From Nitrospirota bacterium (GTDB lineage Bacteria > Nitrospirota > Thermodesulfovibrionia > UBA6902): a stretch of DNA of 43,643 nt. The number at the start of each line of letters is the position of its first letter. Within the stretch, counting starts at the first letter, position 1. Location of the stretch: the NCBI GenBank assembly GCA_016222905.1, contig JACRPZ010000014.1, positions 1 through 43,643 of the forward strand, given 5' to 3'. Below are positions 1 to 43,643 of the stretch, one piece after another. Below the pieces are notes generated by a model. That model ran no database searches, was not told the DNA's origin, and saw nothing but the letters and a program-made list of their open reading frames with translations. Both the position numbers and the translations under genes were made by a program.

Positions 1-104
1 ATCCACTGAATAATTCATTGTCTGAGATCAGATTCTGGTGCAATGGGAAATTGCTTGATGTTCAAAATGTCAAAAACAAAGACATTGCAGGTGTGCACTT
101 TTAA
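1..104 (+). CDS. Transposase/integrase C-terminus (partial)
   Basis: A frame open from the left edge encodes 33 residues ending in VHF and a TAA stop at 102-104. The tail (SEIRFWCNGKLL...) resembles the small beta-barrel C-terminus of DDE transposases/integrases. The last codons and the stop lie inside the first of two tandem 22-base repeats, which is how transposase genes often run into their own terminal binding sites. The family cannot be decided from so little. The start lies outside the window. Confidence 0.5.
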   Translation, partial: PLNNSLSEIRFWCNGKLLDVQNVKNKDIAGVHF

Positions 105-131
105 TTCTTAAAGTGTGCACTTTTGAATTTT
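91..131. repeat. Tandem repeat at transposon end
   Basis: The sequence GTGTGCACTTTT followed by an A/T-rich tail occurs twice, at 91 and 113, with a 22-base period. It overlaps the stop codon of the partial transposase and probably marks that element's terminal transposase-binding sites. The inner element boundary is then near 131-137. The opposite end is not visible. Confidence 0.5.
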
Positions 132-180
132 AGCTAACAGCACAATCACTTATTTGTTTGTGAAGTTTTCGTTATTAAAA

Positions 181-3153
181 TTATATTGAATTTGCAGAAA
201 CAAGCGGTTGAAGAGTCGGAGCCAGAAGCCGCAGGATGTGAACCGGCAGGGAACTCGTGAAGGAGTAATCGGCTGCTCCCTCTCCTGGCATAAATGCCGT
301 AAGAACTCCGAAATGGCGGTCGCCTATGAAAAACACAAAGGTGGCTGTCCGGTTGACAACACGTGAGCTTATGAGTTTTCCGCCTTTGGCAAAATACTCA
401 AAGCGGTTATCGCCTGAACCGGTCTTGCCGCCTATGACAACAGGCTTGCCGTCCGGGTCATTCAGCGCGCCATAGACACTGCGGGCTGTGCCGCTTTTAA
501 CAACATCAGCAAGGGTTTTACGGAGAAGATTGGCCACTTCAACAGGCATCACCCTTTCCCCTTTCTCTGTCTTCAAGGAGAGTTCGGTATCATAAGGGGT
601 ATCGCCGGCAAAATGCAGCGAGGTCACTTTAAGCGAGGGCATGCGCACGCCATCGTTTATAATTATTCCTATAATCTCTGTGAGGGCTGCTGGACGATCC
701 GCGGAACTGCCTATGGATGTGGCGAATGATGGAACCAGAGAGTCAAAGGGATAGCCAAGTCTCTTCCATCCTTTATGTATCTCCTTAAAGGCCATCTCTT
801 CAAAGAGGATCTTCAGCCTTGTATCCTGTGCACCCTTATGGCGGGTCTGCAGGAGCCATGTGCCTGTCTGCTCCCTTGCATCAGCGCTTTCATTAAGCAA
901 TTTTTTCCAGTCAGCCCCGGGGTTAGCGGTAAGATAACCTATTGTCCAGAGTTCCAGAGGGTGCCTTGAAAGAAGATAGCCATAATCAGAGAGATTGAAT
1001 CTTGAGCCGCCGTATTTTTTGGCTAACATCATTATCGTACCGTCCGTTAAATCCGGCACTTCGGGGCGCCGCTCTCTGAGCCATTTAGCAAGTTCATCGG
1101 GAGACGCGGAAGGGTTTATGGCATAGAATAAAATTGAGAGGTGCCGTACGGATGTATTGCGGCTGCCAAGGAGTTTTTTAATGGACTGGTCAAGGGTAAG
1201 CCCCCGATATTCGGCTGCAAATTGTGAAAGAAAAACGCGGGATTCCTTGTCCGCTATCTGCTGCAGCAGATCATTACGGAGAGGATGGTCCCGGTCCGCC
1301 AGAACAGCCTTTGTATCAAAATCCAGGCGTGCCATATGATAATAGACAATCTCCCGCATTAACCGGATAAAGACAAGGTTGACGGAATCTCTTATCCCTT
1401 CGGAGACCGGCATTGTAAGATTGTTGTCGGCTTTATTGAAATTAACAAATGTATGCTCTCCGCCCCCTGTAAAGAAGACCTCGTCCGGACTTGCTGAGAA
1501 GGTTCTTCCCATCGCCGATTCAAGGAACTCTTCGAGAGTCATTCCGGGTCTCTCAAGAAATTGCCGTGTCATCCATTTTGATATCGGGTCGTTATTGAAT
1601 GACGGATTACTCTTTAATGTTTCCGGAGACTGCGCTGACATCTCTTTATAAGTATCCGAGATTATCTGAAGATAATGGGCAAGAGTCCTCAGCTTTGCAG
1701 TTGAGCCGAGATCCAGCTTTACCCCTTCGTTTATATCAAAAGGCTTGTCAAGGTTGTCTGCCTGCACGCGGAGAGCATTTCCTGAAGGCGTCTTTTCATA
1801 AAGCAGAAAGCTGTAAATTAAGTTCTTCGGGTCTCCGTGCTTGAGCATCCGGTCTCCGGATAGCCCGGCTGATTCCACATATTTTCTGTCCGTCAGTTGT
1901 TTAAGCATCATCGTTACTTTCTTCTGAATATCTTCATCAAGCGTGCTCTGAACAGTCACGTCCAGGCGGTCAAGGTCATAGAAGTCAGGAAGATCAAGCG
2001 TCTTAACCAAGTAGTGTCTGATGGCATTGGGGGCTTTGCGTTCAGCAAAAAGAGGTTGAGGCATATCAATCCTGCCGGACCTGAATTTAACAGGGGTAGT
2101 TTTCAGGAGGTCGTGAAATTGCGGGTCAATCTCTTTCTCCTTCATAAGCAGATCAGAAAAGTAATCCACCCTCTGAATAAGCGCCTCTTTATCTTTAATT
2201 AAGTAAAACGAGGGTGCCTTGACCGAGCTGAAGAGGGTCATGACTTTCTTAAATGCCTCGGCGCGCTCCTGCGAGTTGTTTTTTGTCCGCAAGGCGGTTG
2301 AAACATCCTTTATGTCAGCTCCGAACCAGGCCCATAATCCTTCGCCAAGCCCGTAAACTTCTCCGTATCCTGCTGCTGAGGCCAGCGGCATTGTATTGAT
2401 ATAATCCTTGACTATCTCCCTTCGCGAAACTGTTGTATCGCGTCCTGTCCGATAAGCCTTGAGACTGGCAGAGGTTATCTGGCGGATTTTTTCCTTCACG
2501 CTGCCTGTTCTGCCGCCTTCGGAATGCTGATACTTCTCAAGCTGGGTAGCGAGGGTGCTTCCCCCTTCAACCGGTATCGGTAGGCCGAATTTTTTTCCAA
2601 CATATTTAACTCCGGCCTTTGCCATACGATCCCATTCAAAGACAGGGTTCTTATGCTCATCTGACGGTTTTAAGAGTTGCCGATTCTCAATAAAGAGCAG
2701 GATGTTAATAACATCATCAGGGATCTCTTCAAAACTGCTGTAAATTCTATCGCGGGGGATGCTTTCATACAGAGCGCTTCCCGATTTGTCTAATATGGTC
2801 AAACCTGCGATACTCTTTTCTTCGTAAGGCGGAGAGATGCCCATACGAGCTGCCTTGACTAATTCCGGGCTGAAACGCGCCTGACGTACAATTGTATAAC
2901 CGTATTTTTCAAGGTTTTTGACAAATGCGGGGATACGCACGTAGCCTCTCGCCTTGTCAGAAGGGCCTTCATGAGGGAAAATAATATTAGGGCTTGGACC
3001 GTCTCCAATGGAAAATTGTAATTTCTTTGCATAGCTTGAGAAGATCCACGATTGTATTATTGATGTGCGCCACTCATAAATAATCAGGCAAAGGACAAAC
3101 AGAATAAAAAGCAGGACAATTGTGCGTCTGGAATGTTTAATAGGTAACGGCAT
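181..3153 (-). CDS. Class A penicillin-binding protein (GT51 plus transpeptidase)
   Basis: A 990-residue bifunctional peptidoglycan synthase. It would polymerise lipid II with a glycosyltransferase domain and cross-link stem peptides with a transpeptidase domain, facing the periplasm from one N-terminal membrane anchor (residues 11-28). GT51 signatures are IEN at 155-157 (catalytic Glu156), GGSTLATQLEK from 198, and REIVKDYIN near 246. The transpeptidase triad is clear: STAK at 484-487 (nucleophile Ser484), SVN at 590-592 and KTG at 910-912. Oddly, the first GT51 motif is ENRQL rather than the usual EDxxF, and insertions lie between SxN and KTG, so it is divergent from PBP1a/1b/1c. It is the last gene of the envelope operon, 54 bases after the gene before it. 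No clear Shine-Dalgarno precedes the ATG. The call is secure; the subclass is not. Confidence 0.9.
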   Translation of the reverse strand: MPLPIKHSRRTIVLLFILFVLCLIIYEWRTSIIQSWIFSSYAKKLQFSIGDGPSPNIIFPHEGPSDKARGYVRIPAFVKNLEKYGYTIVRQARFSPELVKAARMGISPPYEEKSIAGLTILDKSGSALYESIPRDRIYSSFEEIPDDVINILLFIENRQLLKPSDEHKNPVFEWDRMAKAGVKYVGKKFGLPIPVEGGSTLATQLEKYQHSEGGRTGSVKEKIRQITSASLKAYRTGRDTTVSRREIVKDYINTMPLASAAGYGEVYGLGEGLWAWFGADIKDVSTALRTKNNSQERAEAFKKVMTLFSSVKAPSFYLIKDKEALIQRVDYFSDLLMKEKEIDPQFHDLLKTTPVKFRSGRIDMPQPLFAERKAPNAIRHYLVKTLDLPDFYDLDRLDVTVQSTLDEDIQKKVTMMLKQLTDRKYVESAGLSGDRMLKHGDPKNLIYSFLLYEKTPSGNALRVQADNLDKPFDINEGVKLDLGSTAKLRTLAHYLQIISDTYKEMSAQSPETLKSNPSFNNDPISKWMTRQFLERPGMTLEEFLESAMGRTFSASPDEVFFTGGGEHTFVNFNKADNNLTMPVSEGIRDSVNLVFIRLMREIVYYHMARLDFDTKAVLADRDHPLRNDLLQQIADKESRVFLSQFAAEYRGLTLDQSIKKLLGSRNTSVRHLSILFYAINPSASPDELAKWLRERRPEVPDLTDGTIMMLAKKYGGSRFNLSDYGYLLSRHPLELWTIGYLTANPGADWKKLLNESADAREQTGTWLLQTRHKGAQDTRLKILFEEMAFKEIHKGWKRLGYPFDSLVPSFATSIGSSADRPAALTEIIGIIINDGVRMPSLKVTSLHFAGDTPYDTELSLKTEKGERVMPVEVANLLRKTLADVVKSGTARSVYGALNDPDGKPVVIGGKTGSGDNRFEYFAKGGKLISSRVVNRTATFVFFIGDRHFGVLTAFMPGEGAADYSFTSSLPVHILRLLAPTLQPLVSANSI

Positions 3154-3207
3154 TTATTGAAAGATATTTAAAATTTGAAAACCACATGGCTGATAGGAAT
3201 TTTAAAA

Positions 3208-3855
3208 TTAATATATTATAATTTTACCGCCCTCAACAAATGACCAGTAAAGGGATTGGGCATCCTCTTTTTTTAAACGCAAATTTATGGCGGTATACGG
3301 CTTCTTTTTTATGGTGTTCCATACTGTATAGAGGGGTCTGGACAGATACCAGTTTAAAGAATAAGCCGCTGAATAGAGACTAGAAACTTTACCCTTTTCG
3401 CTCAGGCTAACCGATATGAAAAGATTGTCATCAAGTGACAGGGTATAGCTCACCGGCATATCGCTTAGTTCCAGCGCCTTGAGCTGGAATTTTTCTTTTG
3501 TATCTTTCTTCTCCTCTTTTTTCTCTTCCTCATCGCTCTCCTCAAGGTTTATTTTATCCCTGACAGGAGTAGAGAATGAGCTCCTTTTAACCATCGTGTA
3601 TGGTTTTATGGTTGAAAGATATCCCCAGAATTTTATATCGTCAACAGGTATCTCCTTTAATATAATACCGCGCGCTTTAAAGTATATCTTCTTGTCACTT
3701 GAGTTCAGCATGAAATATATCTGCGGTTTCTGAGCAAGTTCAAGCTCAGACTCAAGAAGCTCCTCTTTGCTGTTCAGAGCTTCGGCTCCTGCTCCTGAGA
3801 TTATCATGAGCGCAAATAATATGTAAATGAGAGGAAAAATAATCCTGAATTTCAT
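3208..3855 (-). CDS. Exported protein of unknown function
   Basis: This 215-residue protein has a typical signal peptide (residues 1-24, ending GAGA). I do not recognise a family. A highly charged acidic/lysine stretch at about residues 104-122 separates two beta-rich halves. It starts 2 bases after the YkuD gene upstream and lies ahead of the class A PBP, so it is almost certainly cotranscribed and probably periplasmic. An accessory role for the neighbouring cell-wall enzymes is inference from position only. Confidence 0.75.
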   Translation of the reverse strand: MKFRIIFPLIYILFALMIISGAGAEALNSKEELLESELELAQKPQIYFMLNSSDKKIYFKARGIILKEIPVDDIKFWGYLSTIKPYTMVKRSSFSTPVRDKINLEESDEEEKKEEKKDTKEKFQLKALELSDMPVSYTLSLDDNLFISVSLSEKGKVSSLYSAAYSLNWYLSRPLYTVWNTIKKKPYTAINLRLKKEDAQSLYWSFVEGGKIIIY

Positions 3856-3857
3856 AG

Positions 3858-4502
3858 CTAAAAAAGTATCACCTTTGTCCCTATAGGAGTCTGTTTGTAA
3901 ACAGCCTCAAGATCTTTATCGCCGACTCTTACGCACCCATGACTTACATTTCTGCCTAAAAGCCTGGTATACAATGTGCCGTGAATCAGATATCCGTCGC
4001 CGAAGGCAAGGCCGTAATCTCCTAACATGCCGCTCTCCATCCTGTCCTCGGTCTTCTGCGGTATCTCCTCTCCTTCTTCAATAAAGGCCCAGTCAGGCTT
4101 TACCCATATCGGGTTTACGATTTTTGACTTTATTGAGTATTCGCCCCTTGGCGAATCAAAGACCCAGGTCCTTTTTTTGCCTGAAGGCTCTGTGAGAATA
4201 TTGCCGCTGCCGCATGAGACCACTGCTTCAAGTATGGTATTCTCACCTTTTTTAAGATAGAGCCGGTTGCCGGAGGTGTTAATTACTATATATAAACCTT
4301 TTGGGGAAAGAGCTCTAAGCCTATCTTCAAGGCTAACGTTCTTTGCTTTCTTCGGCTTTGAAGATTTTTTCTGATTGGCCGTATTTTCTTTGACAGTCTT
4401 AGCGCCGCTGTTGTAATTGCCGAGATACCAGCCTGTTATTTCCAGAATAAAAAAAAGAGAGGCTGTTATTATTAATAATATGAGCAGTATTTTCTTCTTC
4501 AA
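3858..4502 (-). CDS. L,D-transpeptidase (YkuD/ErfK type)
   Basis: A 214-residue protein with an N-terminal membrane anchor (residues 4-25), a Lys-rich linker and a YkuD domain from about residue 68 to the end. The catalytic signature is present: His174 in IHGT and SHGCVRV at 187-193, with Cys190 as nucleophile. Such enzymes form 3-3 cross-links or attach lipoproteins to peptidoglycan via meso-diaminopimelate. Tight spacing (2 bases) to the genes on both sides shows one transcript with the lipoprotein-type YkuD enzyme and the unknown exported protein. Which reaction it performs cannot be told from sequence. Confidence 0.88.
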   Translation of the reverse strand: MKKKILLILLIITASLFFILEITGWYLGNYNSGAKTVKENTANQKKSSKPKKAKNVSLEDRLRALSPKGLYIVINTSGNRLYLKKGENTILEAVVSCGSGNILTEPSGKKRTWVFDSPRGEYSIKSKIVNPIWVKPDWAFIEEGEEIPQKTEDRMESGMLGDYGLAFGDGYLIHGTLYTRLLGRNVSHGCVRVGDKDLEAVYKQTPIGTKVILF

Positions 4503-4504
4503 CT

Positions 4505-5599
4505 CTAAAGCCTTTTTATCGCAGACGAGATGTTGTTATCATATTCAACGGTGCCTACAATCGTAACAGGAGTTCCAACATCCACTATGCTGAAGAGTTC
4601 GTCCATCTGATCGTTTTCCATTCCTATGCATCCGTAAGTCATTCCTGATTTCCCGCCTCCGTGTATCTCTATCAAGCCGCCGATGCCTGCATATTTAGGG
4701 ATAAGCCCTTTCTTTTTGGCGGCAGTAAATTGTCTTCTGTCATCATCGTTGGGATAATTTATCAGCAGGGCTTTGTAATAACGGCTCCTGGACATTTTTT
4801 TTGTAATATAATATTTCCCTTCGGGGGTTGCCCTGTCGCCTGCATAAAGTTTATCTTCCGAGCCGTTTGTCCCGATGCCTATTTCGTAGGTTTTGCGCGG
4901 CGCTCCCTTATGGTACAGGATCAGTTTTTTGTCTACTTTACTTACTACGATTGAATGAATTCCTCTTTCTTTTGACAGGTTAACTGTATCGTTTACCATG
5001 TCACGCCATTTTCTTATATGTGTGGCATCAGCATATCTGTTTAGGATCGGAGATATCGCTTCTATAGCTCTTGCCGTATAATGTGGCAGGCTCTTGAGTT
5101 TCTTCTCAGCTTCGACATACTGTCCTCTCTGGTTCAGCAGACAAAGCTCGCTTAAGAGGAGTTCAGCTTTTGTCAGCGACCTGCAGGAAACCTTGCCCTC
5201 ATTGATAAGAGATGAGAGTCCTCTTATGGTTGAAATTCTTTTTTGAAAAAATGCGATTTGATCTGCAACGCTGCGGGATTTGATCTGCTTCTGCGTTTCA
5301 ATCTCCTGAAGGGCTTGGGAACCATGTAAGAGAATATGTCTGAATTCCGTCCTGATTGGTTCATAATCCCTGAACCATACGAACCTCTTCTTCTCTTTTG
5401 CCAGCAGGTCTTTCCCGTTCCTAAGGGCTGACTTATATTGTTTGTAATCCTCCGGAGCGTAAATTTCAGCGTCAGCTTTCCAGAGGTCATGTTCGCGGGT
5501 TTCCGCTTGCATGACCTCTGGAGGTAACGGAGCGCCTTCGCATCCTAAAAGGACGCTTAAAAAGAGCAGTAAAACTGTCTTTATTGCGCTGTTAATCAA
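4505..5599 (-). CDS. YkuD-fold lipoprotein (YafK/DpaA-like L,D-transpeptidase or amidase)
   Basis: A 364-residue lipoprotein: signal peptide with lipobox ending LLGC (lipidated Cys20), a helical N-terminal region (about 25-215) and a C-terminal YkuD domain. The active-site block reads IHGGG...TYGCIGM, with His313 and Cys324. This lacks the SHGC form of ErfK/YbiS enzymes and is nearer to YafK (DpaA), which in E. coli cleaves the lipoprotein-peptidoglycan bond. Either transpeptidation or that amidase reaction is possible. It lies 37 bases after the DUF4398-like lipoprotein gene and 2 bases before the next YkuD gene. Confidence 0.85.
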   Translation of the reverse strand: MINSAIKTVLLLFLSVLLGCEGAPLPPEVMQAETREHDLWKADAEIYAPEDYKQYKSALRNGKDLLAKEKKRFVWFRDYEPIRTEFRHILLHGSQALQEIETQKQIKSRSVADQIAFFQKRISTIRGLSSLINEGKVSCRSLTKAELLLSELCLLNQRGQYVEAEKKLKSLPHYTARAIEAISPILNRYADATHIRKWRDMVNDTVNLSKERGIHSIVVSKVDKKLILYHKGAPRKTYEIGIGTNGSEDKLYAGDRATPEGKYYITKKMSRSRYYKALLINYPNDDDRRQFTAAKKKGLIPKYAGIGGLIEIHGGGKSGMTYGCIGMENDQMDELFSIVDVGTPVTIVGTVEYDNNISSAIKRL

Positions 5600-5636
5600 A
5601 ATCTAATAATCTCTCGATACCTTTTCTTCTATTTTA

Positions 5637-6233
5637 CTACTTTTTGCCTTTTTTCTCGAGAGCTGCGGTGATCTGGGCCGACACCTCTGCTGCCTTGTCT
5701 TTTATGCCATTGGCTTTATCAGCCGCTGCAAAATACTCTTCGCTTGTCATAAGGGTCTCTACTTCTACAATTGAGTCTTGAAGAGCCGCGGCATCAGCCT
5801 TCAGCGCCTCAATGTCAGCCATCGTGCCTTTTCCTCTGGGGGCTTTGGCTAAGAGGGCATTTGCATCTGCAACAGCGGTTTTAGCTGCATCAAGCGCTGC
5901 CTGAGCATCATTCTTTGCTTTCTCTTTTCTTGCCGGTATCTCTGCTTTAAGGCTGTCTGCTTTTGCCTGAACGCTGGCTAACATCTCTTTTGCCTTATCA
6001 TAGTTCTTGAAGAACTTCTCGTCCTGTACCTTTATCTCATCCTGAGCAGCGGTAAGATCATCATTAAGGAGTTTTGCCTCTTCTTTTGCATACTTCTCAG
6101 CGCCTTCCTGAATAGCGCTATCAAGAGCTGCCTTTGCGTTGTTGATCTCCGTCTCCGGTTTCTTTGCGCAGCCAATCAGAAATACTGACAGTGCGAGCGC
6201 TACTAACAGCAACTTTACTGATGTTCTTCTCAT
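5637..6233 (-). CDS. Coiled-coil lipoprotein (DUF4398-like)
   Basis: A 198-residue, Ala/Lys/Glu-rich, almost wholly helical lipoprotein. The signal peptide ends at the lipobox LIGC (lipidated Cys22). Helical repeats such as AKAALDSAIQEGAEKYA match the style of DUF4398 proteins, thought to be outer-membrane or periplasm-spanning. A strong Shine-Dalgarno (AAGGAGGAG, about 6242-6250) fixes the ATG. It is the first gene of the envelope operon, and its roughly 150-base leader begins at a sigma-54 promoter. A Lpp-like substrate for the two YkuD enzymes downstream is an attractive but unproven idea; the C-terminus is KKGKK, so a Lys end is available. Confidence 0.8.
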   Translation of the reverse strand: MRRTSVKLLLVALALSVFLIGCAKKPETEINNAKAALDSAIQEGAEKYAKEEAKLLNDDLTAAQDEIKVQDEKFFKNYDKAKEMLASVQAKADSLKAEIPARKEKAKNDAQAALDAAKTAVADANALLAKAPRGKGTMADIEALKADAAALQDSIVEVETLMTSEEYFAAADKANGIKDKAAEVSAQITAALEKKGKK

Positions 6234-6262
6234 CTCTTTTACTCCTCCTTGTTTTTGATTTT

Positions 6263-6287
6263 AATGCCCTTTCCCGGGCAGGGCATT
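6263..6287 (-). promoter_or_regulatory. Leader hairpin
   Basis: Arms AATGCCCT (6263-6270) and AGGGCATT (6280-6287) enclose a 9-base loop. They sit about 30 bases before the lipoprotein start codon, in the leader of the sigma-54-driven transcript. No T tract follows on the minus strand, so this is not a normal terminator. It may stabilise or tune the mRNA. Confidence 0.4.
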
Positions 6288-6393
6288 ATTTATTGTTGTT
6301 AAAAGTCCCGGGACGTTAAATACGTGATACGCAGATTTTTATCATTTAGTTTTTCTGCGGCGCTTCTCCCCTCCTTTCTACGATGGAGGAGAA

Positions 6394-6409
6394 TGCAAAG
6401 ATCGTGCCA
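6394..6409 (-). promoter_or_regulatory. Sigma-54 (RpoN) promoter
   Basis: The minus strand reads TGGCACGATCTTTGCA, an exact match to the -24/-12 consensus TGGCACG-N4-TTGCW. The predicted start of transcription is near 6383, giving a leader of about 150 bases before the lipoprotein gene. It lies in the intergenic space after the PIN gene and points into the envelope operon. Confidence 0.8.
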
Positions 6410-6452
6410 CCTAAAAACCAAATAAATAAGGGAGGTTATATTAAGCGTAGAA

Positions 6453-6486
6453 TTCCTTTTTTGGGAAGTTATTCCCCTTTTGGGGA
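6453..6486. promoter_or_regulatory. Two dyads, probable enhancer-binding sites
   Basis: Two related dyads lie in tandem: TTCC-N7-GGAA at 6453-6467 and TCCCC-N4-GGGGA at 6473-6486. Their centres are about 20 bases (two helical turns) apart and lie about 77 and 97 bases upstream of the predicted sigma-54 start site. That spacing is normal for sites of an NtrC-class activator. The activator is not in the window. Confidence 0.5.
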
Positions 6487-6506
6487 GACTTGCTGAACCG
6501 GCTTCT

Positions 6507-7094
6507 CTATATAAAGCTCAATAAATAGTCTTTGAATTTTTCCGGCATCAGCCATCTTACACCCATCTTCTCAGCCCATTTTATAGCCCCCTGATCAGCG
6601 GTCACAAGCAGGGCATCAAGCTCTTTTGCCAGTAGTATGAGATCCACATCCTCTTTGCTGTCAATTATGCCTTCTCTCAGCGCTTCCCTGAAGTTCTTTC
6701 TCATGCTCTGGATCACTTCCTTTTCCTCGCTCTTGCCAACGCTTCTGACAGCCTTTTCAGCAACCCTCATCCCTTTATTGACACGTTCCCTGATGTCTTC
6801 AATAAGTTCGTACAATAAGAAAGCAGGGCAGGTTAATTCGTGCTTGCGCGGGGATTTCTGACGGAGAATCCTGAGCAGGCGTCCGGGTATTTTCTCCTTC
6901 TCCACAAAATTCATGAGCTCGGCAAATATTGATGTGGGCATGTAGAACTCAAGCTCGGGGATCTGCCCGGCAAGGACAAGGAATCCTTCAATAGCCTCCG
7001 TAGGGGTATTGCCGAAATCATGCCGGATATCCGGATTGACAAAGAGGCTTGTATCGAGGACTACCCTGTCGCTTCTAAGCTTTGCAGGTTCCAT
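6507..7094 (-). CDS. RNA ligase partner protein (PIN domain)
   Basis: A 195-residue PIN-fold protein matching the RNA-ligase-partner family (MJ_0950 type), which co-occurs across genomes with a DRB0094-type RNA ligase. Visible PIN acidic residues are in VVLDTSLFVNPD (near residues 11-22), the IFAELMNF block, SKEDVDLILLAKEL (about 146-159) and VTADQGAIKWA (about 164-174). A role in RNA repair or processing is inferred for the family. The start codon lies inside the 3' end of the TPR gene (20-base overlap), indicating translational coupling. The ligase is not in this window. Confidence 0.8.
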   Translation of the reverse strand: MEPAKLRSDRVVLDTSLFVNPDIRHDFGNTPTEAIEGFLVLAGQIPELEFYMPTSIFAELMNFVEKEKIPGRLLRILRQKSPRKHELTCPAFLLYELIEDIRERVNKGMRVAEKAVRSVGKSEEKEVIQSMRKNFREALREGIIDSKEDVDLILLAKELDALLVTADQGAIKWAEKMGVRWLMPEKFKDYLLSFI

Positions 7095-8388
7095 CTATAT
7101 CAAGGGCAAATGTATTCCAGAGCCTGCATTCAGGGCATCTGCCTGTCCAATCCTTTGAGGTGTAACCGCATTTTGCGCAGCAGAAGGGTGACATGAAAGG
7201 TTTCTCAGCCTTCATCGCCTTCTTGAATTCTTCAACAGCCTTGGAGTGCTGTGTCCGTCTTTCATATATATTGCCAAGGAGTATATGAAGATTTGAAGAA
7301 TCAAATAGAGCAGTGTCTATGGCAACTGCTGCTTCAAGGGCATAGTCAATCATCTCAAGGCGATAATAGAGTTTTGCAAGGAAGAATTGAAGCTTTTGAT
7401 TACCCGGATCTTTCTGTATCGCTTTCTGGTAAAGTTCTATGGTTTTACCCGGCTCACCCATTGCTATCAGGTGGTCTTCAAGTCTGGCAAGCAGGATAAA
7501 AGCAGAATTAGCGTTATACCCTTTTTCAAGGACATCCTCCGCCTCTTCAACATTACCGGCTTTCAGATATGCCTCCGCAAGCAATAAGTAAGCTGCTGTA
7601 AAATTGGGGTCCGCTTTTATAAGGGATCTGAAGACCTTTATCGCCTTATCCGCAGCGCCTTCTTCAAGATAATAATTTCCTAATTCATACTTAAAGCCTA
7701 ACAGGTTCTTCTGCTCCTTTTGCTTCTCTTTAATCGGGATATCGCTTTTTATAATTTTATACTGAACATCCAGCAGCTCTGCCCACTTTTTGTTTGCCTC
7801 AAATAAATTTCTCTTCCTGTAAAGCGCGCTTATATTCTCATCGTTAATCTCAAGAATGTTGTCAAGATACCTCAATGCCTCCTGCCATTTCTTCTCTTTT
7901 TCCGAAAGCTTTTCAAGAGATAACAGTATCTCAACGCTTCTCGGCTTTATCCTGTTTGCCTTTGTATAAAAATCCCTGGCCTTTGCCAAGTCATCTTTGC
8001 TGAAATAAATATCCCCGAGCCTTAAGAGAGCGTTTACATGAGAAGGGTTGCTCTCAATAGCGCGCTGTAAGAGTTCGCAAGCCTCATCATACCGGCTGGC
8101 AAAAAAAGCATCACGTCCCTTTGAGTAAACTTCCTGCACCTTCAGCGCCTTCTTTTCCTGCCGCTGTTTCTGCCAATAGTCAACATAACGCCTCGCATCC
8201 CTGATAACAACAACTATTAGTATGGAGAAGATGCCTATAAAAGTAGATATAAGAATAAGCGAAATAATCGGGAGCTCATATGTTTTGCCTTCCCATACAG
8301 TGAGGCCGACGGTCCCTTTATTAAGGTAAGCGAGAAGGCTGAGCGCCGCGAGAAAGATTATTATTAGGAAGCCGTAAAGTTTCGCCAT
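7075..8388 (-). CDS. LapA-LapB-like fusion: membrane TPR protein with rubredoxin-type zinc knuckle
   Basis: A 437-residue protein. Residues 1-65 form two membrane segments around a short loop (NKGTVGLTVWEGK), the layout of LapA (DUF1049). A cytoplasmic helix follows, then about eight tetratricopeptide repeats (about 85-390). The last 40 residues carry CAKCGYTSKDWTGRCPEC, a rubredoxin-like four-Cys metal site as in LapB/YciM. In E. coli LapA and LapB are separate neighbours that control LpxC turnover and lipopolysaccharide assembly; here both appear in one chain. It overlaps the PIN gene by 20 bases. Confidence 0.8.
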   Translation of the reverse strand: MAKLYGFLIIIFLAALSLLAYLNKGTVGLTVWEGKTYELPIISLILISTFIGIFSILIVVVIRDARRYVDYWQKQRQEKKALKVQEVYSKGRDAFFASRYDEACELLQRAIESNPSHVNALLRLGDIYFSKDDLAKARDFYTKANRIKPRSVEILLSLEKLSEKEKKWQEALRYLDNILEINDENISALYRKRNLFEANKKWAELLDVQYKIIKSDIPIKEKQKEQKNLLGFKYELGNYYLEEGAADKAIKVFRSLIKADPNFTAAYLLLAEAYLKAGNVEEAEDVLEKGYNANSAFILLARLEDHLIAMGEPGKTIELYQKAIQKDPGNQKLQFFLAKLYYRLEMIDYALEAAVAIDTALFDSSNLHILLGNIYERRTQHSKAVEEFKKAMKAEKPFMSPFCCAKCGYTSKDWTGRCPECRLWNTFALDIDGTCKA

Positions 8389-8466
8389 TTTTCACTCTTT
8401 TGTCCGCTGATTTACAGGTGCAAAGTAATGAGATATTATAACTAAGTATTTAAAAAAAGAAAAATA

Positions 8467-8544
8467 GTAACTACTAAGGTTGTTTAGACTGTAGTCTGTA
8501 AGTATCTACCTGAAAACCTACAGACTATTCACCTGAGTAGTTAC
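8467..8544 (-). repeat. Nested palindromic element after rsfS (MITE-like or terminator)
   Basis: Perfect outer arms GTAACTACT (8467-8475) and AGTAGTTAC (8536-8544) enclose a second perfect pair TAGTCTGTA (8492-8500) and TACAGACTA (8519-8527). The element begins 4 bases after the rsfS stop on the minus strand and is followed by a T-rich run, so it can act as a terminator. The sharp ends and nested design also resemble a small non-autonomous mobile or REP-like repeat. Only this one copy was noticed here. Confidence 0.55.
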
Positions 8545-8547
8545 GTT

Positions 8548-8979
8548 TTATTTAACTATGCGCGGTCTGCGGCTGATTTTTTTCTTCTCTTCAAGGGGGA
8601 TCCTTGGAGCATCAATCCAGAACCTTTCCAGCTCGTAAAAATTCCTTGCTTCCCTGCTGAAGATATGAACTATTATATCTCCGTAGTCCATCAGCACCCA
8701 GCGCACAAACTTCAGTCCCTCTATCCCGATGGGTAAGATATTCTTTTTTTGAAAGCCCTCTTTTATGGCTTCGGAGATCGCCTTTATCTGTGCCGGATTC
8801 TCTCCAGTGCAGATAATGAAATAATCCGCAATTGTTGAAAGGTCTGTTAATTCGAGGATTACAGTATCTGCTGCTTTCTTGTCAACCGCTGTGTTGGCTG
8901 CCTTTAAAGCCTTTTCTTTGCTGTCTGAATTCTTTAAGGTCTTTAATCTCCTTCTGTTTGGGATAGTGGAAAGTCGAAT
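8548..8979 (-). CDS. rsfS: Ribosomal silencing factor RsfS
   Basis: Translation of the minus strand gives a clear RsfS (Iojap/YbeB) protein: KALKAANTAVDKKAADTVIL, then IADYFIICTGEN, KFVRWVLMDYGDIIVHIF and FYELERFWIDAP. It binds ribosomal protein uL14 and blocks subunit joining under starvation. The family usually neighbours nadD, as here. No ATG, GTG or TTG exists in frame between the upstream stop (about 9030) and the conserved domain. The start given is an ATT at 8979; an ATC at 8964 and a CTG at 8988 are alternatives. An AGAAGGAGA sequence at 8947-8955 looks like a Shine-Dalgarno, but only TTA codons follow in frame. The gene overlaps or abuts the nadD stop at 8990. Confidence 0.85.
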   Translation of the reverse strand: MRLSTIPNRRRLKTLKNSDSKEKALKAANTAVDKKAADTVILELTDLSTIADYFIICTGENPAQIKAISEAIKEGFQKKNILPIGIEGLKFVRWVLMDYGDIIVHIFSREARNFYELERFWIDAPRIPLEEKKKISRRPRIVK

Positions 8980-8989
8980 AAATTTCAGC

Positions 8990-9664
8990 TTACGACTCTC
9001 TAACTTTTTTGTATAGCCTATGGGAAATTATATAGGATTTTACTGAATCAGGCAAGAGATATTTTGCATTCTTACCGTACATCAGTAGATTTCTTATGCG
9101 TGAAGCTGAGATATTAAGCTCTGTAACATTCAAGAGATGGCATCTCTGACCCGAAGGCATTTTAAAAGAAATTTTTTTTCTTTCGCCTTTATCAAGCTCC
9201 CGTAAAGCTTTCTTAGGGATTCTTTTGATATACGGCGATGATGACAGGTCAGCAAAGAGATATTCAGGCCTTGAAATAACAACTATATTCGCCAATGTTA
9301 TCAGACTCTCCGGCTCTTTCCAGTCCGGTAGGTCGGCAAATGCGTCAATCCCCATGATGAAGTAAAGATTGTAATCATCATACATCTCTTTAATTTTCCT
9401 GACTGTATCAGCAGAATATGACCTGCCGGGTGTCTTTAACTCAATGTCGGATATTGCAAAGAGGGGGTTATCATCTATGGCTCTCTTTGTCATTTGATAT
9501 CTGTGCCTTGCGTCCGCGAGTCCGGGCTTTTTGAATGCGGGTTTGCCTGATGGTATAAAGAGCACTCTGTCAAGAGCGAGCATATCAGCCACTTCTTCAG
9601 CAGTTCTCAGGTGACCGTAATGTATTGGATTGAATGCTCCACCAAAAATGCCTATCTTCTCCAT
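8990..9664 (-). CDS. nadD: Nicotinate-nucleotide adenylyltransferase
   Basis: A 224-residue nucleotidyltransferase that adenylates nicotinate mononucleotide to deamido-NAD in NAD synthesis. The N-terminal GIFGGAFNPIHYGHL carries the HxGH-type motif, and ISASRIRNLLMYG near residue 190 is the C-terminal nucleotide-binding motif. The length is normal. It sits between proA (10 bases away) and rsfS, a common bacterial order. Confidence 0.95.
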   Translation of the reverse strand: MEKIGIFGGAFNPIHYGHLRTAEEVADMLALDRVLFIPSGKPAFKKPGLADARHRYQMTKRAIDDNPLFAISDIELKTPGRSYSADTVRKIKEMYDDYNLYFIMGIDAFADLPDWKEPESLITLANIVVISRPEYLFADLSSSPYIKRIPKKALRELDKGERKKISFKMPSGQRCHLLNVTELNISASRIRNLLMYGKNAKYLLPDSVKSYIISHRLYKKVRES

Positions 9665-9673
9665 GATTCGAAG

Positions 9674-10930
9674 CTATGTCCTGATCTGCCCGTTACCGAG
9701 AACAATAAATTTTGTACACGTAAGCTCTTCCAGTCCCATCGGCCCGCGCGCGTGTATCTTGTCTGTTGAGATGCCCATCTCAGCGCCGAGGCCGAACTGG
9801 AAACCGTCGTTGAGCCTTGTTGATGCATTTACAAAGACTGCGGAGGAGTCAACCTCTCTCAGGAACCTCATTGATTTACTGTAATCATCTGTGACAATGG
9901 CGTCTGAGTGGGCAGAGCCGTACTTTGCAATATGGTCCATTGCATCATCAATATCCTTGACTATCTTTATATTTAAAATCTTATCAATGTATTCAGTATA
10001 AAAATCCTCATCTCTGGCTTCGGAAAGTTTTTTATCAAGCCTTCTTGTGCGCTGACAGCCTTTGAGTTTCACCCCTTCATTTCTGAACCTATTGATCATG
10101 CCGGGGAGGAACTTCTTTGCGATCTTTTCATCCACCAGCATCGTCTCCATTGCATTGCATGTGCCGGGGCGCTGAAGCTTTGCGTTAAAGCATATATCTT
10201 CAGCCATTTTTATATTCGCATCGCGGTCAACAAAGACATGGCACACGCCTTTGTAATGTTTAAGAACAGGAATGCGGGAGTTTTCGGTCACAGCCCTGAT
10301 AAGCCCTTCGCCGCCCCTAGGGATTATAAGGTCAATAGTTCCCTCAAGCTTAAGCATCTCCATCACTGCTTCCCGGTCAGGAGTGTCAATGAAGGTTATT
10401 GCACCCTGTGGTATTCCATGCGCCTTTGCCGTGTCTCTCAGTATCTTCACGATAGCCTTATTGGAATGGATAGCCTCGGAGCCGCCTCTGAGGACTACGG
10501 CATTACCGGCCTTAAGGCAGAGTCCGGTTGCGTCTGCTGTTACATTAGGTCTTGATTCATATATTATTCCAATGACGCCTATAGGGACGCGCATCTTGCC
10601 CACCATCATTCCATTAGGCCTGATCCGCATCTTTGTTATCTCGCCGACAGGGTCCGGCAATCCCGCGATCTCAACAAGTCCCTGCGCCATCTCGGCGATC
10701 CCCTTTTCAGTCAGTGTGAGCCTGTCAATCATGGCTTTGGAGAGGCCCTTATTCTTTGCAGAAGCTATGTCTTTTCTGTTGGCTGCCTGAAGCTCCCCGC
10801 TTTTTTTCACCAGCGCCTCAGCCATTTTTATTAATGCATCATTCTTCTGACCGGAAGAGATATTTGCAATGGCCCTTGCGCCTTCCTTTGCCTCCAGCGC
10901 TTTTTTCAGAACAAAAGATTGAATCTCCAC
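9674..10930 (-). CDS. proA: Gamma-glutamyl phosphate reductase
   Basis: A 418-residue NADPH-dependent reductase that makes glutamate semialdehyde for proline synthesis. The aldehyde dehydrogenase fold is clear: IGVIGIIYESRPNVTADA, RGGSEAIHSN, IPRGGEGLI, and the catalytic Cys in RPGTCNAMET. Length is standard. A Shine-Dalgarno (GGAGGTG) precedes the ATG. proB is not adjacent; nadD and rsfS follow. Confidence 0.96.
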   Translation of the reverse strand: MEIQSFVLKKALEAKEGARAIANISSGQKNDALIKMAEALVKKSGELQAANRKDIASAKNKGLSKAMIDRLTLTEKGIAEMAQGLVEIAGLPDPVGEITKMRIRPNGMMVGKMRVPIGVIGIIYESRPNVTADATGLCLKAGNAVVLRGGSEAIHSNKAIVKILRDTAKAHGIPQGAITFIDTPDREAVMEMLKLEGTIDLIIPRGGEGLIRAVTENSRIPVLKHYKGVCHVFVDRDANIKMAEDICFNAKLQRPGTCNAMETMLVDEKIAKKFLPGMINRFRNEGVKLKGCQRTRRLDKKLSEARDEDFYTEYIDKILNIKIVKDIDDAMDHIAKYGSAHSDAIVTDDYSKSMRFLREVDSSAVFVNASTRLNDGFQFGLGAEMGISTDKIHARGPMGLEELTCTKFIVLGNGQIRT

Positions 10931-11007
10931 AAAACACCTCCAGTGAACTTAATAATCGAAAATTAATTTTAGCATAATGGCAGGGTAAAGTGAGATTTCA
11001 AAAAAAT

Positions 11008-11054
11008 AAAAGCAGGCAGGCACTATTGAGTTGTTCAAGTGCCTGCCTGCTTTT
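11008..11054 (-). terminator. Intrinsic terminator of the SWIB gene
   Basis: A perfect 17-base stem (11008-11024 with 11038-11054) encloses a 13-base loop. It is followed on the minus strand by TTTTATTTTTTT. It lies 17 bases after the SWIB stop and ahead of proA, so it should separate the two transcripts. Confidence 0.85.
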
Positions 11055-11071
11055 ACAGTACTGTTGAATGT

Positions 11072-11377
11072 TTAGCTTAAGTGTTTGCTGACCAGCTTAG
11101 TCATCTCAAACATTGAGACGGTCTTCTTGCCGCCGAATATCGGTTTCAGGTTGGCATCAGCATTGATGTTTCTCTTGTTCTTCGCATCCTGCAGGCCGTT
11201 CTTTTTGATGTAAGCCCAGAGCTTCTTTGTGACCTCTGTTCTTGGGATAGCTTTGCTCCCGACTATCTTTGCGAGATCATCGCTTATGTTCATCGGTTTC
11301 ATGAACGCCGGGTTTGGGGTCCTCTTCTTTTTTACGACAGTCTTCTTCTTTACTGCGGTCTTCTTCTTTGCAGCCAT
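11072..11377 (-). CDS. SWIB/MDM2-domain protein with lysine-rich tail
   Basis: A 101-residue protein. Residues 1-22 are nearly all Ala/Lys/Val (histone H1-like), and residues 23-101 form a SWIB domain: PMNISDDLAKIVG, IPRTEVTKKLWAYIKKNGLQD, then LKPIFGGKKTVSMFEMTKLV. SWIB domains come from eukaryotic chromatin remodelling complexes but occur in several bacteria, where a nucleoid or DNA-topology role is suspected. It is monocistronic, with its own sigma-70-type promoter and strong terminator. A Shine-Dalgarno AGGAGG precedes the ATG. Confidence 0.88.
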   Translation of the reverse strand: MAAKKKTAVKKKTVVKKKRTPNPAFMKPMNISDDLAKIVGSKAIPRTEVTKKLWAYIKKNGLQDAKNKRNINADANLKPIFGGKKTVSMFEMTKLVSKHLS

Positions 11378-11448
11378 AAAGTCCTCCTTTTTTGTTTTTA
11401 GTTATAAGGCAAAATTTTCGTATTGCCTCGATACAATTTACTTTCTAA

Positions 11449-11477
11449 ACTGTATATGAATATAAGCCTTTTGTCAA
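11449..11477 (-). promoter_or_regulatory. Sigma-70-type promoter of the SWIB gene
   Basis: The minus strand has TTGACA (11472-11477), a 17-base spacer and TACAGT (11449-11454). Transcription would start near 11442, giving a leader of about 65 bases. Confidence 0.7.
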
Positions 11478-11530
11478 TAGAAAATTGATGTAAAAGACAT
11501 TCATCGGTTTGCAAGCAAATTCAGCCGGCA

Positions 11531-11559
11531 TTACCACTGATATAAAAATCTGATATAAT
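11531..11559 (+). promoter_or_regulatory. Promoter of the glucan phosphorylase gene, leaderless arrangement
   Basis: TTACCA (11531-11536), a 17-base spacer and a perfect TATAAT (11554-11559) end 6 bases before the ATG at 11566. The predicted transcription start is the A of the ATG. No Shine-Dalgarno is present, which fits a leaderless mRNA. Confidence 0.65.
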
Positions 11560-11565
11560 GTCCTG

Positions 11566-13278
11566 ATGTCAATTGTAGAAAAATTCACTAACGAACAAAA
11601 AATTGCATACTTCTCCATGGAGATCGGCCTCAGGGACGACATCCCTACATTCAGCGGCGGACTGGGCGTGCTTGCAGGTGATACGATAAAATCAGCGGCT
11701 GACCTGAACCTTCCATTGGTGGCTGTTACCCTTATCAGCCGCAGAGGATACTTTCGCCAGGTGATAGATGAGAAGGGGCATCAGACAGAGAAGCCTGTAG
11801 AATGGGAGCCTTCTGCTCTGATGACCGTTGAGCCTGATAAAGTCTCAATTGAGATCGAGGGCAGAACAGTATATTTACAGGCGTGGATTTACATTGTTGA
11901 GAGTCTGAGAGGAGGAAGCGTTCCCGTGATCTTCCTTGATACAGACCTGCCTGAGAACAGTCCTGAGGACAGGGAGTTGACTCATTACCTTTATGGTGGG
12001 GACAAGAGATACAGGATAAAGCAGGAGGCAATTCTCGGCATAGGCGGGGTAAGGATGCTCAGGAGGCTTGGGGTTGAGATAAAAAAGTATCATATGAATG
12101 AGGGACACGCGGCCTTTCTCACACTTGAACTTCTGCATAAATATAAAAAGAGAATAGAAGACGTCTGGGATGAATCACATATCTGGGATATTGATTCTGT
12201 CAAGGAACTCTGTGTCTTTACAACTCATACTCCTGTTGAGGCGGGGCACGACAGATTTCCTTATGATCTCTACAAGACGGTCTTGAATGATTATTTCCCC
12301 CAAACAATCCTTCGCAAACTTGCAGGCGATAAAGATATCAATATGACGCTCCTTGGGCTGAACCTGAGCAATTATGTGAACGGTGTGGCAAAGATGCACG
12401 GGGAGGTCTCACAGGGCATGTTTCCCGGATATAAAATAAATTCCATAACCAACGGAGTGCACTCATTTACATGGACATCGGAGGGCTTTAAGAAGATATA
12501 TGACAAATACCTTCCGGGGTGGGCGAATGAGCCTGAACTCTTCGTAAGAGTTGGGGCTATACCTGACGAAGAGATATGGGAAGCCCATCTAAAAGCCAAG
12601 AGAATGCTTATTGATTATGTGAACTCTATTTCAGATGCCGGGATGGATTATGAGACGCTCACGATAGGTTTTGCAAGAAGGGCTACAGCATACAAAAGGG
12701 CTGCCTTGCTATTCAGTGATATGGAAAGGCTGAAGAAGATCGGGACAGGAAAAATTCAGATTATCTATGCAGGGAAGGCGCACCCCAGGGATGAAGATGG
12801 CAAACGGCTTATAGAGCAGATCTTTTCATTAAAGAAGGCTCTGAAAGGGAAGATCAGGCTTGTCTTTATTGAAAACTATAATATGGAGATTGCCCTGAAG
12901 CTTGTCTCCGGCGTGGATGTATGGTTAAACACACCCCTGAGGCCCCTTGAGGCGTCTGGCACAAGCGGCATGAAGGCAGCTCATAATGGAGTGCTTAACT
13001 TCAGCGTGCTTGACGGTTGGTGGATTGAAGGACATATAGAAGGATACACAGGCTGGTCAATAGGCCCTGCTCCTTCGTTGATACAGACGGAAAACAACAT
13101 TAATAAGATTGATGCTGATGACCTCTATGCCAAGCTTGAAAACAAAATTATCCCAACCTATTATAATGACCGCAAGACATGGATAAGAATGATGCAGAAT
13201 GCGATAGGCAAGAATGCCAATTATTTTAATACGCACAGGATGATGCTCAGATACGTTACAGAGGCGTATATAAGGTAG
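11566..13278 (+). CDS. glgP: Alpha-glucan phosphorylase (short form)
   Basis: A 570-residue enzyme of the short alpha-glucan phosphorylase type, releasing glucose 1-phosphate from glycogen or maltodextrin in the cytoplasm. Recognisable blocks are IAYFSMEIGL at the start, YHMNEGHAAFL, FTTHTPVEAGHD, GFARRATAYKRA and the pyridoxal-phosphate lysine in ASGTSGMKAAHNGVLN. It is shorter than classical glgP (about 800 residues), as expected for this subfamily. It stands alone on the plus strand between divergent SWIB and convergent rnfB. An ATG inside a leaderless promoter layout is chosen. Confidence 0.93.
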   Translation: MSIVEKFTNEQKIAYFSMEIGLRDDIPTFSGGLGVLAGDTIKSAADLNLPLVAVTLISRRGYFRQVIDEKGHQTEKPVEWEPSALMTVEPDKVSIEIEGRTVYLQAWIYIVESLRGGSVPVIFLDTDLPENSPEDRELTHYLYGGDKRYRIKQEAILGIGGVRMLRRLGVEIKKYHMNEGHAAFLTLELLHKYKKRIEDVWDESHIWDIDSVKELCVFTTHTPVEAGHDRFPYDLYKTVLNDYFPQTILRKLAGDKDINMTLLGLNLSNYVNGVAKMHGEVSQGMFPGYKINSITNGVHSFTWTSEGFKKIYDKYLPGWANEPELFVRVGAIPDEEIWEAHLKAKRMLIDYVNSISDAGMDYETLTIGFARRATAYKRAALLFSDMERLKKIGTGKIQIIYAGKAHPRDEDGKRLIEQIFSLKKALKGKIRLVFIENYNMEIALKLVSGVDVWLNTPLRPLEASGTSGMKAAHNGVLNFSVLDGWWIEGHIEGYTGWSIGPAPSLIQTENNINKIDADDLYAKLENKIIPTYYNDRKTWIRMMQNAIGKNANYFNTHRMMLRYVTEAYIR

Positions 13279-13286
13279 GTTAATTT

Positions 13287-14471
13287 TTAAACTTGCGCTT
13301 CAGCCTTTGCTTTTGCAGCAGCCGCTTTCTTTGCCTCAAACGCCTCTTTTACTTCAGGATAATTGATCGTGCCCTGTATGGCAAGCACGGGACAATTTGC
13401 AGTGCATATTCCGCAACCGATGCACTTCTCCTGATTGACCGTATGGAGTTTCTTCCGCTCTCCTGAAGGCGCATTTACAGGACAGATAGTTACGCATTTA
13501 TGACAGCCGATGCACTTTTCAGTTATAGCCGCTTTTGACCTCTTGGGTATGTAATCCATTATTGCGTTGGTAGGACATTTTGTCACGCATAGGCCGCAGA
13601 CCTTGCATTTGTCAAGATTTATCCGTGAGAGATTATTCTCAACTACAGCCGCATTGTAAGGGCATACTTTTTCGCAGATGCCGCAGGAGATGCATCCGAC
13701 CTGACAGTTCTTCTTTGTGGCAGCGCCTTTATCTTTCGAGTGGCACCTTACGAGCACCTCTTTTGCCATAGGCAATATCTCAATGACCTTTTTGGGACAT
13801 GCCAGAGCGCACATTCCACAGGCAGTGCACTTTGCAGGATCAATTACAGGCAGAGCATCATCGCTCATTCTTATCGCATCAAACGGACACGCCCTGAAGC
13901 ACGTGCCGTATCCGAGACAGCCGTATATGCATGACTTGTCTCCACCGCTTGCAAGAACCGCTGCCTTGCAGTCCTCTATGCCTTCATATTTGAACCTGCG
14001 GGATGATCTTGATCTGCCTCCCTGACAGAATACTCTCGCGATCTTGGGTTCAAGCTGGGTCATTTCTTTGCCTGTGATCTTTGCAACAGACTCCGCAGTA
14101 GCCTTTCCGCCGGGGGTGCAAAGGTTCGGCGCAACCTCTGGTTTCATCACTACTGCCTCCGCATACTGCCTGCATCCCGCAAAACCACAGGCGCCACAAT
14201 GGGCATGCGCAAGCGATTCAGATACCTGATCAATACGGGGGTCTTCCTGCACTGCAAACTTCTTGGCGGCAAATGCAAGTCCGATACCGAAGACGGCGGC
14301 GATGCCTCCTAAAAAGATCGCGGTAAATTTAAGGACGGCAATAAGATCTACGCTTTCCTTCGCTTCGACCCCGGCGCCTACACCCGCATAAAGCGCGGAA
14401 GAGCAGAAGATCAAAAGAGCAAAGGTAAATATAGATGCGGTTCTTTTCGTTATCATGTTGAAATTATACAT
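13287..14471 (-). CDS. rnfB: Rnf complex subunit RnfB, multi-cluster form
   Basis: A 394-residue iron-sulfur subunit that takes electrons from ferredoxin. After a membrane segment comes the typical RnfB four-Cys motif HCGACGFAGC...C (about 93-120). Six further Cys groups follow: C-x3-C-x5-C-x3-CP (atypical), CTACGMCALACP, CISCGICEKVCP, CKVCGLCVTKCP, CIGCHKCVTICP and CIGCGICTANCP. This is more than the proteobacterial form and like the acetogen type. The N-terminus has an extra signal-like segment (TASIFTFALLIFCSSALYAG) before the usual anchor. The start could also be the ATG at 14456. It is last in the rnfCDGEAB operon and converges on glgP. Confidence 0.92.
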   Translation of the reverse strand: MYNFNMITKRTASIFTFALLIFCSSALYAGVGAGVEAKESVDLIAVLKFTAIFLGGIAAVFGIGLAFAAKKFAVQEDPRIDQVSESLAHAHCGACGFAGCRQYAEAVVMKPEVAPNLCTPGGKATAESVAKITGKEMTQLEPKIARVFCQGGRSRSSRRFKYEGIEDCKAAVLASGGDKSCIYGCLGYGTCFRACPFDAIRMSDDALPVIDPAKCTACGMCALACPKKVIEILPMAKEVLVRCHSKDKGAATKKNCQVGCISCGICEKVCPYNAAVVENNLSRINLDKCKVCGLCVTKCPTNAIMDYIPKRSKAAITEKCIGCHKCVTICPVNAPSGERKKLHTVNQEKCIGCGICTANCPVLAIQGTINYPEVKEAFEAKKAAAAKAKAEAQV

Positions 14472-14497
14472 CGTCTATTTTTATTTTAGGCCGAAAG

Positions 14498-15085
14498 CTA
14501 CAACGTTATCAAACCCGAAAATCCCGTAAATGCCAAAGCTATCAGCCCTGCCACGATAAAAGAAATCGGAAGCCCTCTGAATGGCGCAGGTATGTCTGCC
14601 AATTCAAGTTTCTCACGGATGCTTGCCATTATCACCAATGCCAGCGCAAAACCTATGCCCGATCCGAGACCGAATGCCATACTCTCTATAAAGGAGTATC
14701 CCTCGCCTGCATTTATCAGAGGCACCGCAAGAATGATGCAGTTCGTGGTAATCAGAGCAAGGTATATGCCGAGCTTGTAATAAAGAGATGGGCTGATCTT
14801 TTTCATAATCGTATCCGCAGACTGAACGAACGCCGCAATAATGCCGATAAATACTATTATCTTAAGAAATTCCAATTGAAGAGGCACCATGATAAATTTG
14901 AAAACCACCCAGCTCAATGCCGAGCTTATAACCATGACCGCAGTAAACGTTATGCTCATTCCTACGGCTGTCTCCATCTTTTTTGAGACGCCGAAGAAGA
15001 TGCAGAGCCCGAGAAATCTTGTAAATACAAAATTATTGATTAATGATGCCGCAATTATAAGCTGAAAAAGTTTTCCAAAGTCCAT
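14498..15085 (-). CDS. rnfA: Rnf complex subunit RnfA
   Basis: A 195-residue integral membrane subunit with six predicted helices. It matches the RnfA/NqrE family in length and in motifs such as NNFVFTRFLGLCIFFGVSKK near the N-terminus (Cys27, a membrane iron-sulfur ligand in related complexes). Paired with RnfE it forms the ion-channel core. It lies 26 bases after rnfE and before rnfB. Confidence 0.95.
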   Translation of the reverse strand: MDFGKLFQLIIAASLINNFVFTRFLGLCIFFGVSKKMETAVGMSITFTAVMVISSALSWVVFKFIMVPLQLEFLKIIVFIGIIAAFVQSADTIMKKISPSLYYKLGIYLALITTNCIILAVPLINAGEGYSFIESMAFGLGSGIGFALALVIMASIREKLELADIPAPFRGLPISFIVAGLIALAFTGFSGLITL

Positions 15086-15111
15086 AATCTATTCTCCTGA
15101 AATTGTTACAT

Positions 15112-15774
15112 CTACCTCGTTGTTCCCTGCGCCGCCTTTCGCGCGGTCAATTTCATATCCATCCAGTTGAAAAATCCCATCAATAGCCCGACAGCAAAGA
15201 AACCGCCCGCAGGCAGGATCATTATGAGCAGCGGATGTCCCGGTACTATCGGAATGCCCCATAATGCGCCTTTTCCCAGAAGCTCCCTGAAGAAGCTGAT
15301 CACTATCATTGCTAAAAAGAAGCCGACACCCATACCGAAACCGTCAGCTACTGACGGAACAATCTTGTTCTTCACGGCAAAGACCTCAGCCCTCGCAAAT
15401 ATTGACGCGAACGCGACAATAAGCTGGATATAGAGACCTATCTGCTTGTAGACCGGCCTTGCAAACGCCGCCATCGACATATCTATCAGGCTCACATAAC
15501 CCGCAATGATCAGCATGAATATGGGAATACGTATCTTTGGGTTAATAAAATTTCTTATCAATGAAACAGTGAGATTGACCATTGTCTGAACAAAAATAAC
15601 CGCCACGCCCATAAAGAAACCGTTCTTTAAACTATTGGTCACCGCGATTGAAGGACATAGACTGATAGCCATCCTGAAGATGGTGTTCTCGCTGAACATC
15701 CCGTTTTTTATCAGCTCCCAGTTGCTTTTATCAGTGTGAGCCATGCTCTTCTTCTCCTCCTCCACCGCCGGCAA
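15112..15774 (-). CDS. rnfE: Rnf complex subunit RnfE
   Basis: A 220-residue membrane subunit of the RnfE/NqrD family. The N-terminal NWELIKNGMFSENTIFRMAISLCPSIAVTNSLKN block carries the conserved Cys-Pro. About six helices follow, ending GLLMGFFNWMDMK. The start overlaps the 3' end of rnfG by 44 bases. Starting instead at the internal Met at residue 11 (15744) would shorten the overlap and is possible. Confidence 0.93.
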   Translation of the reverse strand: MPAVEEEKKSMAHTDKSNWELIKNGMFSENTIFRMAISLCPSIAVTNSLKNGFFMGVAVIFVQTMVNLTVSLIRNFINPKIRIPIFMLIIAGYVSLIDMSMAAFARPVYKQIGLYIQLIVAFASIFARAEVFAVKNKIVPSVADGFGMGVGFFLAMIVISFFRELLGKGALWGIPIVPGHPLLIMILPAGGFFAVGLLMGFFNWMDMKLTARKAAQGTTR

Positions 15775-16396
15775 GTTTTTCTTTAAGCATCTTCACTCCG
15801 TTTTTCACCCCGTCTTCCGTCACTGCTCGGCTGGAGATCGTGGCGCCGGTTATCGCCTCTACTTTATCAGCGGTCTCTCCTTTTATAACAACGAGCGTAT
15901 CAAGGGTCTTGCCTTCAAACCTCTTCAGGAAATAATCCTTTTCGATCTCGTCTCCCAAACCGGGGGTCTCTGCGTGATGCAGAATATTTATCTTTTTAAC
16001 AGTATAATTTTTATCAATTGCAGTAAGAATATTTATATAACTTGAATAACCCTTTCCAAAGCCCTCGACAATATAGCCTATCTCTTCGGCATTTATGCAT
16101 TCTTTTTCCTCTATCATCTTCCCGGTCTTTTCATCCTTTACAGAATGCACCTTAACTTCGCCGCATTTTTTGGCTGAATAATATCCGGCGTGCTTTCCAT
16201 GCGGCGACCACTTGCCTATTTCTTCTATCTTGTCTGCCTCAGGCATCATGGTCTTGAGAGCCGCCTCCTTTTCCTCCTTCGCCTTTATGAACATAATAGG
16301 AGACGCCTTGGCATATACAAAAGCAAGGATCAGTCCGCCGATAACGTAGATAACAACAAGGTTGACTGTTATTTTTAGCATATCCTTTGGCGTCAT
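15731..16396 (-). CDS. rnfG: Rnf complex subunit RnfG
   Basis: A 221-residue subunit with one N-terminal membrane anchor (residues 9-27) and a periplasmic FMN-binding domain. The covalent flavin site is ITGATISSRAV near residues 182-192 (Thr in TGATISS). HAETPGLGDEI is the other conserved block. An insert with CGEVK...CIN near 78-102 is unusual. The stop is followed by a Gly/Glu-rich tail. It overlaps rnfD by 4 bases and rnfE by 44. Confidence 0.93.
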   Translation of the reverse strand: MTPKDMLKITVNLVVIYVIGGLILAFVYAKASPIMFIKAKEEKEAALKTMMPEADKIEEIGKWSPHGKHAGYYSAKKCGEVKVHSVKDEKTGKMIEEKECINAEEIGYIVEGFGKGYSSYINILTAIDKNYTVKKINILHHAETPGLGDEIEKDYFLKRFEGKTLDTLVVIKGETADKVEAITGATISSRAVTEDGVKNGVKMLKEKLAGGGGGEEEHGSH

Positions 16397-17397
16397 TTCT
16401 TCTTCTCCTTTACAGCGCCGAAGAGATCAGGCTTCACGCCCCTGTCAATCAGAGGAGCAAAACAGTTCATAAGGAGAATGGCGAACATAACGCCTTCAGG
16501 GAAGCCGCCCTTAAGACGTATCAGCATTGTAAGTGCGCCGCATCCTATGCCGAATATTATCTGCCCTTTTCTGATGGTAGGGCATGTCACGTAATCAGTT
16601 GCCATAAAGAATGCGCCTAATATAAGGCCGCCGCTGAGAAGGTGCACAACAGGGTCGCCAGTGAAGAGCGTGCCTTTGCCGCCAAAGACCCAGGCAAGAA
16701 CCCCGACTGTTGCGAGAAAAGAAAGAGGGATATGCCATGTTATGTATTTTTTATATAAGAGATAAGCTGCGCCTAATAGAAGCAAAATTGCGGATGTCTC
16801 TCCGAGAGAACCCGCTCTTTCCCCTGTGAGAAGGCTCATATAGAGGTCGCTCTTTGTGCCGAACTCCTCCATCAGTTTTCCAACACCTTCTTCTTTTAAT
16901 ATCCCAAGGGGCGTTGCGGTTGTCACCGCGTCAAGTCCGGTGAGTTTTGCCGTCGGCGCGCTCCATATCGTCATCGCCTTAGGCCAGGTTATGAGCAAAA
17001 AAGCCCTGCCTAAAAGCGCGGGGTTGAAGATGTTATAACCGAGACCGCCGAAGAGCTGTTTGACTATTACTACCGCCATGACCGAACCCACAATAGGCAC
17101 ATAAAATGGTAGGCTCGGCGGAAGGTTCATGCCGAGGAGAAGACCTGTCAGGAATGCGCTCCCGTCATTAATGGTGATCTTCCTGTTAAGCGCCTTCTGA
17201 AATATATATTCAGAGAGAACCGATGAGATGATACAGAGTGCTGTAACGAATATCGCCTTTGGACCAAAGAACCAGAATGATGCCAGTAACGCGGGGAAGA
17301 GCGCGGCACTGACGCTCCACATAATATGCCTTACAGACTCTTCATCCCTGACATGCGGGCTTACTGAAACTATAAATTGATCTCTTTTCGCTTCCAT
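16393..17397 (-). CDS. rnfD: Rnf complex subunit RnfD
   Basis: A 334-residue integral membrane subunit of the RnfD/NqrB family. The covalent FMN threonine lies in DAVTTATPLG (about 174-183). Other markers are GGLGYNIFNPALLGRAFLLI, GAFFMATDYVTCPT and the C-terminal RLKGGFPEGVMFAILLMN. It lies 26 bases after rnfC and overlaps rnfG by 4 bases, so the operon is tightly coupled. Confidence 0.95.
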   Translation of the reverse strand: MEAKRDQFIVSVSPHVRDEESVRHIMWSVSAALFPALLASFWFFGPKAIFVTALCIISSVLSEYIFQKALNRKITINDGSAFLTGLLLGMNLPPSLPFYVPIVGSVMAVVIVKQLFGGLGYNIFNPALLGRAFLLITWPKAMTIWSAPTAKLTGLDAVTTATPLGILKEEGVGKLMEEFGTKSDLYMSLLTGERAGSLGETSAILLLLGAAYLLYKKYITWHIPLSFLATVGVLAWVFGGKGTLFTGDPVVHLLSGGLILGAFFMATDYVTCPTIRKGQIIFGIGCGALTMLIRLKGGFPEGVMFAILLMNCFAPLIDRGVKPDLFGAVKEKKK

Positions 17398-17423
17398 CTT
17401 CCCCTTTTAAATTATGATATTGA

Positions 17424-18737
17424 CTACCCCGGCTTTGTCTGCGATTTTGCAAGCCTTACGAACTGTACCATCGGCCTCTTTGATGGGCAGACAAACGCGC
17501 ATGAGCCGCACTCAAAGCAGTCAAACAGATTATATGCTTTTGCATCCTCGTAATGTCCCTTTTCCGATAGTATGCTCAGCATTGACGGATTTAGCCCCAT
17601 AGGGCAGACATCTATGCAGCGCCCGCACCTTATGCACGCGGAATATTCCTCTGAAGATACGAATTCATCCTCAGACTGAACAAGAATTCCGGATGTGCCT
17701 TTTATCACCGGCACATCAAGGCTCCACTGAGCAAACCCCATCATCGGACCGCCTGATATTACCTTTGCGGCATTTTCGGTGAGGCCGCCGCATTCTTCAA
17801 TAAGCTCGGACACAAGAGTTCCAATGCGGACCATAAGGTTCTTTGGTTCCTTTACACCTTTGCCGGTAACTGTTACCACCCTTTCAGTCAGAGGTTTGCC
17901 AAAACGGACAGCCTCGTAAATAGCAAGCGCAGTGCCGACATTTTGAACTACGGCACCTACATCCATAGGAAGACCGCCTTTGCCCGGGACTTCCCTGCCG
18001 GTCAGCGCCTTTATAAGCATCTTTTCAGCGCCCTGCGGATACTTGACGGTAAGAGGGCTGACTTCAATTCCCGGCTCATTTGCCGCTGCTTTCTTCATCG
18101 CCTCGATAGCATCAGGCTTGTTCTTCTCTATGCCTATAAATCCTTTATTCACGCCGACCGATTTCATGATGAGTTTTAACCCGGCAACAATATCCTGAGG
18201 CCGCTCCACCATCAGCCTGTGGTCAGCGGTCAGATAGGGCTCGCACTCGGCCCCGTTCAGTATTACTGTGTCTATGGTCTTCTCTTTGGGAGGCGAGAGT
18301 TTTACATTGGTAGGAAAAGTAGCCCCGCCAAGGCCTACTATCCCAGCTTCTTTTATGCAGGTCTTTATCTCATCAGCGCTCAGCTTCATGAAATCGGGGT
18401 TCTCTTTTAAGGTTATGCTCTCATCTTTTTCATCGCTTTCAATTACAACGGAAGTAACCATCCTTCCGGAAGGATGAAGGAATTCGCTTATGGCAACCAC
18501 CTTGCCTGAGATGGAGGCATGTACCGGCGCTGAAACAAAGCCGGGGGGTGAACCTATGACCTGATTTCTTTTAACTTCATCGCCAATTGTGACCTCAACT
18601 TTTGCAGGCGCTCCTATGTGCTGGCTCAATGGGATGACAACTCTCTTGGGGATGCGTGCCTGCTGAACAGGCTTGCTTGCGGTTAATTCCTTGAAATCGT
18701 TAGGATGTACGCCTCTTTCAAATGTGGCGGTCTTCAC
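17424..18737 (-). CDS. rnfC: Rnf complex subunit RnfC
   Basis: A 437-residue peripheral subunit that exchanges electrons with NAD(H). It has an N-terminal barrel-sandwich region, the nucleotide/FMN-binding GIVGLGGATFPTNVKL block (about 132-147), a SLBB-like region, and two ferredoxin motifs near the end: CIRCGRCIDVCPMG and CFECGSCAFVCPSKRP. Length is that of the acetogen/Thermotoga-type subunit. It is first in the operon, in the order C-D-G-E-A-B. The start is ATG at 18737. Confidence 0.95.
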   Translation of the reverse strand: MKTATFERGVHPNDFKELTASKPVQQARIPKRVVIPLSQHIGAPAKVEVTIGDEVKRNQVIGSPPGFVSAPVHASISGKVVAISEFLHPSGRMVTSVVIESDEKDESITLKENPDFMKLSADEIKTCIKEAGIVGLGGATFPTNVKLSPPKEKTIDTVILNGAECEPYLTADHRLMVERPQDIVAGLKLIMKSVGVNKGFIGIEKNKPDAIEAMKKAAANEPGIEVSPLTVKYPQGAEKMLIKALTGREVPGKGGLPMDVGAVVQNVGTALAIYEAVRFGKPLTERVVTVTGKGVKEPKNLMVRIGTLVSELIEECGGLTENAAKVISGGPMMGFAQWSLDVPVIKGTSGILVQSEDEFVSSEEYSACIRCGRCIDVCPMGLNPSMLSILSEKGHYEDAKAYNLFDCFECGSCAFVCPSKRPMVQFVRLAKSQTKPG

Positions 18738-18791
18738 TATTTCTTCTCCGTTTCGAGCAATTATTGTGCTTGAAGAAAACAGAAACGATAA

Positions 18792-18816
18792 ACCCTTTCA
18801 GCAGAAGGGGTAAAAA
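18792..18816 (-). promoter_or_regulatory. Hairpin in the rnf leader
   Basis: An imperfect stem with arms ACCCCTT and AAGGGTTT around CTGCTGA lies about 55 bases before the rnfC start codon. It may be an mRNA-stabilising or attenuator structure. No convincing -35/-10 pair was found upstream of it on the minus strand. Confidence 0.3.
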
Positions 18817-18929
18817 ATTGCTTATAACGTAACATTTCATATTCTTTCAAGTCAACCTTTTATGCTATTGATTGACCACACATTCAAATTTATGCTACTT
18901 TTACTCAGCAGTTAAGATAATAATTGATT

Positions 18930-19289
18930 ATGTTTTGGGAATATAGCAAATTAATATTAATTGAAATCGGCGTAGGCTTAGTTCTCATGATAGGGGCGTT
19001 TTCGAAAAAGTCGTCTGCTGTTAGATGGGCAAAGAGAATTTTGTTCTTTGCCGGTCTTAGTGGGCTGATTTCTGGCGTTCTTGGAATGATTAAAATCTAT
19101 TATTCCTCAACAATGACTGCACGACACCTTAACCTCCTTGCGCATTATAAAACCTTGCTCGGTGGATTAACACTCGGTTTCCTGATTACCTTATTCGCTT
19201 CCGGTGAATTAAGTAAAAAGAAATGGAGTAAACCCAAAAGTAAAAATAATGAAGAGACAAAGAGCAATAACATTACTATAAATGAATGA
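18930..19289 (+). CDS. Small membrane protein, unknown
   Basis: A 119-residue protein with three likely membrane segments (about 7-23, 36-57 and 72-92) and a charged Lys/Asn-rich tail. I do not recognise a family. The ATG at 18930 is preferred over a TTG at 18924. A possible promoter (TTGACC at 18872, 18-base spacer, TACTTT at 18896) precedes it. It is the first gene of the accessory strip and points away from the rnf operon. Confidence 0.6.
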   Translation: MFWEYSKLILIEIGVGLVLMIGAFSKKSSAVRWAKRILFFAGLSGLISGVLGMIKIYYSSTMTARHLNLLAHYKTLLGGLTLGFLITLFASGELSKKKWSKPKSKNNEETKSNNITINE

Positions 19290-19311
19290 TAGAACTGATG
19301 GCGATTGATTA

Positions 19312-19411
19312 ATTTACCTGACTACAAAATATGTGCGGAAATTTTAAGATTCTTTGTCCAGATTCCCTTCACTTTTAGCAATTCATCTACGGTTTTATAA
19401 GACTTACCCTG
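19312..19411 (-). pseudogene. Decayed 3' end of a helix-hairpin-helix gene, copy 1
   Basis: The minus strand encodes KQGKSYKTVDELLKVKGI followed by a Trp where the hairpin Gly should be, then a frameshifted end and a TAG at 19322-19324. It is a remnant of a ComEA-like helix-hairpin-helix C-terminus. It is about 80% like copies 2 and 3 by eye. It lies just upstream of hicB. No intact gene is nearby. Confidence 0.7.
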
Positions 19412-19503
19412 TTTGACATTTTCTGCATGAAATTGATGTGAATTAATGCTATAATGCGTGTATCTGAATCGGACATTAAATTTCCTGAATTGGAGTAGAA
19501 ACT

Positions 19504-19725
19504 ATGCATAAGCAGCTTACAGCAATTATCGAGCGTGAAGAAGGCGGGTACGTCTCGCTTTGTCCGGAACTTGATATCGCCAGTCAAGGTAATACAATCG
19601 AAGAAGCCCGCGAGAATCTTCGCGAAGCCCTTGAGTTATTCTTTGAAACTGCTTCCCCCACGGAGATTCAGACGCGCTTGCACGAGGAAGTTTACGTAAC
19701 AAGAGTGGATGTTGCAGTTGGGTAA
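19504..19725 (+). CDS. hicB: HicB-type antitoxin
   Basis: A 73-residue partial RNase H-fold HicB antitoxin: LTAIIEREEGGYVSLCPELD then ASQGNTIEEARENLREALELF. It lacks the C-terminal DNA-binding domain of longer HicB proteins. It would bind and neutralise the HicA mRNase. It precedes hicA and overlaps it by 17 bases. A TATAAT at 19450-19455 and GGAG ahead of the ATG suggest its own promoter. It is flanked by two copies of the helix-hairpin-helix remnant. Confidence 0.92.
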   Translation: MHKQLTAIIEREEGGYVSLCPELDIASQGNTIEEARENLREALELFFETASPTEIQTRLHEEVYVTRVDVAVG

Positions 19726-19939
19726 GCTTCGCATCCTTTCAGGGAAGCAAGTCTGCGACATTCTCGTGCGACACGGCTTTGTTCAGGTGCGTCAGCGCGG
19801 CAGTCATATCGTAATGCAGAAACGTCTGCCTGATACGACGATCACCGTGCCAGTTCCGAATCATTCAGAATTACGCATCGGCACACTTCAATCCATTATC
19901 CGTCAGGCAGGTCTAAATAAATCTGAATTCGAGTCCTAA
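19709..19939 (+). CDS. hicA: HicA-type mRNA interferase toxin
   Basis: A 76-residue dsRBD-fold HicA toxin that cleaves mRNA. The core is GKQVCDILVRHGFVQVRQRG followed by the catalytic His in GSHIVMQK, then ITVPVPNHSELRIGTLQSII. An ATG at 19709 and a TTG at 19718 are both possible starts; either overlaps or nearly abuts hicB. The order antitoxin first is one of the two known arrangements. Confidence 0.92.
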   Translation: MLQLGKLRILSGKQVCDILVRHGFVQVRQRGSHIVMQKRLPDTTITVPVPNHSELRIGTLQSIIRQAGLNKSEFES

Positions 19940-19961
19940 CGCAACACCCAACCAACGGCTG

Positions 19962-20115
19962 ATTTACCTGACTACAAAATAAGGGCGGAATTTTTTAAGT
20001 TTCTTTGTCCCGATTCCCTTCACTTTGTCTAATTCATCTACAGTCTTATATGGCCGTCCGGCTATGATCCTCGCTGAAGTGCCTCCCCTGATGCATTGTC
20101 AAAAATATGTTTGAC
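19962..20115 (-). pseudogene. 3' end of a helix-hairpin-helix gene, copy 2
   Basis: The best preserved copy. The minus strand encodes ARIIAGRPYKTVDELDKVKG, then IGTKKLKKFRPYFVVR and a TAA at 19964-19966, which is the normal end of a ComEA-like DNA-binding domain. The frame loses homology upstream, near 20090. The outer end carries TGTCAAAAATATGTTTGAC, an inverted-repeat-like sequence whose TTTGAC also appears at the outer ends of copies 1 and 3. It separates hicBA from the cupin gene. Confidence 0.75.
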
Positions 20116-20210
20116 TATTACCTTTTTTCATGATAGCTTGTTAATAGATATCTAAAAAGTTTAAAACTAAATGCTATATGCTCATAATGGACAAGGAAAG
20201 GAGATTTAAA

Positions 20211-20669
20211 ATGAAACGGATAATGTATTACATCGTGATCGTCAGCATGGTTTTCGGACTGTCGAATTTCGTAATGGCACACGAAGAATCCAAAATGGGC
20301 GGCAATGAGAAAGATATGTCTAAGATGGAGACGCTGCCTAAGCCAAACGAAATTTCTAAAGCCAGTTTCCCTCTCGTAGTAAAGACAGGCGACTATGATC
20401 TGTTGACAATCGTCCTGGATTTCCCGACCGGTTCCGGCTTTCTGCCGCATTCCCATGGCGGATATGTGCTTGCGACCGTACTGGAGGGAGAGATGACTTT
20501 GCAGGATAAAGGTGCAGAACGAAAAGTTAAGGCAGGAGAGAGCTGGACGGAAAATCCCGGAGATGTGCATTCCGTGATCAATCAAGGTACGGTGAACACT
20601 CGTGTAGTGGTGGCCATGCTGCTGCCGAAGGGCTCCTCTGCAACTACCATGTCGGATGGCGGCAAGTAA
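20211..20669 (+). CDS. Periplasmic cupin-domain protein
   Basis: A 152-residue exported single-domain cupin. The signal peptide ends at about VMAHEE. The cupin motifs are PHSHGGYVLATVLEGEM (metal-binding His residues) and PGDVHSVINQGT. The substrate is unknown; cupins of this type bind a metal and small ligands. The ATG at 20211 is chosen because a perfect AAGGAAAGGAG precedes it; an upstream in-frame ATG at 20178 lacks one. It stands alone between repeat copy 2 and an addiction module. Confidence 0.85.
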   Translation: MKRIMYYIVIVSMVFGLSNFVMAHEESKMGGNEKDMSKMETLPKPNEISKASFPLVVKTGDYDLLTIVLDFPTGSGFLPHSHGGYVLATVLEGEMTLQDKGAERKVKAGESWTENPGDVHSVINQGTVNTRVVVAMLLPKGSSATTMSDGGK

Positions 20670-20869
20670 CGTTGGTAAGGGCAAAAAGTTAATGGGTTCA
20701 AAAAAAACGATGAATAGTCACATCCCGTGTTTCGTCCATATTTACCAATACGTTGCGTGGCGGCTCGACTGCTGCGTTGTGACAAGATAACAGGAAATGT
20801 TTAACTTAATTATTCTAAAATATAAAAAAAGCAGGCGTTAATAATTAAAGAAATGTGAGGTGAAAATAC

Positions 20870-21082
20870 ATGATATTACAGCTCGACAAAATGACAACAG
20901 CCGATAAAATTCGTGCTATGGAGTCTCTATGGGATGATTTGTGTAAACATGCTGAGTCAGTAACTTCTCCATCATGGCACAAGGATATTTTATCGCAGCG
21001 GGAAAAATCTGCGGCCAAAGGCAAAGAAAAATTCAATGACTGGGACAGAGAGAAAAAAAGAATTAGAAAATCCTTAGAATGA
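20870..21082 (+). CDS. Addiction module antitoxin (TIGR02574 type)
   Basis: A 70-residue protein of the 'putative addiction module component' family: MTTADKIRAMESLWDDLCKH followed by PSWHKDILSQRE and a charged helical tail. It should neutralise the RelE/ParE-like toxin encoded just downstream, with which it shares an ATGA overlap at 21079-21082. A GTGAGGTGA Shine-Dalgarno precedes the ATG. Confidence 0.88.
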   Translation: MILQLDKMTTADKIRAMESLWDDLCKHAESVTSPSWHKDILSQREKSAAKGKEKFNDWDREKKRIRKSLE

Positions 21083-21375
21083 AAATTCGTATTCTTGAAT
21101 CTGCATCACAAGACTTGATAGATGGATTTCATTTCTACGAAAAACAATCCATTGGCCTCGGCAACTACTTCATAGATTCCCTGTTTTCTGACATTGATTC
21201 GCTGCAAATTTATGCTCTAATTCATCCCGTTTACTTCGGCTATCACCGGATGCTTTCAAAACGGTTTCCATTTGCTGTCTACTACAAAATATCTGAGGAT
21301 GAAGCCTTAGTTTATGCAGTTCTTGATTGCCGCAGGAATCCTGCTTTGATAAGAAGACAATTAGATAAATTTTAA
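21079..21375 (+). CDS. RelE/ParE-family toxin
   Basis: A 98-residue toxin of the RelE/ParE fold: ILESASQDLIDGFHFYEKQS, LQIYALIHPVYFGYHRMLSK and FPFAVYYKISEDEALVYAVLDCRRNPALI. The second-strand and C-terminal blocks are those of the ParE-like branch that pairs with TIGR02574 antitoxins. Whether it targets gyrase or mRNA cannot be told. It is translationally coupled to the antitoxin by 4 bases. Confidence 0.88.
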   Translation: MKIRILESASQDLIDGFHFYEKQSIGLGNYFIDSLFSDIDSLQIYALIHPVYFGYHRMLSKRFPFAVYYKISEDEALVYAVLDCRRNPALIRRQLDKF

Positions 21376-21418
21376 CAAATTAATCCAACGTATTTTGGGC
21401 ATTCTCCATAAGAGACAT

Positions 21419-21778
21419 ATGGACATAAAATCTATGATAAGTCAGTTTATTGGCATCATTTGCGCTGTAGTTATTGTTTCTTATCCATTTAAATCTTACG
21501 CAAAGGCTTATTCTGAGCTTGAAGGAAAGATTATAGCAGGTCAACCCAAACAGGAGATTAAGGACTTGCTTGGAGAGCCTGTTGATAAGAAGATTATCGT
21601 AAAGCGCAATAAATATCTTTGGGGACCTGAAGAAGAATTTTGGGACGAGATACCGATGGAGACCATATTAGAGGTCTGGGGGTATGAATTTTCTGACGGA
21701 CATCTGAATCTCTACTTCATCAATAAAGGGGATAGCCTGAATTACAAAGCCTTTGCTCCCAAAGGCGTAATCTATTGA
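21419..21778 (+). CDS. Exported small protein, BamE/SmpA-like
   Basis: A 119-residue protein with an N-terminal signal peptide or anchor (about residues 6-27) and a compact domain. KIIAGQPKQEIKDLLGEPVD resembles the 'G.s..ev...lG.P' helix-turn of BamE/SmpA/OmlA folds, followed by strands ending YLWGPEEEFW and HLNLYFINKG. The ATG at 21419 is chosen over a TTG at 21395. Function is unknown; it is the last gene of the accessory strip. Confidence 0.6.
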   Translation: MDIKSMISQFIGIICAVVIVSYPFKSYAKAYSELEGKIIAGQPKQEIKDLLGEPVDKKIIVKRNKYLWGPEEEFWDEIPMETILEVWGYEFSDGHLNLYFINKGDSLNYKAFAPKGVIY

Positions 21779-21818
21779 AGTTTTCAATGCGCTGCTGTCA
21801 CTGCTAAGGGATTTCCTT

Positions 21819-21963
21819 ATTACCTACAAGAGCGGAATTTATTAAGTTTCTTTGGGCCGATTCCTTTCACTTTCAGCAATTCATCTAAGGTGTTATAGGG
21901 TCCGTGTGGCGGCCCTACCCTATTTACTCATATGAGGCGACCGGACAGTATGTTTTTTTGACA
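21819..21963 (-). pseudogene. Decayed 3' end of a helix-hairpin-helix gene, copy 3
   Basis: The minus strand encodes GPYNTLDELLKVKGIGPKKL, then NKFRSCR and a TAG, so the hairpin is intact but the tail is shifted. It abuts the 3' end of rnhB and marks the inner border of the accessory strip. The outer end has TATGTTTTTTTGACAG, similar to the border of copy 2. Confidence 0.7.
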
Positions 21964-21970
21964 GTAAAAA

Positions 21971-22600
21971 TTATTTAAGAGACAGACTTGTATCCGGCAC
22001 TTTAAAGCTTCTCCGGTGAATGGGGCATGGTCCGTGTAAACGCAAGAGTTCAACATGCTTTTTCGTGCAGTATCCTTTGTGTTGCCTGAATTCATAGGCA
22101 GGATACTTTTCGTGATAATCGAACATTATATCATCCCTCACAACCTTGGCAACAATCGAGGCGGCAGCTATTGATGAGCTTATTGATTCTCCTTTTATTA
22201 TTGACTCTTGCTCAATGCCGACATCCGGCAGATTGACAGCATCTATCATCAGAATATCGGGTTTAAGTTTCAGGTCTCTTACGGCGGCTGCCATGGCGTG
22301 TTTCGTGGAGTTGAGTATATTTATCTTATCAATAATATCGGCAGTTACAATCCCAACGCCGATATTAAGAGCAGAAGATGTTATTTCCCAGAAGAACCTG
22401 TTGCGCTCATTTTCAGAGGTCTGTTTTGAGTCTCTTAGACCTCTTATAACAAGCCCTGACGGAAGTATAACAGCGGCTGCCACCACAGGCCCTGCTAAAG
22501 GGCCCCTGCCTGCTTCGTCAATGCCTGCAAGAATGGGGTTTTTTAGGCGGATATTTTCATCATACTGAAAAATAGAGGTCGGTTCTATTCTTTTGATCAT
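21971..22600 (-). CDS. rnhB: Ribonuclease HII
   Basis: A 209-residue RNase HII that removes ribonucleotides from DNA. The active-site blocks are LAGIDEAGRGPLAGPVVAAA (Asp-Glu), LMIDAVNLP and SIIKGESISSSIAAASIVAKV with the final conserved Asp in the following VVRDD. It lies 31 bases after rplS, in the usual order. Confidence 0.95.
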   Translation of the reverse strand: MIKRIEPTSIFQYDENIRLKNPILAGIDEAGRGPLAGPVVAAAVILPSGLVIRGLRDSKQTSENERNRFFWEITSSALNIGVGIVTADIIDKINILNSTKHAMAAAVRDLKLKPDILMIDAVNLPDVGIEQESIIKGESISSSIAAASIVAKVVRDDIMFDYHEKYPAYEFRQHKGYCTKKHVELLRLHGPCPIHRRSFKVPDTSLSLK

Positions 22601-22631
22601 TCAAGCTTTGGACTTGTTCAGTATTTCGATG

Positions 22632-22982
22632 TTAAGTTTTGTTGAATGATTTTTCCTTTATCTTGGTTGCCTTACCTTTTTTATCACGCAGATAATAAAG
22701 CTTTGCCCTTCTGACTTTTCCTTCCTTGACAACCTTGATCTTCTCTATCAGCGGAGAGTGGATAGGGAATATTTTTTCAACCCCTACCCCGTAAGATATC
22801 TTTCTAACCCTGAAGGTCTCGCGTGTTCCGCTTCCTCTTCTGCCGATAACAGCGCCTTCAAATGACTGGAGCCTCTCCTTCTCTCCTTCTTTGACCCTCA
22901 TTGTAACTTTAACGGTATCACCAACGTTAAAAGGCGGGATTTCCTTTTTATAAGATTCTTCAATTATCTTTATCGCATTCAT
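22632..22982 (-). CDS. rplS: 50S ribosomal protein L19
   Basis: A 116-residue L19 with the typical [20 protein letters not shown] and [20 protein letters not shown] blocks and C-terminal [21 protein letters not shown] Shine-Dalgarno (AGGAGG) precedes the ATG. It follows trmD. Confidence 0.97.
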
Positions 22983-23012
22983 TTCACAGTCCTCCTGTAA
23001 ATTTTATATCTG

Positions 23013-23753
23013 TTAATCGATCTCTTCTGAAAATATCTCAGAAATCAGCTTTTTATCCTCGCCGGCAAGCTCAATCTTCTCCATCAGGTCAGGCCTTGCT
23101 TTAAGCGTCTTTCTTAATGCCTCTTTCCTCCTCCAAAGCCATATCTCATTATGGTTTCCCGAGAGAAGAACCTGCGGGACTTTTAATCCCCTGAACTCGC
23201 TCGGCCTTGTATAATGAGGATAGTCGAGCATTTTCCATGAGAACGACTCATCCTCTATCGAATTTTTATCGCCTAATGCCCCGGGAATAAGTCTCGTTGC
23301 CGCATCAATTACAACAAGCGCGGCAAGCTCTCCGCCGGTAATAACATAATCTCCGATCGAGACCTCTTCATCGACAATAGAGATGTTGACCCTCTCATCA
23401 ATGCCTTCGTAACGGCCGCATATAAATACAAATCTCTTCTCTTCCCTTGAAAAGTCCTCAGCCATGGATTGGTCAAAAGGCTTTCCCTGCGGGCTCAAAA
23501 GCACGACCCTTCTCGGAACACCGTCTTCTTTCAGGGCATCCATTGCCCTGAATATCGGCTCCGGCTTGAAGACCATACCTGCTCCGCCCCCGAAAGGAGA
23601 ATCATCTACAGCTTTATGCCTGCCTGATGCAAAGTCCCTGATATTGACAACTTTAACATCCAGTATCTTCTTCTCTTGCGCCCTCTTTAGAATACTCTCG
23701 TTGAGATAGGCATTTATTATCTCGGGGAAAATTGTCAGGACATCACATCTCAC
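23013..23753 (-). CDS. trmD: tRNA (guanine37-N1)-methyltransferase
   Basis: A 246-residue SPOUT methyltransferase for m1G37. VRCDVLTIFPEIINAYL begins the family's conserved N-terminus, so the GTG at 23753 is chosen. An in-frame ATG at 23834 would add 27 unrelated residues that run through a 14-base hairpin. Knot motifs are LLSPQGKPFDQ, FICGRYEGIDERV and IGDYVITGGELAALV. rimM, normally upstream, is absent. Confidence 0.93.
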   Translation of the reverse strand: MRCDVLTIFPEIINAYLNESILKRAQEKKILDVKVVNIRDFASGRHKAVDDSPFGGGAGMVFKPEPIFRAMDALKEDGVPRRVVLLSPQGKPFDQSMAEDFSREEKRFVFICGRYEGIDERVNISIVDEEVSIGDYVITGGELAALVVIDAATRLIPGALGDKNSIEDESFSWKMLDYPHYTRPSEFRGLKVPQVLLSGNHNEIWLWRRKEALRKTLKARPDLMEKIELAGEDKKLISEIFSEEID

Positions 23754-23775
23754 TTGCTGTATATTTAGCTTTTCT

Positions 23776-23807
23776 AAAAATAAGAGGGGATAACCCCTCT
23801 TATTTTT
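23776..23807. terminator. Strong hairpin between khpA and trmD
   Basis: Perfect 14-base arms (AAAAATAAGAGGGG, 23776-23789, and its complement, 23794-23807) enclose the loop ATAA. The A/T-rich arms give a T run on both strands, so it can terminate in either direction. It sits where rimM would be, 23 bases upstream of the trmD GTG. Partial attenuation of trmD-rplS-rnhB is possible. Confidence 0.65.
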
Positions 23808-23845
23808 GAAGCTTCCTGCTGATTTAGCCTGCAAAAGCCTTTCAG

Positions 23846-24076
23846 CTATTCAAGTATCTCAAGTACGCAGCGCTTGCCTAACTTTGTTCCGGCGGCGCTC
23901 AGTATTGTTCTCATTGACCTCGCTGTCTTCCCCTGCTTTCCAATAACTTTTCCCAAGTCGGATGTATCAACCCTCAGTTCATAAACAGTGGTCTTTTCTC
24001 CCACCACCTCGGTAACGGCAACTTCCTCTGGTTTGTCTACCAGAGCCTTGGCCATCTGCTCAATAAGTGATTTCAT
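23846..24076 (-). CDS. khpA: KH-domain RNA-binding protein KhpA
   Basis: A 76-residue single KH-domain protein (YlqC/KhpA family) with the RNA-binding GxxG loop in [13 protein letters not shown]. KhpA with KhpB binds many small RNAs in Gram-positives. The ATG at 24076 is preferred over 24088 because GGAGGTGGAG lies directly before it. It follows rpsP. Confidence 0.92.
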
Positions 24077-24103
24077 CTCCACCTCCATGGATCAGGGTAT
24101 TTT

Positions 24104-24340
24104 TTAAAGCCCTGAGATTTTCAAAAGCTTCTTAACAACAGAAGTCGGTTGCGCTCCATTGCCGATCCAATACTTGGCCCTTTCAGTGTCTATCTTCACT
24201 TCAGAAGGGTTCTTGAGCGGGTCATATGTACCTAAAATCTCTACAAATGGCCCGTCTCTTCTCTTTCTTGAATCAATGACTATCACCCTGTAGAAAGGCT
24301 GCTTCTTCTTGCCTTTTCTTGTCAATCTTATCTTTACCAA
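24104..24340 (-). CDS. rpsP: 30S ribosomal protein S16
   Basis: A 78-residue S16: VKIRLTRKGKKKQPFYRVIV, RDGPFVEILGTYDP and WIGNGAQPTSVVKKLLKISG. It lies between ffh (90 bases away) and khpA. A Shine-Dalgarno GGAGG precedes it. Confidence 0.97.
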   Translation of the reverse strand: MVKIRLTRKGKKKQPFYRVIVIDSRKRRDGPFVEILGTYDPLKNPSEVKIDTERAKYWIGNGAQPTSVVKKLLKISGL

Positions 24341-24430
24341 AACATTTCCTCCATCTTTATTAAAGAGTTAATAATACATGAAACAGAACTCAAGATTCAA
24401 GTCTATAATAACAACTATAGTAATATATCA

Positions 24431-25750
24431 CTAAAACTTAAATTGCGACAGGTTAAAGCCTCTGCCCCCCTTAAACTTCTTCAACATCTTCTTCATGCCG
24501 ATATACTGCTTTATCAGCCTGTTGACATCAGGCACGGTTGTGCCGCTTCCCTGTGCGATCCGCCTTTTGCGGCTGGGGTTAATTATAGCATAATTGGCCC
24601 TTTCCTGCCTTGTCATGGAATTTATTATAGCTTCAATCCTGACAAACGCCTTATCATCCACCTGGACCCCCTTCATCTGCTTGCCGACGCCGGGGATCAT
24701 ACTGAGAATGCTCTCAAAAGAACCCATCTTCTTGATCTGTTTTATCTGGTTTTTAAGGTCATCAAAGGTGAAGATATTCTTCTTAAGCCTCTCTTCCAGC
24801 GAAAGGGCGTCCTTCATATCAACTGCTTCCTGAGCCTTCTCCACAAGGCTTACAACGTCACCCATCCCCAGTATCCTTGAGGCCATCCTCTCAGGGTGAA
24901 ACGGCTCAAGGAAATCAACCTTTTCTCCAACACCAATGAATTTCACAGGTTTGCCGGTTACGGATACGATTGAAAGGGCTGCGCCGCCGCGAGCATCGCC
25001 ATCCATCTTCGTAAGGATGACTCCCTGAAGGTCAAGCCTTTCATTGAAGGATTTTGCGATATTTACAGCATCCTGACCTGTCATGGCGTCTGCAACAAGC
25101 AGTATCTCTTTTGGCTGTGCTGTTCTCTTCAGTTCCTCAAGCTCTGCCATCAGGTTTTCATCAATATGAAGCCTGCCTGCGGTGTCCAGGATTATAATGT
25201 CTCTGCCTTCTATGTTTGCCTGCTTAAGAGCATGGGGAAAGATATTTACAGGGTTGTCTCCGGGCCGGGTTGCGTATACAGGCACATCAATCTGGGCGCC
25301 GAGCGACTGGAGCTGGTCAATAGCAGCGGGTCTTCCGGTATCCAACGCAACAAGCATTGGCCTTCTGCCGTTTTTCTTAAAGTTATTTGCAAGCTTTGCG
25401 GAGGTTGTGGTCTTCCCTGAACCATGCAGGCCGACAAGCATGATGACAGTAGGAGGGTTTGGGGAGAGATTTATCTTGGCCTGTCCGCCGCCCATAAGAG
25501 CGCAGAGTTCATCGTTGACGATCTTAACCACCTGCTGACCCGGGGTTATGCTGTCAATCACCTCTTTGCCGACAGCCCTTGTCTTGACCTTCTCAACAAA
25601 ATCCTTGACAACCTTAAAGTTAACATCAGCCTCAAGGAGAGCCATTCTGACCTCTTTAAGGGCTGCGTTAACGTCATCTTCCCTGAGAAGCCCTCTGCCC
25701 TTCAGCTTCTTAAATATCCCGTCTAATCTTTCAGATAATGATTCAAACAT
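24431..25750 (-). CDS. ffh: Signal recognition particle GTPase Ffh
   Basis: A 439-residue SRP54 homologue that targets nascent membrane proteins. The N domain is followed by the G domain with VGLHGSGKTTTSAKLA (P-loop), ILDTAGRL and LTKMDGDARGGAAL. The Met-rich M domain ends with ANYAIINPSRKRRIAQGSG, the SRP RNA-binding block. Length is normal. It heads the rpsP-khpA-trmD-rplS-rnhB cluster. Confidence 0.97.
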   Translation of the reverse strand: MFESLSERLDGIFKKLKGRGLLREDDVNAALKEVRMALLEADVNFKVVKDFVEKVKTRAVGKEVIDSITPGQQVVKIVNDELCALMGGGQAKINLSPNPPTVIMLVGLHGSGKTTTSAKLANNFKKNGRRPMLVALDTGRPAAIDQLQSLGAQIDVPVYATRPGDNPVNIFPHALKQANIEGRDIIILDTAGRLHIDENLMAELEELKRTAQPKEILLVADAMTGQDAVNIAKSFNERLDLQGVILTKMDGDARGGAALSIVSVTGKPVKFIGVGEKVDFLEPFHPERMASRILGMGDVVSLVEKAQEAVDMKDALSLEERLKKNIFTFDDLKNQIKQIKKMGSFESILSMIPGVGKQMKGVQVDDKAFVRIEAIINSMTRQERANYAIINPSRKRRIAQGSGTTVPDVNRLIKQYIGMKKMLKKFKGGRGFNLSQFKF

Positions 25751-25821
25751 AATTGAGCCTATGGTTCATAGTTTATTGTTAAAAGGATGACTCGGGCTTA
25801 TAGACTTAAAATTTCTGTTGC

Positions 25822-25835
25822 ATACAGGCCTGTAT
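25822..25835. promoter_or_regulatory. Perfect 14-base palindrome upstream of ffh
   Basis: ATACAGGCCTGTAT is perfectly self-complementary. It lies about 72 bases before the ffh start and 17 bases from the trxA terminator. It may be a dimeric repressor site or a chance palindrome; the regulator is unknown. Confidence 0.3.
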
Positions 25836-25851
25836 TTTGCCCTTATAGAAT

Positions 25852-25881
25852 AAGGCCCTGCTGTAAGACCAGCAGGGCCTT
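25852..25881 (-). terminator. Terminator after trxA
   Basis: Perfect 12-base arms AAGGCCCTGCTG (25852-25863) and its complement (25870-25881) enclose a 6-base loop. It is located 28 bases after the trxA stop. The T run is weak (TTATTCT), so termination may be incomplete. Confidence 0.65.
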
Positions 25882-25909
25882 CCACAATTATGATCACATC
25901 ATAAAGCAT

Positions 25910-26239
25910 TTAGCCGATAAGGGAGTCTATCTTTGATTTGAGCTGGCCCTTTGGAACAGCGCCGACAACTTGATCCAGAACCTTCCCATCTTTAAAGAAT
26001 ATCAACGTAGGTATGCCTCTGATATTAAATTTGCTTGCAAGATCAGGGTTTTCATCAGTATTTACCTTGGCAAAATTCACCTTGCCTGCATATTCCTTTG
26101 CTAACTCTTCAACTACAGGAGCTATAATCTTGCACGGGCCGCACCATGTCGCCCAGAAATCAACCATCACAAGATTTGGCGACTGAAGCACCACCTTATC
26201 AAAAGTATCCACTGACACACTGATAACAGCTTCGGACAT
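25910..26239 (-). CDS. trxA: Thioredoxin
   Basis: A 109-residue classical cytoplasmic thioredoxin with the active site FWATWCGPCKIIAPVV and the cis-Pro block FNIRGIPTLIFFKDGK. The ATG at 26239 is chosen: it has an AGGGGGGAT Shine-Dalgarno, and a strong promoter lies inside the longer reading frame that starts at 26305. Confidence 0.96.
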   Translation of the reverse strand: MSEAVISVSVDTFDKVVLQSPNLVMVDFWATWCGPCKIIAPVVEELAKEYAGKVNFAKVNTDENPDLASKFNIRGIPTLIFFKDGKVLDQVVGAVPKGQLKSKIDSLIG

Positions 26240-26275
26240 TAGGATCCCCCCTTTTAAAGTATTTGCTGAAGTTAA

Positions 26276-26305
26276 ATTATATTTCCTAAACAAAGAATTT
26301 GTCAA
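26276..26305 (-). promoter_or_regulatory. Sigma-70-type promoter of trxA
   Basis: The minus strand has TTGACA (26300-26305), an 18-base spacer and TATAAT (26276-26281), both hexamers perfect. Transcription should start near 26269, giving a leader of about 30 bases. Confidence 0.85.
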
Positions 26306-26336
26306 TGCGAACTGGTGCTCAATAGTGTCATGACTT

Positions 26337-26392
26337 TGTATAAATTATTTTTTGGGTTTCATTCGCTGTTTGCCGTTTACGTAATTTATACA
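26337..26392. repeat. Inverted repeat between the GGDEF gene and trxA
   Basis: TGTATAAATTA (26337-26347) and its exact complement (26382-26392) flank a 34-base spacer. It begins 36 bases after the stop of the REC-GGDEF gene. It may form a weak terminator or be a binding site; GC content is too low for a strong terminator. Confidence 0.35.
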
Positions 26393-26428
26393 GAACAAAT
26401 AATCATCTCAAAGTCTGACTTCTATAAT

Positions 26429-27388
26429 TTATGAAGAGGGCTCTGGTTCTACTTTATCAGTCGGTATGCAGACACGGTTTCTGCCGGACTGTTTTGCAAT
26501 ATAGAGGGCCTTGTCGGCGCGGTCAAGGATATCCTTCCACTGGTTGTTTTTGTCGTTTTCGTTAAATGCCGCAACCCCGCAGCTTATAGTAAGGTAGCCT
26601 CTTGCGCAGCCTTTATGTTCGAACTTTAAAGATTCTATTGCCTGACGCAGTTTTTCAGCTACAAGTTTTGTCTGGGGCTTGTTCTGCTCGTGCACAATTA
26701 CGACTATCTCCTCACCTCCCCATCTGAATATGTCATCTGATAACCTGATGGCCGATTTTAGTGTGTCGGCAACTTTTTTCAGAAGGGTGTCGCCTTCTAT
26801 ATGCCCGTAAGTATCATTATAGTTCTTGAAATTATCAATGTCGCACATTATAAGACCGTAATGTTGAAGGTACCGGCATGCCCGGTGATGCGATTTTTTT
26901 ATTGCTTCATAAAAGGCACGGCGGTTTCCAATCTCCATTAGTGAGTCCGTCATTGAGATCTCTTCGAGCTTAACATTTATCCTGCTCAGCTCATTATTTT
27001 TTTTGTGAAGTTCTTTTTCGAGGTCCAGTATCCTCTCTCCAGCACTGACCCTAACCTTAAGCTCTGATAAATTAAAAGGTTTAGCAACGTAATCATCAGC
27101 GCCGGCCTCAAGCCCCTCGACTATCTCCTCTTTTTTGTCCTTACCGGTGAGCAATATGAAATAAATATAGCCTGCTTTATTTAAAGAGCGGATGTTTTTG
27201 CATAAAGTGATCCCGTCCATTTCAGGCATCATCCAGTCCGCGATTATGAACTTGATCTCCTCCTTCTGGAATATCTCCCAAGCTATCAGGCCGTTTTCAG
27301 CAGCTATTACTTCGTGCCCCCACCCCCTGATGGTCTTCTCAAGGAGTTTCCTTGTCACGAGGTCGTCTTCAACAACAAGTATCTTCAT
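26429..27388 (-). CDS. Response regulator diguanylate cyclase (REC-GGDEF)
   Basis: A 319-residue protein. The receiver domain (1-120) has the acidic pocket VVEDD, phosphoacceptor Asp in IADWMMPEMDG (about 52) and Lys in VAKPF. After a coiled-coil linker comes a GGDEF domain (about 155-310) with the active motif RWGGEEIVV. An RLSD inhibitory-site motif lies five residues upstream, so it should make c-di-GMP with product inhibition. It lies 36 bases after the hybrid kinase gene and is probably its partner. Confidence 0.93.
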   Translation of the reverse strand: MKILVVEDDLVTRKLLEKTIRGWGHEVIAAENGLIAWEIFQKEEIKFIIADWMMPEMDGITLCKNIRSLNKAGYIYFILLTGKDKKEEIVEGLEAGADDYVAKPFNLSELKVRVSAGERILDLEKELHKKNNELSRINVKLEEISMTDSLMEIGNRRAFYEAIKKSHHRACRYLQHYGLIMCDIDNFKNYNDTYGHIEGDTLLKKVADTLKSAIRLSDDIFRWGGEEIVVIVHEQNKPQTKLVAEKLRQAIESLKFEHKGCARGYLTISCGVAAFNENDKNNQWKDILDRADKALYIAKQSGRNRVCIPTDKVEPEPSS

Positions 27389-27424
27389 CTTTGCCTTTTA
27401 CCCTTTTCTGAAAAGCTGTTAATA

Positions 27425-30400
27425 TTAAATGCCCTCAGCAAATTTATTCAGCGCGGATATCTCAGACCTAAGTTTGTCAATGATATCTGTGAGGCCGGAG
27501 ATATCCTTGTCCCGGCCCTTATGCTCTATTGTCAAAGCAAGGGACTGTACCCTTGTGGAACTCAGGTTTCCGGCCGCACCCTTGATGCTGTGAGCGTTCT
27601 TCTGCACTGCGTCCGCATCTCCCGATGCCACGGCTTCCTCAATAGCCTTTATCTGGGCCGGGACATAAGAAAGAAACTCATGCACCATCTCTTTGAAGAA
27701 GTCTTTGTCATCACCAAACCTGGCCATCGCGCTCTTTATGTCTACGGGAGAACCCTCCGCTGTATTGTCTTGCTGGGTTAATATCGCTTCAGGTTTTTTA
27801 TCAGCTTCTGAAGAAGATACTGTTTTAAGTCCGGCTTCGGTTTTTGCAGCATTCTTTTTTGCTGTTATGGGTTGCTGGTTTATTATTCTGGACTTCACCC
27901 ATTTTGAGATCTTCTCCAGCATCTCCTGCGGTTCAATAGGTTTTGACAGATAGTCGTCCATGCCGGCCTCTATGCAGCGCTCGTAGTCGCCTTTCAACGC
28001 GTGCGCGGTCATGGCTATTATGGTTGTATGTTTGTCATGCTTTTCTCTTAAGCGTATCTCTTTTGTGGTCTGGATGCCGTCCATCTCCGGCATCTGTATA
28101 TCCATTAAAACAATATCGTACTTCTTCTCATCTATCGCCTCAAGCGCCCGCCTGCCGTTTCCCACGATATCAACCTGATACCCGGCCTTGGTCAAAATCT
28201 TTTGCGCCACCTTCTGGTTGACCGGATTATCTTCAGCAAGCAGTATAGTTACACTCTGGTATTTTGTGTCTCTCAACGTATGGCTTGTCACTATCTTATG
28301 CGAACTATCCCTTCCATCCACCTCTTTTCCACTAAGCACGGCCATTATCGTTTCTATGAGCAGTGATTCCTTGACAGGCTTGATAAGATAGCCGGAACAG
28401 CCTATCTTGCGCATATCAGCAACATCTCCGCGAGTCCCGAGAGATGTGAGTATTATTATCTCTGTGTCCCTGATCTCGGGAGTGTTCTTCACAATGACGG
28501 TGGTATGCTCTCCATCCATTCCCGGCATCTGCATGTCAAGGAGCATCACCTTGAACGGGTCTCTGGCTATAACAGCCTTCTTGAGCTTCTTGACTGCCGC
28601 TACGCCGCTGTCAGCAGACTCGGTTCTGCAGCCGTAGTTATTCAGCGTATTTTCAAGTATTATCCTGTTGGTCTTGTTGTCATCGGTAATGAGCACCCTC
28701 ATGTTCTTTAATCCCAGCGGGGTCTCATCAATACGCGTCGGTAAAACATTTTTCTGTTTTGGGATCGGGAGCTTGAACCAGAACCTGCTTCCTTTGCCCA
28801 CAGTGCTCTCAATGCCTATCTCCCCGTTCATGAGTTCGACCAGCTTTTTTGATATCGTAAGCCCGAGCCCGGTTCCTCCGAATATTCTGGTGGTGGAGCC
28901 GTCTGCCTGCGAAAACTCTTCGAAGATTATATCCAGCTTGTCTTCGGGAATGCCTATCCCGGTATCAGTCACAGAGAACATGACCATTTCAACATCATCC
29001 GTCTCTTCCAGAAGCTCAGCTCTTATGACCACTTCCCCTTTTTCAGTGAACTTGATCGCGTTATTCCCCAGGTTCAGCAGTATCTGGCGTATCCTCGCAG
29101 GGTCTCCTATCAACAGTGACCCCACTTCATGATGGACCATGCACGCGAGCTCAAGTTTCTTTTCAGATGCCTGGAAAGCGAGTGTTTCCGCTACTCCCTC
29201 CACTGTAAGCCTTAAGTTGAAATCTATATTCTCTATCGGCATCTTCCCTGACTCGATCTTTGAAAAGTCCAGGATGTCATTTATTATTTCCAGGAGGGAA
29301 TAAGCGCTCTTTTTGACTGTTGAAAGAAAATCATACTGCTCATCCGTAAGCTCTGTATCCAGCGCCAGGGAGGTCATGCCCACGATAGCGTTCATCGGCG
29401 TGCGTATCTCATGGCTCATGTTTGCCAGGAACTCGGACTTGATCTTGTTTGCATCCTCAGCCTTGATACGCTCTGATACAAGTTCCTTGTGGGTACCCTC
29501 GAGGATGAACATCATATTGTTGAAGGTTTCGGTTGTTTCATACAGTGAATCTGCTGTGGACATCGTGTAAACATCACACTTCTCACACCTTCCGTATTTC
29601 TGCGCGAACTGGCCCTGGACTTCACCCCCGCAGTGTGTACCTGCAAGCTGCCAGCACCTCACATTCCGTTTTCCGTAAGCAGGACAGTCTTCCTTCTCAC
29701 ACTTTTTGAATTCCCAGCAGGTGGGGATGTAGGGATTATGGACAGGATTGTAAGTATGAGCTGCAAAACCTTTTTTTGCCTCGACCTCGTTAATGACCTG
29801 CGAGAAGGTGTCAAGGGCATGGTGAAGGTTGGCTCTGTCCTTCTCAAGCTTCTCGCGTGTATCCATAAGCGCAGCTTCCACTGATTTGCGGTCGGTGATA
29901 TCCTTGGCGATTATTATTATGTCTGTGATGTCGCCGTTGTCATCTTTCAGTACCGAGCCTGACAGGATGGATGGTATCAGGTCATGGCCCTTTGTCTCGC
30001 ATGAGGTCTCATATCCCCTGACAATGCCCGTATCAAGGAGGAGGCTGAAGAAATCAGCCTGCTTTTCTTCTCTTCTCTCCTTACCGCACAGCATCCCGAA
30101 TTCACTGCCTATCAGTTCTTCCTTGCTGTAGCCAAGGACGCTGACTGCCGCGTTGTTGACTTTCATGATCCTGCCTTCGGCATCCAGTATTACCATGATG
30201 TCGGCAATAGACTCCAGGATGTCGTCGAGGTGGCTTTTTGAAACGAGCGTGGCTGAGAGTTTTTCGGTCATCTTATTAAAGGCATCTCCAAGCTGCCCTA
30301 TCTCATCTGATGTATCAATTGAGATTTTTTTTGAGAGAATGCCCTTCCCGATATCTTTTGTTGCCTCATTCAGTTTTTCGAGCGGTGATGTTATTTTCCT

Positions 30401-30961
30401 TGCAAAAAAAGAGACGAGCACAATTGAAAACAGAAAAGATATTGCGGAGATGCCGAGCGACCATAAAAGAAGTTCATTCAGTTTTGCTTTGATAGCCCCC
30501 AGGTAGACCCCTAAACGCAGAAAACCTGCCAATTTTCCATCAGATTTTAGCAGCGGGAAAGAGATATTGTAAAAAAGATCATCTTTTTGTATAGATACAT
30601 TGTCAGAAGCGAAAGCCGCTAAGGATACAGTGAACTTTTGAACGTTTCCCGTTTTGCTGTTGTAATCGTGAAACAATACCTTGCCTTCTGTATCAACGAC
30701 CCTGGCATATCCTATAGACTTCTCATCCGAAACGAGCTTATTCAGCTTTTCCTCTACTCCTTCTAATGATTCAATAGCAACCCCTAAATCCATAACCTTG
30801 GACAGGTCTTTACGCATGCTGTTGCCGATTGCGGTAGCTACCGAGAGAATGGCCTTTTCATATCTATCAGTGGATATATATATGAGAACGGCGGTATTGA
30901 TCAGTAGGGTAATAAGGAGTATCCCTGTAAATGTAATAATCGACTTTATCTTTAGTCCCAT
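27425..30961 (-). CDS. Hybrid sensor histidine kinase with PAS, two-CW, two receivers and Hpt
   Basis: A 1,178-residue membrane kinase. Order: membrane segment, a periplasmic sensor of about 120 residues, second membrane segment, HAMP, PAS (about 245-360), a Cys-rich two-CW module ([16 protein letters not shown]...CEKC), HisKA with [15 protein letters not shown] (His517), HATPase, two receiver domains (DMQMPGMDG and DIQMPEMDG), and a C-terminal Hpt with [15 protein letters not shown] full multistep phosphorelay is thus in one chain. The ATG at 30961 begins just before the first membrane helix; an in-frame TTG at 31018 is the alternative. A TATAAT at 30969-30974 lies 7 bases upstream, with no Shine-Dalgarno. 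The REC-GGDEF gene follows. Confidence 0.93.
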
Positions 30962-31144
30962 GAGACTAATTATAACAACGCCATTAGAAGGAAAGCTATA
31001 ACATTCATTCCGCTCCAATTAAGCTGTATTATTCACGGATGTTATCAACTATCAATATTCAAAAATGTTATAATCCAGCAATGACAAAAAAGCTGGGAAG
31101 CTTTAAAATACCCTGTAAAAGTCATCTTAATTAGGAGGAGGCTG

Positions 31145-31525
31145 ATGGCGGAAATAGAGAGCCGTGAGAATAAACCTGTGCCGGGAGTTGACTACTCCGT
31201 GATTCAGATCCCTGACGATAATAATTTAGGGACAGGAACTTTCAAAACAATGCTTGAACCAAATGCTCTGGCAAAGATCAATCCTATAATCAGCAGCATT
31301 CAGAATGAACCCGTTTTTCAGTTAATAGTCAGCATCAATCTTGCCATTGAGTCCGTCACAGCCATGATCGGCAAAGCTGACAACACCCCGCCGCTTTCAC
31401 GCAAAGTCTTTCGCCTTCCCAAAGAAATAGTTGTCAAAGATGCTCACAGATTTGATGTTGGCTTTAAAGACTGGCAGATAGAAGAGATGGTTATGAATGG
31501 GATAAAATTGGAATTATCAATATAA
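31145..31525 (+). CDS. Conserved-looking protein of unknown function
   Basis: A 126-residue soluble protein I cannot assign. It has no signal peptide, membrane helix or Cys. The middle (about 46-82) may form a helix that spans PIISSIQNEPVFQLIVS, and the end is acidic-hydrophobic. A very strong AGGAGGAGG precedes the ATG. It is divergent from the hybrid kinase and followed 20 bases later by a tiny lipoprotein gene, probably in one transcript. Confidence 0.65.
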   Translation: MAEIESRENKPVPGVDYSVIQIPDDNNLGTGTFKTMLEPNALAKINPIISSIQNEPVFQLIVSINLAIESVTAMIGKADNTPPLSRKVFRLPKEIVVKDAHRFDVGFKDWQIEEMVMNGIKLELSI

Positions 31526-31545
31526 TGCTGAAAAGGAGACTCCTT

Positions 31546-31677
31546 ATGATCAGGAAATTAGCATTAGCAATAACTTTAATATGCTGTATCGCCGTATTGA
31601 CAGGTTGCAATACTATGAAAGGGTTCGGTAAAGACGTAAAAGGCCTCGGAGAGAAGATAGAAGACGTTTCCGAGTAA
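31546..31677 (+). CDS. Entericidin-like small lipoprotein
   Basis: A 43-residue lipoprotein. The signal peptide with lipobox VLTGC gives lipidated Cys21 and a mature peptide of 23 residues (NTMKGFGKDVKGLGEKIEDV), matching the entericidin A/B family: a short amphipathic helix with repeated K-G-x-G-x steps. Entericidins are stress- or stationary-phase-linked bacteriolytic or membrane-active lipoproteins. An AAAAGGAGA Shine-Dalgarno precedes the ATG by 6 bases. Confidence 0.85.
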   Translation: MIRKLALAITLICCIAVLTGCNTMKGFGKDVKGLGEKIEDVSE

Positions 31678-31695
31678 TGCTTATATCGGCGCCGT

Positions 31696-31956
31696 TCATA
31701 CATTACTCATTTCAATATTCTCATCATCTGCTCCCTCTATGCTGAAATAGGCAAGATGGACGTTTTTTGCACCATTGATATCTTTCAACGACTCAAAATC
31801 TTTTTTGACTTTATCCATTGTCTCTCTCTCAATAAGAAAAACGATCTTTTCATTATTGATTTCATTAATCTCGATGTTTCTAATCCTCAGTTCATTAATA
31901 ATTTGCTCTACTTCACTTAACTTATTCACCTCAATAAATCCGCTTGCGATAACCAT
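31696..31956 (-). CDS. NapD-like chaperone, divergent copy
   Basis: An 86-residue ferredoxin-fold protein in the style of NapD: MVIASGFIEVNKLSEVEQII, a central hydrophobic strand and NAKNVHLAYFSIEG-like end. NapD binds the Tat signal of NapA and proofreads cofactor loading. The ATG at 31956 is chosen for its GGGAGGAAAC Shine-Dalgarno. It lies 29 bases after the clearer napD gene and is last in the nap operon. The assignment rests on context as much as sequence. Confidence 0.6.
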   Translation of the reverse strand: MVIASGFIEVNKLSEVEQIINELRIRNIEINEINNEKIVFLIERETMDKVKKDFESLKDINGAKNVHLAYFSIEGADDENIEMSNV

Positions 31957-31985
31957 GTTTCCTCCCGAATGCATCTGCTATCCAC

Positions 31986-32264
31986 TCACCCTATCTCTTC
32001 CTGTCTTTTGAGCTCATCCAGGGCGTCCGCCAGTTCATCTTCGCAATAGGAATAGGACAGGCTCGCGCTGTAAACAAAGGGGATGATTTGTATCTGCTTA
32101 AATCTTTCCGTCTGGTCATGTATGTTGTCGCCTTCTATGGTCGCAACTATATTCCCGTCAGGATCGTGAAAATGAACTTCGCAGCACCCGACAGAATTAA
32201 TATTCTTTATTACCTCCGGCAAGTGCTCTTTTGCGGTCTTGACAACAATGCTTGATACATTCAC
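31986..32264 (-). CDS. napD: Periplasmic nitrate reductase chaperone NapD
   Basis: A 92-residue NapD: NVSSIVVKTAKEHLPEVIKN, NIVATIEGDNIHDQTERF, then VYSASLSYSYCEDEL. These are the usual 'SSxVV', 'xxTIEG' and 'GVLSAxLxYxY.E' steps. It acts in the cytoplasm on the twin-arginine signal of NapA. It lies 17 bases after napB. Confidence 0.88.
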   Translation of the reverse strand: MNVSSIVVKTAKEHLPEVIKNINSVGCCEVHFHDPDGNIVATIEGDNIHDQTERFKQIQIIPFVYSASLSYSYCEDELADALDELKRQEEIG

Positions 32265-32281
32265 TTTGCGCCTCCTGTGAT

Positions 32282-32827
32282 TTATTCTGCTGTAACGCCT
32301 TCGTTTAAGTTATCTATCAGATTTGACCTGTAATGCCCTTTATCATCCCTGAACCCGCCTTTAAAAATATTCTTTACTGCCGGTGTTAACTCTGTCTGTA
32401 TAACATGGCACTGCATGCAGTTATAACGGATTCCGGCCAGTTCCCCATCGAGGTCTTTCCCTGTAACGAAGTCCGTAAGATGGGATTTGGGGATTGGTGT
32501 TGCGCCAATGCTCACCGCCTCTTTCGGCATATGGCAGCCCATGCAGAGGTTTTCAGTCCGCGCTATCGGGAGCATTCCGGTGATGTCATGGGGAATAAGC
32601 GGAGGACTATTCTCAAAAGCCCTCTCGAATCTGGTGCTTGCCCCGGCTTCTTTTGTAATAGGATCTCCATGCACAGGGGATGAAGAGCTTTCATCATACA
32701 GGGTTTCATGCCTCAGGCCAAGCTCCTCTTCAGTATATGTTTTTGTCTGGGCACAGGAAAGCAATAAAACTGAAACCATTGATACGGACAATACCATCAT
32801 GATCCATATTTTTCTGTCTCGCAGCAT
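32282..32827 (-). CDS. napB: Periplasmic nitrate reductase diheme cytochrome NapB
   Basis: A 181-residue diheme c-type cytochrome that donates electrons to NapA. ENSPPLIPHDI is the NapB signature, followed by heme motifs CMGCH and CMQCH about 50 residues apart. The signal peptide ends VLLLSC, a lipobox, suggesting a lipoprotein form rather than the soluble type. GGAGGGATG precedes the ATG. It follows the eroded napGH segment. Confidence 0.92.
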   Translation of the reverse strand: MLRDRKIWIMMVLSVSMVSVLLLSCAQTKTYTEEELGLRHETLYDESSSSPVHGDPITKEAGASTRFERAFENSPPLIPHDITGMLPIARTENLCMGCHMPKEAVSIGATPIPKSHLTDFVTGKDLDGELAGIRYNCMQCHVIQTELTPAVKNIFKGGFRDDKGHYRSNLIDNLNEGVTAE

Positions 32828-32839
32828 GATACATCCCTC

Positions 32840-32946
32840 CTTTTTTATTTATAAACTTCTTTTGAATATATACTGCCGAATCGCATGGAGCTCTCTTTGC
32901 AAACCTCAATACATCTGCCGCAGTTGATGCTGTGCCTTCTTGATTA
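32840..32946 (-). pseudogene. Ferredoxin scrap, probable napH (or napG) C-terminus
   Basis: In a frame shifted by one from the napG fragment, the minus strand encodes RRHSINCGRCIEVCKESSM and RFGSIYSKEVYK before a TAA. This is a C-x2-C-x2-C-x3-C cluster whose first Cys is Ser (AGC instead of TGC). It has no start codon and follows a stop at 32944-32946. It fits the last ferredoxin motif of a Nap iron-sulfur protein left behind by a deletion. Confidence 0.6.
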
Positions 32947-32947
32947 A

Positions 32948-33202
32948 TTAGAATTTCTCCTCATTCAGATAATCCTCCGGCTTCTTGCTGCTCCGAGGAG
33001 TCTGAGTCGTCATGTCTTCCGTCACATCATTACTTGTACATGAGGCTGGAAATTCCTTCTCCTTAAAGACACCGGGCGGTCTTAATATCAAAGGAGCTGA
33101 TTTGTCTTCTTCCATAAAGTCGCTCCGAGCGAGTCCTTCTGCGGCTGCAAGACCGAAACCCCTTAAAGTCTCCAGTAAAAACTTTCTTCTTTCAGGTATC
33201 AT
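32948..33202 (-). pseudogene. napG: Truncated napG (N-terminal part only)
   Basis: An 84-residue reading frame. The first 55 residues match NapG: RRKFLLETLRGFGLAAAEGL, a twin-arginine-like start, then LILRPPGVFKEKEFPASC, where the first ferredoxin Cys appears. After this Cys the sequence becomes Ser/Thr/Lys-rich with no further Cys and stops. NapG normally holds four [4Fe-4S] clusters in about 250 residues. It lies between napA and napB, the NapGH position in epsilonproteobacterial-type nap operons. Confidence 0.75.
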
Positions 33203-33306
33203 ATTCTCTTTAGTGTTATGGCGTTTGTAGCGTCAGGAGTTCATAGAGTTTATTGCATTATAACGTTGTGCGTTTTTCACGCTATAACTCTCAACTCTAT
33301 AACTCG

Positions 33307-36078
33307 TTACGCTTTATATACCTTTACCGCGCATTTCTTAAAATCAGTCTCTTTGGAGATCGGACAGGTGGCGTCAAGAGTCACCTTGTTTATCAGTACA
33401 TGCTCATCAAACCACGGGACAAAGATCAATCCTTTCGGAGGGTTATTCCGCCCCCTTGTCTCAACATGCACCTTTACCTTCCCCCTTCTTGATTCCACCC
33501 AGATGAGGTCGCCGTCTTTTACGTTGTATGACTTTGCGTCCTTCGGGTTCATGGAGCAGACGGCCTCGGGAACCGCCCGGTAAAGTTCAGGCACGCGCAT
33601 CGTCATTGTGCCGCTGTGCCAGTGTTCGAGCACCCTTCCGGTGCTGAGCCATAACGGATATTCATTGTCCGGTATCTCGGCAGGATCAATATAGTGCCTC
33701 AGGAATATCTTTGCCTTGTTCGGCAACTTGACCTTATCCGTGCCCTTGGGACCTATGAGGTCACCGGACGGCAGTTCCTTGAATGCCTTGCCGTAGAAGG
33801 CGAATTGCCCGCGATTCTCTGCGTTTGCATAAGGATCATATTCGGAATTGAATCTCCACAATGTCTCTTTTCCGTTAACTACCGGCCATCTCAATCCTCT
33901 CACTGTATGGTAAGTATCAAAATCAGCGAGGTCGTGCCCGTGGCCAAGACCGAATTTCCTGTACTCTTCCCACAGATATTTCTGAAGAAAGAAGCCATAA
34001 CCTTTAAATCCCGAAACATTTCTCTTGTCTCCGCCAACCTCTGAATTTAAAAAGCCTTTGCCCACAGGATCAGGCCACTTAAATGTCTTTGCTTCTTTGT
34101 TTGCAAAGAGCACGTCAAACAGGGTGTCGGTCTCTTTATATCCCATCGCCTTTGCTTTCTCTATTACATCCGGGAGGGTAACCTCAGGTGAAATCTTATG
34201 CTCCTTCCATACTTCCGCCAATGTTAACCGTTTTGAAAATTCAACCAGCTGCCATGTATCAGACATCGCATGCCCGACCGGCGTGACCTGTTGACGCCAA
34301 TGCTGCGTCCTTCTTTCGGCATTACCGTATGCGCCCCATTTCTCAAATATCATGGCGCTGGGTAAGATCAGATCCGCTACCTTCGCGGAAATTCCGGGAT
34401 ACGCCTCTGACACCACAATGAAGTTGTCCATCTCCCTTGCCGCCGTTATCCAGTGGTTCATATTCGCGGAGTTCTGCCAGGGATTGTTTACCTGTACCCA
34501 TGCCCATTTGATCTTTCCGTCTTCAAGGTCTCTCATGATCTTCACATAGTGTGAACCCGGGACGGGATTCAATGTGCCTTCAGGAAGCTTCCATATCTTT
34601 TCCGTAATCTCCCTGTGCTTTGGATTTGCGACAACCATGTCAGCGGGAAGCCTGTGTGAAAAAACTCCAACCTCTCTCGCAGTACCGCAGGCGCTCGGCT
34701 GTCCTGTAAGGCTGAATGCGCCATTGCCAGGCTGAGACTGTTTGCCGAGAAGCAGATGCACTGTGTAAGCCTGTTCATTGACCCACGTGCCGCGCACGTG
34801 CTGGTTAAATCCCATAGTCCAGAAGCTGACAACCTTTCTCGCTTTCGCGGCATAAAGATCAACAAGCTTAACAAGTTTCTTCTTGAAGTCCTCAAGAGGC
34901 TCGTCCGGGTCTCCCTTTGAGAGCGCTGCAACAAAATCAAGGGTATACGGCTCAAGCCCTTTTTTGAAATCCTCGAAGCTGATCAGCCAGTGATTATCAG
35001 GGGTCTTGGCGTTCTTCATCTCCATCTTCTGCCCCTCCTGTATGCCGAGGGAACTCATTGCCTGCGCCTCTTCTTTTGTGATTATTTTAAAGGCCTCTTT
35101 GCCTGCGGTATCAAGCTCTCCGGGTTTGTATTTAGCATGATTGACCTGGGGGCGTAATCCGTATCCGATATCTACGGGCCCGGTTGCAAAGACGCAGTTG
35201 TTCTCTACAAAACTCCGGTCAATCGCATCAGGACGGTTATAAACGATCTCACGTGTAATGTAATTTAGTATTGCAAGGTCAGTGTTGGGTTTAATTATGA
35301 TTTCCACATCCGAGATACTGGAGCACCTGTTTGCGAAGGTTGAGATATTGACGATATTTACCCAATCGGGTTTGCTCAGCTTCCTGTCGGTTATCTTTGA
35401 CCAAAGCACAGGGTGCATCTCAGCCATGTTTGCGCCCCAGAGAATGATCGAATCCGCAAAGTGCATATCGTCATAATTCCCGGCAGGCTCGTCTATGCCG
35501 AAGGTCTGCATAAATGCCGCAACCGCGCTTGCCATGCAGTGTCTTGCATTGGGGTCAATATTGTTGCTCCTGAACCCAGCCTTCATCAATTTAACAGCAG
35601 CGACCCCCTCCATGATCGTATACTGTCCTGAACCAAAGACCGCCACTCCGGTTGGTCCGAGTTCTGTATACGATTTCTTAAATTGCTTTGACATCTCCTC
35701 AAAGGCCCTTTTCCATGTAACAGGTTTGAATTTGCCCTTCTTGTCGAAATCACCTTTATCATTTACCCTCAAAAGTGGTTCGGTAAGCCTGTCTGCGCCG
35801 TACATGATCTTTGCGTTGAAATATCCCTTGATGCAGTTAAGCCCCATGTTCACAGGCGCGGCTGGGTCTCCCTTGACCGCGACTATCATATCGTCCTTTG
35901 TCGCCACCATGATGCCGCATCCGGTTCCGCAGAACCTGCACACAGCCTTGTCCCATCGCCATCCTGCCTCTGTTTCTTTGGCGATCGCCTTTAATTCATC
36001 CGGCACCGCCATACCTATTGCTGTTGCAGCGCTTACTGCCGCCGTTGTCTTCAGAAAGTCTCTTCTGCTGATATTCAT
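33307..36078 (-). CDS. napA: Periplasmic nitrate reductase catalytic subunit NapA
   Basis: A 923-residue molybdopterin enzyme reducing nitrate to nitrite. The Tat signal is [18 protein letters not shown] (residues 3-20). The [4Fe-4S] ligands are Cys47, Cys50, Cys54 and Cys82 (CRFCGTGCG ... NCIKG). Cys181 in [10 protein letters not shown] is the expected molybdenum ligand. The length is near the epsilonproteobacterial form (about 925) and longer than E. coli NapA. A GGAGGTG Shine-Dalgarno precedes the ATG. It is first in its operon, after the terminator of the nitrite reductase gene. Confidence 0.95.
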
Positions 36079-36134
36079 TTATCAACACCTCCTGTTTAAT
36101 TGCCGAGAGAAGTTAAGTATATAAAATGCGCTTC

Positions 36135-36148
36135 AAGTTTCTAAACTT
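36135..36148. promoter_or_regulatory. Palindrome upstream of napA
   Basis: AAGTTTCTAAACTT has perfect 6-base arms around CT, about 57 bases before the napA start. It is in the right place for an operator. The response regulator encoded at 38185 is one candidate; this is inference. Confidence 0.35.
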
Positions 36149-36180
36149 AATTTCCATGAGATTCCTAATGCTTCAAAACT

Positions 36181-36209
36181 AAAAGGCGGGGCATGAAGCC
36201 CCGCCTTTT
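36181..36209 (-). terminator. Terminator of the octaheme nitrite reductase gene
   Basis: Perfect 12-base arms (AAAAGGCGGGGC, 36181-36192, and 36198-36209) enclose a 5-base loop. The minus strand continues TTTTAGTTTTG. It lies 11 bases after the stop and separates this gene from napA. Confidence 0.85.
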
Positions 36210-36219
36210 GAAGAGTTAA

Positions 36220-37920
36220 CTACTTGGCCGGTGTGGCTGCTGCCGCCGGTTTTGGAGCCATTGCATTAGTAAGAATCTCGATACCTTTCAAGGCTTCATC
36301 AACAGACTTTGTAAGCGCCTCTCTTGCCATTTGAGGATTGTGGAAACCATCTGAATTCTCAGCAGTCCAGAATTCCCAAAGTATATGTGCCTTAAGATGC
36401 TGATCCTGCGCCTGCTTTATGATTTCAGCATCTACCCCTGCTTTCTTTGCTTCAAGTATTTTATCAATTAATACAGACAACCGGAATTCAGCCTTTCTCA
36501 TCTTGCCTCTTATGTGCGCCTTTATTGAATCAATGGCGTATTTTGCCTGCTCTTCAGTCCATTTAGGATGACACTTGAGGCAAGTCTCCTTAAGCTGAAC
36601 CTTGGGCGTAACCGCAAAGTGAGATGTATAGACCTTCCCCGTCTTCTTGTCCTTTACCTTCGGGGTATGACAGTCATTGCATCCTGCGCCTGCCTTGGCA
36701 TGCTTTGAATTGTAGTACGCCTCTGATTCAGGATGCTGCGCCTTCCAGAGAAGTCCTCCTGTTAAACCGTGTTTGAAGTCGAGGAAGCTTACTTTGTTAA
36801 CATAGTGGTCATAGAGGCCGAATACATCCTTATATGGGAAATGATTTGTCCTCCTGTCAGCCATTGTTACTGAATATTTTGACGTATCAGGATTTTTGGG
36901 ATCATAGCCCGGATTGCAGTTGTACTCAACATGACACTGTCCGCACAGCAGTCTTGTATCATACTTGTCAAGCAGGGCTATCTTTCTTGTAAAGCCTCTC
37001 ACGCCCATATCAATGACCTTTATCCCTGTCCTGTTAGGGTCTTTGTGCCAGAGGGTATCTCCATCAGGTCTCGTAAGCGCGTCAATTAATCCATCCCTTA
37101 CGATCCTCGGTTTTGCAGCGTGTGAGTCATGGCAGTAAATGCAGTTAAGCCCATGCTGAAGGTCTTTTACAAGCTCAGTTACTTTTGATGTCCTTGACCA
37201 CTCTGCGCCGGTAACCGGATCACCCATATATGACCATTTAAGGATCTGGTCCTGGGATTTGCATTGCAGACATACAGGATTCGCTGCTGCTGCGCTCTGA
37301 GGGATAAACGCTTTGTGATCAGTCGCATCGGGATAATTATCCTGAAGTATGTCCCATGCCTTGCCTGTTTCAAAAAGATACTCCCATCCGTTTTTACCCT
37401 GGAATCTTCCGCCATAGGACCTGTCAACAATGAGATGGTCCACAAGCATCCATGGATGGCTTCTTGTAAGATTATGCTCTTTTGTGAAACCGTGGCCTGC
37501 CATCAGTTTATCCCAGAACGGATTAGGAGCCCTGTTCGTAAGCTGGGACTTTTCATCCCTCGCCGGTCTGTGATAGGCGGTCTGCATAAAGCTGTTATAC
37601 TGCTCTTTATGGCACTGACCGCACGCCTCCCATGATGTATCTGTTACAGGCCTTGTATCCGGACCGGGGCCCTTCAGATGTGCATCAAGTCCCTTATGAC
37701 AATTCGAACAGTTAACCTTTGCATGTTTACCCATTGTGTGAAGTTCTTTAATCTGGTCATGACAGCCGTAGCATGTCTCAACCTTTACATCCTTTTCCTT
37801 TTGCGCGTTCTTCTTTGCAGGCGTACTTTCATACTGAGCATCTACACCTGAATAGTAGATTCCGATTGTCAGAACGAGCGTAAAGAGCGTTGCAAGCAAA
37901 ATGTAAAATTTTTTCTTCAT
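36220..37920 (-). CDS. Octaheme cytochrome c nitrite reductase (ammonia-forming)
   Basis: A 566-residue exported protein with a signal peptide (residues 1-28). Eight heme motifs are visible: CYGCH (50), CSNCH (71), CGQCH (100), CLQCK (217), CIYCH (260), CGQCH (326), CNDCH (414) and CLKCH (447). Heme 4 with Lys as axial ligand is the catalytic heme of NrfA-type enzymes. The sequence EYNC places Tyr333 two residues before Cys335, the pair that forms a Tyr-Cys bond in the Thioalkalivibrio octaheme enzyme (TvNiR). It should reduce nitrite to ammonium with six electrons. The ATG at 37920 is chosen for its GGAGGAG; an earlier ATG at 37959 has none. A TATAAT on the minus strand at 37998-38003 may be its -10. 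Confidence 0.93.
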   Translation of the reverse strand: MKKKFYILLATLFTLVLTIGIYYSGVDAQYESTPAKKNAQKEKDVKVETCYGCHDQIKELHTMGKHAKVNCSNCHKGLDAHLKGPGPDTRPVTDTSWEACGQCHKEQYNSFMQTAYHRPARDEKSQLTNRAPNPFWDKLMAGHGFTKEHNLTRSHPWMLVDHLIVDRSYGGRFQGKNGWEYLFETGKAWDILQDNYPDATDHKAFIPQSAAAANPVCLQCKSQDQILKWSYMGDPVTGAEWSRTSKVTELVKDLQHGLNCIYCHDSHAAKPRIVRDGLIDALTRPDGDTLWHKDPNRTGIKVIDMGVRGFTRKIALLDKYDTRLLCGQCHVEYNCNPGYDPKNPDTSKYSVTMADRRTNHFPYKDVFGLYDHYVNKVSFLDFKHGLTGGLLWKAQHPESEAYYNSKHAKAGAGCNDCHTPKVKDKKTGKVYTSHFAVTPKVQLKETCLKCHPKWTEEQAKYAIDSIKAHIRGKMRKAEFRLSVLIDKILEAKKAGVDAEIIKQAQDQHLKAHILWEFWTAENSDGFHNPQMAREALTKSVDEALKGIEILTNAMAPKPAAAATPAK

Positions 37921-38077
37921 CTTAATACTCCTCCTTTTTGTTTTGATTAGTGCTATCACCTGATATTTGCATTTAAATTTGTTCCGTTGAAATACCGATT
38001 ATATGATTAAAGATTAGCAGGTAATTTTGTAAATGTGCTGTTAATGTGTGTAAAGGATTGGTAAATTTTGGGAAATG

Positions 38078-38163
38078 AGGCACAAAGAAGAAAGTATTAT
38101 GATATAAGGAGAGCTATTATGCATCGATTACAGAGGGGGTATTCTTTCTTAAACTTTGTGCCT
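38078..38163 (-). terminator. Long hairpin after the response regulator gene
   Basis: AGGCACAAAG (38078-38087) pairs with CTTTGTGCCT (38154-38163), continued by AAGAAAG/CTTTCTT with a 3-base bulge around a loop of about 49 bases. It starts 22 bases after the stop codon. It may end the two-component transcript before the nitrite reductase promoter. Confidence 0.45.
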
Positions 38164-38184
38164 TTGCCCCTTTGTGTCTGTTAC

Positions 38185-38868
38185 TTAATCTGCGAATCTG
38201 TAGCCTGCGCCGGGCACAGTGAGGATATACTTTGGATCTGAATGGTCTTTCTCGATCTTCTGCCTGAGATGTTGGATATGGACATCTATTACCCTGCTCC
38301 ATGAATAAATCTGCGAACCTTTCCAGACGGCTTTTCTTATTGCGTCCCTGCTTAACGCCTCTCCCCTGTGAGATATAAAAAAACAGAGCAGTTCATATTC
38401 TTTTGGGGTAAGGTTAATCTTTTTTCCGGAGACCGTGACAAGATGTTTCCTGAAAGCAATTTTGATGCTGCCGATACTAACTTCTTCTTTTGTAATATGA
38501 GGAACCGCCCTTCTAAGGCAGGCCTTTATCCTCGCCAAAAGCTCAAGCGTCTCAAAAGGCTTTACCACATAATCATCAGCGCCGCTTTCGAGGCCGATGA
38601 CTTTATCAGAGACCTTATCCTTTGCCGTAAGCATTATGATGGGAATTTGCGGAAGCTCTTTTCTTAGATTGCGGCATATCTCAATCCCGTCTCCGTCAGG
38701 TAGAGTCAGGTCAAGAAGTATGAGGTCAGGCTGGGTTTCGGATATCAGCTCCTGCGCCTTTGCCCAGTTATCCGCCGTATCAACCTCATATTCATGGAGC
38801 TGAAGATTGGCCTTGAGCACCTTTAGTATATCTTTGTCATCATCAACAGCGAGGATTCTATTTTTCAT
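38185..38868 (-). CDS. OmpR-family response regulator
   Basis: A 227-residue regulator. The receiver domain has VDDD, phosphoacceptor Asp53 in LLDLTLPDGDG and Lys in VVKPF. A winged-helix DNA-binding domain follows (about 130-225): INLTPKEYELLCFFISHRGE and VIDVHIQHLRQKIE. It overlaps its kinase gene by 4 bases (ATGA). Placed next to nitrite and nitrate reductase genes, these are its most likely targets. Confidence 0.94.
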   Translation of the reverse strand: MKNRILAVDDDKDILKVLKANLQLHEYEVDTADNWAKAQELISETQPDLILLDLTLPDGDGIEICRNLRKELPQIPIIMLTAKDKVSDKVIGLESGADDYVVKPFETLELLARIKACLRRAVPHITKEEVSIGSIKIAFRKHLVTVSGKKINLTPKEYELLCFFISHRGEALSRDAIRKAVWKGSQIYSWSRVIDVHIQHLRQKIEKDHSDPKYILTVPGAGYRFAD

Positions 38869-40526
38869 TTTGACTCTACCACCTTCTTCGGTAACGTGAA
38901 GTAAAACGTGCTGCCCTTCAGATCTTCACTGCTTATCACATTAATTTCTCCGTTATGCGCCTCGATTATGCCCTTACATATCGCAAGCCCAAGTCCTGTG
39001 CCCTGCCGCCTGCCTATTGTAAAAAATTTATCAAATATCTTCTTCTGGACCTCATCTGGTATGCCGGGGCCTTTGTCTTTTACTGATACCGTAACTTCTT
39101 CTTCAGACTCTTTAGCTAATATAAATATATCGGAACCTTCCGGGCTGTAGTTGATTGCATTTGAGAAGAGATTTATCAAGACCTGTCTTATCCTGTCTTC
39201 ATCTGCATAAATAAATACCACGCCGGAAGCAGCAGTTATAATGAACGTTATCTTTCTTTCGCTTGCTATAGTTTGTAAGCCCGTGATTACTTCTTTAATA
39301 AGCGAGAGCAGATCTATTTCCCTTAACTCAAGAGCGAAAATCCCTGATTCTATACGCTCAATATCAAGAGTGTCGTTAACCATCCTTATCAGTCTGTCGG
39401 CATTGTTCTTTATCACATCAAAGAATTCCTGAAGATCGTTTGTGCTCCTCTCAGTTGCTGGAAGCATTGAAAACTTTGCGGTGATATAATCCATTGCACC
39501 TTTAATTGAGGTTAACGGTGTTCTCAGTTCGTGAGATACCTTTGCGATGAAATCGGATTTCTTCTCGTTTAATTCTGTAAGCCTGGCATTTGCATCAGCA
39601 AGGCTTTTTGTGGCGCTCTGCACCTTGTTTTCAAGGTCGCTATGATATTCCCTCAGAGATTCTGACATTGCGACAAACGCCTTGTTGAGATCCTCAAGTT
39701 CATCGCCGGTTCTCGTTACAGGTATTTCAGTCTCATCCCCTCTTGCAAACTCCATCATGGAGATCTTTAAACGGTTCACAGGACTCAATACCAGCTCCTT
39801 CATCATAATAAAGAGGACTATCATTAATATTATGATGGTGGCGATGCTCGTCAGCACTATTATCTTTTCTTCTGAATCTATTATTGCAATAGCATAATCC
39901 ATAGGGATAGAGACGCTTATGGCGCCCCTAACGTCCCCGACTTTATAGCCCTGATGCTCATGACATTTGAGACAAGACTTTTCAACATATAGCGGAGCTA
40001 TGTAGCGGTAAAAGTATGAAGCCCCTATTTTTTCCACCTTTGAAGATTCTTTTATCTGGTTTGATTCAAACGCCATCAACGAAGTTCGCTCGAATTCATC
40101 CGGCTTATTATTTGGATTAATCAGTTTAAGACTCGTTATATTGAACCAGTAAGCCCCGGCCTTTTTTGCATACTCCGATAATTCCTTGGTCACCATGGCA
40201 GGGCTTTCCTTTATATACTTTTTCCCGCCGATGTCTTCCATCTCCGCCTCGGAAAGATAGGGATTTGGTTTTTTCCATGGCACCTTTTCTACAAAAATGC
40301 CTCCGTGGTCTGCGATCCATCTTCTGGTAAGAACGATCTGCGTAAACAATGTCTTTGCCTGCATATTTAGTTGTTCTGTTATGAGTTTCCTGTCTTTTTT
40401 TATAATCAGATATGTTGATAAGCTCATGGCTATGGTCAATACTACAGCTGTGCCTATGACAAATTTAAGGCTGAGGCTGATCTTTAACGCCCTGAATTCT
40501 TTTAATAATTCCTTAAAACTCTTCAT
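38865..40526 (-). CDS. Sensor histidine kinase with Tll0287-like heme-type domain
   Basis: A 553-residue membrane kinase. A membrane helix (about 20-42) is followed by a periplasmic DUF3365/Tll0287-like domain (about 50-215) carrying CLKCH at 185-189, a c-type heme attachment motif. A second helix, HAMP, coiled coil, HisKA with KVSHELRTPLTSIKG and HATPase (DKGPGIPDEV, GTGLGLAICKG) follow. The heme suggests sensing of redox state or a small ligand such as NO. It has a TATAAT at 40541-40546 and a very short leader without Shine-Dalgarno. Cotranscribed with the regulator next to the nitrate/nitrite genes. Confidence 0.93.
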   Translation of the reverse strand: MKSFKELLKEFRALKISLSLKFVIGTAVVLTIAMSLSTYLIIKKDRKLITEQLNMQAKTLFTQIVLTRRWIADHGGIFVEKVPWKKPNPYLSEAEMEDIGGKKYIKESPAMVTKELSEYAKKAGAYWFNITSLKLINPNNKPDEFERTSLMAFESNQIKESSKVEKIGASYFYRYIAPLYVEKSCLKCHEHQGYKVGDVRGAISVSIPMDYAIAIIDSEEKIIVLTSIATIIILMIVLFIMMKELVLSPVNRLKISMMEFARGDETEIPVTRTGDELEDLNKAFVAMSESLREYHSDLENKVQSATKSLADANARLTELNEKKSDFIAKVSHELRTPLTSIKGAMDYITAKFSMLPATERSTNDLQEFFDVIKNNADRLIRMVNDTLDIERIESGIFALELREIDLLSLIKEVITGLQTIASERKITFIITAASGVVFIYADEDRIRQVLINLFSNAINYSPEGSDIFILAKESEEEVTVSVKDKGPGIPDEVQKKIFDKFFTIGRRQGTGLGLAICKGIIEAHNGEINVISSEDLKGSTFYFTLPKKVVESK

Positions 40527-40540
40527 TATGTATTACAAAA

Positions 40541-40546
40541 ATTATA
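40541..40546 (-). promoter_or_regulatory. Probable -10 box of the heme-sensor kinase gene
   Basis: TATAAT on the minus strand ends 14 bases before the ATG at 40526, so the leader would be only about 8 bases. No -35 box stands out. Confidence 0.4.
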
Positions 40547-40662
40547 CACCACCCTGTTTGTTTTTTGATGTTCATTCAATTATCGCCAAAGATACAGACA
40601 TTCAGGTAGTGTCTCAGTTTCATTTTAACCGCCCTTATCTATAGCTATCTCAATAAAAATAT

Positions 40663-40680
40663 GGCATAATGAGTTATGCC
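40663..40680. promoter_or_regulatory. Palindrome overlapping the start codon
   Basis: GGCATAATGAGTTATGCC has perfect 7-base arms. It holds a -10-like CATAAT and the ATG (40676-40678) of the small basic protein gene. Binding of a dimer here would block both transcription and initiation. Confidence 0.45.
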
Positions 40681-40903
40681 TAAAGGCCCGCAAGGACAGA
40701 GAAGACCAGCAGACGTGATCGGAGCCGCTATTAAAGTGGCTAAGATCGCTACTGGTGAAATAGATGAAGACGTTGCAGGGAAAGAGTATACCCGTAGAGG
40801 CGGGTTGATAGGTGGCAAAGCAAGAGCATCTAAACTTTCAGCTAATAGGCGTAAAGAGATAGCTAAAAAAGCGGCAGAAGTTCGTTGGAAACAACATAAT
40901 TGA
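40676..40903 (+). CDS. Small basic protein with KARA/RW repeat, unknown function
   Basis: A 75-residue Lys/Arg/Ala-rich protein. MPKGPQGQRRPADVIGAAIK is a start I have seen in many bacterial hypothetical proteins, and GGKARASKLSANRRKEIAKK followed by AAEVRW is a short motif also known in nucleic-acid-associated and desiccation-type proteins. It may bind DNA or RNA. It converges on the Fic gene with 1 base between stops. No Shine-Dalgarno is present. Confidence 0.7.
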   Translation: MPKGPQGQRRPADVIGAAIKVAKIATGEIDEDVAGKEYTRRGGLIGGKARASKLSANRRKEIAKKAAEVRWKQHN

Positions 40904-40904
40904 C

Positions 40905-42050
40905 TTACTTTCTTTTCGTTGGCAACATCGATTTCATTAAATCTGTATTAGCACTATATTTATTACCAACCTTTTTAATAAGTTTTAAATCCTGAAGTTC
41001 TTTTAAATCTCTTAGTAGAGTGGCCTTATTCAATTTGACATACATTTTAGATATATCAGAACTTATAGAAATAATTTTGTCTAAATCAAAATTTCTTTCA
41101 ATGGGAAATTGCAATGCTAAGGTTCTCTTTCTTTTAAATGCTTCCCTTTTGGTGTATTTTACTTCAGCAAATGTTTCATATATATAGTTATGCCAGAATA
41201 TTGTAAACTGACTTCTTTGTATTACTTCTAAATTTTCAGTTAGTCCATCACGAAAACCCCGCACCGCATATTCAATAAACTCTGTTAAATCTCTTTTTCT
41301 TCTGCCATTATCTAATTGTCTGTAATATTCTGGGCGTGTTTCATTGTAAAAGTTAGATAAAATATGTGATACGATACTCGGCAAACCAGCGCGCAATAAA
41401 ATATAAAATTCAAGCAATCTACCAGTTCTTCCATTCCCGTCTCCAAAAGGATGAATCCATTCAATATAAACATGTGTAATTATAGCTTGGATGACTGATG
41501 TTGTAAAATTCTGCCCTTCATTAAAATGAAACTCTTTATTAATCCAACGACATAAGTTCTCGACTAATTCTGGAACGTATTTGCAATCAGGAGCTACATA
41601 TCCGCCAACTGATCGGGTATCAGTTCTAAACCTGCCTGGGATTGCATCAAAATGATTGCCAAGATTTTTGCCAATCATTTCATGAAATTCTTTAATAACT
41701 GCCGAATTAATAATTCTCACAAAATTTCTATCTATAAGTTCTTTATGGAGTGTATTAAATCCATCTAATATGTTTTTAACTTCAATTTCTAAATATTCCT
41801 TACTTGGGGGTAATCTCCATCCTTCTTGAATTTTCTTTATTTCTTCTTCGCTCAATGTGTTACCTTCAATCGCCGTTGTAGCTTGCGCTCCCTTAATAAG
41901 TGAAACATTCAGCAATCGATCTCTATCCTCTGGTTTTAGAGGAATATCTGCAATAGCTTGAACAAGAGCATCACATTGCCCAAGCATGTAAGAGGAATCT
42001 AAAGTTAGCTCCCATTCTCTACGGAACGATATGTGCTTATGGCTATCCAT
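40905..42050 (-). CDS. Fic-family protein with autoinhibitory helix
   Basis: A 381-residue Fic enzyme that probably transfers AMP or another nucleotide group to target protein hydroxyls. The catalytic motif is HPFGDGNGRTGR, with His200. An upstream TTAIEGN at 58-64 fits the inhibitory (S/T)xxxE(G/N) helix, so activity is restrained in cis (class II). The C-terminal 100 residues look like a winged helix, so it may bind DNA. It has a good promoter and a G7 tract just before the ATG that serves as Shine-Dalgarno. Confidence 0.93.
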   Translation of the reverse strand: MDSHKHISFRREWELTLDSSYMLGQCDALVQAIADIPLKPEDRDRLLNVSLIKGAQATTAIEGNTLSEEEIKKIQEGWRLPPSKEYLEIEVKNILDGFNTLHKELIDRNFVRIINSAVIKEFHEMIGKNLGNHFDAIPGRFRTDTRSVGGYVAPDCKYVPELVENLCRWINKEFHFNEGQNFTTSVIQAIITHVYIEWIHPFGDGNGRTGRLLEFYILLRAGLPSIVSHILSNFYNETRPEYYRQLDNGRRKRDLTEFIEYAVRGFRDGLTENLEVIQRSQFTIFWHNYIYETFAEVKYTKREAFKRKRTLALQFPIERNFDLDKIISISSDISKMYVKLNKATLLRDLKELQDLKLIKKVGNKYSANTDLMKSMLPTKRK

Positions 42051-42087
42051 TTACCCCCCCATTTTGTTACGATTAAGTTACAAATAT

Positions 42088-42116
42088 AATATAGCAAATG
42101 TTATTATTTATGTCAA
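42088..42116 (-). promoter_or_regulatory. Sigma-70-type promoter of the Fic gene
   Basis: The minus strand has TTGACA (42111-42116), a 17-base spacer and TATATT (42088-42093). Transcription should start near 42081, with a leader of about 30 bases. Confidence 0.75.
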
Positions 42117-42242
42117 TAAAATAGCATAACTGCGACTAAATGAAGTCAGCAAAATGTGCGCAATATATTTTAATACAATAATTCAATATGTTATGCAGTT
42201 ATTATGAAAATTTAAATGAAACATGTAATATGAAAATAATGC

Positions 42243-42271
42243 TTGACATTTCATTAAATATAGTGTATCAT
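42243..42271 (+). promoter_or_regulatory. Promoter of the transposase gene, leaderless arrangement
   Basis: TTGACA (42243-42248), a 17-base spacer and TATCAT (42266-42271) end 6 bases before the ATG at 42278, so the predicted transcript begins at or next to the start codon. No Shine-Dalgarno is present. Confidence 0.7.
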
Positions 42272-42277
42272 TTAATC

Positions 42278-43105
42278 ATGAACAAGATACCGAAAGAAAA
42301 AAGAGTCCAGATACTTCACATGTTATGCGAAGGTTCGTCTATGCGTTCCATATCTCGGATCGTTGATGTATCCATAAACACTGTTACGAAATTGCTTATA
42401 GACGCTGGGACTGCCTGCGCCGAATATCAGAATGAGCATTTAAGGAACTTAACCTGTAACAAAATACAGTGTGATGAAATCTGGTCATTCTGCTATTCCA
42501 AAGACAAGAACGTGCCGAACTATAAAAAGGGCAAGTTTGGTTATGGTGATATTTATACATGGACAGCTATTTGCGCTGATTCTAAGCTCGTTCCGTCTTT
42601 CTTTATAGGGACACGTGACCTTGAATCAGCAAAGGTATTCATGAATGATTTAGCAAGCCGTATGAAGCATAGAGTCCAGTTAACTACGGATGGACACAAA
42701 GCACATATTGAAGCCGTTGAAGGTGCTTTCGGTTCTGAGGTAGATTTCAGTCAGTTAGTAAAGCTGTATGGCGTTGAAAGGATAGAAGCAGAAGCCAGAT
42801 ACAGCCCTGCTAAATGCATTGGAGCTAAGAAACAAAGGGTAACAGGCAGTCCTGATGATGAATTTGTATCTACGAGCTATGTAGAGCGTCAAAACCTTAC
42901 TATGAGAATGAGTATGAGACGGTTTACAAGGCTAACAAACGGATTCTCTAAAAAAGTAGACAATCATTTTTATGCGCTTGCCCTTTACTTCATGTATTAC
43001 AACTTCTGCCGGATACATAAAACACTAAGGGTTACTCCTGCAATGGCGGCTGGTGTTACTGATAGGCTTTGGGAAATTGAGGATATACTTTCCTTATTAA
43101 ATTAG
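42278..43105 (+). CDS. IS1-like DDE transposase
   Basis: A 275-residue transposase. An N-terminal helix-turn-helix (QILHMLCEGSSMRSISRIVD) is followed by a DDE core: CDEIWSFCYSK (first Asp), TTDGHKAHIEAV (second Asp) and YVERQNLTMRMSMRRFTRLT (Glu). This matches the single-ORF group annotated as IS1-like in many environmental bacteria. The ATG at 42278 is chosen; a start at 42188 would run through the promoter. No terminal inverted repeats or target duplication could be seen, so the element may be immobile or its ends short. Confidence 0.85.
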   Translation: MNKIPKEKRVQILHMLCEGSSMRSISRIVDVSINTVTKLLIDAGTACAEYQNEHLRNLTCNKIQCDEIWSFCYSKDKNVPNYKKGKFGYGDIYTWTAICADSKLVPSFFIGTRDLESAKVFMNDLASRMKHRVQLTTDGHKAHIEAVEGAFGSEVDFSQLVKLYGVERIEAEARYSPAKCIGAKKQRVTGSPDDEFVSTSYVERQNLTMRMSMRRFTRLTNGFSKKVDNHFYALALYFMYYNFCRIHKTLRVTPAMAAGVTDRLWEIEDILSLLN

Positions 43106-43218
43106 TTGTTCCTTCCCTGTAAATCTGCTAAAATTCATCAACGTTGTGGCAAGTAGAATACAATATACCAAAATAACCCTATACCCCATACGAGTGTCCC
43201 TAAGTTTATGAGGATAAA

Positions 43219-43532
43219 TTGAATTTCACTGAATTCCTTATTGCTATCCATGATTATTTCGGAACCAATGGACTTATCGCTTTGTTGGGATTTATAATTA
43301 CCCCTTACTTGGCTTATTATTTCGGGATGAAGGCATTCCGACACCAACAAGCCGTCAAGTCGTATCAGACTTTTAATAAAATATTTCTCGATGCCCTCCA
43401 AGCACTTGAAAGGGACGATAGTACCTTTATTGAGGTTCTTAGTACTGAATTTCCAAAACATAATGTTGCTATTCGAGGACTTATCATGGATTTGGAAGGC
43501 AGTTTGAGGTCTGTTGTCAATAGTGGACACCA
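43219..43532 (+). pseudogene. Unknown membrane protein gene, cut by an IS3-family element
   Basis: A TTG start at 43219 (after GAGGATAAA) encodes a protein with one membrane segment (LIALLGFIITPYLAYYF) and a helical region ending MDLEGSLRS at about 43512. At 43515 the sequence becomes the terminal repeat of an IS element, and the frame runs into it until a stop at 43561. The real C-terminus is lost or lies beyond the window. The family is unknown. Confidence 0.6.
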
Positions 43533-43643
43533 AATGAGTCATGCTGCAATCCTCTTTTCGTAGAACCGTTTTTCATAGACAGCAGGGGATAAATACCCCA
43601 AGCGTTTCTGTCTTCTCTGCCGATTGTAAAAAACTTCTATGTA
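43515..43643 (-). mobile_element. IS3-family element, right end (partial)
   Basis: The element begins with TGTCAATAGTGGACACC (43515-43531), a plausible terminal inverted repeat with TG end. It contains the 3' end of its transposase gene and runs off the window. It interrupts the membrane-protein gene at 43219. Confidence 0.7.
43539..43643 (-). CDS. IS3-family transposase OrfB, C-terminal end (partial)
   Basis: The last 34 residues of an IS3-type OrfB: FYNRQRRQKRLGYLSPAVYE then KRFYEKRIAA and TGA at 43539-43541. The 'YN..R.H..LGY.SP..YE' block is diagnostic of the rve integrase end. The start is outside the window. Confidence 0.88.
   Translation of the reverse strand, partial: YIEVFYNRQRRQKRLGYLSPAVYEKRFYEKRIAA

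Follow-up and report, generated by a model that had tools for sequence, protein, structure and literature searches.

Introduction

The closest described counterparts of the locus reported here are the Nap system of 'Candidatus Sulfobium' Nbg-4, a member of the Nitrospirota whose NapGH has been described as a quinol dehydrogenase (PMC5812927), and the NapAGHB(D) systems of Wolinella and Campylobacter. In the two Campylobacterota tested, nitrate respiration required NapH, and NapG was important for it (PMC6195509). In C. jejuni, Qcr is required by both Nap and Tor; napH is indispensable and loss of napG strongly harmful, the residual growth being attributed to NrfH, which is thought to replace NapG in part (PMC6195509). 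The role of NapGH is disputed, being seen either as that of a quinol dehydrogenase or as that of an aid to the maturation of NapA, the electrons then being delivered by Qcr (PMC6195509). In Azospira, quinol dehydrogenases of the NapC family are mutually substitutable (PMC5845722).

Here, we describe a nap locus which shares with those of Nbg-4 and of Wolinella/Campylobacter the homologues of napA, napB and napD, the gene order of its relatives and an operon devoid of napC, but in which the napG and napH genes present in those systems are reduced to stubs. As in C. jejuni, the genome encodes a Rieske/cytochrome b complex, which is a candidate donor to NapB. In C. jejuni, however, napGH is kept and napH is needed, whereas both genes are lost here; further, the neighbouring gene of the complex here encodes a pentahaem cytochrome, and a link to NapB is putative. 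This lineage-specific loss of napGH with retention of napABD is real.

The nap locus and its genome

The window, that is, the whole stretch of 43,643 nucleotides that was analyzed, is the entire contig C4 of genome G000 (2.84 Mb in 90 contigs, estimated to be 100% complete), and its closest NapA sequences come from Nitrospirota metagenome-assembled genomes (MAGs). The following nap-associated genes, all on the minus strand, are retained:

38185..40526, minus strand: sensor kinase (with haem motif) and response regulator of the nap block, 80% and 87% identical to the nap-adjacent pair of G031
36220..37959, minus strand: octahaem nitrite reductase of the ONR/TvNiR type (CXXCK at the catalytic haem), located upstream of napA in the same orientation
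33307..36078, minus strand: napA, 923 codons, intact (NCBIfam NapA equivalog, 1406 bits, full length)
32282..32827, minus strand: napB, dihaem small subunit, intact (Pfam NapB, 109 bits)
31986..32264, minus strand: napD, chaperone, GTG start (Pfam NapD, 76 bits, full length)
31696..31974, minus strand: second NapD-like protein (Pfam NapD, 23.8 bits, under the curated cut-off)

The genes napA, napB and napD and the octahaem reductase gene upstream of them have uninterrupted open reading frames (ORFs), which, together with the full profile matches, bear out the statement of a first-pass annotation of this DNA that napA, napB and napD are intact. NapA is full length, with a Tat signal, the N-terminal [4Fe-4S] Cys motif and the Mo-ligand Cys (CRFCGTGCG...C and NARHCMAS), and NapB contains both of its CXXCH haem sites (CMGCH and CMQCH). 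The octahaem gene encodes eight CXXCH/CXXCK motifs and its product matched the eight-heme nitrite reductase structures 2zo5 and 2ot4 with 520 bits over ~514 residues. In other relatives with a kinase/regulator pair beside nap, the pair is 59–76% identical to that of the window.

Two minor features were also observed. The divergent second NapD-like gene follows napD, and its homologues adjoin the response-regulator or octahaem gene in four nap regions of relatives (L028, L031, L034 and L036). Near the contig end, positions 42188–43105 encode a 305-aa protein resembling an insertion-sequence transposase, with a GC content of 36% vs. 44%, which had no Pfam match at E 1e-5.

Two deletions within napG and napH

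According to the first-pass annotation, two scraps of napGH were left at this site, and a comparison with relatives was proposed. Full napG and napH were found at exactly the napA–napB site in 15 of the 16 relatives examined, in the order napA-napG-napH-napB(-napD) and with 260–262 codons (napG) and about 265 codons (napH) in those 15, which we used as reference lengths. The distance between napA and napB is ~480 bp in the window, compared to roughly 1.65–1.85 kb in relatives with both genes. The losses and the presence of napG and napH pieces in separate frames were thus confirmed, while the anatomy differed from that initially described, as there are two deletions and both ends of napG are kept:

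33038..33202, minus strand: napG remnant, N-terminal piece, residues 1–55 (twin-arginine, LRPPG, first cluster Cys), from profile match and alignment
33029..33037, minus strand: junction of deletion 1 inside napG, codons T-S-N, from the spacing of the NapG pieces vs. L024 and DNA alignment
32948..33028, minus strand: napG remnant, C-terminal tail, residues 59–84, ending DYLNEEKF, with the original stop, from the match to the L024 tail
32845..32928, minus strand: napH remnant, last ~25 codons (INCGRCIEVCKESSMRFGSIYSKEVYK, stop), from the NapH profile and tblastn to the NapH C-termini of relatives

The 84-codon ORF at 32948–33202 (minus strand) has a NapG-like start (NCBIfam PRK09476, 33.5 bits, residues 3–56 corresponding to profile positions 9–62 of 254). 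Both this profile and the alignment with relatives agree with the earlier reading of about 55 NapG residues up to the first cluster Cys. The stretch after residue 55, previously taken as non-homologous, is in fact NapG's own C-terminal tail: residues 59–84 matched the NapG tail of L024 with 23 of 24 residues identical (tblastn). Deletion 1 amounts to 534 bp, since the two NapG pieces are spaced by 708 nt in L024 (9053 and 8345) vs. 174 nt here; it is in frame and removed 178 codons while the start and stop were retained. Instead of the several [4Fe-4S] motifs that follow the Tat signal in NapG, the first cluster Cys alone survives.

Through deletion 2, napH lost about 720 bp, and part of the intergenic sequence was removed as well. 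The scrap left at 32845–32928 is the NapH C-terminus (PRK09477 profile positions 261–282 of 286, E 2.6e-4), in a frame different from that of the napG ORF; the membrane-spanning segments of NapH are missing, and neither of its two ferredoxin motifs is complete. It starts inside the last ferredoxin motif, whose first Cys is lost, reading ...HSINCGRC here and ...GECINCGRC in the relatives. A ferredoxin scrap in another frame with a Cys-to-Ser change had been noted before; scrap, frame and Ser are all present, but the Ser sits at the edge of deletion 2 and need not stem from a point mutation. A single deletion fusing napG to the end of napH, the event originally proposed, was rejected, because the NapG tail and its stop codon stand between the two remnants.

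A lone napH C-terminal fragment (84% identical, with stop) was also observed at G024:C24:6225-6416, additional to the intact napH of G024 and on a different contig.

The remnants have decayed while napA and napB are conserved

Positions identical in all 15 relatives were considered invariant. Five of 41 such positions are changed in the stubs of the window, compared to 3 of 544 in NapA and none of 52 in NapB (Fisher p 4e-5). The changes are G20E, W24R, G31D and A43V in the N-terminal NapG piece (NapG-N) and A89S in the C-terminal NapH piece (NapH-C; stub-alignment numbering), and no relative exceeds 3 changes in about 42 stub invariants. Further, the hydrophobic peak of the NapG signal peptide is 0.88 here vs. 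1.05–1.67 in relatives.

Codon models were then fitted on the napA tree, with a stub alignment of 97 codons. The dN/dS of napA was 0.047 overall and about 0.06 on the window branch (best value on a coarse grid). With branch lengths tied to those of napA, all stub pieces pooled showed a window-branch dN/dS of 0.52, which differed from the background of 0.083 (p 3e-11) and from 1 (p 0.0015), and the identical test on the branches of five relatives yielded 0.05–0.12. Taken separately under the same tying, values were 0.87 for NapG-N (95% CI 0.49–1.27), 0.72 for NapH-C (CI 0.33–1.27) and 0.09 for the NapG tail (CI 0.005–0.40), the latter differing from the other pieces (p 0.005). When branch lengths were left free, stub dN/dS was 0.12–0.14 with no significant rise (p 0.23–0.66), as the 97-codon alignment stretches the branch; this fit demands a window branch of 2.5–4.7 vs. 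0.75 for napA. Raw codon counts support the tied fit over the free-branch fit: compared to L024, NapG-N has synonymous-only differences in 15 and replacing differences in 18 of 53 codons, while the corresponding numbers for napA are 284 and 59 of 920. In the NapG tail, there are nine synonymous differences and one replacing difference to L024.

These codon patterns suggest that the napG and napH stubs are pseudogenes drifting almost neutrally, and the NapG tail looks constrained. NapA, NapB and NapD appear to be under purifying selection, and the reductase is most likely still working.

The combination of decayed stubs with conserved napA and napB is difficult to reconcile with either a misassembly or decay of the operon as a whole. 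In the first case, the organism would possess intact napGH and the contig would have been joined across a gap, a reading to which the fragmentation of the assembly into 90 contigs, the unusual occurrence of two separate deletions within 1.5 kb and the mosaic sequence lend some weight (napB is nearer other lineages, with 84% identity to L026, than L024, with 65%, which is nearest in napA and napG). However, a misjoin should leave flanks as conserved as those of the relatives and would not yield decayed ones, so the changes in NapG-N and NapH-C at residues invariant in 15 relatives and the lost hydrophobic peak point to pseudogene decay. Since, in addition, the join preserves the reading frame as well as the start and stop, and the missing parts have no second copy anywhere in the genome, we regard an assembly or binning artefact as a very remote prospect.

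A decaying Nap system, in which NapGH was lost first and NapABD would follow, is in line with the need for NapGH in Nap-dependent nitrate respiration of the tested Campylobacterota (PMC6195509): loss of both proteins could disable Nap here, which counts against the explanation that we favor, namely that NapABD remains under selection without NapGH. Nevertheless, the napA branch kept its low dN/dS, and the invariants of NapA and NapB their conservation, while the stubs drifted across most of that same branch, and the napA, napB, napD and octahaem reductase ORFs are all open. Whole-system decay is therefore unlikely, and the suggestion that the operon is starting to decay finds no support, near-neutral evolution being confined to the napG and napH stubs.

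The 84-residue ORF could also be read as a functional mini-NapG without clusters, whose conserved YLN tail is kept for a non-redox role. A deletion length that is a multiple of three, the intact start and stop, the constrained tail and the YL[ND] ending of 66 of 73 complete NapG proteins across phyla would fit with this. On the other hand, one in three random deletions stays in frame, the tail evidence comprises 22 codons only, the N-terminal piece is near-neutral and the less hydrophobic signal-peptide core makes export doubtful. We consider a functional mini-NapG very unlikely; if it did exist, it would reveal that NapG has a function independent of quinol oxidation, e.g., in the maturation or assembly of NapA.

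As an observation in its own right, the NapG proteins of several phyla (L041–L120) consist, at their C-terminal side, of a variable linker followed by the short YL[ND] motif, which is replaced by LDSLND or LDTLND in seven Sulfuricurvum/Campylobacterales sequences. No description of this C-terminal motif was found in a literature search.

Other Nap loci without napGH

The 80 best NapA loci from GTDB genomes comprised 71 with both napG and napH, 4 cut by contig ends and 5 without either gene at the locus. In four of the five genomes with a napGH-less locus, no strong NapH was found anywhere (best hits 0–40 bits). The Sulfuricurvum and Neomarinimicrobiota loci (L061, L099, L065 and L075) resemble that of the window in having napA-napB(-napD) with napGH absent, but differ in that no stubs were detected in them and in that those of Sulfuricurvum carry a ferredoxin-motif gene after napB. 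Hence, the lack of napGH has parallels elsewhere; the peculiarity of the present case is that the loss is seen part-way, as stubs, and in a family in which both genes are otherwise retained.

One genome of the family, G025, showed napA and most of napG without napH, napB and napD (L033, G025:C1:616000-633000). A second napA fragment of 175 residues is located about 480 kb away, near a kinase/regulator pair (L190, G025:C1:136000-150000). This genome was rejected as a second case of napGH loss, because the napA fragment elsewhere and a completeness of 78% make a rearranged or misassembled operon as likely.

Candidate electron donors to NapB

Profile searches of the 100%-complete genome detected neither napG nor napH at the family cut-off outside the locus, and a close NapH query also found none. 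NapH-profile hits on contigs C69, C82 and C90 were rejected as a second napH: all were below the cut-off, with a CcoG-like protein on C69 and other NapH/CcoG-like ferredoxin proteins on C82 and C90. Rnf, encoded at about 13–19 kb of the window, was likewise rejected as NapGH, as its NapG/NapH matches reach ferredoxin-motif level only.

The search for napC, napGH and other quinol dehydrogenases in the genome, which had been recommended initially, did reveal NrfH/NapC-like cytochromes and a Rieske/cytochrome b pair. A 347-aa, 11-haem protein (C29:27.8-28.9 kb) scored 26.7 bits with Pfam Cytochrom_NNT, over the cut-off of 24.1, and a 293-aa, 10-haem protein (C23:27.8-28.7 kb) scored 23.6 bits, under the same cut-off. 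Their N-termini are NrfH-like, with 50 and 45 bits, respectively, both under the NrfH cut-off of 134, and the C29 protein matched the NrfH structure 2j7a weakly. The C29 cytochrome gene adjoins NrfD-like and Fe-S genes as well as adjacent genes for a Qcr-type Rieske protein (53 bits) and cytochrome b (Cytochrome_B, 160 bits). Neither the C29 nor the C23 cytochrome was present at E<=1e-40 in the other napA-bearing genomes of the family (absent from 17/17); both occur in family members without napA.

Most likely, NapB would now receive its electrons from a host module, either the NrfH/NapC-like multihaem cytochromes or the Rieske/cytochrome b complex. The proposal that Nap must draw on another donor gains support from the lack of a second napGH, the purifying selection on napA and napB and the presence of alternative quinol-oxidising modules, from which we infer the donor. 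Yet G009, with a NapC-family protein (168 bits), and G012, with a cytochrome b complex, still keep napGH, indicating that another donor is not sufficient for napGH loss. The association between donors and loss is that of one loss event in one lineage.

With napGH lost and napAB selected, the locus amounts to an experiment made by nature: should Nap be active, this host would be able to do without either of the roles ascribed to NapGH. It also calls for caution, in that napA in a MAG is no default proof of NapGH-dependent nitrate respiration.

Origin of the nap block

In the napA tree, the window sequence is sister to that of G031 (support 0.999), whose sensor kinase and response regulator are also the closest ones, with shared gene order. 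By contrast, Ffh, a housekeeping gene in the window and the one marker used for species placement, groups G000 with G005 and G039 (97/95) and rejects a grouping of G000 with G031 (p-AU 9e-11). In G005 and G039, napA is absent, but both cytochromes and cytochrome b are present. From this mismatch and from the presence of the donors without napA in G005 and G039, we infer that the nap block came by transfer into a lineage which already possessed these donors, and that acquisition preceded napGH loss.

Parts of the block have separate affinities. As napB is nearer L025/L026 than L024, a recombination point would lie in the segment separating napB from the napG tail. This is also the site of the napH loss, and both may go back to the same event. 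The octahaem gene of the window matches that of G032 in type (84%) and differs from the one in G031.

The joint explanation that we consider probable is that napG and napH are pseudogenes, that NapABD is under selection, that the nap block was acquired and that a host quinol dehydrogenase feeds NapB. In such a scenario, the block (sensor kinase, response regulator, octahaem gene, napA onward) would have come from a different lineage within the family, into a recipient whose own quinol-oxidising cytochromes made NapGH dispensable. Two deletions would then have taken the iron-sulfur clusters of NapG and the whole membrane part of NapH, the remnants drifting thereafter, and NapB would have been re-plugged to the host quinol dehydrogenase. 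The locus would thus be an example of a respiratory reductase that passed from one lineage to another and whose electron supply was probably switched to the quinol-oxidising cytochromes of the new host.

Finally, the octahaem cytochrome beside nap was found to vary, the ONR/TvNiR type being present here and in L028 and another type, of about 370–515 aa, in several other regions. These differing genes occupy a similar position upstream of napA (L024–L038), with the same kinase/regulator alongside.
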